Source of the DNA: Thiomargarita sp.
Lineage (GTDB): Bacteria; Pseudomonadota; Gammaproteobacteria; Beggiatoales; Beggiatoaceae
NCBI GenBank assembly: GCA_020721045.1
Contig: DYNN01000007.1
Span: 1 to 45,490, forward strand
Length of the DNA: 45,490 nt
Reading direction: 5' to 3'
Part shown: positions 1 through 45,490 of the stretch, piece by piece
Position numbering within the stretch: the stretch's first letter is position 1
Layout of the letters: each line of letters opens with the position of its first letter
The notes under the pieces: model-generated
The model's input: only the letters and a program-made list of their open reading frames with translations
The model's database searches: none
Told to the model about the DNA's origin: nothing
Program-made: the position numbers and the translations under genes

Positions 1-26
1 TGTCGCAGTTGCTAAAACTTGCTCAT

Positions 27-42
27 GGTAGGTTTTGGTAAG
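27..42 (+). repeat. 16-bp repeat, inverted copy at 1570-1585
   Basis: The 16 bases are the exact reverse complement of 1570-1585, and similarity extends to about 24 positions with one mismatch, counting flanking AT and A-tract. The pair brackets the di-haem peroxidase gene. Confidence 0.6.
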
Positions 43-320
43 TAAAAAGGATCGGTTTAATGTGCCTCGTCCACGCAGTCAGGTGTTTGAAGAACGGAGA
101 TTTTCGAGTGGTACATAATCAGAAGTCGTTGGGCGAAGTGTGGGTGGCTTAAGTACAAAGATTCATATTCTATCATCTTGCTCGCTTAAAATATTGTCGC
201 ATGGGCAGCTTCTAAATGATCACAAAATAATACTTTTGTCAATACCTTTATTTGACGACAGGTCTTAATAAATTGCATGTTTAAGCATAATATTCTGCTA
301 TAAAAATCGACAAAAATATT

Positions 321-374
321 CTTAATCAATACTTTTCTTTCGCTTCTTCATCCACCATATTGATTAAGGTGGAT
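321..374 (+). other. Two overlapping, mutually exclusive hairpins
   Basis: The 10 bases at 321-330 pair perfectly with 359-368. The 7 bases at 350-356 pair perfectly with 368-374. The two stems share base 368, and the second stem's left arm lies in the first stem's loop, so both cannot form fully. They sit just upstream of the putative -10 box, so they may be an old terminator or an operator rather than part of the leader RNA. Confidence 0.3.
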
Positions 375-395
375 TATGATGTAAAATTAACAATT

Positions 396-401
396 TATAA
401 T
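396..401 (+). promoter_or_regulatory. Putative sigma-70 -10 box (TATAAT)
   Basis: A perfect TATAAT lies 35 bases before the ATG of the di-haem peroxidase gene. No good -35 hexamer is visible at 16-18 bases spacing, so the promoter is weak or needs an activator. The call rests on the -10 match and its position only. Confidence 0.35.
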
Positions 402-435
402 ATGACCAATTAACTTGCACAAAAGGACTTAATAT

Positions 436-1488
436 ATGAATTTATTGCAAACTTTAGCTTTAACAGGATTGATGAGCAGTGCGTTAGCTTACGCTGCTAA
501 TTGGGAAGCATTACCAAATACTCCGCCTATTCCTGCTGATAATCCGCAAAATGACGCAAAAATCACGCTAGGAAAAACCTTATTTTTTGATCCACGTATT
601 TCAAAATTAGGTACTGTCTCGTGCAATTCTTGTCATAATGTAATGAGTGGTGGTGATGATAATCGCCCTAATTCCATTGGTGTACATGATGCGAGAGGAG
701 GACGGAGCGCACCCACTGTATGGAATGCTGCTTTCTTATCCAGCCAATTTTGGGACGGGCGTGCAGCAACGTTAGAAGACCAAGCCAAAGGACCAGTGAC
801 TAATCCTATTGAAATGGGCATGAGTGATTGGGATGCTGTGGTTAAAGTTTTGGAAGCTATTCCCGGCTATCAACCACTATTCGATGATGCTTTTGGTAAA
901 GATACAGCCATTAGTGCGGATACCGCGGCTAAAGCAATTGCTGCCTATGAAAGAACATTGATTACACCCAACTCAGCCTATGATAAATACGTTAAAGGTG
1001 ATAAAACTGCATTGACTGAAAAGCAAATTAAAGGTATGGATACTTTTGCTAATACAGGCTGCACTAGTTGTCACTCCGGTGCTAATTTTAGTGGACCTAA
1101 AATGCCAGACGGTACCGGCTTTTTCATGAAATTTCCAACAGTTTCAAGTAGCAAATACGAAGCGCAATATCAATTAACTGAAGATATGGGGCGTTACCAA
1201 GAAACCAAAAAAGAAGCCGATAAACACATGTGGCGTGTACCTACATTGCGCAATGTTGCACTGACTGCGCCTTATTTCCACAACGGTAGCGTTACTACTT
1301 TAGATGAAGCCGTGCGTGTAATGGCTAAAACCCAATTAAATAAAGACTTGACTGATGAAGAAGCGGGTGAATTAGTCGCTTTCTTAGAAACTTTAACGGG
1401 TGAATTCCCGCCACAAACCATGCCGCGTTTACCAGCAACTGTTGGTCACAGCGTTATCTCTGATGCAAAACCATCGTGTGATAAATAA
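436..1488 (+). CDS. Di-haem cytochrome c peroxidase (CcpA/MauG family)
   Basis: This is a periplasmic enzyme of 350 residues that is expected to reduce H2O2 to water using electrons from small c-type cytochromes. The first ~20 residues form a signal peptide ending in AYA. Two haem-binding CXXCH motifs are visible, CNSCH at residues 63-67 and CTSCH at 209-213, the two-domain arrangement and length typical of bacterial CcpA. FFDPRIS near residue 50, FWDGRA near 105 and TLRNVALTAPYFHNG in the C-terminal half are conserved family blocks. An ATG with an AGGA-type site upstream sets the start. It stands alone in plus orientation and is followed by a thioredoxin-like gene, so a joint oxidative or haem-maturation role is possible. 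MauG-type oxidases share the fold, so the exact substrate is not proved. Confidence 0.93.
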   Translation: MNLLQTLALTGLMSSALAYAANWEALPNTPPIPADNPQNDAKITLGKTLFFDPRISKLGTVSCNSCHNVMSGGDDNRPNSIGVHDARGGRSAPTVWNAAFLSSQFWDGRAATLEDQAKGPVTNPIEMGMSDWDAVVKVLEAIPGYQPLFDDAFGKDTAISADTAAKAIAAYERTLITPNSAYDKYVKGDKTALTEKQIKGMDTFANTGCTSCHSGANFSGPKMPDGTGFFMKFPTVSSSKYEAQYQLTEDMGRYQETKKEADKHMWRVPTLRNVALTAPYFHNGSVTTLDEAVRVMAKTQLNKDLTDEEAGELVAFLETLTGEFPPQTMPRLPATVGHSVISDAKPSCDK

Positions 1489-1497
1489 CTAAATTAT

Positions 1498-1526
1498 GGA
1501 TAACACCCTTTGAAACAGTGTTATCC
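1498..1526 (+). terminator. Hairpin after the peroxidase gene
   Basis: A perfect 9-bp stem (1498-1506 with 1518-1526) with an 11-base loop lies 9 bases after the stop codon. It lacks a following T-run, so it may be a weak terminator or an mRNA-stabilising hairpin. Confidence 0.5.
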
Positions 1527-1569
1527 CGATATTCCAATTCACAAAATCATATCAATTTCAGTCTTTTTT

Positions 1570-1585
1570 CTTACCAAAACCTACC
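1570..1585 (-). repeat. 16-bp repeat, inverted copy of 27-42
   Basis: This is the right-hand partner of the inverted pair flanking the peroxidase gene. It lies 34 bases before the thioredoxin-like gene and so is within that gene's likely promoter region. Confidence 0.6.
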
Positions 1586-1618
1586 ATTTAATAATTAATT
1601 TAATTAGGTGTTTTTTTT

Positions 1619-2230
1619 ATGAAAACAACGTACATTATTATTGGATTTGTATTGCTTATTATCAGTAGTATTTCCAGCTATTTTATTTATTTTGCATTGG
1701 AAGCCTCACCCCAATCCAATGTATTGACTTCGGTCAAATTGGAAAAATTAGATGCTGTGAATTCTGAACATTTACATGAAAAAAATGAGCAATTATACTT
1801 TAACATATTAGATTTAAATGGAAAAATGCGTTCTACTGACGAATGGAAGGACAAAGTGATGGTACTTAATTTCTGGGCAACTTGGTGTCCACCTTGCGTA
1901 AAAGAAATTCCGTTTTTTATTCAATTACAAGAAAAGTATGCTCAGCAAGGATTGCAATTCGTCGGTATTGCAGTTGATAGCGCAAAAAACGTGAAACAAT
2001 TTATCAAGCTTATCGAAATCAATTATCCAGTATTAGTGGAAGAACAAAAAGCGATTAGAATTGCAGAAAGCCTTGGAAATCAATCAGGTATCTTGCCTTT
2101 TACCGTTATTGTGAACAGAGACGGCGAAATTATCACACGTCATTTAGGGGAATTTACGCAACAAGATGCGGAATCACTACTAATACCGCTATTGCAAGCA
2201 ACGAATATGCCGGTGGAAAATGTGAAATAA
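1619..2230 (+). CDS. Membrane-anchored TlpA/ResA-like thiol-disulfide oxidoreductase
   Basis: The product is 203 residues, with one N-terminal hydrophobic segment (about residues 5-27) that works as an uncleaved anchor or signal peptide. A thioredoxin-fold domain begins near residue 58. The active-site motif WCPPC is at residues 89-93, preceded by the family block VLNFWATW. A cis-Pro region (ILPFTVIVNRDG) follows near 160. TlpA/ResA proteins reduce disulfides in the periplasm, often in apocytochrome c or copper-site maturation. The location right after a di-haem cytochrome fits that but does not prove it. An AGGTG site 8 bases before the ATG supports the start. It converges with porA across a long hairpin. 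Confidence 0.88.
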   Translation: MKTTYIIIGFVLLIISSISSYFIYFALEASPQSNVLTSVKLEKLDAVNSEHLHEKNEQLYFNILDLNGKMRSTDEWKDKVMVLNFWATWCPPCVKEIPFFIQLQEKYAQQGLQFVGIAVDSAKNVKQFIKLIEINYPVLVEEQKAIRIAESLGNQSGILPFTVIVNRDGEIITRHLGEFTQQDAESLLIPLLQATNMPVENVK

Positions 2231-2243
2231 TTTATAGTCACTA

Positions 2244-2299
2244 CGGAGCAAATGAGCATTGTTGTTTCAATAATCACTGTCACCCTGCTCATTTGTCCG
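2244..2299. terminator. Bidirectional terminator-like hairpin between tlpA-like gene and porA
   Basis: The arm at 2244-2258 pairs with 2286-2299 over 14 bases with one bulged G. The loop is about 27 bases. It lies between two convergent stop codons and probably insulates both transcripts. Confidence 0.5.
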
Positions 2300-2310
2300 C
2301 ATGATTCAAT

Positions 2311-3486
2311 TTACCGATCTTCTGGTGGCAATCTATCTAATTCAACATCGAAAATACTAAATTCTTGATAATTTTCTGCAGTTAAAATATTCAGTAAACG
2401 GGGCACAATATCTAAAGGAATATCGCGTCCACCCAATCCTGCCGCAACATTATGAATACGTGGCGTATTTTCCATTTTAGTTAATGCAGCCAATACTTCT
2501 AATCCCACGATGCCGCCTGCACTGCCCGGTGAAATAGCGCGTTCTAACACAATTAAATCAGTTAAACCTTGGCAGATTGTCATCAATGCTTTAACAGGAA
2601 AAGGGCGAAAAGAGCGTAATTTGATTAATTTAACCGGCGTTGTGGGTGCGAAATGTTCTAAACTGGCACGTAATGTACCAATTACTGAACCAATGCTTAA
2701 AATTGCTACTTTTGCATCAGGATCGCCTTCTATTGTTAATAAACCACCGCTTTCACGTCCGACAACTTTAGCCCAATCTCGATCGGCTGCGATGATTTCA
2801 TCTTGTGCTTGCAATAAAGCCTGATGGTGCGAATGGCGTGCTTCTGAATAAAAATCAGGAGAAATTAAAGTGCCGACGCTAATAGGATTTTTGGGGTCTA
2901 ATGTACGACTGAAATGATAAGGAGGTAAAAAATTATCTACTTGATTTTGTTCTGGTATATCAATACCTTCTAAAGTATGCGTCAGCGTAAATCCATCCAT
3001 GCAGACCATCACAGGCAATTCGCAACGTTCAGCAATTCTAAAAGCTTGCACAGTGGCATCAACCGCTTCTTGATTATCTGCACAATAAAGTTGAATCCAA
3101 CCAGCATCACGCACTGACATGGAATCTTGTTGATCATTCCAAATTGACAGCGGACTAGAAACCGCGCGATTGGCACAAGTCATGACTAAAGGCACACGTA
3201 GACCTGAGATATTAAACAAGACTTCATACATTAAAAAAATGCCTTGAGAAGCACTGGCTGTATAAGCACGAGAACCCGCCATTGCTGCGCCTAAGACCAC
3301 AGACGCGGCTGAAAATTCACTTTCTACACTGACAAATTCACATTCAAATTGACCATCAGCAACTAATTTAGAAATATTTTCAACGATATGTGTTTGTGGT
3401 GTAATCGGATAGGCTGCCACTACTTGTGGACGACACAGGGCAACAGCATGAGCAATGGCTTGCGAACCTTCAAGCGGCTGTAGCAT
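2311..3486 (-). CDS. porA: 2-oxoacid:ferredoxin oxidoreductase, alpha subunit
   Basis: This is a 391-residue subunit of the pyruvate/2-oxoacid:ferredoxin oxidoreductase family, which converts a 2-oxoacid and CoA to acyl-CoA, CO2 and reduced ferredoxin. The YPITPQT block near residues 26-32 and the SEFSAASVVLGAAMAGSRAYTASASQG region are hallmarks of the alpha chain, and the length is right for the split-subunit type. It overlaps the end of the gamma gene by 17 bases, implying translational coupling. The thiamine-binding beta subunit, which usually follows at once, is absent: the next gene downstream is a convergent thioredoxin-like gene. Substrate (pyruvate, 2-oxoglutarate or another) cannot be fixed from this chain alone. 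Confidence 0.88.
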   Translation of the reverse strand: MLQPLEGSQAIAHAVALCRPQVVAAYPITPQTHIVENISKLVADGQFECEFVSVESEFSAASVVLGAAMAGSRAYTASASQGIFLMYEVLFNISGLRVPLVMTCANRAVSSPLSIWNDQQDSMSVRDAGWIQLYCADNQEAVDATVQAFRIAERCELPVMVCMDGFTLTHTLEGIDIPEQNQVDNFLPPYHFSRTLDPKNPISVGTLISPDFYSEARHSHHQALLQAQDEIIAADRDWAKVVGRESGGLLTIEGDPDAKVAILSIGSVIGTLRASLEHFAPTTPVKLIKLRSFRPFPVKALMTICQGLTDLIVLERAISPGSAGGIVGLEVLAALTKMENTPRIHNVAAGLGGRDIPLDIVPRLLNILTAENYQEFSIFDVELDRLPPEDR

Positions 3487-4045
3487 GTGAAACCTCCTTC
3501 CAAATACCAGTCGGCACTTGAGATGCAGCTTGTTGAATTAATTGTAAATTTTTTGCTAATGTTTCACCCTTAAAACGTCGACTTAGGGCTTTACTTAAAG
3601 AGTCTTGTGGCAATAATTCGGTTAAAGTAAGAAATGCTGCCAATAAAGCGGTATTAGGTACAGGACGTCCTAAAATCTGTTTAGCCAAAATTGCTGCTGG
3701 AATTGCAATCACATCACGTTGCATCTGTTGACTTAATTCTTCTGTCGTTAAACTGGAATTAACTAAAATACCGCCACCGGGTAATAATCCGTCTAAAACG
3801 CCCGGTACATGTAACAAAGCTTGATCTTGAATGATCAAAAATGCAGGTGCATTAATTTGATTTCTTCGTCGAATTGGATGATCGGCAATCCGAACAAATG
3901 CAGTTACCGGTGCACCACGACGTTCTGCACCAAAATTAGGGAATGCTTGCCCATATTGTCCTACTTCAAAAGCGGCAATACCCAATAAGTAGGCGGCAAC
4001 GACATTACCTTGTCCTCCGCGCCCATGAATACGAATTTCAATCAT
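3470..4045 (-). CDS. porG: 2-oxoacid:ferredoxin oxidoreductase, gamma subunit
   Basis: The product is 191 residues and matches the gamma chain of split 2-oxoacid:ferredoxin oxidoreductases. The N-terminus has IRIHGRGGQG, followed by AFPNFGAERRGAPVTAF, both diagnostic of this chain. The open frame extends to a GTG at 4057. I prefer the ATG at 4043-4045 because AGAGGTG sits at ideal distance before it. The gene starts about 19 bases after the mnmG stop and overlaps porA, so mnmG-porG-porA look co-transcribed. Family members here bind no cofactor themselves and complete the CoA/TPP site together with alpha and beta. Confidence 0.88.
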   Translation of the reverse strand: MIEIRIHGRGGQGNVVAAYLLGIAAFEVGQYGQAFPNFGAERRGAPVTAFVRIADHPIRRRNQINAPAFLIIQDQALLHVPGVLDGLLPGGGILVNSSLTTEELSQQMQRDVIAIPAAILAKQILGRPVPNTALLAAFLTLTELLPQDSLSKALSRRFKGETLAKNLQLIQQAASQVPTGIWKEVSHATAA

Positions 4046-4064
4046 TTTTTTATTCACCTCTTAC

Positions 4065-5921
4065 TCAGAGTTGTTTTTTTAAATGCACCAATAACAGCGA
4101 GACTGCTGCCGGTGTCATACCGGGTATACGAGAAGCCTGTCCAATCGTGCTAGGACGTTGGGTAATTAATTTCTGTTGTACTTCAGATGATAATCCTTTT
4201 ATTTTGCTATAATCCATATGTATAGGCAAAACAGTTTCTTCATACCGACGTGTTCGTTGAATTTCAAGTTGTTGTCTGTCAATATAACCCTTATATTTCA
4301 CTTGAATTTCTATTTGTTCGGATACTTTGGGATCAATTCCCATCATGGATAATTGCATTAAATCTTGATAACTCACTTCGGGACGACGGAGCAATTCTAA
4401 ACAAGTGATTTCGCGTCGAATTGAAGTTTTTTCTAAAATAGGACGCATTTGTTCATCTTCTGGACGTATCCATAATCGTGATAAACGTTGTGTTTCTTGT
4501 TCAATCGCATTTTGTTTTTGTTCAAATAATCGCCATTGAGTTTCTTTGACTAAACCTAACTCACGCCCTTTTGCAGTTAAACGTAAATCAGCATTATCTT
4601 CTCGTAATAATAACCGATATTCAGCACGACTGGTAAACATTCGATAAGGCTCATTAGTCCCACAAGTGATCAAATCATCAATCATCACCCCAATATACGC
4701 TTCATTTCGACGCGGTGTCCATGCTGGTTGACCTTTGACTTGTAAAGCCGCATTGAGACCTGCAATCAGTCCTTGAGCCGCCGCTTCTTCATAACCCGTG
4801 GTACCATTGACTTGTCCCGCGAAAAACAAACCGCCGATATTCTTGCATTCTAAACTGGCAGATAAATCACGTGGATCAAAAAAGTCATACTCAATCGCAT
4901 AGCCCGGGCGAGTAATATGCGCATTTTCACACCCTTTCATTGAGCGCACCAAAGCAAATTGTATATCAAAGGGTAAACTGGTGGAAATACCATTGGGGTA
5001 AACTTCAAACGTGTCTAATCCTTCTGGTTCCATGAAAATTTGGTGACTACTTTTATCGGCAAAACGGACAATTTTATCTTCAATTGACGGACAATAGCGC
5101 GGTCCAATGCTTTGAATAACACCCGTATACATCGGTGAACGATCTAAACCCATGCGAATAATTTCATGTGTTTTTTCATTGGTATGCGTGATATAACAAG
5201 CAATTTGCTGTGGATGTTGGCTGGCATCGCCTTGAAAAGCGAAAGTTGGCGTGGGCGTATCACCTAATTGCATTTGCATCATCGAAAAGTCTAAACTTCG
5301 GCTATCTAAACGCGGCGGCGTACCGGTTTTTAAACGTTTAATGCGCAATGGTAATTGTCGTAGACGTTGAGAAAGCGCATTTGCCGGCGGATCACCCATA
5401 CGTCCAGCTTCATAATTAGACAAACCAATATGGATTAAACCCGCTAAAAACGTGCCTGCGGTTAAAATCACTGTTTTAGCATAAAAACGAATGCCGGCTT
5501 GAGTGACAACACCACAGACGCGCTCTTCTTGAATAATTAAATCATCGACAGCTTGTTGAAATAATTGCAAATTTTCTTGAGTTTCAATCGCTTGACGCAC
5601 AAAATTTTTATATAATTGGCGATCAATTTGCGCGCGGGTCGCACGGACTGCAGCACCTTTACTCGCATTTAAAATTCTAAATTGAATTCCAGCTGCATCT
5701 GCCGCCCGTGCCATTAAGCCACCTAAGGCATCGATTTCCTTAACTAAATGTCCTTTACCAATCCCACCAATTGCCGGATTGCAAGACATCGCGCCTAAAG
5801 TTTCCACATTGTGTGTGAGCAATAATGTTTGTGCACCCATGCGGGCAGCGGCTAAAGTGGCTTCTGTACCGGCATGACCGCCACCAATTACTATCACATC
5901 GTAAGAATAGAGATAATCCAT
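4065..5921 (-). CDS. mnmG: tRNA uridine 5-carboxymethylaminomethyl modification enzyme MnmG (GidA)
   Basis: This 618-residue FAD protein works with MnmE to install the carboxymethylaminomethyl group at wobble U34 of certain tRNAs. The FAD-binding GGGHAG motif is near residues 12-17, followed by the GidA signatures [23 protein letters not shown] and [10 protein letters not shown]. The C-terminal helical domain ends in a typical GidA-associated segment ([18 protein letters not shown]). The length is normal. It lies 11 bases downstream of the Cys-rich gene and just upstream of porG, instead of the common rsmG/parA neighbourhood of gammaproteobacteria, so the local order is rearranged. The start is an ATG directly before YDVIVIGGG. 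Confidence 0.96.
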
Positions 5922-5932
5922 AATGAGTGCGT

Positions 5933-6418
5933 TTACGGTCTATCTGTATATTTTTCAGTTAATTGACGACGTAAAGTTTGACATTGTTCGCGCAAAGCTT
6001 TTTGATCAGCTTCCCATTGTTGGCAACGTTGTGGATTATCGGTACACCATTGTATGCGCTGTGATTCAACCAACTGTTTTTGCTGCTCTTTAAAAGTTTG
6101 AGTCAATTGTTCACACTGTTCTGGTTGCGCTTCACATTGTGCTTTCAAAGCTTGACGCGCTTCGCGACGTTGTTTCATGCGTTCACGACGTTGCTCGCAC
6201 CAAACAGGATTTTCAACACATTGTTGTACCAACTTTTCTTTTTCAACTGCACGATTGAAACAAACATCACTACTATCGAGGCAATTAGGATCGATTACAA
6301 CATCGTCGTTAGTGAGTGTAGTTTGAGTTTCATCGTTGATTACCATACTCTCATCTGCCCAACTTAGTATAGGTGAAATGAGTAACGCGCAAGTGATTAA
6401 AGTATAAATTTGTTTCAT
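5933..6418 (-). CDS. Periplasmic Cys-rich CX6C-repeat protein, function unknown
   Basis: No known function is recognised. The product is 161 residues with a signal peptide of about 21 residues (cleavage after SWA). The mature part is dominated by Gln, Glu, Lys and Arg and should be helical or coiled-coil. Nine cysteines remain after cleavage. Eight form four pairs each separated by exactly seven positions (46/53, 67/74, 95/102, 125/132), and a ninth is at 146. Three of the pairs share the pattern C-x-x-[NQ]-P-x-x-C. The regular spacing implies short disulfide or metal-linked turns between helices. It is the first gene of the minus-strand run leading to mnmG and porGA, 11 bases from mnmG, but no functional link follows from that. 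Confidence 0.8.
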
Positions 6419-6629
6419 TATTTTTCCTTTTCTATTACCGATATGACATATTCACAAATCCGTTGTGGACAACCATTTTAATTTCGTGAGGAAATTCTTG
6501 CATAGATAAATTTTCTTCTTTCAGATTCAAGTAAATTATTGTATATTATGGTTAACTAAAGTCAACTATTTTGGTAACAGGAAATTACTCAACGAAAAAT
6601 TATTTAAACTGATAGGAGTTTATTATACC
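6419..6629. promoter_or_regulatory. Divergent promoter region between the Cys-rich gene and the MoxR gene
   Basis: The 211 bases separate two divergent genes and must hold both promoters. A TATTAT-like -10 near 6544-6549 could serve the MoxR gene. AGGAG lies about 12 bases before its ATG. No operator-like repeat stands out. Confidence 0.35.
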
Positions 6630-7583
6630 ATGGATGCCAGTCTTTTTGATTCACTGCGTCAACACCTTAGCCATCATATTGTTGGACAACAGCATTTGAT
6701 TGATAGCCTGTTAATTTGCTTTTTAAGCGACGGACACATGCTAGTAGAAGGGATGCCGGGATTGGCAAAAACCACTGCAATCAAGAGTTTAGCGGGTGCA
6801 ATTGAAGGCGATTTTCACCGTATTCAATTCACTCCCGATTTGTTACCCGCTGATTTAATTGGTAGTGATATTTACCAACAAGAAAATAATAGCTTTGAAT
6901 TTCGTCCAGGACCTTTATTTCACAACATTTTGCTCGCAGATGAAATCAATCGTGCGCCACCCAAAGTGCAATCTGCTTTGTTAGAATCAATGGCTGAACG
7001 ACAAATCAGTGTTGGTCAACATACTTATCCATTACCTAAATTATTCATGGTACTTGCCACGCAAAATCCAGTAGAACATGAAGGGACTTATACATTACCA
7101 GAAGCGCAACTTGATCGATTTTTATTACATGTGGAAGTAGATTATCCGAGTCGGTCAGAAGAATTGGCAATTTTGGAATTAGTTGATCGACCGCAAGCAG
7201 ATACACCTTTACTTAAAGAGCATATTAATCAATCAGATATATTCGCCGCGCGGCAAGCAGCTATGCAAGTTTACTTAGATAATCGCCTAAAAGAATATAT
7301 TGTCGACATGGTCAGAGCCACACGTCAGCCGGAAAAATTTTCCACCGATTTATACCGTTGGCAACGTTTTGGTGGTTCACCGCGTGCAAGTATTGCAATC
7401 AGTCGTTGCGCACGTGCATTGGCGTGGTTACAAGGTGAAAGTTACGTTTCTCCTGCACATATTCAAGCGGTTGCGCCCGATATTTTACGCCATCGCATTT
7501 TACTTTCTTTTGAAGCAGAAGCCGACGGTATTACAACCAATGATTTTATTAATAAATTATTGCAAGTTGTTGCTGTACCGTAG
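6630..7583 (+). CDS. MoxR-family AAA+ ATPase
   Basis: The 317-residue product is a MoxR-type AAA+ ATPase, a group that acts as chaperones for maturation of metalloenzymes or large complexes. The Walker A motif GMPGLAKT is at residues 41-48 and Walker B ILLADE at about 100-105, followed by INRAPPKVQSALLESMAERQ, the strongest MoxR signature. The C-terminal lid domain is complete (RHRILLSFEAEADG). MoxR genes normally sit upstream of DUF58 and von Willebrand factor A genes. Here the gene is followed by a MITE-like repeat and the convergent obgE, so the usual partners are missing locally. The client protein is unknown. Confidence 0.92.
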   Translation: MDASLFDSLRQHLSHHIVGQQHLIDSLLICFLSDGHMLVEGMPGLAKTTAIKSLAGAIEGDFHRIQFTPDLLPADLIGSDIYQQENNSFEFRPGPLFHNILLADEINRAPPKVQSALLESMAERQISVGQHTYPLPKLFMVLATQNPVEHEGTYTLPEAQLDRFLLHVEVDYPSRSEELAILELVDRPQADTPLLKEHINQSDIFAARQAAMQVYLDNRLKEYIVDMVRATRQPEKFSTDLYRWQRFGGSPRASIAISRCARALAWLQGESYVSPAHIQAVAPDILRHRILLSFEAEADGITTNDFINKLLQVVAVP

Positions 7584-7600
7584 TGCTGTGGAAAATAGAC

Positions 7601-7751
7601 CGTAGGTCCAATGCCATTAAGTTAAGCGTTCCCCCCCTTTTTTAAAGGGAGCAGGGGGATTTAAGTAATTGAAATATAAAAAATCCCCCTCAATCCCCCT
7701 TTGATAAAGGGGGAAGCAAAATTTCCTTAACTTAATGCTATCGGACCTACG
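7601..7751. mobile_element. MITE-like element with 26-bp terminal inverted repeats
   Basis: The ends at 7601-7626 and 7726-7751 are inverted repeats matching at 23 of 26 positions, starting CGTAGGTCC. Inside is a second imperfect palindrome made of C-rich and G-rich runs (CCCCC...GGGGG, about 7630-7715). The 151-bp element has no coding capacity and fills nearly the whole gap between convergent moxR and obgE. It has the form of a non-autonomous miniature transposable element or a large repeated hairpin. It could also act as terminator for both genes. No clear target-site duplication was found by eye. Confidence 0.7.
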
Positions 7752-7767
7752 TGGGCTGAGCTAAAAA

Positions 7768-8862
<1,095 letters not shown>

Positions 8863-9129
8863 TTAAGCATTTTCGACTGGAATCACGCTCACGGTTCTAC
8901 GTTTGAGAATGCCTTTACGCTCAAACTTCACTTCACCATCGATTTTGGCGAATAGGGTGTGATCTTTACCTATCCCGACATTAACGCCAGGATGAAATTG
9001 TGTTCCGCGTTGACGCACTAAAATGTTACCTGAGAGAACAATTTCGCTACCAAAACGTTTAACACCCAGTCGCTTTGATTCTGAATCGCGCCCGTTGCGA
9101 CTACTACCGCCCGCTTTCTTATGTGCCAT
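8863..9129 (-). CDS. rpmA: 50S ribosomal protein L27
   Basis: The 88-residue product begins [22 protein letters not shown], the highly conserved L27 N-terminus that reaches toward the peptidyl transferase centre. The frame continues [10 protein letters not shown] and [11 protein letters not shown], both family signatures. It lies 27 bases after the rplU stop and forms the standard rplU-rpmA pair. Confidence 0.98.
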
Positions 9130-9156
9130 ATTTTGCTACCTATATATCAATGTTTG

Positions 9157-9471
9157 TTAAGCTGCAACAATACTTGTAATTTTGACTTCAGTGAAGGATT
9201 GACGATGTCCCATTTGTTTGCGATAGTGTTTACGTCGTCTAAATTTTATGATTTTGATTTTTGCGCCACGCCCTTGTTTTTGCACAGTGGCGGTGACTTT
9301 ACTGTCTGCAAGCTGTGGAGTGCCGACTTTGATTTCTTCTCCATTAGCAACAAGTAGGACTTCGTTGAAATCAATACTATCACCTTCTTCTGCAAGGATT
9401 TTTTCTACTTTTAATACATCGCCTTCAGCGACTTTGTATTGTTTGCCGCCGGTTTTAATTACCGCGTACAT
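9157..9471 (-). CDS. rplU: 50S ribosomal protein L21
   Basis: The 104-residue product starts [18 protein letters not shown], the standard L21 N-terminus, and ends with the [19 protein letters not shown]-binding block. The open frame reaches six codons further upstream, but GGAG 8 bases before the inner ATG and the family start support 9471. It is the first gene of rplU-rpmA(-obgE). Confidence 0.97.
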
Positions 9472-9702
9472 AATTTTAGCTCCATTCACATTTCAAAACA
9501 GTGAATTTTAAGAAATTTTGAGAAAATATACAAGAGATGTTTTTTACGTAATTGATAAATAGCAATAATGACAGCGTATCTTTTAGCCTTGTTTGTCATT
9601 AGACTATACACCCATTTTTCAGACAGTGAAAGCTTTTTACTTCATAATTGGGTAGAATTGATAATTACCATGTGCGTTTAGTTTTCTATAGGAGAAATTT
9701 TT
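9472..9702. promoter_or_regulatory. Divergent promoter region between rplU and the PfkB gene
   Basis: The roughly 230 bases between divergent starts must carry the ribosomal-protein promoter on the minus strand and the kinase promoter on the plus strand. AGGAG lies 9 bases before the kinase ATG. I see no hairpin that clearly resembles an L21 leader and no well-spaced -35/-10 pair. Confidence 0.3.
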
Positions 9703-10611
9703 ATGCCCCCCTCTACGAATCACCCTGTTGTTTTTGGTGAGGTGCTTTTCGATGTATTTCAAAATGATAAGCGTGTGCTTGGTGGTGCACCTTTCAATGT
9801 TGCTTGGCACTTACAAGGATTTGGTTCAAGTCCATTATTGGTTTCTCGTATCGGGGAAGATGAAGATGGTAAACAGGTATTAACTACGATGGAAAATTGG
9901 CAAATGGAAACGCGTGTAGTACAACGTGATTTAGATTTTGCTACGGGTACAGTGCAAGTGACGCTTAATCATGAAGGTTTATCTCAATTTAATATTCCTT
10001 ATAATCAAGCCTATGATCGGATTAACGCACACCAAGCAATTTCTGGATTATTTAATCTTTCTTGTACCCTATTGTATCATGGTACATTAGCTCTACGGCA
10101 TGGCATTTCTCGAGAGGCTTTGCAAAAACTAATGGGAATTTTAAAGTTACCTGTATTTTTAGATGTTAATTTGCGTACACCTTGGTGGGATAAAGCATTG
10201 TTGCGAGACGTTTTGCAAACAGCAACTTGGCTTAAAGTGAATGAGGATGAATTAGCGATCATTGAGCCTAATATTACTAATGAAAACAAAGAAAACATAT
10301 TAGAAAATTTATGTAAACGTTATAATTTATCGATGGTGGTCGTTACATTGGGAAATAAGGGAGCTTTGTTAAAAATACCTGATCAACCTTTATATTTTGA
10401 AACAGCGCCGACTGTGCCTATTATTGATACAGTGGGTGCAGGTGATGCTTTTAGCGCGGTGTTAATTTATGGTTTGTTACAACAATGGCAACCTAACGTG
10501 ATGTTAAAACGAGCGATTGATTTTGCAGCTGAAATTTGTCAAATTCGTGGGGCGACCACATTGGATAGACGCCTTTATCATACTGCTTTGTCCCGTTGGC
10601 AGTCAGGTTAA
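9703..10611 (+). CDS. PfkB-family carbohydrate kinase (fructokinase-like)
   Basis: The 302-residue product belongs to the ribokinase/PfkB family, which phosphorylates sugars or nucleosides with ATP. The N-terminal block GGAPFNVAWHLQGFG and the C-terminal signature DTVGAGDAFSAVL, with its catalytic Asp in GAGD near residue 248, are both intact. The opening FGEVLFDVF and the GGAPFN block are most like fructokinases. Sulfur bacteria of this kind often store carbohydrate, but the substrate is inferred only from resemblance. The gene starts with ATG behind an AGGAG site and is followed after 46 bases by the YcjF-like gene. Confidence 0.88.
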   Translation: MPPSTNHPVVFGEVLFDVFQNDKRVLGGAPFNVAWHLQGFGSSPLLVSRIGEDEDGKQVLTTMENWQMETRVVQRDLDFATGTVQVTLNHEGLSQFNIPYNQAYDRINAHQAISGLFNLSCTLLYHGTLALRHGISREALQKLMGILKLPVFLDVNLRTPWWDKALLRDVLQTATWLKVNEDELAIIEPNITNENKENILENLCKRYNLSMVVVTLGNKGALLKIPDQPLYFETAPTVPIIDTVGAGDAFSAVLIYGLLQQWQPNVMLKRAIDFAAEICQIRGATTLDRRLYHTALSRWQSG

Positions 10612-10657
10612 TGCGTGTAATAAATAATTATCATTGTAATCAATTGTGGAAAATCAA

Positions 10658-11770
10658 ATGACTACGCAATCTTGGATAGCACCTATTTATTTTGATGTAG
10701 ATGAAGTTGAGTGTTTAGCTTCAGAAGAGGCGATTGTACCTTTAACCTACAAGCCTGCGGTGATTTTGCCAGCAGAAAGTCAATTAGACTTGCATGAAAT
10801 TGTAGAAGAAAAAAAACAGGTGGGTCAATCGCAAAAAACGAAAAAAGTTACAATTTCTTCTCAACCCAAAAAGACGGTATATCAACAAATTCAACCAATA
10901 GTGATGCCTGCAACGCACATGTTTATTTGGTTAATTGGTGCATTGAGTTTATTGTTTGCCTTAATGTTACTTGTTGATACTTATAATTTTATTGTTGAGC
11001 AATATACACGTAGTTTTGTATTTGGTACCATTTTTTTAGGTTTGTGCTTGATTATTATGACTATCGTATCATTACTCAGTTGGCGGGCTTATCAAAATTT
11101 GCGTGCTTTGCATATAGTCACAGCTTTGCAGCAAGAAGGTCAACAGTTAGTGATAATGAATAGCTATGGTAACGCAGCACCTTATTTACAGAAAATTACC
11201 CATTTTTATGCTGAACGTAGTGATATAAAGTTGAAATTAGAAAAATTTTATTTAGCACTGAATGATAGTCATCAAGATATTGAAATGTATCATTTATTTT
11301 CTAGTCAGGTGATGGATGAATTAGATCAAGAAGCTTATCAAATTGTGGTGCAGCGTTCTAAAGAAACTGCTGTAATGATTATGATCAGTCCTATTGCTTT
11401 GTTAGATACCGCTTTAACATTGTGGCGAAATATTGCTATGATTCGCGATATTGCTACTTTATATGGTGGACGTCCGGGGTTTTTAGCCTCAATGAGTTTG
11501 ACTGGTACAGTGTTACAAAATTTGATCTATGCCGATGTGAGTAGCTTGTTGGCAGATAGTTTAGCAGAAACATTAGGTGGATCGGTGTTATCTGTTTTTT
11601 CTGCTCAAGCAGCTCAAGGTTTAGGTAGTGGTGTTATGACTGCGCGGGTTGGATTAAAAGCGATTGAAGTTTGTCGCCCATTACCTTTTATTGATGAAGA
11701 AAAACCGCGTTTGAAAGATATTCGTAAAGAAATTGTTGGTTCGATTAAAAATGTATTTGAAAATAAGTAG
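10658..11770 (+). CDS. YcjF/DUF697-type inner-membrane protein
   Basis: The product is about 370 residues and resembles the YcjF/TIGR01620 family of unknown function. A polar N-terminal region of about 85 residues precedes two membrane segments (about residues 92-110 and 124-145). A C-terminal domain rich in alpha helix, with VQRSKETAVMIMISPIALLDTALTLWRN and RPGFLASMSLTGTVLQN, matches the DUF697-like part. In many proteobacteria the gene pairs with a YcjX-type ATPase/GTPase; that partner is absent here. A GTG at 10646 would add four residues. The ATG at 10658 is preferred because GGA precedes it. Function is unknown. Confidence 0.75.
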   Translation: MTTQSWIAPIYFDVDEVECLASEEAIVPLTYKPAVILPAESQLDLHEIVEEKKQVGQSQKTKKVTISSQPKKTVYQQIQPIVMPATHMFIWLIGALSLLFALMLLVDTYNFIVEQYTRSFVFGTIFLGLCLIIMTIVSLLSWRAYQNLRALHIVTALQQEGQQLVIMNSYGNAAPYLQKITHFYAERSDIKLKLEKFYLALNDSHQDIEMYHLFSSQVMDELDQEAYQIVVQRSKETAVMIMISPIALLDTALTLWRNIAMIRDIATLYGGRPGFLASMSLTGTVLQNLIYADVSSLLADSLAETLGGSVLSVFSAQAAQGLGSGVMTARVGLKAIEVCRPLPFIDEEKPRLKDIRKEIVGSIKNVFENK

Positions 11771-11797
11771 TTTCACTCACTTGACTCAGGAATAAAA

Positions 11798-11995
11798 ATG
11801 GCACGTTTAACTGTAGAAGATTGTTTAGATAATGTAGGTAATCGTTTTGAATTGGTATTATTGGCAAGCAAACGCGCACGTCAATTGGCGTTAGGTGCAA
11901 TCCCTTTAGTACCGCCGGAAAAAGATAAACCGACTGTTGTTGCATTGCGAGAGATTGCTGAAGGAAAAATAACAGCACAAAATATTAAACCGTAG
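11798..11995 (+). CDS. rpoZ: RNA polymerase omega subunit
   Basis: The 65-residue product begins [30 protein letters not shown], a near-perfect omega N-terminus, and has the [13 protein letters not shown] block. Omega helps assemble and stabilise the beta-prime subunit and takes part in ppGpp binding. It is shorter than the 91-residue E. coli protein but within the family range. An AGGA site precedes the ATG. The usual gammaproteobacterial neighbours gmk and spoT are not present: upstream is the YcjF-like gene and downstream a histidine kinase. Confidence 0.95.
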
Positions 11996-12001
11996 GTTCA
12001 C

Positions 12002-12025
12002 AGATGCGGTGAAGTTGCCGCATCT
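12002..12025 (+). terminator. Hairpin after rpoZ
   Basis: A perfect 8-bp stem (12002-12009 with 12018-12025) with an 8-base loop lies seven bases after the rpoZ stop. No T-run follows, so termination is likely partial. It separates rpoZ from the histidine kinase gene. Confidence 0.5.
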
Positions 12026-12075
12026 CATGTGTCAATTCTATAAAAACTAACCGTACACTTTTATTCACTATTTCA

Positions 12076-14025
12076 ATGAGATCAGACTTGTATTATTTTA
12101 TTACTCATCATTCCATCGGACAGCGCTTGCTTGTTTATGTATTAGGTAGCGCTTTGCTTTGTTTAATGGGCGTTTCTTATTTATTTTACAATGTATTACA
12201 AGAACGCGCTGAACAGGCAATTGTCACCAATTTAGCCGTGCAGGTTAAATTTATTGAAGTACAATTCGCACGTGTGGAGGAAGCAATGCACGCTTTGGCT
12301 TCTTCCATTGCTGTGATGAAAGAGTCAAAAACGCACAGTATAGATGATTATAAATCACTGGCTTTTACGTTTTATTTAAATCGTCCTTCTCTTATTGTTG
12401 GTACTGGTTTTGGACAAACACCTTATCAAATTGTTAAAGAGCGTGAAGGTTTTTGGCATTATTTTTATATGACGCCCGACGATCCAGAAGCGGTTGGTGA
12501 ACAGCTAGCACTGCCTCACCAAGATACGCGCTATGCCGATTTAATGGTAACCGATAACTATTTTAAACAAAGTTATTACACACTACCAGTTAATCAACGT
12601 AAGGCAATTTGGACTGATCCTTATCAATGGTATAAAATCACTATGACCAGTTATTTAGTACCGATATTTGATGATAAAAACAATTTACTTGGTGTGACTG
12701 GTGCGGATATTGATGTGACTGAATTGACTCGTCAGGTGCAAACGCCGCTTAATTGGAATCAGGGTTATTACGCTATTTTTACTGAGAAAGGGGGCATTTT
12801 GAGTTATCCCCCAGATGTTAATAAAGCAATTAATCTCAAAAAGGTTGAAACTGTACCTGAATTAGCAGAAATCTGGCAACAAGTACATACTTATAGTAGT
12901 GGATTCATTCGTTGGCAAGGTAATTTTTTAGCTTATCAACGTGTACCTAATACAAAATGGTTATTGTTTGCGTTAGTACCTACTTCGGTAATTAATCAAT
13001 CAGCTGTTACGATTACGTTTTTTGGTATATTGGTGGCGGGTAGTATTTTAACCATTGTTATTTTGATATTTATTAATTGGTTAAATAAACGATTACAACC
13101 CATTTTGAATGAATGTAATCGACTTATTTTCGCTAATCAAGGGATGCAACTTGAATTTCAAGAAGTCATTTCACCAATTAGCAAAAATATGGACGAAATA
13201 GATATATTATCTCGCTCTTTTCACCATATGACTCAACAATTAGAAAAGTATTTTTCGCAGTTGGAAACGAAAGTCAAAGAGAGAACGCAAGAATTAGACG
13301 ATAAAAATCAAATTTTAGTGACTCTTGATCAAGAAAAGAATGAGTTGTTGGGAATTGTAGCGCATGATCTTAAAAATCCGCTATTTGGTATTTTAGGACT
13401 CTCTCGCGCAATTGGAGAGGGCATGGATGAGTTCTCCAAGGAAGAAATTATCACATTTAATCAAGAAATTGTGCAAAGCGCAGAAAAAATGTTTCAATTG
13501 ATTGAAAATCTGTTAGATGTGAGTGCGATTGAATCTGGAAAAATCAATTGTAATATGGAAAAAATAGATGCTGGGTTGATTTTGCAGGTCGTTTATAAAA
13601 AATACCTAAATAGTGCGCAAGCAAAGGGAATTCAGTTACAATTTGTGCCATTGACTGAATCTTTATGGATTTTTGCCGATCGAAGTATTATTGAGCAGAT
13701 AATGGATAACTTAATTTCTAACGCAATTAAATATTCTCCGCTGAATCAAGGTAAAACCGTTTTTCTCAAATTATACCGCTATGATGGCATGATACGTTTT
13801 GCGATACAAGACGAGGGACCTGGATTGAGTCAAGCTGATCAAATGAAATTATTTGGTAAATTCAGTCGCTTAACTCCTAAACCTACCGGGCAAGAACATT
13901 CTACAGGTTTGGGTTTATTTATCGTGAAAAAGTTAGTGACTTCAATGTCAGGTAAAGTGTGGTGTGAAAGTATTGAAGGAAAAGGCGCAATTTTTATTGT
14001 AGAATTTCCTAACGCCAAGAAATGA
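12076..14025 (+). CDS. Membrane sensor histidine kinase with periplasmic dCache domain
   Basis: The 649-residue product has a first membrane helix at about residues 15-38, a large periplasmic domain (about 40-310) resembling the double-Cache fold (YFYMTPDDPEA, GVTGADIDVTEL), a second helix at about 311-335, a HAMP-like linker, a coiled coil, and a HisKA/HATPase core. The phospho-accepting His is H430 in VAHDLKNPLFG. The N box is DNLISNAIKYSP, with G1 DEGPGLS and G2 GLGLFIVKKL. The dCache domain suggests binding of a small metabolite such as an amino or organic acid. It starts a run that includes an Mth938-like gene, an aminotransferase and an NtrX-like regulator, which might be its partner. 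That pairing is inference. Confidence 0.9.
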   Translation: MRSDLYYFITHHSIGQRLLVYVLGSALLCLMGVSYLFYNVLQERAEQAIVTNLAVQVKFIEVQFARVEEAMHALASSIAVMKESKTHSIDDYKSLAFTFYLNRPSLIVGTGFGQTPYQIVKEREGFWHYFYMTPDDPEAVGEQLALPHQDTRYADLMVTDNYFKQSYYTLPVNQRKAIWTDPYQWYKITMTSYLVPIFDDKNNLLGVTGADIDVTELTRQVQTPLNWNQGYYAIFTEKGGILSYPPDVNKAINLKKVETVPELAEIWQQVHTYSSGFIRWQGNFLAYQRVPNTKWLLFALVPTSVINQSAVTITFFGILVAGSILTIVILIFINWLNKRLQPILNECNRLIFANQGMQLEFQEVISPISKNMDEIDILSRSFHHMTQQLEKYFSQLETKVKERTQELDDKNQILVTLDQEKNELLGIVAHDLKNPLFGILGLSRAIGEGMDEFSKEEIITFNQEIVQSAEKMFQLIENLLDVSAIESGKINCNMEKIDAGLILQVVYKKYLNSAQAKGIQLQFVPLTESLWIFADRSIIEQIMDNLISNAIKYSPLNQGKTVFLKLYRYDGMIRFAIQDEGPGLSQADQMKLFGKFSRLTPKPTGQEHSTGLGLFIVKKLVTSMSGKVWCESIEGKGAIFIVEFPNAKK

Positions 14026-14032
14026 GACGCAC

Positions 14033-14404
14033 ATGAAATTACATTTAAGTGAAGGTAAAGGCAGATATCAAATTCAAGGCTATCATCATCAGGGCGTGAC
14101 AATTAATGAAAAAATATATAATCATAATTTAATTGTAACTCCTACTTATTTGGCACAATGGGAAGTTGATGATTTTGCTGCATTACATACTTCACATTTT
14201 GAATCCTTAATCGCTTTACAGCCAGAACTGGTCTTATTGGGTACGGGTAAGCAATTACGTTTTCCCGATCAACATTTGTTTTTGCCATTGCTAACCCAAC
14301 AAATTGGAGTAGAAGTCATGGATACTCAAGCGGCTTGTCGTACTTATGCGATTCTCATGGCAGAAGATCGTCAGGTACTTGCCGCTTTATTGTTGGATAA
14401 TTAA
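14033..14404 (+). CDS. Mth938-like domain protein (DUF498 family)
   Basis: The 123-residue product fits the Mth938/DUF498 fold, a small alpha/beta family related to the mitochondrial assembly factor NDUFAF3 and found in many proteobacteria without a firm role. Visible family features are the YNHNLIVTP strand, the central LQPELVLLGTGKQLRFP block, and the VEVMDTQAACRTYAILMAEDRQVLAALLL end. The start lies 7 bases after the histidine kinase stop, and the next gene begins 18 bases after its stop, so it is inside an operon. No catalytic residues are recognised. Confidence 0.85.
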   Translation: MKLHLSEGKGRYQIQGYHHQGVTINEKIYNHNLIVTPTYLAQWEVDDFAALHTSHFESLIALQPELVLLGTGKQLRFPDQHLFLPLLTQQIGVEVMDTQAACRTYAILMAEDRQVLAALLLDN

Positions 14405-14422
14405 CTATTAATTGGAAATATT

Positions 14423-15607
14423 ATGTCAATACACTCATTTTATCCTCCACAGCGTACTTTATTAGGTCCAGGTCCATCAGATATAAATCCACGGGTTTTG
14501 TTAGCAATGGCAAGACCGACTATTGGGCATTTAGACCCTTTATTTAGCCAAATGATGGAAGAAGTTAAACAACTATTACAACAAACATTTAAAACTAAAA
14601 ACGCACTGACCTTGCCTATTTCTGGACCGGGGTCCGTCGGTATGGAATGTTGTTTTGTCAATTTGATTGAATCGGGTGATAAAGTTATTGTATGTCAAAA
14701 TGGCGTGTTTGGCGGACGGATGAAAGAAAATGTACTCCGTTGTGGTGGTACGTTGGTTACGATTGAAGATACTTGGGGTACAGCCATTGATGTCAATAAA
14801 GTAGAAGCCGCTTTAAAACAAAATCCTGATACTAAAATTGTCGCCTTTGTTCATGCCGAAACCTCTACTGGTGTGCAATCTGATGCCCAAGCGATTGCTA
14901 CACTGGCACAAAAACAAGGCGCAATGACTATTGTAGACGCTGTTACTTCACTGGCGGGCACAGCTATCGAAGTAGATCAATGGGGATTAGACGCAGTTTA
15001 TTCGGGTAGCCAAAAATGTTTATCTTGCGTACCGGGTTTATCGCCAGTGACTTTTAGTGAACGCGCGCAACAAACGATTAAAACTCGTAAAACCACGATT
15101 CAAAGTTGGTTTTTAGACATGAATTTAATTATGGGTTATTGGGGTGCACAAACAAAGCGTGCTTATCACCATACTGCGCCCATCAATAGCTTATACGCTT
15201 TACATGAAGCCTTAGTGATTTTGCAAGAAGAGGGTTTGGAAAATTCATGGCAGCGTCATCAAAAAAACCATTTAGCATTACGCGCCGGATTGGAAAAATT
15301 AAATCTGCAACTGATTGTTAAAGAAAGCGATCGTTTACCACAATTAAACGCCATTAGCATTCCAGCCGATATTGACGAAGCCATTGTGCGTAAAAGATTG
15401 TTAGACGAATTTCAATTAGAAATCGGTGCAGGTTTAGGTCCATTAGCGGGTAAAATTTGGCGAATTGGCTTAATGGGACATGCCTCAAATCAAAGAAATG
15501 TTCTCTATTGTCTCAATAGCTTAGAAGCCATATTAACCAATATGGGCGTTATTTTAGAAGCAGGTCAGGCAGCACAAGCAGCCATGCAATTTTATGTTAA
15601 TAAATAG
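14423..15607 (+). CDS. Class V aminotransferase, serine/alanine--glyoxylate type
   Basis: The 394-residue PLP enzyme is expected to transfer an amino group from serine or alanine to glyoxylate. The N-terminal LLGPGPSDINPRVLLAMARPTIGHLDP is typical of the family. The PLP-binding Lys is in SGSQKCLSCVPGLSP near residue 197, and the preceding VDAVTSLAGT contains the Asp that contacts the pyridine nitrogen. The C-terminal GAGLGPLAGKIWRIGLMGH block is also conserved. In a CO2-fixing bacterium it would recycle photorespiratory-type glyoxylate from Rubisco oxygenation; that role is inference. It lies in tight spacing before the NtrX-like gene (6 bases). Confidence 0.92.
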   Translation: MSIHSFYPPQRTLLGPGPSDINPRVLLAMARPTIGHLDPLFSQMMEEVKQLLQQTFKTKNALTLPISGPGSVGMECCFVNLIESGDKVIVCQNGVFGGRMKENVLRCGGTLVTIEDTWGTAIDVNKVEAALKQNPDTKIVAFVHAETSTGVQSDAQAIATLAQKQGAMTIVDAVTSLAGTAIEVDQWGLDAVYSGSQKCLSCVPGLSPVTFSERAQQTIKTRKTTIQSWFLDMNLIMGYWGAQTKRAYHHTAPINSLYALHEALVILQEEGLENSWQRHQKNHLALRAGLEKLNLQLIVKESDRLPQLNAISIPADIDEAIVRKRLLDEFQLEIGAGLGPLAGKIWRIGLMGHASNQRNVLYCLNSLEAILTNMGVILEAGQAAQAAMQFYVNK

Positions 15608-15613
15608 AGACCT

Positions 15614-16975
15614 ATGAATACAGATGCTGCACATATTTTAGTTGTTGATGATGAAGCCGATATCAGACAATTAATGAAAGAAATAATTGAAGAAGAAGGG
15701 TATAGCGTGAGCATAGCAGAAAATGCAAAGGTCGCGCGAAAACAAAAGAGGGAACGAAGACCTGATCTTATCATCCTAGATATTTGGATGCCAGATACAG
15801 ATGGCATTACGCTATTAAAAGAATGGCATGACACAGGTTCACTGGGTTGTCCGGTGATTATGATATCAGGGCATGGAACAGTGGAAACTGCAGTAGAAGC
15901 AACTCGACTCGGCGCCTATGACTTTATCGAAAAACCGCTATCGATTTCAAAGCTATTGATTACAATAAATCGTGCTTTAGAAATGGCTTCATTACAAAAA
16001 GAAAATCAAGGTTTACGCAAACAGGCACATACAGTCACAGAGCCATTAGGACACAGTGCACAAATGGAGAGTTTGCGTGAACAAGTGAAACGAATGAATC
16101 AACATGATACAGCCGTATTAATTAGCGGAGAATCTGGTAGTGGACGCACTCTATTTGCCCGCTACATCCATCAACACAGCTATCGACATACTGCCAAATT
16201 TGTGCATATGCGGGTAGCAGGTATGAATGCAGAAAATCAAGCTTTAGAACTATTTGGTAGCCATAACATGCCCATTGCATCCCGTCTTGCACAAGCCAAT
16301 GGAGGCACATTATTTATCAAAGATATTGCGGACATGGATGATGCAGTACAAGCGCGCTTACTGAATAGCCTTGAAAATCAATACTTTTTTCACAATGGTA
16401 GTGGAGAAGCAATTAAATTAAATATACGCATTATTGCAGCGACATCCGAATTGGATCAAGCCTTGAACAGTGGACGATTACGAGAGGATTTATACTATTT
16501 TCTAAATATTGTACCCTTATACATTCCACCATTACGAGAACATTGTGAAGATGTCCCTGATTTACTAGAATTTTATGTCAATTTGTTCGTCACTCAAGAA
16601 AGTTTACCTTATAGACGTTTTACGGTAGCAGCGCAAAATCGTTTACGCAACTACCCGTGGCCCGGCAATGTACGAGAATTAAAAAATTTGGTACAACGCC
16701 TACTGATTTTGGGTAATAGTATTACAATTGATATAGACGAAGTTGATCCTGCCCTCAATGTACAACCACGTACAAGTAATCATGATCATCTGTCAATTTA
16801 CGACTTACCTTTGCGTGAAGCCCGCGAACAATTTGAACGTGCTTATTTAGAACATCGTTTACAAGAAGCGGGTGGTAATGTCAGCGAAGTTGCCAAACGA
16901 GTAGGATTAGAAAGAACACATTTATACCGCAAATTACGCGCTTTAGACATCGATCCCAAGCAGACAAAAAAATGA
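15614..16975 (+). CDS. NtrX-like response regulator with degenerate AAA+ domain
   Basis: The 453-residue product has a receiver domain (1-120; acidic D12/D13, phospho-acceptor D56, K107), a central AAA+ domain (about 145-375) and a Fis-type helix-turn-helix (about 405-450). Architecture and receiver resemble NtrX. The AAA+ core is eroded: Walker A reads GESGSGRT (172-179), with Arg for the catalytic Lys. The Walker B segment is GGTLFIKD instead of GGTLFLDE. The GAFTGA loop that contacts sigma-54 is missing after ELFG (212-215). The remaining structure, including REDLYYFLN, PPLRE and the PWPGNVREL block, is intact. It is probably a DNA-binding regulator that does not work as a sigma-54 activator. 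The gene is 6 bases after the aminotransferase. Confidence 0.85.
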   Translation: MNTDAAHILVVDDEADIRQLMKEIIEEEGYSVSIAENAKVARKQKRERRPDLIILDIWMPDTDGITLLKEWHDTGSLGCPVIMISGHGTVETAVEATRLGAYDFIEKPLSISKLLITINRALEMASLQKENQGLRKQAHTVTEPLGHSAQMESLREQVKRMNQHDTAVLISGESGSGRTLFARYIHQHSYRHTAKFVHMRVAGMNAENQALELFGSHNMPIASRLAQANGGTLFIKDIADMDDAVQARLLNSLENQYFFHNGSGEAIKLNIRIIAATSELDQALNSGRLREDLYYFLNIVPLYIPPLREHCEDVPDLLEFYVNLFVTQESLPYRRFTVAAQNRLRNYPWPGNVRELKNLVQRLLILGNSITIDIDEVDPALNVQPRTSNHDHLSIYDLPLREAREQFERAYLEHRLQEAGGNVSEVAKRVGLERTHLYRKLRALDIDPKQTKK

Positions 16976-16984
16976 ACTCATTAC

Positions 16985-17020
16985 GTATCTCATGAAAGAA
17001 GGTCTTTTTTCATGAGATAC
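16985..17020. terminator. Bidirectional terminator between ntrX-like gene and sucA
   Basis: A perfect 13-bp stem (16985-16997 with 17008-17020) with a 10-base loop sits between convergent stop codons. The stem ends in AAA/TTT, giving short U-tracts on either strand. Part of its left arm is repeated in inverted orientation at 22662-22680. Confidence 0.75.
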
Positions 17021-17031
17021 AAACTCTTATA

Positions 17032-19839
17032 TCAAACTCGCGTTAGTTCTAAGGCTTCGTTCAGTAAATCTTGCAATTGTTTACGATGAATTTGCAAATA
17101 ACCTGCGGCTGGCGAAGCTGAAGAAGGACGACCGGCATATTCAATTCTACCCACATCATCATGACTTAAATTAACATCCATATGCGCGCGAATATACCAC
17201 CAAGCCCCTTGATTACGCGGCTCTTCTTGTACCCATACTCGACTAGTAACATGCGGATAACGCTTTAAAATTTCACCCACTGCGTATTTTGGATAAGGGT
17301 AAAGTTGTTCTAAGCGAATAATTGCAATATCTATAATATTATTCTGACTGCGCGCTTCAACCAAATCGTAATAAACTTTACCGCTACAGAATAAAAGTCG
17401 TCTTACTTTCTCTGGCACAATATTCTTATCAACTTCATCAATTACCGTATAAAAACCTAATCCTGTGAAATCAGTGAATTGAGAAACGGCAGCTTTATGT
17501 CTCAGTAAACTCTTTGGTGTCATGACAATCAATGGTTTACGATAAGGTCGTTTCATTTGACGCCGTATCATGTGGAAAAATTGTCCTGGAGTGCTGGGAA
17601 TACAGACTTGAATATTTTCTTCCGCACACAATTGTAAATAACGTTCTAAACGGGCTGAAGAATGTTCTGGACCTTGTCCATCATAACCATGTGGCAATAA
17701 CATGACTAAACCACAATGTCGTTGCCATTTGGCTTCTGAAGAAGTTAAAAATTGATCGATCACAACTTGTGCGCCGTTAGCAAAATCACCAAATTGCGCT
17801 TCCCAAATCACTAAAGTATCTGGTTCAGAAGAGCTATAGCCAAATTCAAATGCTAATACTGCTTCTTCAGACAATAAAGAATTGATAACTAAGAAAGGTG
17901 CCTGACCCGCTGATAAATGACGTAAAGGAATAAAAGTTGAACCATTTTCACAATCGTGTAATACAGAATGCCGATGCGCAAAAGTTCCACGTGCACTGTC
18001 TTGACCTGATAATCGAATAGGATAACCTTCTTCCAATAAACTGGCATAGGCTAACGCTTCAGCACATCCCCAGTCTAAAGGTAACTCTCCTTCGCCCATT
18101 TTTTGTCTGGCTTCTATTAATTTTTCTACTGAACGATGCAAATGAAAGTCTTTGGGAATTTTAGTCAACTTACCAATCAATTCACGGACATATTCCTCAC
18201 TTAAACAAGTATCTACATTCATTGTCCAATGAGTACCAACATAAGGCTTCCAGTTGACCGTATGCTTATAACCCTTAGCCAAAGGACGCGGAACAACCAC
18301 ATCTTTAGTTTTTAAAGAAGCCCGATATTGTTGTAACAACAATTCCCCTTCCTCTATTCCGATAATATCCTGTTCTATCAATTTTGCAGCATAGATTGCT
18401 TGAGATTTGAGATGATTATTGATTTTAGTGTACATCATTGGTTGGGTTGCAAAAGGTTCGTCAGCTTCATTATGCCCGCGTCGTCGATAACAAATTAAAT
18501 CAATCACTACATCCTTGTTAAATGCCATGCGATAAGCAAAAGCAATACGCGTAGCAAATAATACCATTTCTGGATCATCGCCATTGACATGGAAAATCGG
18601 CGTTTGCACCATTTTAAATACATCGGTACAATACAAAGTCGAACGGGAATCTAGCGGATCGCTGGTGGTAAAACCAATTTGGTTATTCGTAATGATATGA
18701 ATAGTACCGCCGGTACCATAACCATGCGTTCCACTTAAATTTAACGTTTCCATGACAACGCCTTGCCCAGCGACTGCAGCATCTCCATGAATTAATACAG
18801 GAATGACATGATTACGATTTTTATCCCCCAAACGTTCTTGCCGTGCGCGTACCGATCCTTCCACTACAGGATTGATAATTTCCAAATGTGATGGATTAAA
18901 AGCTAAAGTCACATGTAAAGCCCCGCCAGCAGTGGCTACATTGGAAGAAAAACCTTGATGATATTTGACATCACCAGAACCCGTTTCATTAGTTACTTTC
19001 CCTTCAAATTCAGAGAATAAATCTTTAGGTCGTTTACCCAAAATGTTGACTAATACATTTAAACGTCCTCGATGCGCCATGCCTAAGACAATTTCTTTAA
19101 CATTGCTCACGCCTGCTTCTTCAATCAATTCATCAAGTAAGGGAATAAGACTTTCACCGCCTTCCAAAGAAAATCGCTTTTGTCCCACATATTGCGAGTG
19201 CAAATAATCTTCTAATCCTTGAGCTGCGGTTAAACGTCGCAAAATGTGCAACTGCGTCATACTGTCAAATTCATTTTTACCTTCTGGATTTTCTAATTGC
19301 TTTTGAATCCAACGTTTTTGTTTAGTTTCAGTGATGTGCATGTATTCTGCACCCAAAGTACCACAATAGATTTTTTTCAATCGCTCAAGAATATCTACCA
19401 ATTTGGCTTCACTTGGTCCATACAAAGAACCAGTATTGAATACAGTGTGCATATCCGTTTCGGTCAAATCATAAAATTCAGGATTTAATTCATCCACATA
19501 AGGACGTTCTTGTAATTTTAATGGGTCTAAATCCGCTTGTTGATGACCACGAAAACGATAGGCGTTAATTAAGCGCAATACTGCCACTTGTTTTTTAGCA
19601 AATTCTTTAAAAGTTTCAGCAGAAACACCCACATAACTACTATGATGGGAACGTAATTTGGCAAAATAATCTTGAATCGGTACATGAGGAATATCCTGAA
19701 TTGTAGGCGACTCATCCTGTAATTCAGAAAAATAACTGCGCCACATCTCATTGACTTGATTAGGATTAGCTAAATAAGTCTCGTATAAATCATCGATAAA
19801 AGCCGCATTGTAAAGATATGAATTTTTTTGACTAAACAT
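17032..19839 (-). CDS. sucA: 2-oxoglutarate dehydrogenase E1 component
   Basis: This thiamine-diphosphate enzyme decarboxylates 2-oxoglutarate and passes the succinyl group to the E2 lipoyl domain in the TCA cycle. The N-terminal SYLYNAAFIDDLYETYL, the TDP-binding block GDAAVAGQGVVMETLNLS...NNQIGFTT, MAHRGRLNVL, and the C-terminal WVQEEPRNQGAWWYI are all E1o signatures. The open frame reaches a TTG at 19857. I chose the ATG at 19839, which gives 935 residues, but no strong ribosome site marks either. The E2 gene sucB normally follows sucA; downstream is only a terminator and a convergent gene, so E2 and E3 must be encoded elsewhere. Confidence 0.95.
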   Translation of the reverse strand: MFSQKNSYLYNAAFIDDLYETYLANPNQVNEMWRSYFSELQDESPTIQDIPHVPIQDYFAKLRSHHSSYVGVSAETFKEFAKKQVAVLRLINAYRFRGHQQADLDPLKLQERPYVDELNPEFYDLTETDMHTVFNTGSLYGPSEAKLVDILERLKKIYCGTLGAEYMHITETKQKRWIQKQLENPEGKNEFDSMTQLHILRRLTAAQGLEDYLHSQYVGQKRFSLEGGESLIPLLDELIEEAGVSNVKEIVLGMAHRGRLNVLVNILGKRPKDLFSEFEGKVTNETGSGDVKYHQGFSSNVATAGGALHVTLAFNPSHLEIINPVVEGSVRARQERLGDKNRNHVIPVLIHGDAAVAGQGVVMETLNLSGTHGYGTGGTIHIITNNQIGFTTSDPLDSRSTLYCTDVFKMVQTPIFHVNGDDPEMVLFATRIAFAYRMAFNKDVVIDLICYRRRGHNEADEPFATQPMMYTKINNHLKSQAIYAAKLIEQDIIGIEEGELLLQQYRASLKTKDVVVPRPLAKGYKHTVNWKPYVGTHWTMNVDTCLSEEYVRELIGKLTKIPKDFHLHRSVEKLIEARQKMGEGELPLDWGCAEALAYASLLEEGYPIRLSGQDSARGTFAHRHSVLHDCENGSTFIPLRHLSAGQAPFLVINSLLSEEAVLAFEFGYSSSEPDTLVIWEAQFGDFANGAQVVIDQFLTSSEAKWQRHCGLVMLLPHGYDGQGPEHSSARLERYLQLCAEENIQVCIPSTPGQFFHMIRRQMKRPYRKPLIVMTPKSLLRHKAAVSQFTDFTGLGFYTVIDEVDKNIVPEKVRRLLFCSGKVYYDLVEARSQNNIIDIAIIRLEQLYPYPKYAVGEILKRYPHVTSRVWVQEEPRNQGAWWYIRAHMDVNLSHDDVGRIEYAGRPSSASPAAGYLQIHRKQLQDLLNEALELTRV

Positions 19840-20210
19840 AAGAAGTAGATCATCCAATTAAGAATGTAGAATAATTGTTTCTGTAAAATATTCTAACCAT
19901 GATAAATCATCTTAAATCAGTAGTCAGTAGTTTAGCGTGCAAAAATTAAATATTTTGTTGCATAGCAATAAAAAATATCAATTTAAGGGATTTTAAAATA
20001 TGGAAACAAACGTTTCATCAAAATTAACCTGATGAGCGTTAAAAAGATTCAGAACACATTTACGTGAAAAAATGGCTGATGTGGTGATTTTAAATGGATG
20101 ATTTCAATCTAATAAATAAATCTGGTTATCAGGATCAAAAAATCGTGTTAATCTTGTTCATTGGTTTCATCTAAGTGCAGATACTATTAACACACTGGCT
20201 GACTGAAAAA
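19840..20210. promoter_or_regulatory. Divergent intergenic region between sucA and accA
   Basis: The 371 bases separate divergent genes and must contain their promoters. I see no ORF of interest. A tandem CAGTAGT duplication lies near 19918-19931, and a degenerate hairpin repeat at 20124-20153. No consensus promoter pair is convincing by eye. Confidence 0.4.
20124..20153. repeat. Degenerate palindromic interspersed repeat
   Basis: The arms 20124-20135 and 20142-20153 match as inverted repeats at 9 of 12 positions around a CAAAAA centre. The words resemble the GATTAACAGGAT-type palindromes scattered in many sulfur-bacterial and cyanobacterial genomes. Only one copy is seen in this window. Confidence 0.3.
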
Positions 20211-21173
20211 ATGAATTTGAATTTCCTTGAATTTGAACAACCTATTGCTGAATTAGAAGCTAAAATTGATGAATTACGCCATGTCACACATGACAAAGAA
20301 ATTAACATCAATGATGAAATTGCCCGTTTACAAGCGAAAAGTCAAGAACTAACTCGTTCAATTTTCGCTAATTTAACAGCTTGGCAAATTTCGCAATTAT
20401 CGCGACATCCACAACGTCCTTATTTGTTGGATTATATTAAACGAATTTTTACCGATTTTGAAGAATTACATGGTGACCGCGCATTTGCCGATGACCCTGC
20501 AATTGTGGGTGGTGTCGCACGTCTGGTTGATCGACCGATCATGATTATTGGGCATCAAAAAGGACGTGATGTAAAGGAAAAATTGCAGCGTAACTTTGGT
20601 ATGCCACGCCCAGAAGGCTATCGTAAAGCATTGAGATTAATGCAAATGGCGGAACGATTTCATTTGCCGATTTTGACTTTTATTGACACCCCCGGCGCTT
20701 ATCCCGGCGTGGATGCTGAAGAACGTGGACAAAGTGAGGCAATTGCGCGAAATTTGTATGTCATGTCAGCATTAAGAACGCCAATTATTTGTACCGTAAT
20801 TGGTGAAGGCGGCTCTGGTGGTGCTTTAGCCATTGGCGTAGGCGATAGAATTTGTATGTTGGAGTACGGAACTTACTCGGTCATTTCACCAGAAGGATGT
20901 GCTTCTATTTTATGGAAAAGTGCTGATAAAGCGCCCGAAGCTGCTGAAGCAATGGGTATTACTTCTCAACGATTGAAAGAATTATCCCTAATTGACACGA
21001 TTATTCCTGAACCTCTAGGCGGAGCGCATCGTAATGTTGATGAAATGGTTAATACTCTGACGACAGCTTTGCAAGAAAAATTGCTCGAACTTGATAAAAT
21101 CACCATTGATGACTTAGTAGAACAACGTTATCAGCGTTTTATGCAATTTGGTCGTTTTGATAATATGATTTAA
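20211..21173 (+). CDS. accA: Acetyl-CoA carboxylase carboxyltransferase subunit alpha
   Basis: With AccD this subunit transfers the carboxyl group from biotin to acetyl-CoA to make malonyl-CoA, the first step of fatty acid synthesis. The chosen ATG gives [23 protein letters not shown], the standard AccA start. A GTG 12 codons upstream is rejected. The family blocks [37 protein letters not shown], and the oxyanion-hole glycines in [16 protein letters not shown] are intact. At 320 residues the length is normal. It is monocistronic here, divergent from sucA and convergent with the CobB/DsrN gene. Confidence 0.97.
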
Positions 21174-21183
21174 TTTGATTTGA

Positions 21184-21214
21184 CTCGTTACCAAACTTCA
21201 GTTTTGGTAGCGAG
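21184..21214. terminator. Terminator-like hairpin between accA and the CobB/DsrN gene
   Basis: The arms 21184-21196 and 21201-21214 pair over about 13 bases with one bulge and one wobble. The loop is 4 bases. It lies 11 bases after the accA stop and 8 bases before the convergent stop codon. It probably serves both genes. Confidence 0.6.
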
Positions 21215-21221
21215 AACGGCT

Positions 21222-22598
21222 CTAAAAACAACATTTTACAAAATTAACAAATCGCTGTGCCCAATGATTATCAGCGACATCACGCAAATGGGTGTAACTG
21301 GCAAGCGTATTTTTATAAACAATTCCATCATGTTGCCCATCTACTCCACTACCTCGCAAAACCTGATAAGCAAAAGTCAATGGTTCGGTTAAATTAATCA
21401 CTTTTGAATAGTGAAATTCATGCGCGTTAAATTCAGCCGCTTGTCCATTAACTGCTGGTAATCCCCATAAATGATGACCAGTTTCTCGTAAACGCACATA
21501 ACCACGCCCTTGTGGACGTGTTTGCATCACAGTATCAAGAGGTAAAGCCCCTACCATTTTGCAAATTTTATCCTGCCAAATTAAGTGACGCGCCAAATAC
21601 ATCAATCCACCACATTCAGCATAAACGGGCATATTATTTTCGATAGCTTGATAAATTGCTTGTTTTAAAACGATATTTTTGGCTAACTCTTCCATTTTTT
21701 CTTCAGGAAAACCACCACCGATAAATAAGCCATCAATTTGTGGCAATGTTTGATCTGACAATGAGTTAATCGGAATCAATTCAGCACCCGCCGCTTCTAA
21801 CGCCATTAAATCACCTGCGTAATAAAAGCCAAAAGCCGCATCACGCAAAATACCAATTTTCACTACTTTATTAGGTAAATTTAAATTTCGTGGTTTACTA
21901 AGTGGTGGAAAATCAGGAGATTTATTTGCAATTTCAATAAGTTGTTCTATATCCACTTGCGGACGAATAATTTCGGCAATTTGATCAATTTTAGTCTGAG
22001 CTTGCTTATCCTCGTTGCTTGGAATTAAGCCTAAATGTCTTTCAGTAATCACTAACTGACTGTCACGTTGCACCGCGCCGACGACCGGAATATCAGTATA
22101 ATGTTCAATAACAGCGCGCAATTTACCTTCATGCCGTTTACCACCGACTTTATTGAAGATAATACCTGCAATATGAATTTGTGGATCAAATTGTTGATAT
22201 CCCAATACCAAAGGTGCAACCCCACGTGTCATCCCTTGCGTATCTAATACTAAAATGACTGGTGCGTGCAACAATTTTACTAAAGCAGCATTACTATCAC
22301 TACCATCTAATGCAACACCATCATATAATCCTTTGTTACCTTCAATTAAACTAAGTTGTGAGTTTTGCGCGTAAAATGCCACATTATCCGTAATTTCCTG
22401 CTCATGCATAGTGTAAAAATCTAAATTATGACAAGCCCGTTGAGTTGCCTGACTTAACCATAAAGGATCAATGTAATCAGGTCCCTTTTTAAAAGCCTGA
22501 ACTATCAAACCGCGCTGAACTAAAATAGCGCATAAACCGAGCGTAAGCGTTGTTTTACCAGAAGATTTATGAGTTGCTGAAAAATATAAATGGGGCAT
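21222..22598 (-). CDS. Cobyrinate a,c-diamide synthase family (CobB/CbiA or DsrN)
   Basis: The 458-residue product is a glutamine-dependent amidotransferase that amidates a tetrapyrrole carboxylate in an ATP-dependent reaction. The N-terminal P-loop THKSSGKTT and FKKGPDYIDPLW match CobB/CbiA. The C-terminal class I-like glutaminase has the nucleophile in YAECGGLMYLA. Two roles fit: vitamin B12 synthesis on cobyrinate, or DsrN, the homologue proposed to convert sirohaem to its amide in the dissimilatory sulfite reductase of sulfur oxidisers. No cobalamin or dsr genes lie nearby, so context does not decide. Given the apparent sulfur-oxidising lifestyle, DsrN remains a serious alternative. Confidence 0.88.
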   Translation of the reverse strand: MPHLYFSATHKSSGKTTLTLGLCAILVQRGLIVQAFKKGPDYIDPLWLSQATQRACHNLDFYTMHEQEITDNVAFYAQNSQLSLIEGNKGLYDGVALDGSDSNAALVKLLHAPVILVLDTQGMTRGVAPLVLGYQQFDPQIHIAGIIFNKVGGKRHEGKLRAVIEHYTDIPVVGAVQRDSQLVITERHLGLIPSNEDKQAQTKIDQIAEIIRPQVDIEQLIEIANKSPDFPPLSKPRNLNLPNKVVKIGILRDAAFGFYYAGDLMALEAAGAELIPINSLSDQTLPQIDGLFIGGGFPEEKMEELAKNIVLKQAIYQAIENNMPVYAECGGLMYLARHLIWQDKICKMVGALPLDTVMQTRPQGRGYVRLRETGHHLWGLPAVNGQAAEFNAHEFHYSKVINLTEPLTFAYQVLRGSGVDGQHDGIVYKNTLASYTHLRDVADNHWAQRFVNFVKCCF

Positions 22599-22661
22599 GT
22601 AATTTAGGGTGATTTAAGATAATGTGAGTTCGATATAAGAAAAGAAATAACTATCTTATTC

Positions 22662-22680
22662 CATGAGATACGTAATGAGT
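22662..22680 (-). repeat. 19-bp inverted copy of sequence at 16976-16994
   Basis: The 19 bases are the exact reverse complement of 16976-16994, which overlaps the left arm of the ntrX-sucA terminator. The two copies are 5.7 kb apart and bracket sucA, accA and the CobB/DsrN gene. Confidence 0.7.
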
Positions 22681-22759
22681 ATAACAGATATTTTTTGTGA
22701 TGTAGATGATTTCTGTAAAGTTTTTATTCCTGCTTGTCGTAGAATCAAAATGACTTAAA

Positions 22760-22896
22760 TAGGGCTTATACATTGACAAACTAAAACAATTTTTAATCAA
22801 TGATTTATTCGATAAAATCATGTGCATTTTGTGTTGAGAAAGTGATTTTAAGTTTTTGATTTTTCAGTATATAATTTTGTCAATGTGTAAATCCTA
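22760..22896. mobile_element. MITE-like 137-bp element with 21-bp inverted ends
   Basis: The ends 22760-22780 and 22876-22896 are inverted repeats matching at 18 of 21 positions, starting TAGG and ending CATTGACAAA on the left copy. The interior is AT-rich with an additional nested pair around AAAATCA/TGATTTT and no ORF. It lies 75 bases before a transposase fragment, so it may be a miniature element or one end-pair of a decayed insertion sequence. The family is not identified. Confidence 0.5.
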
Positions 22897-22971
22897 CAAA
22901 AGATGGAAAAACAAATTTATATTTTAATAACTCACCTTACGCACATAATCTAAAAATGCTAAATTATATAG

Positions 22972-23052
22972 ATGAAAGAAGAACTATTAGACCTATATAC
23001 AGATTACCTAATAAGCTCATTTGAAGCAACAACAGCGACGGTGAATCATTAA
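22972..23052 (+). pseudogene. Transposase N-terminal remnant (IS701-like)
   Basis: A 26-codon ORF starts MKEELLDLYTDYLISSF and continues EATTAT before a stop three codons later. The first 23 residues resemble the N-terminus of IS701-family transposases common in Thiotrichales and cyanobacteria, judged from memory of the family. The rest of the roughly 400-residue transposase is missing. The stop is 6 bases before the next gene, so the fragment might now act as a leader peptide or supply a promoter for it. Confidence 0.5.
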
Positions 23053-23058
23053 AATATT

Positions 23059-23571
23059 ATGAAAATCAATCGCCAAATACTATTTTTATGTACAGGAAAC
23101 TATTATCGCAGTCGTTTTGCCGAACACTTTTTTAATGCCTTAGCAAAACAACAATCTATTGATTGGCAAGCAGATTCTCGTGGTTTAGCTATTGAATCAG
23201 GAACAGGTAATGTCGGTGCTATTTCACCTTATGCCGTGCAATATCTCTCGGAACAAGATATTGTGATCCCAAAAAATGAGCGTCGTCCACGTAGCGTGAC
23301 GGTTGACGATTTTGTGATGGCAAACAAAGTTATTGCACTAGACGTTGATGAACATCGTCCTTTGATGTTGAAGCGTTTTCCGCAATGGGCTGAACAAGTT
23401 GAATATTGGTCGGTGCCCGATTTGCATATTACTCCACCAGAATTGGCTTTACCGCAAATTAAACAGCAAATTTTTCAATTGATTAACTCTCTTTCTTCGG
23501 TAACAAGTCATTGCTCAAATTTGCATCAAACAACTAATTCCGCAGCGTCCTCTTTAAAAGAATTAACATGA
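23059..23571 (+). CDS. Low-molecular-weight protein tyrosine phosphatase-like protein
   Basis: The 170-residue product opens with ILFLCTGNYYRSR, the CX5R phosphatase loop of the LMW-PTP fold with the nucleophilic Cys at residue 11. A VPDLHI segment near residue 120 resembles the general-acid DP loop, but Asp follows Pro instead of preceding it, so the catalytic acid is uncertain. A Ser/Thr-rich tail of about 25 residues ends the protein. Its stop overlaps the start of the DUF3108 gene by 4 bases (ATGA), indicating translational coupling. The substrate is unknown; low-molecular-weight phosphatases often regulate polysaccharide export, but no such genes are close. Confidence 0.85.
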   Translation: MKINRQILFLCTGNYYRSRFAEHFFNALAKQQSIDWQADSRGLAIESGTGNVGAISPYAVQYLSEQDIVIPKNERRPRSVTVDDFVMANKVIALDVDEHRPLMLKRFPQWAEQVEYWSVPDLHITPPELALPQIKQQIFQLINSLSSVTSHCSNLHQTTNSAASSLKELT

Positions 23572-24278
23572 AAAAATTATTTATTGGACTCTTTATTGTT
23601 TTATATCAGTTACCTGCAATAGCTGAAAATGATTTTCCACCGCCTTTTACTGCTAACTATTCGCTTTCAATACGTGGCGTACAAATTGCCGAAGGATCAC
23701 GTACTTTACGTCAAGAAAAAGGAGATATTTGGAAATTCAGTTCTACCAGTCATACTATTGGTTTGATGTCTTATGTGCGCAAGACGCGAATTGATGAAAC
23801 AACAACTTTTAAGCTATTAGCGGGTAAAATTCAGCCACAAGCTTATTTTTATCAACAAATGAATGGTTCTAAAATAAAAAAAGTAGAGATTTCATTTGAT
23901 TGGAATAAAAATATCATTTACGGTTCTGACAATAATGGGCAATGGGAAGTGCCTTTGGAAGTGGGTATATTGGATAAATTACTCTATCAATTGATAGTGA
24001 TGCAAGACCTACAACAAGGTAAACGCAATCTCAAGTATAAAGTCGTGGATAAAGGCAAAGTTAAAACCTATATTCCTAACTTTATGGGTAAAGAATCTAT
24101 TAAAACTGGACAAGGTAGTTTAGAAACTTTGAAATATCAAAAAGTTGCATCTGATGGAGAACGCAGTACAACATTATGGTGTGCGCCAAAATTGCATTTT
24201 TTACCCGTTCAAGTCGAACATGATGAAAAAGGTGAATTAATCACATTATTGCTTGAAACAGTCACTGGATTGAATTAA
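23568..24278 (+). CDS. DUF3108 family periplasmic protein
   Basis: The 236-residue product has a signal peptide (about residues 1-19, ending AIA) and the DUF3108 pattern: FTANYSLSIRGVQIAEGSRTL at the start, a beta-rich body with WKFSSTSHTIGLMSYVRKTRIDETTTF, then LETLKYQKV and the LWCAPKLHFLPVQVEHDEKGELITLLL end. Family proteins are predicted beta-sandwich periplasmic or outer-membrane proteins of unknown role. It is translationally coupled to the phosphatase-like gene upstream, and the NAD-kinase-like gene begins 35 bases after it. Confidence 0.85.
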   Translation: MKKLFIGLFIVLYQLPAIAENDFPPPFTANYSLSIRGVQIAEGSRTLRQEKGDIWKFSSTSHTIGLMSYVRKTRIDETTTFKLLAGKIQPQAYFYQQMNGSKIKKVEISFDWNKNIIYGSDNNGQWEVPLEVGILDKLLYQLIVMQDLQQGKRNLKYKVVDKGKVKTYIPNFMGKESIKTGQGSLETLKYQKVASDGERSTTLWCAPKLHFLPVQVEHDEKGELITLLLETVTGLN

Positions 24279-24313
24279 TTGAAACACTTTGATATTCATA
24301 TGAATAAATAATC

Positions 24314-25249
24314 ATGCAACGAATCAGCGAGAATAAAATTATTTTAGTCGTACGCCGTACACGTATTGATGATTTAATTAGACGTTTCAACACATTAGCG
24401 CAAGCCAAATTTTATATTGAACATTTAGGTGCAGATTTTTCTGATTATTTACGAGAAGATGAGCAATATAAAAAAATGCAATCGGCAGCCGAGATATGTT
24501 TACGTAGTTTGGGACATTTACAAGTATTAGATCGATCGTTTTTGCCTAATTTTATTTTTGGTAATCAAGATATTATAGTTGTTTTAGGGCAGGATGGTTT
24601 AGTAGCTAACACAATCAAATATTTATCAGGACAAAAGGTTATTGGTGTCAATCCAGATTGTCAACGGTGGGAAGGTGTGTTGTTACCTTTCCAAGTTGAT
24701 GATTTAAAAAGTATTATTTTGGATGTATTTGCCCAACGCCGCCCAATTAAAGAAGTGACTATGGCAAAAGCCAGTTTGAATAATGGACAAAATTTGTATG
24801 CAGTCAATGACTTATTTATCGGACATCAGTCTCATATGTCAGCGCGTTATGAAATCCAATTAGATCACTATCGTGAGCAACATTCTTCTAGTGGTATTAT
24901 TGTTTCAACCGGTTTAGGATCAACGGGTTGGTTTAAAAGTGTATTAACTGGTGCACTTAATATTAGCCACGCATTTCATCATCAAGATATAGAATCAGAA
25001 CCAATACAGTTTGCTTGGGATGCTGATTATTTATACTTCAGTGTACGTGAACCATTTTTGAGTGTCACCTCTTCCGCTGACTTAGTTTTTGGACAAATCA
25101 CGACGCAACGACCCATGAAATTAATCTCGCAAATGGCTGAAAATGGTGTTATTTTTAGCGATGGGATTGAGCAAGATTTCTTGGAATTTAATTCAGGTAC
25201 ACAAGCTATAATCAGTGTGGCAGAAAAAAGAGGTTATTTAGTTGTTTAA
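24314..25249 (+). CDS. NAD kinase-like protein with altered GGDG motif
   Basis: The 311-residue product has the outline of the NAD kinase/diacylglycerol kinase-like fold. Landmarks are VVLGQDGLVAN at about residues 89-99 where NAD kinases have GGDG, VNDLFIGHQ at about 164-172 for the NE/D nucleotide-binding loop, and STGLGSTGW near 200 for the TG-GSTG turn. The first Gly of GGDG is replaced by Gln, and the sequence is longer and more divergent than NadK, so the substrate may not be NAD. An additional N-terminal region of about 80 residues precedes the kinase core. It follows the DUF3108 gene in the same direction. No housekeeping nadK is seen in the window. Confidence 0.72.
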   Translation: MQRISENKIILVVRRTRIDDLIRRFNTLAQAKFYIEHLGADFSDYLREDEQYKKMQSAAEICLRSLGHLQVLDRSFLPNFIFGNQDIIVVLGQDGLVANTIKYLSGQKVIGVNPDCQRWEGVLLPFQVDDLKSIILDVFAQRRPIKEVTMAKASLNNGQNLYAVNDLFIGHQSHMSARYEIQLDHYREQHSSSGIIVSTGLGSTGWFKSVLTGALNISHAFHHQDIESEPIQFAWDADYLYFSVREPFLSVTSSADLVFGQITTQRPMKLISQMAENGVIFSDGIEQDFLEFNSGTQAIISVAEKRGYLVV

Positions 25250-25453
25250 CTCATTTCATCGTTAGCCAGTTTATATCATCACTGCCAATTGTCTTCAGCA
25301 CATAACTTTCATTGCGTCTCTTTCTTCGCCCATTGAATATATTGTGCATGTTATGTTAATGTTGACTTAGATTGATGATTTTAAATCGTGTTTCTAATCA
25401 TTCGTATTTTTGATCATTTCATTCCACACTTATGACCAGTAGGTTTTGCATTC

Positions 25454-28400
25454 ATGAAGTATAGTGCTTCTGTGCCCTGTGATTTTTTTTCATTATCCTC
25501 CGCATTATTATGTGTCTTAAGTAATCGCGGCAAAATTATTCAAGCCAATCCTGCTTGGCAACAAAAATTAGGCATTGTGCCGTCAAAATTGGAGCAAACT
25601 GATTTTTTAGCTTGGTTCCATTCGGAAGATCGAGACAAAACCAAAGCTTATTTAACTGAGTTGCATAATGGTAAGACGAGTATTTCTTTTTGTCATCGTT
25701 GGTATCTAAAAAATGGTGATTATCGTTGGTTACAATGGGAAATAACTGTAATTACTGCTTCTTCTTTACTCAGTACCACCGGTTCAAAAGATTATAGACA
25801 ATCTTTCCCTATTTTTTATGCTATTGCAATTGATGTCACTGCACAAAAAATCGCTGAAAAAAAATTACATCACATTGAAGAACGATTTGAACTCGCCATT
25901 CAGGGCGCGGCTCATGGCTTATGGGATTGGGATTTACACACTAATGAAATTTATTTCTCTCCGCGTTGGAAAAACATGTTGGGGTATGAGGAAAACGAAA
26001 TCGTCAATCACATGGATAGTTTATGCCAGCATGTGCATCCTGATGATTTTACTGATATGTGGGCGCGCATTGAAGCCTATTTAGACAAACGAGTTGCGCA
26101 TTATGAAAGTATCCATCGTATGATGCATAAAAATGGCAATCCTTGCTGGGTGTTGGCGCGTGCGGCAGCTTTATGGGATAAAAATGATCAACCTTATCGC
26201 ATGGTTGGTACCTATATTGATATTACGCAGTATAAAGAAACAGAATACGCGTTAGAAGAAAATGAAGCCTTATTACACGCTATTTTTGAAGTTACGCAAA
26301 TTGGTTTATGTGTCACTAATGAATACGATCAATTTGTGCGTGTTAATCCTGCTTTTGGAAAATTATTTGGTTATCATGCAGATGAATTAATCAATCAATC
26401 AATCACTCTATTATCACCACCACCGCAACGAGCGCGCATTGCTAAACTAAATCAAATTTTTTTGAAAAAAGGTAAAGAAATTAATCGTGAATGGCGTATT
26501 ATCGATCGCTATGGCAATCCAAGTACTTTGGATATCACAATTGGGAATTTAATCCGACACAAACAACAACGTTTTGCCGTGGTGACTGCTGTTGACGTAA
26601 CGAAACGTCGTCGTGCAGAAGAGGAACGTAATCGTTTATTTAATTTATCGGTTGATATGCAATCAATTGTTGATTTTGACGGTTATTTTACCGATTTGAA
26701 CGAAGCATTCGAGACTACACTAGGCTGGAACAAAAATGAATTGTTAAAAAAACCGTGTATAGAATTTGTGCATCCCGCAGACAAAAGAAATACCATTGCT
26801 GTGATTTCACAACTACATACGGGTACTACCATGCTAAATTTCGAAAATCGTTATTTATGTAAAAATGGACAGTATCGATGGTTATCGTGGAATTCTTATG
26901 CATTAATTGATCAACATAGCATTTATTCAATCACGCGCGATATTACTGAAAAGAAATTAGCTGAAGAAAAAATCAAGCAACAACAAGAGTTTATTTTACT
27001 TGTCGTTGATACGGTGCCTAATCTAATTTTAGTTAAAGATCATGAAGATAATTTTATTTTTGTCAATCAAGCCGCGGCTAATTTACTCAATACCAGCGTA
27101 GAAAATTTACTTGATCCTACTCAACCCAAACCTAATCACCCGTTGATTAATTTGGAATTATATCCTAAAACTATGACACAAATTTCCATTGAAAAATATG
27201 AAACAATCATAGAAGGTCAATGCAGAAATCCTCAAGGTGAAGATCGTCACTATCATTTGGTGAAGAAAAATTTTGTACAAAGTAATGGCAATGTTTTTAT
27301 TTTAGCAGTGGGTACTGATATTACTGAACGTAAACAATATGAAGAAGCACTGAAGCAAAGTAAGAGACGTTATCAAGCGATTGTAGAAGACCAAACTGAA
27401 CTTATTTGTCGTTTTTTGCCTAATTATACTCTGAGTTTTGTCAATCATACATTTTGTCGTTATTACAATAAATCAGAATTAGACTTACTTGACCAAACTT
27501 TCCATCCCTTTATTTATGCAGATGATTACGCGCATGTCAGTACAATAATTCATCAATTGGATGCTGATATGCCGGTAAACAATTTTGAATTTCGCACTCA
27601 TGTTGCTGATGGCAGCCTTTCCTGGTTACAGTGGAATGTACGTGCTTTATTTAATGAAAATAATGATGAAATTATTGAATATCAAGCAGTTGGAAGAGAT
27701 ATTACTGAACGTAAAAAAGCAGAAGAAGCTTTGCGACAAAGTGAAGAACGCTTACGTATTGTGACCAGTGGGGCACCACTCATTTTATTTGCTATTGATA
27801 AACAAGGAATCATCACTTTTTCACGCGGTAAGGCATTGAATATATTTGGATTAAAAAATAATCAATTAGTAGGCAAATCAATTTTTGATGAATTTTGCCG
27901 CTTTCCTGATGCGATTACCAATGTTCGCCGTGCCTTACAAGGCGAAACTGTGACTAATATTATACAAGTACCTAATTTTTTTCTAGAAACCAAATATTCA
28001 CCGGCTTATGATAGGGAAGGTTACATTATTGGTGTTATTGGTGTTTCCATCGATATTTCAGAACGTTACAACTTAGAAATAAAGATGAAAGAAACTGTTG
28101 CGGAATTAGAAACGATTTTAGATAACAGTGTCATTGGTATTGCTTATGTAAAAGCAGGTAAATTTATTTGGGTAAACAGTAAGTTAGAAAATTTATTAGA
28201 ATACGAACCAGAAACATTAAATGAATTATCTTTTTGCGTTATCTATGCGCAACCTAAAACTTGTGAACAAATGAAACAAGAGGCATATCAGCTATTTATC
28301 CAAGGAAAAGGCTATGATGATCGGCATTTATTGCGCACACGTATGGGAAAACAATTTTGGGCACGCTTAGTAGGAAAAGCAATTGATTTTAATGAAATTA

Positions 28401-29335
28401 ACCAAGGTTGTATCTGGATTATTGAAGATATTACTTTACAGCAACAAGCTGAACAAGATTTACGATTGACTTCGGCTATTTTTGAAACGACGGCTGATGG
28501 TATCTTTGTGACTGATTTACATAATCGAATTCAACGTGTTAATCCTGCCTTTACGCGCATTACCGGTTATAGCGTTGATGAAATTTTAAATAAAAAAACC
28601 AGCTGCTTATCTTCAGGACGGCACAATCGTCAATTTTATGAACAAATTTGGAAAACAATTGGTAATGTAGGTCATTGGCAAGGAGAAATTTGGAATCGCC
28701 GTAAAAATGGGGAAATTTATGTTGCTTGGTTATCTATCTCTGTGATTAAAAACGATTTAGGCGAACCATTGCAATATATGGCAGTTTTAAGTGATATTTC
28801 TCGTTTGCAACAAGATATTGAAAAAATGCGTTATTTAGCTAACTATGATTCTTTAACTCAATTGCCTAATCGCATGTTATTTAACGATAATTTATTACAA
28901 GCCCAACACCGTGCTATACGACATCATTGTTCATTAGCCGTACTTTTCATTGATTTAGATAATTTTAAGCCGGTCAATGATCAATTTGGTCATGCAGTGG
29001 GCGATCAGTTATTGCAACAAGTTGCCGAACGTTTATGTAATTGTGTACGAGATAGTGATACAGTTGCTCGTTTTGGTGGTGATGAATTTACTATTTTGCT
29101 CAATAATGTACACAATATTCAAGAAGCTAGCGAAGTGGCTCAACAAATTACACAGACTTTGCAGCAGCCTTTTTATTTAGGCAAAAATGTCGTGATAATT
29201 TCTGCTAGCATTGGTATTGCAGTTTATCCAGAACATGAAAATAAAATTGATAATTTACTACGCAAGGCGGATCAGGCAATGTATCAAGCAAAAAACAATG
29301 GTAAAGGCAGATTTTGTTTTTATCAAATACCTTAA
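25454..29335 (+). CDS. Nine-PAS-domain diguanylate cyclase (GGDEF)
   Basis: The 1293-residue cytoplasmic protein has no signal peptide or membrane helix. Nine PAS/PAC modules follow each other, recognised by their PAC ends of the type D-[IV]-[TS]-x-[RK] at about residues 137, 260, 388, 505, 635, 760, 872, 1000 and 1120. The C-terminal GGDEF domain starts near 1125, with the catalytic GGDEF at about 1208-1212 and the inhibitory RxxD site (RDSD) intact five residues upstream. It should make cyclic di-GMP and be inhibited by product. There is no EAL domain. The PAS array indicates several ligand or redox inputs; haem or flavin cofactors cannot be called from sequence alone. It is the last gene before the pstS terminator on the opposite strand. 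Confidence 0.93.
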   Translation: MKYSASVPCDFFSLSSALLCVLSNRGKIIQANPAWQQKLGIVPSKLEQTDFLAWFHSEDRDKTKAYLTELHNGKTSISFCHRWYLKNGDYRWLQWEITVITASSLLSTTGSKDYRQSFPIFYAIAIDVTAQKIAEKKLHHIEERFELAIQGAAHGLWDWDLHTNEIYFSPRWKNMLGYEENEIVNHMDSLCQHVHPDDFTDMWARIEAYLDKRVAHYESIHRMMHKNGNPCWVLARAAALWDKNDQPYRMVGTYIDITQYKETEYALEENEALLHAIFEVTQIGLCVTNEYDQFVRVNPAFGKLFGYHADELINQSITLLSPPPQRARIAKLNQIFLKKGKEINREWRIIDRYGNPSTLDITIGNLIRHKQQRFAVVTAVDVTKRRRAEEERNRLFNLSVDMQSIVDFDGYFTDLNEAFETTLGWNKNELLKKPCIEFVHPADKRNTIAVISQLHTGTTMLNFENRYLCKNGQYRWLSWNSYALIDQHSIYSITRDITEKKLAEEKIKQQQEFILLVVDTVPNLILVKDHEDNFIFVNQAAANLLNTSVENLLDPTQPKPNHPLINLELYPKTMTQISIEKYETIIEGQCRNPQGEDRHYHLVKKNFVQSNGNVFILAVGTDITERKQYEEALKQSKRRYQAIVEDQTELICRFLPNYTLSFVNHTFCRYYNKSELDLLDQTFHPFIYADDYAHVSTIIHQLDADMPVNNFEFRTHVADGSLSWLQWNVRALFNENNDEIIEYQAVGRDITERKKAEEALRQSEERLRIVTSGAPLILFAIDKQGIITFSRGKALNIFGLKNNQLVGKSIFDEFCRFPDAITNVRRALQGETVTNIIQVPNFFLETKYSPAYDREGYIIGVIGVSIDISERYNLEIKMKETVAELETILDNSVIGIAYVKAGKFIWVNSKLENLLEYEPETLNELSFCVIYAQPKTCEQMKQEAYQLFIQGKGYDDRHLLRTRMGKQFWARLVGKAIDFNEINQGCIWIIEDITLQQQAEQDLRLTSAIFETTADGIFVTDLHNRIQRVNPAFTRITGYSVDEILNKKTSCLSSGRHNRQFYEQIWKTIGNVGHWQGEIWNRRKNGEIYVAWLSISVIKNDLGEPLQYMAVLSDISRLQQDIEKMRYLANYDSLTQLPNRMLFNDNLLQAQHRAIRHHCSLAVLFIDLDNFKPVNDQFGHAVGDQLLQQVAERLCNCVRDSDTVARFGGDEFTILLNNVHNIQEASEVAQQITQTLQQPFYLGKNVVIISASIGIAVYPEHENKIDNLLRKADQAMYQAKNNGKGRFCFYQIP

Positions 29336-29374
29336 ATTTTAATTGATCTATAAAAATAATTACGCTGATGAAAT

Positions 29375-29398
29375 AAAAAAAGCCCCGCGGTGCAGGGC
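29375..29398 (-). terminator. Rho-independent terminator of pstS
   Basis: On the minus strand a 7-bp GC-rich stem with one mismatch (29382-29388 with 29392-29398) is followed by a run of seven T. It lies about 45 bases past the pstS stop codon. Confidence 0.75.
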
Positions 29399-29443
29399 AA
29401 GACAGGTTATATGAAAAATAAATACGGAGGAAGAGATAATAAC

Positions 29444-30397
29444 TTATTGAATTTTAGCGAGTTCTAACTCGATTACTTTGGCGGGTAATGCAATATAGCC
29501 ATCTTTTTCAACAACTTGTTGACCAGACTTAGAAAGCATCATTTTGACAAATTCAGCTTCTAACGGGGGTAAAGGTTTGTTTGGTTCTTTGTTGACATAT
29601 ACGTATAAAAAACGGGACAGTGGATAAAGACCATTAATCGCATTTTCTTCAGTAGCGGCTACAAAAGGTTCACCGTCTTTTGCTGAGATGGCTAAGGCTT
29701 TCACGCCAGAAGTTTTGTAACCAATGCCTGAATAACCGATACTATTTGGGGATGAAGTCACTGATTGTACGACAGATGCAGAACCGGGTTGTTCATTAAC
29801 ATTGCTTTTGAAATCACCTTTACATAAGGCATGTTCTTTAAAGTAACCATAGGTGCCAGACACAGAATTACGTCCATAGAGTTGAATACTGCGCGTTTCC
29901 CATTCGCCTTTTAAACCCACTCCATTCCACATGGAAATATCTTGATCGTAGTTACACTTTCTGGTAGATGAAAAAATGGCATCAACTTGTGGCATAGAAA
30001 GACCTTCAATCGGATTGTCTTTGTGAACGAAAACTGCGAGTGCGTCAATAGCAACTCGAATTGCAGTGGGTTCATAGCCATATTTCTTTTCAAATGCTTC
30101 TATTTCTTGATCTTTCATTTTGCGACTCATGGGACCTAAATTGCTGGTGCCTTCAGTCAAAGCTGGTGGTGCAGTGGATGATCCGGCTGCTTGTACTTGA
30201 ATATTTACATTGGGATAATGGCGTTTATATTCTTCTGTCCACAATGTCATCAGATTTGCCAAGGTATCAGAGCCAACACTGGAGAGATTTCCAGAAATCC
30301 CGCTGATTGCTTTGTACTCTGGTGCTTCATCTGCTAATACGTCACCTGTAAAGGATAATGCAGTGATTAAGCCTGCAATACTTAATAATTTTTTCAT
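29444..30397 (-). CDS. pstS: Phosphate ABC transporter substrate-binding protein
   Basis: The 317-residue periplasmic protein binds phosphate for the PstCAB transporter. The signal peptide covers about residues 1-22 (ending VLA). Phosphate-binding blocks GSDTLANLM near residue 42, [12 protein letters not shown] near 70, and [13 protein letters not shown] near 180 are visible. A canonical Pho box lies upstream, and a terminator follows directly. pstC, pstA and pstB are not adjacent, so this is a stand-alone PstS, which may also serve as a phosphate sensor for PhoR. It lies directly behind atpA, at the place where atpG would be expected. Confidence 0.93.
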
Positions 30398-30436
30398 TCA
30401 GTTCTGCCTCGTTGTTGGTTACTATGGTGAAGCAGT

Positions 30437-30467
30437 ATGACGAATAAATATGACAGGATAATGACAG
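30437..30467 (-). promoter_or_regulatory. Pho box (PhoB operator) upstream of pstS
   Basis: Read on the minus strand there are two perfect CTGTCAT repeats with 11-base spacing (30461-30467 then 30450-30456) and a third partial TCGTCAT at 30437-30443. Two direct CTGTCAT heptamers with an 11-base repeat unit are the PhoB binding consensus. They lie 40-70 bases before the start codon. Confidence 0.85.
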
Positions 30468-30590
30468 GATTGATGATAGGTCGAAGGCGAGATTATAAAG
30501 ATTCATCCCCTCGTTTTTTAAGCGAGAAGACGAATTGAAAGACAATTTTTGGAAACTAATATAGTCTAAGACTTAAACAATTTCTATACA

Positions 30591-32132
30591 TTACCAAGCT
30601 TGTGTGGTCTTAAATTCTTCTAAAATTGCTTTAAAACCTGTTGCAATTTCTTCAGTATATTCTGCTTCTTTATTCACTTTTTCCATTAATTTAGCATATT
30701 GTCCACTGAGATAACTATGTAAAGCTTTTTCAAAATCAACAACTTTTTTAACAGGAACATCATCTAAATAACCTTCATTAGCTGCAAATAAGGAAATTGC
30801 CATTTCTGCAACGGTTAAAGGAGAATATTGTTTTTGCTTCATTAATTCAGTCACACGTTGTCCACGTTCAATTTGCTTTCGTGTATTTTCATCTAAATCA
30901 GAAGCAAACTGTGCAAAAGCCGCTAATTCACGAAATTGTGCTAAGTCTAAGCGTACGCCACCACCGAGTTTTTTGACAATTTTAGTTTGTGCAGCCCCAC
31001 CAACGCGCGATACAGATAAGCCCGGATTAATAGCTGGGCGAATGCCTGCGTTAAATAAGTCTGTTTCTAAATAAATTTGTCCATCAGTAATAGAAATTAC
31101 GTTAGTTGGCACGAAAGCCGATACGTCACCTGCTTGAGTTTCAATAATCGGTAAAGCAGTCAATGAACCAGTTTTACCTTTGATTTCGCCATTAGTTGCT
31201 TTTTCTACATAGGTCGCATTAACGCGTGCGGCTCTTTCCAATAAACGCGAATGTAAATAAAACACGTCACCAGGATAAGCTTCACGCCCAGGTGGACGGC
31301 GAAGTAGTAGAGAAACTTGACGATATGCCCAAGCTTGTTTGGTCAAATCATCATAAACAATTAACGCATCTTCACCGCGATCTCTAAAATACTCGCCCAT
31401 TGCACAACCGGCATAAGGCGCAATAAATTGTAAAGAAGCTGGATCAGACGCATTAGCAGCAACTACAATCGTATGTTCTAATGCACCATATTCTTCTAAT
31501 TTACGCACAACGTTGGCAACTGATGAAGCTTTTTGTCCAATCGCTACATAAATACACTTAATACCAGTGCCTTTTTGATTAATAATGGTGTCAATCGCAA
31601 CCGCAGTTTTACCTGTTTGCCGATCACCAATGATTAATTCACGTTGTCCACGTCCAATAGGTACCATAGAATCAATTGCTTTTAAACCGGTTTGCACAGG
31701 TTGCGCAACAGATTTTCTAGTAATAACCCCAGGTGCAATACGCTCAATAGGTAGTTTTTTACCGCTGTTAATTGGTCCTTTACCATCTAAGGGCAATCCC
31801 AAAGGATTAACGACGCGCCCCAACAATTCTTCACCAACGGGCACTTCCAAAATCCGTCCCGTACATTTGACGATATCCCCTTCACTCAGATGCTCGTAAG
31901 GTCCTAAAACAACACCCCCTACGGAATCCCGTTCAAGGTTCATCACCATACCAAAAGAGCCGCCAGCAAATTCTATCATTTCACCTTGCACTGCATCGGC
32001 AAGCCCGTGAATACGAACAATACCGTCAGTAACACTCACGATGGAACCTTCGCTACGACTTTCGGTAGTTAAGTCATAATTTTGAATTTTTCTTTTAATC
32101 AGATCACTGATTTCTGAAGGATTAAGCTGCAT
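30591..32132 (-). CDS. atpA: ATP synthase F1 subunit alpha
   Basis: The 513-residue catalytic-core subunit binds nucleotide at the non-catalytic sites of F1. It starts [20 protein letters not shown]. The P-loop GDRQTGKT is at about residues 169-176, and the signature [17 protein letters not shown] near 365 is intact. Length matches E. coli. It is the last gene of atpIBEFHA here: the expected atpG, atpD and atpC are missing downstream and replaced by pstS. A 95-base gap with a GTGGGT hairpin repeat separates it from atpH, unusually wide for this operon. Confidence 0.97.
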
Positions 32133-32151
32133 GGATTGTTTCCGGTTGTAG

Positions 32152-32213
32152 GGTGGGTAACCGTAAACCCACCATTTTCAAATCAAAACCTTGTAGAACG
32201 GGCTACGCTACCC
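32152..32213. repeat. Hairpin repeat inside the atp operon (atpH-atpA gap)
   Basis: GGTGGGT at 32152-32158 pairs perfectly with ACCCACC at 32167-32173, and a second near-palindrome GGGCTACGCTACCC follows at about 32200-32213. The words resemble the GGGTGGGTTACG repeats dispersed in many proteobacterial genomes. It lies between two genes that are normally almost contiguous, and could tune alpha-subunit translation or mRNA stability. Confidence 0.5.
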
Positions 32214-32227
32214 ATTCAAAACTCTTG

Positions 32228-32761
32228 TTAGCACAATTCACTTGCTAATTGCTTGATGCGACCTTTCAATGACATATCAATGACTTGGTCACCTGCACGA
32301 ATCAGCCAACCGCCCAATAAACTGGTGTCAAGACTCACATCGACATCAATTGATTTGCCTAAACGTCTTTGCAACGTAGCGGCTAATTCGGCTTTTTGCT
32401 CAGGCGTTACCTCATAGACAGAAATAAGTTCTACTTTGATATAACCCTGATGTTGTGCTTTTAATTCTTCATACTGTGTCGCAATTTTTGGCACAGTGAC
32501 CAATCTTCGATTATCAACTAGCAATCGTACTAAATTCTTGCCCATATCGCTGAGTTGTCCATCACAAATATCTAAAATCACCTGTTTTAATACTGTTTTA
32601 GTGACCTTAGGATTGGCAATGATGGCAGCCATAGTCGCATCATCAACGATTTGGGTTAAGTAGTTTAAATCAGCCGATAAGGTGTCAAAACTATTGGTTT
32701 CTTTGGCAAGTTCAAACACGGCTTCTGCGTAGGGACGTGCCAAAGTTGCATATTCTGCCAT
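32228..32761 (-). CDS. atpH: ATP synthase F1 subunit delta
   Basis: The 177-residue stator subunit links the F1 head to the b subunits. The N-terminal YATLARPYAEAVFELAKE and the C-terminal LLGGWLIRAGDQVIDMSLKGRIKQL are characteristic of the OSCP/delta family. It starts 10 bases after atpF. Confidence 0.96.
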   Translation of the reverse strand: MAEYATLARPYAEAVFELAKETNSFDTLSADLNYLTQIVDDATMAAIIANPKVTKTVLKQVILDICDGQLSDMGKNLVRLLVDNRRLVTVPKIATQYEELKAQHQGYIKVELISVYEVTPEQKAELAATLQRRLGKSIDVDVSLDTSLLGGWLIRAGDQVIDMSLKGRIKQLASELC

Positions 32762-32771
32762 CGTTAATTGC

Positions 32772-33242
32772 CTATAGTTGTTTCATCATTTTTGCGATAA
32801 ATTCACCATGCGTTGCAGGGCTAATTTCGCGCGCTAAAATCTTTTCAGCCATATTCAATGCCAAAGTAACTGTTTGTTCTCTCAAATGTTCTTTAGCACG
32901 ATTCAGTTCCAAATCAATTTCAGCTTTGGCTGTATCTAATTGCCGTTGCCCTTCAGTACGTGCTTTTTCTTTTGCTTCTTCAACAATTTCACTGGCACGT
33001 TTGTTAGCGGCAATAATAATATCAGCAGATTCTTGCTTTGCATTGCGCAACCGTTCAGTTGCACGATTTTCTGCCAATTCTAGTTCGTGCTTACCTCTTT
33101 CTGCGGCAGCCAGACCATCTGCAATACGGGCAGTACGTGCCTGTAACATTTTGGTCATGGGTTCCCACAAATAGCGACTAACAAACCAGACTAGCACGGC
33201 AAAAGTTGCAATTTGCCCAAAAAGTGTAGCAGTTACATTCAT
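32772..33242 (-). CDS. atpF: ATP synthase Fo subunit b
   Basis: The 156-residue peripheral-stalk subunit has a single N-terminal membrane segment (about residues 5-24; LFGQIATFAVLVWFV) and a long charged coiled coil. Its length equals E. coli AtpF. AGGA 7 bases before the ATG supports the start. It lies between atpE and atpH in the usual order. Confidence 0.96.
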   Translation of the reverse strand: MNVTATLFGQIATFAVLVWFVSRYLWEPMTKMLQARTARIADGLAAAERGKHELELAENRATERLRNAKQESADIIIAANKRASEIVEEAKEKARTEGQRQLDTAKAEIDLELNRAKEHLREQTVTLALNMAEKILAREISPATHGEFIAKMMKQL

Positions 33243-33277
33243 GTCAATTCCTTAATATCAACACTCAAAATTGATGA

Positions 33278-33574
33278 TTAATGACCTACTAACGCTTTAA
33301 CAGCCGCTTCTGCCGCGCCCATAAACGGATTGGCGAAAATAAACCACATTGAAAAACCTAAGACGATCATGGGGAATGCTTCCATTAAACCACCAGTAAA
33401 TAACATTTGTCCCATTAATTGCGCTCTCATTTCAGGTTGTCTTGCAATCCCTTCTAAGTATTTTGAACAAATTAATGCCCAGCCTAGTGCAGAGGCAAAA
33501 CCCGCCGCTGCTAAAATCAAACCGACAACAAGTGCGGTATTGGAATAAATGAGAGCGATATTCTCAGGTGTCAT
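33278..33574 (-). CDS. atpE: ATP synthase Fo subunit c
   Basis: The 98-residue proteolipid forms the rotor ring. Two helices (about residues 12-36 and 58-82) flank the polar loop EGIARQPE. The ion-carrying carboxylate is E65 in GGLMEAFPM. Residues typical of Na+-binding rings (Gln near 32, Ser/Thr after the Glu) are absent, so H+ coupling is expected. In helix 1 the usual four-glycine pattern that packs the ring is altered: aligned to E. coli G23, G27, G29 and G33 it reads A27, G31, A33 and S37. It also has a 10-15-residue C-terminal extension. Confidence 0.95.
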   Translation of the reverse strand: MTPENIALIYSNTALVVGLILAAAGFASALGWALICSKYLEGIARQPEMRAQLMGQMLFTGGLMEAFPMIVLGFSMWFIFANPFMGAAEAAVKALVGH

Positions 33575-33674
33575 GTTACAATTTCTCCTCTAATATAATG
33601 AATGAATAAAAAGCCATTTTAATTTAACACAAAAGTACTTTATTTGGGTTCTATTACCCACCCAAAATTGTCTT

Positions 33675-34499
<825 letters not shown>

Positions 34500-34537
34500 C
34501 TAAAATTGATAATAATCTAAATTTTTTGAAATAGTAT

Positions 34538-34924
34538 TTAAGCTTTTTTATTAAAGAAATAACCTAATTGTGCAACTGCAAACGTTATAAGCATAGGTAC
34601 TGGGGGCAAATCTAATCCTTTCATACCAACGATAAATAGAGCAAGCGTAAAAATAAAACGTTGTATTGCAGCAAAATAGAGTACTTGAACTTCTTTACCG
34701 GGCGAAATAGCAGCAATTTTGGCGGCAATGCGTACGCGCCTGTCCATCATCCAAACGTTGAACAACACGATGCACCCGCCGTATAAAGCAGCTTGTGCAG
34801 CCAATTGATTTTGATAGAAATAAAATCCCCATGCTACCACAGAAATCAATAGAGCTTGTATAGCCAGTATCCGTTGGGCACCGGTGTCTATTGATGATAA
34901 TCCGGTCGGTTCATTTTGATCCAT
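34538..34924 (-). CDS. atpI: ATP synthase subunit I (assembly factor)
   Basis: The 128-residue hydrophobic protein with four predicted membrane segments occupies the first place in the atp operon. It resembles proteobacterial AtpI by position and by pattern (QRILAIQALLISVVAWGFYF and AALYGGCIVLFNVWMMDRRV). AtpI is thought to help assemble the c ring and is not essential in E. coli. The operon promoter should lie in the 230 bases upstream. Confidence 0.88.
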   Translation of the reverse strand: MDQNEPTGLSSIDTGAQRILAIQALLISVVAWGFYFYQNQLAAQAALYGGCIVLFNVWMMDRRVRIAAKIAAISPGKEVQVLYFAAIQRFIFTLALFIVGMKGLDLPPVPMLITFAVAQLGYFFNKKA

Positions 34925-35156
34925 GATTATTTTACGTAAATTTGGTACTCATTTACAATCAGTTAAATTGATTGCAACTTAATTAGCACGAAATGTGAAG
35001 TATAATGGGATAGAGATACGTGGTCAATCACATATGACAATTAATAAAAAATAATTGCATCATTCTAGTGTAGAGATTTTACTTTGTTATGCTGCTTTGC
35101 AACAACTATCGATTATTTTATCTTAATATTCAGATGGAAATAAAATAAGTGATCAT
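34925..35156 (-). promoter_or_regulatory. Likely atp operon promoter region
   Basis: The 232 bases lie between the metallophosphoesterase stop and atpI. No ORF is present. The sequence is AT-rich and contains TATAAT-like words read on either strand, but no well-spaced -35 pair could be fixed by eye. Confidence 0.3.
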
Positions 35157-35903
35157 TCACGGTAAATATTCAACTTGAGTATTTACTTGTTCGCCGTCCC
35201 ATTCGATCATACGCCAGCCTGGACGGATATGCTCGACTACAAATCTATTACTTTTTGTATCAATTTGCAACATTGTAGACGGAGTAAGATAAATGATTTT
35301 TCCTTCTTCTTTCAAAATTTTATCTGTATGATAATGACCACAAAAAATATGTTTAACCACTTTTAATTGTTGCAATAATTCCCACGTTTCTGCAATATTG
35401 CCCAACGGATAAAATGAATCCATGAACAGACAATCACACAATAAAGGTGGATGATGCATAAATAATAATATCGATTCATCACTATGATGTAATTGTTGAT
35501 ATAACCAAGCGAGTTGTTTTTTTGGTAAAATATAGGTAGAAGTGTCTAAAAATAACAAACGGTGACCATTAACTCGACGACTAAAATATAACATATCATC
35601 TTGCACATCTTTAACTGGAATATCGAATATTTGTTTCATTACAGCAACACGATCATGATTACCAGCCATCACGACATAAGGGTAAGGAAAGCGGGTTAAA
35701 GTTTCTTTTATCCACTGATAAGCTTCAATTTCTCCATCTGCAGCCGCAAGATCACCCGATAATACCAATAAATCAATTTGTCTTTCTTTAAGAAACTGTA
35801 ATACATCAATAAAATTTTTACGCACATTAATATTTCGATAAGTTTCTGCTACAGCATTAATGTGCATATCACTCACTTGTGCGATGATTGCTTTTTTTGG
35901 CAT
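35157..35903 (-). CDS. Calcineurin-like metallophosphoesterase (CpdA-like)
   Basis: The product is 248 residues with all motifs of the dinuclear metallophosphoesterase fold: SDMHI (D12, H14), SGDLAAADG, GNHD, HHPP and GHYH. The layout and length match CpdA, the 3',5'-cyclic-AMP phosphodiesterase, and related class III phosphodiesterases. The frame extends to a TTG at 35927 and an ATG at 35912. AGGA sits 9 bases before the ATG at 35903 (MPKKAIIAQVSD), so that start is chosen. It is divergent from a soluble-adenylyl-cyclase-like gene, which supports a role in cyclic nucleotide breakdown, though other phosphoesters are possible. Confidence 0.82.
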   Translation of the reverse strand: MPKKAIIAQVSDMHINAVAETYRNINVRKNFIDVLQFLKERQIDLLVLSGDLAAADGEIEAYQWIKETLTRFPYPYVVMAGNHDRVAVMKQIFDIPVKDVQDDMLYFSRRVNGHRLLFLDTSTYILPKKQLAWLYQQLHHSDESILLFMHHPPLLCDCLFMDSFYPLGNIAETWELLQQLKVVKHIFCGHYHTDKILKEEGKIIYLTPSTMLQIDTKSNRFVVEHIRPGWRMIEWDGEQVNTQVEYLP

Positions 35904-36152
35904 CCGATGCATTCCTAAATGAAACAAATTTGTGCTTTTAATATACTATGAATAACTAGTTTTTAAAATGTGTTGTTCAACTTTAATTTATATAACCACC
36001 GCTGTTGCCTACAGTTGCAAAATAACGATAAAACAAATTTTCAAACATCTCTATTTTTGTTTTTCTAGCCAGTTAAAAAAGTTTTTCTGTAAAAAATTTG
36101 GTAAACTTTTAACCTCATTGACTCTCAAATCCATCGCTATCCGACATCGATC
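35904..36152. promoter_or_regulatory. Divergent region between the phosphodiesterase and cyclase-like genes
   Basis: The 249 bases between the divergent starts should hold both promoters, which would allow opposed or joint control. No clear operator, including no CRP-like TGTGA-N6-TCACA palindrome, is seen. Confidence 0.3.
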
Positions 36153-39100
36153 ATGACCATTTCTTCTGACACTGTATTTAGCTACATACCAAGATGGTTA
36201 CAACATCGTTATGCACAATTCCCCGAACAACCGCCCGCACCTTTGGCAGAATACAAGCAAGCCGCAACATTGCTGGTTGACATTGCTGAACTAACACCGT
36301 TAGTTGAACGATTAGTTTACTATGATCATGAAGAAATACAACAAGCTACTCAATTATTCACCTATTATTTTGAAACATTAATCAGTACTATCGATGAACA
36401 CGGTGGTGAATTAATTGATTTTAATGGTGATTCTATGCTTATTGCTTGGTATTTAGGCGCAATGGGAAAAGATTTAGCCACACTGAGCCGTCGCGCTGCT
36501 CATTGCGGTTTAATCTTACTAAATAAACACAACTTATTGATTCAACAGGCAAATTATGTACAAAGTACTTGGATAAACGACTATCGTCAAATAAAAATGC
36601 GGTTGGTGATTAATACAGGCTTGATATGGACAGCAACGGTAGGTGGCGTACAAAATCAATGGGCATTGGTGATAGCAGGCAACTTATTCCAATCATCAGA
36701 GATAATTCAATTACCTAGCAACACACTTATCGTCGCACCAGATATTTGGCATCTACTGATTGCCTATAGCAAAGGAAAAGTATTATCTAATCGTTACATT
36801 CAATTACAAGCGATCACCTATCCGCTGAAACCACGTACTTTACCGCCACTCGCTTTGACCCATCAAGCGATATCACATCTGCACGATTATCTCGCACCCA
36901 TTACATTATGGTATCAACAACAATCTGATGAATTAAAAGAATTTTATTACAATTGTACCGTTGTTTATGTTGGAATAAAAAACTTAAATTATCGGGATCA
37001 TACAATTTTAACCCAATTACAAGACGTATTTTATGATATACAACAAGTTATCAATAACTTTAACGGCTGTTTTGTTAAATTTACCGAAAATCAACCAGAC
37101 ATCACACTGACTATTATATGGGGAATTCCATCACATGACAGTATTAACAATGCATTACGTGCGATGCAAGCTGCTCAAAAAATACAACAAACCCTTGAAC
37201 AACACAATTTACACTGTAACATTGGTATTAGCACTGGTGAAATTATCTGTCACTTGCTAAAAAAATATGGTCACTTTGCTATCCTAGGTACGACAAAACA
37301 GATTGCTATCCTATTGATGAAAAAAGCGAAAATTACTATTACCTGTGATCGCACAACCTACCAAGCAACACAGGCTTATCTCAATTTTAAACCACTTTCC
37401 AGACTTATTTTTAAAGGGCAAGCAATGGAAACTTACCAACTGTTACATTCTGATTTACCCAATCCAATGATTGCACGACGTTATGAAAGAAATTGCTTAA
37501 TCGAACAAGTGGAAAATTTGCAAAAACATCAAGCACGTACCACCGTGTTAATTGAAGGTGAAACAGGTATTGGAAAAACTTGTTTAATCAACGACTTTCT
37601 TAATCATATAACCGCATTGCCAGTCACTTGCTTAGTTAGTCACGCAGACCCTCATCAAGAAACAACACCTTATTATATATGGCGCAGTATTTTTACCCAA
37701 TTATTTGGCTGTGAATTACCGCTAGAACCCGAAGCACGCCGTCAACAAATTTTGTCACATTTACAATCATTACCTTCTTTATTGCTACCACGTTTACCAC
37801 TATTAAATGCCATTTTACCGCTTAATTTGCCAGAAAACAACATTACTATGCAAATGCACGGCAAAGTACGTATTGACAATATCAATGCTCTATTATTAGC
37901 CTTGTTACATGAAATGTTAAAACACAGTCATAATCGTTATATTTTTATTTTTGAAGATGTTGATTGGTTAGATTCAGCTTCATGGACTTTACTACGTTTA
38001 ATAAGCCAACAAATTAAGCCCATTTTATTGGTACTAACCGTCCATCCTGCCAATGTACCCGTGCCTCAATCGCATCAATTTTTGTTTGAACGCACCGGAA
38101 CGCAATTGTTACATTTAGAACCCTTATCTACGACTGAAATAGCTGTACTATTAGCCCAACGATTAGCTGTGTTGGAAATACCACAAGAATTGATCAACTT
38201 TATTACCGCAAAAACTAAAGGACATCCACTTTTTAGTGAACAACTACTTTATGCCTTACGTGACAGTGGATTATTAAGAATTATCGATAGACAATGTTAT
38301 CTCGCAGCTCAATTTCGGCAATACACTTACTCAGATTTTCCAGAAACATTGACAGAAGTTATTTTTAGTCGTTTCATCCACTTAACACCAATTTTACAAC
38401 AACTATTAAAAGTTGCCAGTGTTATTGGAAATAAATTTACCACTTTATTATTGTTGGTTCTTTATCCAATTGAATCGGAAAAAATACTAATCTGTTTAAC
38501 CACTTTACAAAAATTAGATTTCATTATTTATCATAATGTTACTGAAGAATATAGCTTCAAGGATAACTTAAGCCAAAAAACCATTTATGAATTAATTACT
38601 TTAACTGAAAAGCAACAATTACATAATCAAATCGCATTGTGGTATGAAAAAAATGTCACTATACAATTAAATAATTATTATCCAATTATTGCTTATCATT
38701 GGTCACAAACTGAAAATACGATAAAAACGCTCGAATATCTCACATTAGCCGGTGAACAAGCACTTAATTTCTGCACTTATCAAGAAGCTACTTACTTTTT
38801 TCAACAATTATTGCAAAGAGATAAAAACAATCCTTACTTTGCATTACAATTAGGTAAAGCCTATTTGGGTTTAAATAAAATTGAAGAAAGTCAGCAATTT
38901 TTTGAACAAGGACTTAAATTTTTAAATAAATCACTGCCAAAAACAACTGTAACCTTATTTATCAGTACATTATGGCAACTTAGTAAACAAATATTACACC
39001 GTTTATTTCCACGTTATTTTTTAGCGCATCAAATGACACAACAACTTAAAACACGTCGCCTATTGCAAGCTGCTTATCTCTACGAGCAAATAGGTGATTT

Positions 39101-40259
39101 ATCGACACGCACAGGTATGTCGGCATTAGGTATTTTTAATGTGCGTCTATACAGTTTGAATTTGGCAGAAAGCATTGTACCAATTGACGTTATGCAACGT
39201 GGTGACAGTGAATTATTGACGCGCACGTATATTCATTTGTCGGTATTGACCGGTTTGTTAACATTTTCAAAAATAGAAAGTTTATACGCTAATTATGCGT
39301 TAAAAAATATCGATTCTGTAACTCAACTAACTGATATGACGTGGATTTTTCAAATATTAGGTATTCGAGATGCCAGTTATGGACGTTGGGTTGCGTGTCA
39401 GGTTAATTTTGTTAAAGCGATTAAAATAGCGGAACATGTTGGTGATATTAAAGGACAGATGCAATGTTTGCATTTATTAAATCTAATTCATTGTTATCAA
39501 GGACAATTCACTGATAAAATCAAACAATTTAATGTGCTTTACGTGTTAGCGCGTCAATATAATGATTTGTCAGCACAAGTATGGGGATTATGTGGACAGA
39601 TTATGGTTTATTTACAATTAGATCAATTAGATAATGCGGTTAATTGTTTAAAAATTGTGCAATCTTTACCCAGTGAGCAGCTAGAATTGAACGAAGCTAT
39701 TTGGGTATGTGGTTTATTAGCACAGGTTTATTTTCGGCAAGGTTTGTTACAACGCGCGGTGCAAATGGCAACTAAAACAGCGCATTTAATCGCTAAAAAG
39801 ACACCTGATGCGTTACAATTATTTGAAAGTTACGTTAATATTGCGCATATTTATCTGTCACAGTGGGAAAATGCAACTTTTCTATCTAAAAAAGAACGTT
39901 ATGCTTGTAACAAATTATCTAAACATGCTTGTCAGGTGTTAGATGATTATGCTGATCGATTCCAAATGGCAAAACCGCGGAGTTTATTGTTGCAAGGATT
40001 ACATGCTTGGCTAAATGGACAGCCTAAAAAGGCGCATGTTTTATGGGAAAAAAGTTTAGATAAAGCGTTAGATTTAAACATGTTATATGAGCAAGCATTA
40101 ACCCATTTTGAAATCGCGCGCCATGCTGAACACTTAGAGACACCTAAAATACAGCAACATTTGCAAAAAGCGTTAGAAATTTTCACTCAGCTAAATGCTC
40201 AATATTATTTACAGCAAGTAATACATTTAACTCAAGTTGAATCAAGTAGTTATAAGTAG
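36153..40259 (+). CDS. Soluble-adenylyl-cyclase-like protein: tandem class III cyclase domains, AAA ATPase, TPR
   Basis: The 1368-residue cytoplasmic protein has the domain order of eukaryotic soluble adenylyl cyclase: cyclase domain C1 (about 36-200), C2 (about 265-430), an NTPase with Walker A GETGIGKT near 470 and Walker B IFIFEDVDWLD near 600, then helical TPR-like repeats to the end. C1 keeps both metal-binding Asp (D43 and D93 in LLVDIAE and NGDSML). By-eye alignment shows the adenine-selecting Lys of C1 as Asp, and the transition-state Asn and Arg not recognisable in either domain: the corresponding stretches are GNLFQSSEI in C1 and GTTKQIAILL in C2. Catalysis is therefore uncertain; it may be a nucleotide sensor. 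The TPR part probably binds a partner. It is divergent from a CpdA-like gene. Confidence 0.85.
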   Translation: MTISSDTVFSYIPRWLQHRYAQFPEQPPAPLAEYKQAATLLVDIAELTPLVERLVYYDHEEIQQATQLFTYYFETLISTIDEHGGELIDFNGDSMLIAWYLGAMGKDLATLSRRAAHCGLILLNKHNLLIQQANYVQSTWINDYRQIKMRLVINTGLIWTATVGGVQNQWALVIAGNLFQSSEIIQLPSNTLIVAPDIWHLLIAYSKGKVLSNRYIQLQAITYPLKPRTLPPLALTHQAISHLHDYLAPITLWYQQQSDELKEFYYNCTVVYVGIKNLNYRDHTILTQLQDVFYDIQQVINNFNGCFVKFTENQPDITLTIIWGIPSHDSINNALRAMQAAQKIQQTLEQHNLHCNIGISTGEIICHLLKKYGHFAILGTTKQIAILLMKKAKITITCDRTTYQATQAYLNFKPLSRLIFKGQAMETYQLLHSDLPNPMIARRYERNCLIEQVENLQKHQARTTVLIEGETGIGKTCLINDFLNHITALPVTCLVSHADPHQETTPYYIWRSIFTQLFGCELPLEPEARRQQILSHLQSLPSLLLPRLPLLNAILPLNLPENNITMQMHGKVRIDNINALLLALLHEMLKHSHNRYIFIFEDVDWLDSASWTLLRLISQQIKPILLVLTVHPANVPVPQSHQFLFERTGTQLLHLEPLSTTEIAVLLAQRLAVLEIPQELINFITAKTKGHPLFSEQLLYALRDSGLLRIIDRQCYLAAQFRQYTYSDFPETLTEVIFSRFIHLTPILQQLLKVASVIGNKFTTLLLLVLYPIESEKILICLTTLQKLDFIIYHNVTEEYSFKDNLSQKTIYELITLTEKQQLHNQIALWYEKNVTIQLNNYYPIIAYHWSQTENTIKTLEYLTLAGEQALNFCTYQEATYFFQQLLQRDKNNPYFALQLGKAYLGLNKIEESQQFFEQGLKFLNKSLPKTTVTLFISTLWQLSKQILHRLFPRYFLAHQMTQQLKTRRLLQAAYLYEQIGDLSTRTGMSALGIFNVRLYSLNLAESIVPIDVMQRGDSELLTRTYIHLSVLTGLLTFSKIESLYANYALKNIDSVTQLTDMTWIFQILGIRDASYGRWVACQVNFVKAIKIAEHVGDIKGQMQCLHLLNLIHCYQGQFTDKIKQFNVLYVLARQYNDLSAQVWGLCGQIMVYLQLDQLDNAVNCLKIVQSLPSEQLELNEAIWVCGLLAQVYFRQGLLQRAVQMATKTAHLIAKKTPDALQLFESYVNIAHIYLSQWENATFLSKKERYACNKLSKHACQVLDDYADRFQMAKPRSLLLQGLHAWLNGQPKKAHVLWEKSLDKALDLNMLYEQALTHFEIARHAEHLETPKIQQHLQKALEIFTQLNAQYYLQQVIHLTQVESSSYK

Positions 40260-40367
40260 AAGAAAGGGCGTATAATTTTGAAAAATGATGAATATGTAAA
40301 TTTTCTGATTTAAGTGGCGTAAAGTTGTAAAATCTATTACTGTTAAAATACGAATTGGAGTTATATT

Positions 40368-42059
40368 ATGCTTGTATTAACGCGCGCTGGCTATGCTAAA
40401 CCTGCGACTTCATTGAATTTTAAAACGGGCACTTGGCGTGTACAAAAACCTATACATCAACACAGCCCTGCACCTTGTCATAGTATTTGTCCCGCTGGTG
40501 AAGACCCGCAGGCTTATTTAGCCCATATTCAATCTGGTCATATAGAAGAGGCATGGAAATGTTTGGTTGAAGTTAATCCTTTGCCAGCAATTACTGGGCG
40601 TGTTTGTCCACATCCTTGTGAAAATGCGTGTAATCGTGCTCAATTGGATGAACCGATTGCAATTCATGCAGTTGAGCGTTTTTTAGGCGATGAAGCAATT
40701 AGTCATAATTGGGCGTATCCAGTGAAAGCTGTTGATATTGCCGCACCAGAAATTGCGATTATTGGTGCAGGACCCGCGGGATTATCAGCAGCTTATCATC
40801 TGGTTAAGCTAGGGTATCGTGCTGTTATTTTTGATGATCGTACTGAAGCGGGTGGCACATTACGTACTGCATTGCCAGCTTATCGTTTGCCGCGCCAAGT
40901 ATTAGATGATGAAACTCACCGTTTATTAAGTTTACCCGGTATTCGTTTTCAACCGCGTACTCGCTTGGGTCGTGATATGGATTTACGTGAATTGCAAGCC
41001 CAATATCCAGCGGTATTTTTAGCCCCGGGTGCGCAACGCAGTCAATCATGGAGTATTGATGGTGCTATTCCGCATGATTTGCACTATGGTTTGGAGTTGT
41101 TGCAACAATGGGTAGATATTGGGTCTGTGCCTACACCTAAAAGTGTGGCTATCGTGGGTGCAGGTAATACGGCTGTCGATATGGCACGGGTGATGAAACG
41201 GGCGGGTGTGCCTGAAGTACATATTATTTCTCATAAACCAATTCCAAGACCCGGGATTCCCGCATCAGAAGCCATGCCTGCAATTCCACGTGAAGTGCAA
41301 GAGGCTTTGGAAGAAGGTGTGATTATTCATGAATATCGTGGTATTCGTCGGTTGATTTTGCGCGGTGAACGTGTCGTTGGTATTGAATTGGTTCATATGA
41401 AAAAACTCATGCAACCCAGCGGTAAGTTGAAACGTATTGCTTTTGAAGGTACTGAAACGATTTTAAATGTAGAGCAAGTGATTCCGGCAATTGGACAAGT
41501 GTTAGACCCTACGGGCTTTGAAGCTTTAGCAGAAAATCGTTCTCATTTTAAAGTTGATCAATGGGGACAATTTGCTAATCATGCTAATCTTTATGCGGGT
41601 GGAGATGCAACGGGGAATGCCGGTACAGTGACTGCAGCGGTGGGTGATGGGCGACGTGCTGCACAAGCAATTGATCATGCTCTAAAAATAAAGGCATTAC
41701 CTGAACTTAATTCTAAACCGGCTGTAAGTTATCAGGAATTGAATATTGCCTATTATGAACCTGCTCCTCGGGTGCAAGAGTCTGTGTTGCCAGTAGAACA
41801 ACGTACTGGAGATAATGAAATCGTAACCAGTTTAAATTCTCCGATGATTACTAAGGAAAGTCAACGCTGTTTTTCTTGCGGAAATTGTCTTGCTTGTGAT
41901 AATTGTTGGACATTGTGCCCAGATAGCGCGGTGCTGAAAACTAAAGAGTTAGCCAGTGATGGTTCTCACTACGTATTTGATTACGATTATTGCAAAGGAT
42001 GTGGGCTATGTGCGCATGAATGCCCTTGTGGTTATATTGAAATGATAGAGGAATTATAA
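40368..42059 (+). CDS. GltD-like FAD/NAD(P) oxidoreductase fused to a two-cluster ferredoxin domain
   Basis: The 563-residue protein begins with the 4Fe-4S domain of GltD-like proteins (CHSICPAGEDPQAYL and ITGRVCPHPCENACNR), then an FAD-binding IIGAGPAGLSAAYHL near residue 127, an NAD(P)-binding IVGAGNTAVDMARVM near 262, and a C-terminal PorD-type ferredoxin with C-x2-C repeats near 500 and YCKGCGLCAHECP near 540. This is the type found with split 2-oxoacid:ferredoxin oxidoreductases, where it would pass electrons between ferredoxin-like clusters and NAD(P)H. DsrL, a longer relative in sulfur oxidisers, is an alternative. It is 35 kb from porGA in this window. GGAG precedes the ATG. Confidence 0.85.
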   Translation: MLVLTRAGYAKPATSLNFKTGTWRVQKPIHQHSPAPCHSICPAGEDPQAYLAHIQSGHIEEAWKCLVEVNPLPAITGRVCPHPCENACNRAQLDEPIAIHAVERFLGDEAISHNWAYPVKAVDIAAPEIAIIGAGPAGLSAAYHLVKLGYRAVIFDDRTEAGGTLRTALPAYRLPRQVLDDETHRLLSLPGIRFQPRTRLGRDMDLRELQAQYPAVFLAPGAQRSQSWSIDGAIPHDLHYGLELLQQWVDIGSVPTPKSVAIVGAGNTAVDMARVMKRAGVPEVHIISHKPIPRPGIPASEAMPAIPREVQEALEEGVIIHEYRGIRRLILRGERVVGIELVHMKKLMQPSGKLKRIAFEGTETILNVEQVIPAIGQVLDPTGFEALAENRSHFKVDQWGQFANHANLYAGGDATGNAGTVTAAVGDGRRAAQAIDHALKIKALPELNSKPAVSYQELNIAYYEPAPRVQESVLPVEQRTGDNEIVTSLNSPMITKESQRCFSCGNCLACDNCWTLCPDSAVLKTKELASDGSHYVFDYDYCKGCGLCAHECPCGYIEMIEEL

Positions 42060-42071
42060 ATATTTTTCCGG

Positions 42072-42105
42072 TAAAGATAACATCTTAACTACGATGTTAT
42101 CTTTA
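42072..42105. terminator. Bidirectional terminator between the GltD-like gene and prk
   Basis: A perfect 13-bp stem (42072-42084 with 42093-42105) with an 8-base loop lies between two convergent stop codons. The arms end in TAAA/TTTA, giving short U-tracts either way. Confidence 0.8.
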
Positions 42106-42118
42106 GACGGATTATAAA

Positions 42119-43000
42119 TTAGTCTCTTAACAATGCTTTACGACGTTTTTCCATGATTTGTTCAATCACTGGTCTGAAAATAATTTGCATGGCAAAACCC
42201 ATTTTACCACCAGGCACAACTAACGTATTTGGACGAGACATGAAGGAATCATGAATCATTGCCAAAAGATAAGTATACTCTTGTTCACGGTATTTATTAA
42301 AACGAATCACAACTAAACTTTCATCAGCTGTTGGAATATCGCGTGCAATGAAAGGGTTAGAAGTATCAACTAGAGGTACACGTTGGAAGTTGATATGCGT
42401 ACGTGAAAATTGAGGCGCAATATAATTCACGTAATCGGGCATACGACGTAAAATGGTGTGAGTCACAGCTTCTGGTGAATAACCACGTTCAGAACAGTCA
42501 CGGCTGATCTTTTGAATCCATTCTAAGTTGACGCTAGGCACCACACCAATCAACAAATCAACCCATTGAGAAACATTGACATCACCGTGTATCACACCAC
42601 CATGTAGCCCTTCATAAAATAATAAATCTGTTTCTTCTGGGATCGGCGTCCAAGGCGTAAAAGTACCCGGTTCTTGATTGTAAGGTTCCGCTTCATCTTC
42701 ATTGTGCAAGTACAAACGCGTCTCACCCGAACCATCTTCTGAATATTGCGCAAATAAACTTTCTAATTTTTCAAATAAATTTGCTTCAGGTCCAAAGTGA
42801 CTAATATCTTTCCCTTCCCGTTCCGTCACAGCCACAGCTTCTTTCATTTCTACACGATTGTAACGATGAAAACTGTCCCCTTCTACCACGGCTGCTTTTA
42901 ATTTAAGGCGACGAAAAATGTCTTCAAATGCCTTTTTAACTGTAGTTGTACCTGCACCTGATGAACCCGTGATTGAAATAATAGGGTGTTTTATTGACAT
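42119..43000 (-). CDS. prk: Phosphoribulokinase
   Basis: The enzyme phosphorylates ribulose 5-phosphate to ribulose 1,5-bisphosphate, the Calvin cycle step that feeds Rubisco. The P-loop GSSGAGTTT is at about residues 10-18. VVEGDSFHRYNR, EPYNQEPGTFTPW, LLFYEGLHGG and RRMPDYVNYIAPQFSRTHINFQR are signatures of the proteobacterial (type I, about 290-residue) enzyme. Two ATGs lie in tandem; the second is 6 bases after GGAG and is preferred. No cbb genes for Rubisco or CbbR are adjacent, so prk is encoded alone. Its presence implies a complete Calvin cycle in the organism. Confidence 0.95.
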   Translation of the reverse strand: MSIKHPIISITGSSGAGTTTVKKAFEDIFRRLKLKAAVVEGDSFHRYNRVEMKEAVAVTEREGKDISHFGPEANLFEKLESLFAQYSEDGSGETRLYLHNEDEAEPYNQEPGTFTPWTPIPEETDLLFYEGLHGGVIHGDVNVSQWVDLLIGVVPSVNLEWIQKISRDCSERGYSPEAVTHTILRRMPDYVNYIAPQFSRTHINFQRVPLVDTSNPFIARDIPTADESLVVIRFNKYREQEYTYLLAMIHDSFMSRPNTLVVPGGKMGFAMQIIFRPVIEQIMEKRRKALLRD

Positions 43001-43308
43001 CATATTCTCCTTGTTTAGCGTATCATTTTTTGGGTAACTATTCTTTTAGTAAATATCGTTTTTAATCTAAATACAACTGTGACTCACATTGTCCAAGACC
43101 TAGAATGATCCAGATAATACAGTTAGGAAGTTCTATGAGAATTAGGGTGATAGGGAGATGATCGTTGAAAAAAATCCACCTATAAGTAATGAATAACACC
43201 CACTATTGAATAACTCGAACCAATGGTTATTATTCATTACTTATTCTATCCGAAGGATTGTACTGATTCGTTTATCTAAGGTCAATGATAAACGTACTAT
43301 CTAATTGT
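43001..43308. other. Intergenic region between prk and the OmpA-like gene
   Basis: The 308 bases upstream of prk contain a perfect 15-bp inverted repeat (43182-43196 with 43230-43244), and presumably the prk promoter on the minus strand. No LysR-type T-N11-A palindrome typical of CbbR sites could be assigned with confidence. Confidence 0.4.
43182..43244. terminator. Perfect 15-bp inverted repeat downstream of the OmpA-like gene
   Basis: The arms 43182-43196 and 43230-43244 are perfectly complementary, around a 33-base spacer that contains a further AATAAC/GTTATT pairing option. It lies 65 bases past the OmpA-like stop. It may terminate that transcript, or be a small inverted-repeat element or operator for prk. 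Confidence 0.4.
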
Positions 43309-43791
43309 TTATTCAGCTTTTTCGTTAATTATCACAATTTCTACTCGACGATTTTTTCTACGCCCTTCTTCAGTACGATTGCTAGCAACGGGACGACTAT
43401 GCCCAAAACCTTCAGCAATCAATCGATTAGCTTTAACTCCACGCGCAATTAACGCATTACGTACTGCCTCGGCGCGTTGTTTAGATAAGGCAAGATTTTC
43501 ATTGGGATCGCCAATATTATCAGAATAACCCTCAATTAACACGACTTTATCGCCCGCATTTTTAATCATTTCAGTAAATTCCATTAATTGTCCTTCAGAA
43601 ATAGGTAATAAATTTGCCTGTCCTTCTTTAAAAGAAATCGCCTCTAATACCATAAGCAAACCACGATCAGTATGTTGTGATACTGTGTGGTTGGTAATAG
43701 ATTTTATTGGCTGTGTTGTTGAACAAGAAGCTATCAGTATCATGGTCAATAATTTAACTGTAACTACTTTGATTATGTTAAGATTACTCAT
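43309..43791 (-). CDS. OmpA-family peptidoglycan-associated lipoprotein
   Basis: The 160-residue product has a lipoprotein signal peptide with lipobox LIASC (Cys at residue 23) and a C-terminal OmpA domain (about residues 55-157). The peptidoglycan-binding region reads GYSDNIGDPNENLALSKQRAEAVRNAL, with the Asp and the NLALSxxRA stretch typical of the fold, followed by GFGHSRPVASN and RRKNRRVEI. It is shorter than Pal and not in a tol-pal cluster. It would tether the outer membrane to the wall. The stop precedes a long inverted repeat, and it is divergent from ruvC. Confidence 0.88.
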   Translation of the reverse strand: MSNLNIIKVVTVKLLTMILIASCSTTQPIKSITNHTVSQHTDRGLLMVLEAISFKEGQANLLPISEGQLMEFTEMIKNAGDKVVLIEGYSDNIGDPNENLALSKQRAEAVRNALIARGVKANRLIAEGFGHSRPVASNRTEEGRRKNRRVEIVIINEKAE

Positions 43792-43996
43792 TATCCTTTG
43801 TTTTCCTTTTTAGCGGTACAATATATTAGTACATGCTAATTGCTGCAAAAGTAATGCAAGTATCTTTATTTAATAAATTAAAATTTAACTAAATCAAATA
43901 GATAGTAAATAGATTGTTTTTTCTATTAAAACAAGATATTAGGATAAAAACGACGAATTTTATCGTTAATTACAAAAAAATGACAATCACTTTAAT

Positions 43997-44491
43997 ATGA
44001 CATATATTCTTGGTATTGATCCTGGTTCTCGTATAACCGGTTTTGGCATTATTGAAAGCACTAAACAACAGTTACTATACGTTGTCAGCGGTTGTATACA
44101 TGTACAAGAAACGACATTACCCTTACGTTTACATGAAATTTATATGGGCGTATCTGAAATTATCGAGCAATATCAACCAACAATTTTAGCTATCGAAAAA
44201 GTATTTATGTATCGTAATGCAGATTCTGCACTCAAACTAGGGCAAGCCCGAGGTGCCGCAATTGTAGCATGTGTGCAACAAGCATTAGCTGTTTATGAAT
44301 ACGCACCAAATCAAATCAAACAAGCGATTGTCGGACAAGGACACGCACACAAAATGCAGGTACAACAAATGGTTAAAGTGCTGCTCTCTTTGCCAGCAAT
44401 TCCGCCACCAGATGCAGCTGACGCTTTGGCAACCGCCTTATGTCATGCTCATTACATTCAATCATTAACCAAGCAAACATTATTAAGTTAA
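43997..44491 (+). CDS. ruvC: Holliday junction endonuclease RuvC
   Basis: The 164-residue nuclease resolves four-way DNA junctions together with RuvAB. Catalytic acids are visible: Asp in [14 protein letters not shown] (residue 7), Glu in AIEKVFM, and the two Asp in [13 protein letters not shown] near the end. The length is near the usual 170 residues. The common yebC, ruvA and ruvB neighbours are absent, so it appears to stand alone, followed by a long non-coding stretch. Confidence 0.96.
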
Positions 44492-44706
44492 CGTGAGTTC
44501 AATGTCAGGCATGATTAATTCTTCTTAGGTTAATATTGGTATTTTTATATAGTGAAATACGCCAATGCACCCTATTTTAAGAGATCACCTTCATTTTTCA
44601 TCAGATGCAAACAACTTACGTTGTAAATTAATTCATTGATTAATAAAGTAATTTATTATTTTGAATACTTTTATTTAACAAAAAATAATAAAAAGAGGTT
44701 CACATT

Positions 44707-44820
44707 TTGGCGGCAACGATCTATACTAAGCACCAGTTAGTTGATGCCGTAGCGTTTTATGGCATTGGTACATTCTTCGACAATTTAGTCACGACATGCT
44801 TGATCCATTTAACTGAGTGA
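44707..44820 (+). CDS. Possible small protein of 37 residues, unknown
   Basis: A TTG codon lies 8-9 bases after AAAAGAGG, a strong ribosome site in an otherwise non-coding stretch. The product starts MAATIYTKHQLVDAVAFYG and ends in CLIHLTE, with a moderately hydrophobic centre. No family is recognised. It may equally be a gene fragment or chance; the site is the main support. Confidence 0.25.
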   Translation: MAATIYTKHQLVDAVAFYGIGTFFDNLVTTCLIHLTE

Positions 44821-45172
44821 ATGGGCGGTTTGTTTATTCAAACAACCTAATGTGTTTAATAGATTGTAATCAATTTAAGATACTTTTTATACTACTTGAT
44901 GTTAGGTTATTTCTCACTGACATTTGTTTAGTCAACATGATTTGATTACTACAGATGTGGCTTTTGTGTTTAACTGTCTGAAATTAAATTATATCTTAAA
45001 TTTATTCCAATCATTTATAAATAAAGTAATTGAGTAGCAAGTATTTTTTGAGATGTATGTGTCGCAAGAAGTATTTGGAAACTTTGAAAGCTAATTTGTG
45101 TTTTTTTGATTGAGTATTTCAACTTTTTCAAGTTAGAACAAGAGATTTTATTCTTGGTTTAACTTAAAAACA

Positions 45173-45212
45173 GATTTCCAGTGTCTGATTAAAATTACTG
45201 GAAAATCTTTTT
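45173..45212 (+). terminator. Imperfect hairpin with T-run
   Basis: GATTTCCAGT (45173-45182) pairs with 45197-45207 with one extra base, around a 14-base loop, then TTTTTG follows. It could end a transcript coming from the left before the repeat-protein gene. Confidence 0.45.
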
Positions 45213-45259
45213 GTTTAGCCACTACTAGAGAGTTTTAGCTAACAAAAAGTGTCCTGTTA

Positions 45260-45292
45260 CTCTGTACACACAGAGCTATATTCACTATATAG
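45260..45292 (+). promoter_or_regulatory. Two adjacent small hairpins upstream of the repeat-protein gene
   Basis: CTCTGT/ACAGAG (45260-45265 with 45270-45275, loop 4) and CTATAT/ATATAG (45276-45281 with 45287-45292, loop 5) abut exactly. They lie about 18 bases before an AAGGAG ribosome site. They could be an operator or a structured 5' leader; CTATAT also contains a possible -10 element. Confidence 0.4.
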
Positions 45293-45322
45293 AAAATAAC
45301 TACCAAATTAAGGAGATATTGA

Positions 45323-45490
45323 ATGAAATTTGCTAAAACCACTCTTGCTGCTATTTTAGGTGTTGCTTTAACCGGTACCGTCGTCGCTATGGAAGAAGGT
45401 ATGGCTGGCATGGAAGGTATGGCTGGCATGGAAGGCATGGCTGGTATGGAAGGCATGGCTGGTATGGAAGGCATGGCTGGTATGGAAGGC
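45323..45490 (+). CDS. Secreted MAGMEG-repeat protein, N-terminal part (runs off the window)
   Basis: No known family is recognised. AAGGAG 7 bases before the ATG is a strong ribosome site. The frame encodes a signal peptide of 22 residues (MKFAKTTLAAILGVALTGTVVA), then MEEG and five consecutive MAGMEG hexapeptides; the window ends exactly at a repeat boundary with the frame open. Met and Gly each recur at every third residue, so the mature chain is a Gly-Met-x triplet repeat. At DNA level this is an 18-bp tandem repeat (45401-45490) differing only at some wobble T/C positions, which suggests recent expansion. The Met spacing resembles soft-metal (copper) ligands, and the Gly spacing resembles collagen-like or polyglycine-II chains. 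Both are inference. Confidence 0.85.
   Translation, partial: MKFAKTTLAAILGVALTGTVVAMEEGMAGMEGMAGMEGMAGMEGMAGMEGMAGMEG
45401..45490 (+). repeat. 18-bp tandem repeat, five copies to the window edge
   Basis: Five head-to-tail units encode MAGMEG. The units differ only by T/C at the last base of the Gly codons. The array continues past the window. Each unit carries a GGAAGG word just before an ATG, so internal ribosome-site-like words recur every 18 bases. Confidence 0.9.

Follow-up and report, generated by a model that had tools for sequence, protein, structure and literature searches.

The Met-x-Gly gene at the end of the window

The window, meaning the whole 45,490-nucleotide stretch of Thiomargarita sp. 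DNA that was analysed, ends inside a gene of contig C4 (60,204 bp) with the following features.

43997..44491, + strand: upstream neighbour, ruvC-like, named by reading the sequence and outside the proposed function
45311..45315, + strand: ribosome-binding site AGGAG, read in the sequence
45323, + strand: start codon ATG of the Met-Gly gene, read in the sequence
45323..45388, + strand: Sec-type signal peptide MKFAKTTLAAILGVALTGTVVA, with a V-x-A cleavage site judged by eye
45389..45400, + strand: start of the mature chain, MEEG
45401..45490, + strand: five MAGMEG units of 18 bp each; the gene runs on past a 100-N gap
C4:45491-45590, outside the window: 100-N scaffold gap inside the gene
C4:45873, outside the window: stop of the gene; the array resumes after the gap and ends MEGMESK-stop
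C4:45925-45955, outside the window: terminator-like hairpin past the stop of the gene

The original prediction of a secreted Gly-Met-x chain, with signal peptide, MEEG and five MAGMEG units at 45323-45490, is confirmed, start and repeats lying exactly at these positions. It had also described the gene as cut by the window edge; the gene does continue, and the edge itself turns out to be the beginning of an assembly gap. Beyond the gap come (MAGMEG)3, APAAG, MEG and MSGMEG units, MEGMEGMKGMEG, further MSGMEG and finally MEGMESK. Because the array resumes past the gap and ends in a stop, the two parts form one gene, which stands alone between ruvC (+) on one side and priA (-) on the other, both named from reading the sequence. 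One hundred N is a usual placeholder length, so the repeat count of the assembled sequence is provisional. Taken literally it breaks the frame; a true gap length of 2 modulo 3 would put both sides in one frame. The identical 18-bp units on both sides of the gap fit a repeat collapse during assembly. Runs of N are present inside Gly-Met-x arrays of several assemblies, at L008 (1092-1191) and in genes of L070, L075 and L145, so that draft genomes often have such genes interrupted or of the wrong size.

The signal peptide is followed by strict Met-x-Gly triplets in which x is mostly Ala, Glu or Ser. The 127 known mature residues, gap excluded, comprise 31.5% Met, 31.5% Gly and 19% Glu, with one Pro and neither His nor Cys; the repeat, M-A/S/E-G, has no Asp and few Lys. 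The register of 11 Met and 11 Gly has a chance probability of ~1e-30 for the residue frequencies assumed. Structure prediction of the C-terminal repeat from the single sequence gave a mean pLDDT of 56 and a pTM of 0.13.

A joined query of the two gap sides, made without the missing middle, gave matches to collagen models of Pfam and NCBIfam, together with one weak, sub-threshold repeat model; the NCBIfam collagen scores of the protein are far under the cut-offs. Such matches are no evidence of collagen, because a model with Gly at every third position rewards any such chain and the protein has a single Pro. The collagen-like reading in the original prediction is thus unlikely to hold as true collagen, and its statement that no specific described family applies holds for the libraries searched, the matches being driven by periodicity. 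No description of this Gly-Met-x (GMx) class turned up in those libraries or in the open papers that we searched.

GMx relatives and their association with a DmsA-like molybdoenzyme

Homologues combining a signal peptide with the repeat exist in the same genome, which encodes further GMx proteins, and in relatives, which encode many. Those of the same genome and its relatives come in several settings. On C45, two GMx proteins lie near a histidine kinase with a c-heme motif and an NtrC-type regulator, and the contig stops inside the second. C160 begins in a GMx frame, followed by a pentaheme cytochrome, a DmsA-like molybdoenzyme, and DmsB-like and TorD-like proteins; we infer from these contig ends that C45 and C160 join at their GMx ends. 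C59 (L009 4129-5103) encodes an FKBP-type prolyl isomerase whose N-terminal region is rich in Gly and Met and contains MAGMDTMSGMTSMEGM repeats. Two tandem secreted proteins of C241 (L069 2660-4518) have a Gly-Met-rich part and then an Ala-rich part, the latter probably a coiled-coil; a similar protein is encoded at L077 5805-6524. Small secreted proteins with a VAGxxPxQRPxGAP motif lie beside operon-borne GMx genes (L010 3983-4399 and 5742-6143) and, for those that were scanned, have no match in Pfam or NCBIfam. A further short motif, of the type GW/YF...G-L/I-x-F/L-YP, is repeated in a neighbour protein (L085 6207-7031) and recurs inside GMx proteins of L071, L074, L084, L085 and L088.

The gene order GMx, pentaheme cytochrome, DmsA-like enzyme, usually with DmsB-like and TorD-like proteins, is repeated in many genomes, both within the family and class and elsewhere in the phylum, covering at least two of its classes. 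The genes were named from motif searches and reading, with family models run on ten proteins of three loci. A same-strand GMx array lies upstream of the enzyme, within about 2.5 kb, at 27 of 34 readable enzyme loci, some of which had been fetched because of GMx, and the nearest array is downstream at none of the 34; among the loci fetched for the enzyme and not for GMx, the array is upstream in 14 of 21. An array was called from at least five hits of a five-triplet DNA pattern, a cut used because many genomes with 1-3 hits look by their sequence like presumed carriers of a GroEL-type GGM tail. By this call, arrays occur in 16/16 genomes with the enzyme versus 4/353 without it in the class sample (p = 1e-24) and in 16/17 versus 2/41 among relatives (p = 3e-11), p values that are only indicative since the samples overlap, ancestry is shared and the threshold was chosen after the counts had been seen. 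Thresholds of 3 and 8 hits gave similar co-occurrence in relatives. Two relatives, G006 and G034, have GMx arrays without the DmsA-like enzyme. The enzyme is present in the MAG "Thiotrichaceae bacterium isolate S06.Bin195" (G780; the enzyme has the same coordinates in G007), whose ruvC locus carries no GMx gene. The window gene is an orphan: it lies outside the enzyme operon and adjoins neither the DmsA-like enzyme nor MsrP.

Operon-borne GMx genes are often found near the c-heme histidine kinase, the NtrC-type regulator and sigma54-like sites. The latter were scored against TGGCAC-N5-TTGCW, with GG and GC obligatory, over the 500 bp that precede 29 GMx or neighbouring genes, picked by hand from 18 loci. 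At least one gene has a site scoring ≥8 in 14 of the 18 loci, a score that can arise by chance at a background of 0.34 sites per kb per strand; sites scoring ≥10, with a background of 0.016, occur in 10 loci. Within the same 500 bp, no site ≥8 was found at L075, L069, L009 and L077, nor for several genes of the positive loci. A (MKGMEG)n gene of G006 (L070 9287-9751), a genome with no DmsA-like enzyme at the threshold used, has a strong site 114 bp upstream. The 831 bp upstream of the window gene contain no site scoring ≥7, and the simple idea that the gene belongs to the regulon of the operon was therefore dropped. This distribution suggests sigma54 control for many operon-borne GMx genes and a different control for the window gene.

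The enzyme beside operon-borne GMx genes is putatively of the S/N-oxide reductase type, as judged from model and structure matches. Among family models, those of DMSO/selenate and S/N-oxide reductases match the L071 copy best, with scores under their cut-offs (598.8 bits for the DmsA/YnfE NCBIfam model, cut-off 777.7), and its closest structure matches are DMSO and TMAO reductases. At the position of the Ser that ligates Mo in DMSO reductase, 24/24 aligned sequences have Ser. Sulfoxide reduction by DorA-like proteins is described as requiring an SYGW motif (PMC7402097); the position reads SYAG in 23 of the 24 enzymes and AYAG in one, so that Tyr is kept and Trp absent, and the requirement may not apply to DmsA-like enzymes. 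Protein-bound Met sulfoxide is reduced by DorA (PMC7402097) and by BisA (PMC10653797). The genome of the window (G000, rated 99.9% complete) encodes the DmsA-like enzyme on C160 and MsrP, above cut-off, on C11, and gave no match to MsrB (SelR). Within the family, MsrP above cut-off is found in 11/15 genomes with the DmsA-like enzyme versus 5/22 without (p = 0.006, likewise only indicative given the shared ancestry).

A possible methionine redox buffer and the alternatives

In 18 GMx-rich proteins, mostly operon-borne, the Met slot of G-?-x-G positions is occupied by Met 1020 times, by Leu once and by Ile, Val or Phe never; the 106 Gly entries of this count include out-of-register matches, and it is less biased than an earlier count that favoured perfect triplets. 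The third bases of Gly codons and the x position do vary. As Leu, Ile and Val are almost never accepted at the slot, the thioether itself, and not only hydrophobicity, seems to be selected in GMx proteins.

We tentatively favour the hypothesis, possible though short of likely, that the secreted window protein, probably located in the periplasm, serves as a methionine redox buffer, a chemistry covered by neither of the two readings in the original prediction. With three residues per turn the chain would form an extended polyproline-II-like (PPII) rod. Glycines would line one edge of this rod, a second edge would expose a row of Met thioethers, and the third, of small or acidic residues, would keep it soluble. 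Oxidants such as peroxide or hypochlorite would convert the Met row to sulfoxide, other envelope proteins being spared in this way, and the row would be restored by sulfoxide reductases of the periplasm, MsrP and possibly the DmsA-like enzyme too. Counting against this hypothesis are the lack of SYGW and the sub-cut-off score of the DmsA-like enzyme, together with the two relatives that have arrays without it. Since the class is usually accompanied by a periplasmic sulfoxide-reductase-like molybdoenzyme, its members may be rechargeable methionine buffers, and this is the best supported reading for the operon-borne ones, those tied to the DmsA-like enzyme. In this view the window copy stands alone: as an orphan outside the operon and devoid of a sigma54-like site, it is assigned the putative role from its resemblance to them and from the presence of MsrP and the DmsA-like enzyme in the genome.

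That Gly-edged PPII rods instead pack into bundles or coats is somewhat doubtful. They could form a periplasmic sulfur globule envelope or a cytochrome-molybdoenzyme scaffold, with the Met face in contact with sulfur or with partners. The regular spacing of Gly, one in every three residues, agrees with such packing, and the extended Gly-x-y helix of the original prediction has an experimental precedent in the partial PPII of the GroEL (GGM)n tail (PMC12571646). SoxB occurs in 12/16 operon genomes versus 136/353 others, a modest association, and the named relative carrying the enzyme is a Thiotrichaceae MAG; however, the genome of the window gave no SoxB match above cut-off, and the prolines of known sulfur globule proteins come at regular intervals (PMC10386293, PMC7356093) where the window protein has one Pro. 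Packing alone also leaves the avoidance of Leu, Ile and Val at the Met slot unexplained.

To return to redox chemistry, an unlikely proposal is a methionine-sulfoxide capacitor, in which the secreted Met polymer would be the dedicated substrate of the regulated respiratory DmsA-like enzyme and electrons would be stored or accepted outside the inner membrane.

The sponge for Cu(I)/Ag(I) put forward in the original prediction, in which M-x-x-M spacing would chelate soft metals in the periplasm, is decidedly improbable. Met does recur every three residues and Met-only Cu(I) sites exist, but an unsystematic reading of the ORFs showed no obvious copper or copper-resistance genes beside the window gene and no obvious copper genes beside its relatives, where the recurrent neighbour is a DMSO-reductase-family enzyme. 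The known mature residues moreover lack His and Cys, whereas the N-terminal domain of PcoB, a Met/His copper region, relies on both Met and His (PMC12509749).

It is least probable that a flexible Met face holds unfolded envelope proteins in the manner of the GroEL tail. The GGM tails of GroEL presumably make contact with client proteins (PMC12571646), and the FKBP-type isomerase of C59 also has a Gly-Met-rich N-terminal part, but the window protein is stand-alone and acidic, and the molybdoenzyme link would be left unexplained.

In at least two bacterial classes, the very Met-rich secreted proteins of the GMx class accompany one branch of the DMSO-reductase family, an enzyme group known here from sequence alone, for which they offer a candidate substrate open to testing. 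Should they be that substrate, sulfoxide respiration would acquire a protein polymer as a partner, and the pairing of MrpX with MsrP would have a separate counterpart.

Comparison with known systems

Several known proteins share single traits with the window protein. The (GGM)n tail of GroEL/Hsp60 likewise consists of Gly-Met triplets, with partial polyproline II seen by circular dichroism and simulation (PMC12571646), but it is a short tail of a cytosolic chaperonin with Gly as x, whereas the window gene encodes an entire secreted protein. Collagen-like proteins of bacteria (Scl, Lcl) have the same Gly at every third residue, hence the HMM matches; the window protein differs in its Met after each Gly and its one Pro, its X and Y positions not being rich in Pro. 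Sulfur globule proteins (SgpA-D, ALG67575) are also secreted, repetitive and from sulfur-oxidising bacteria, with a proline spacing that the window protein does not have. Periplasmic copper proteins of the Met/His type pair His with Met; for the window protein, devoid of His, Met-only sites are conceivable.

A close parallel is given by the MXKDX peptides MrpX of Azospira suillum and BcrX of Brucella, which are likewise small and Met-rich and accompany YedYZ/MsrPQ (PMC8315932). In Brucella the peptide gene shares a transcript with the genes for MsrPQ, and resistance to HOCl depends in part on this operon (PMC8315932). As suggested here for GMx proteins, the methionines of these peptides are proposed to be sacrificial, with a partner molybdoenzyme acting on Met sulfoxide (PMC8315932). 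The two systems differ in the repeat, MXKDX versus Met-x-Gly, and in arrangement: the MrpX/BcrX gene is next to MsrPQ/YedYZ, whereas the window gene adjoins ruvC and priA, with MsrP on C11. Unlike in the MrpX/BcrX systems, the enzyme beside operon-borne GMx genes is DmsA-like and accompanied by two-component control.
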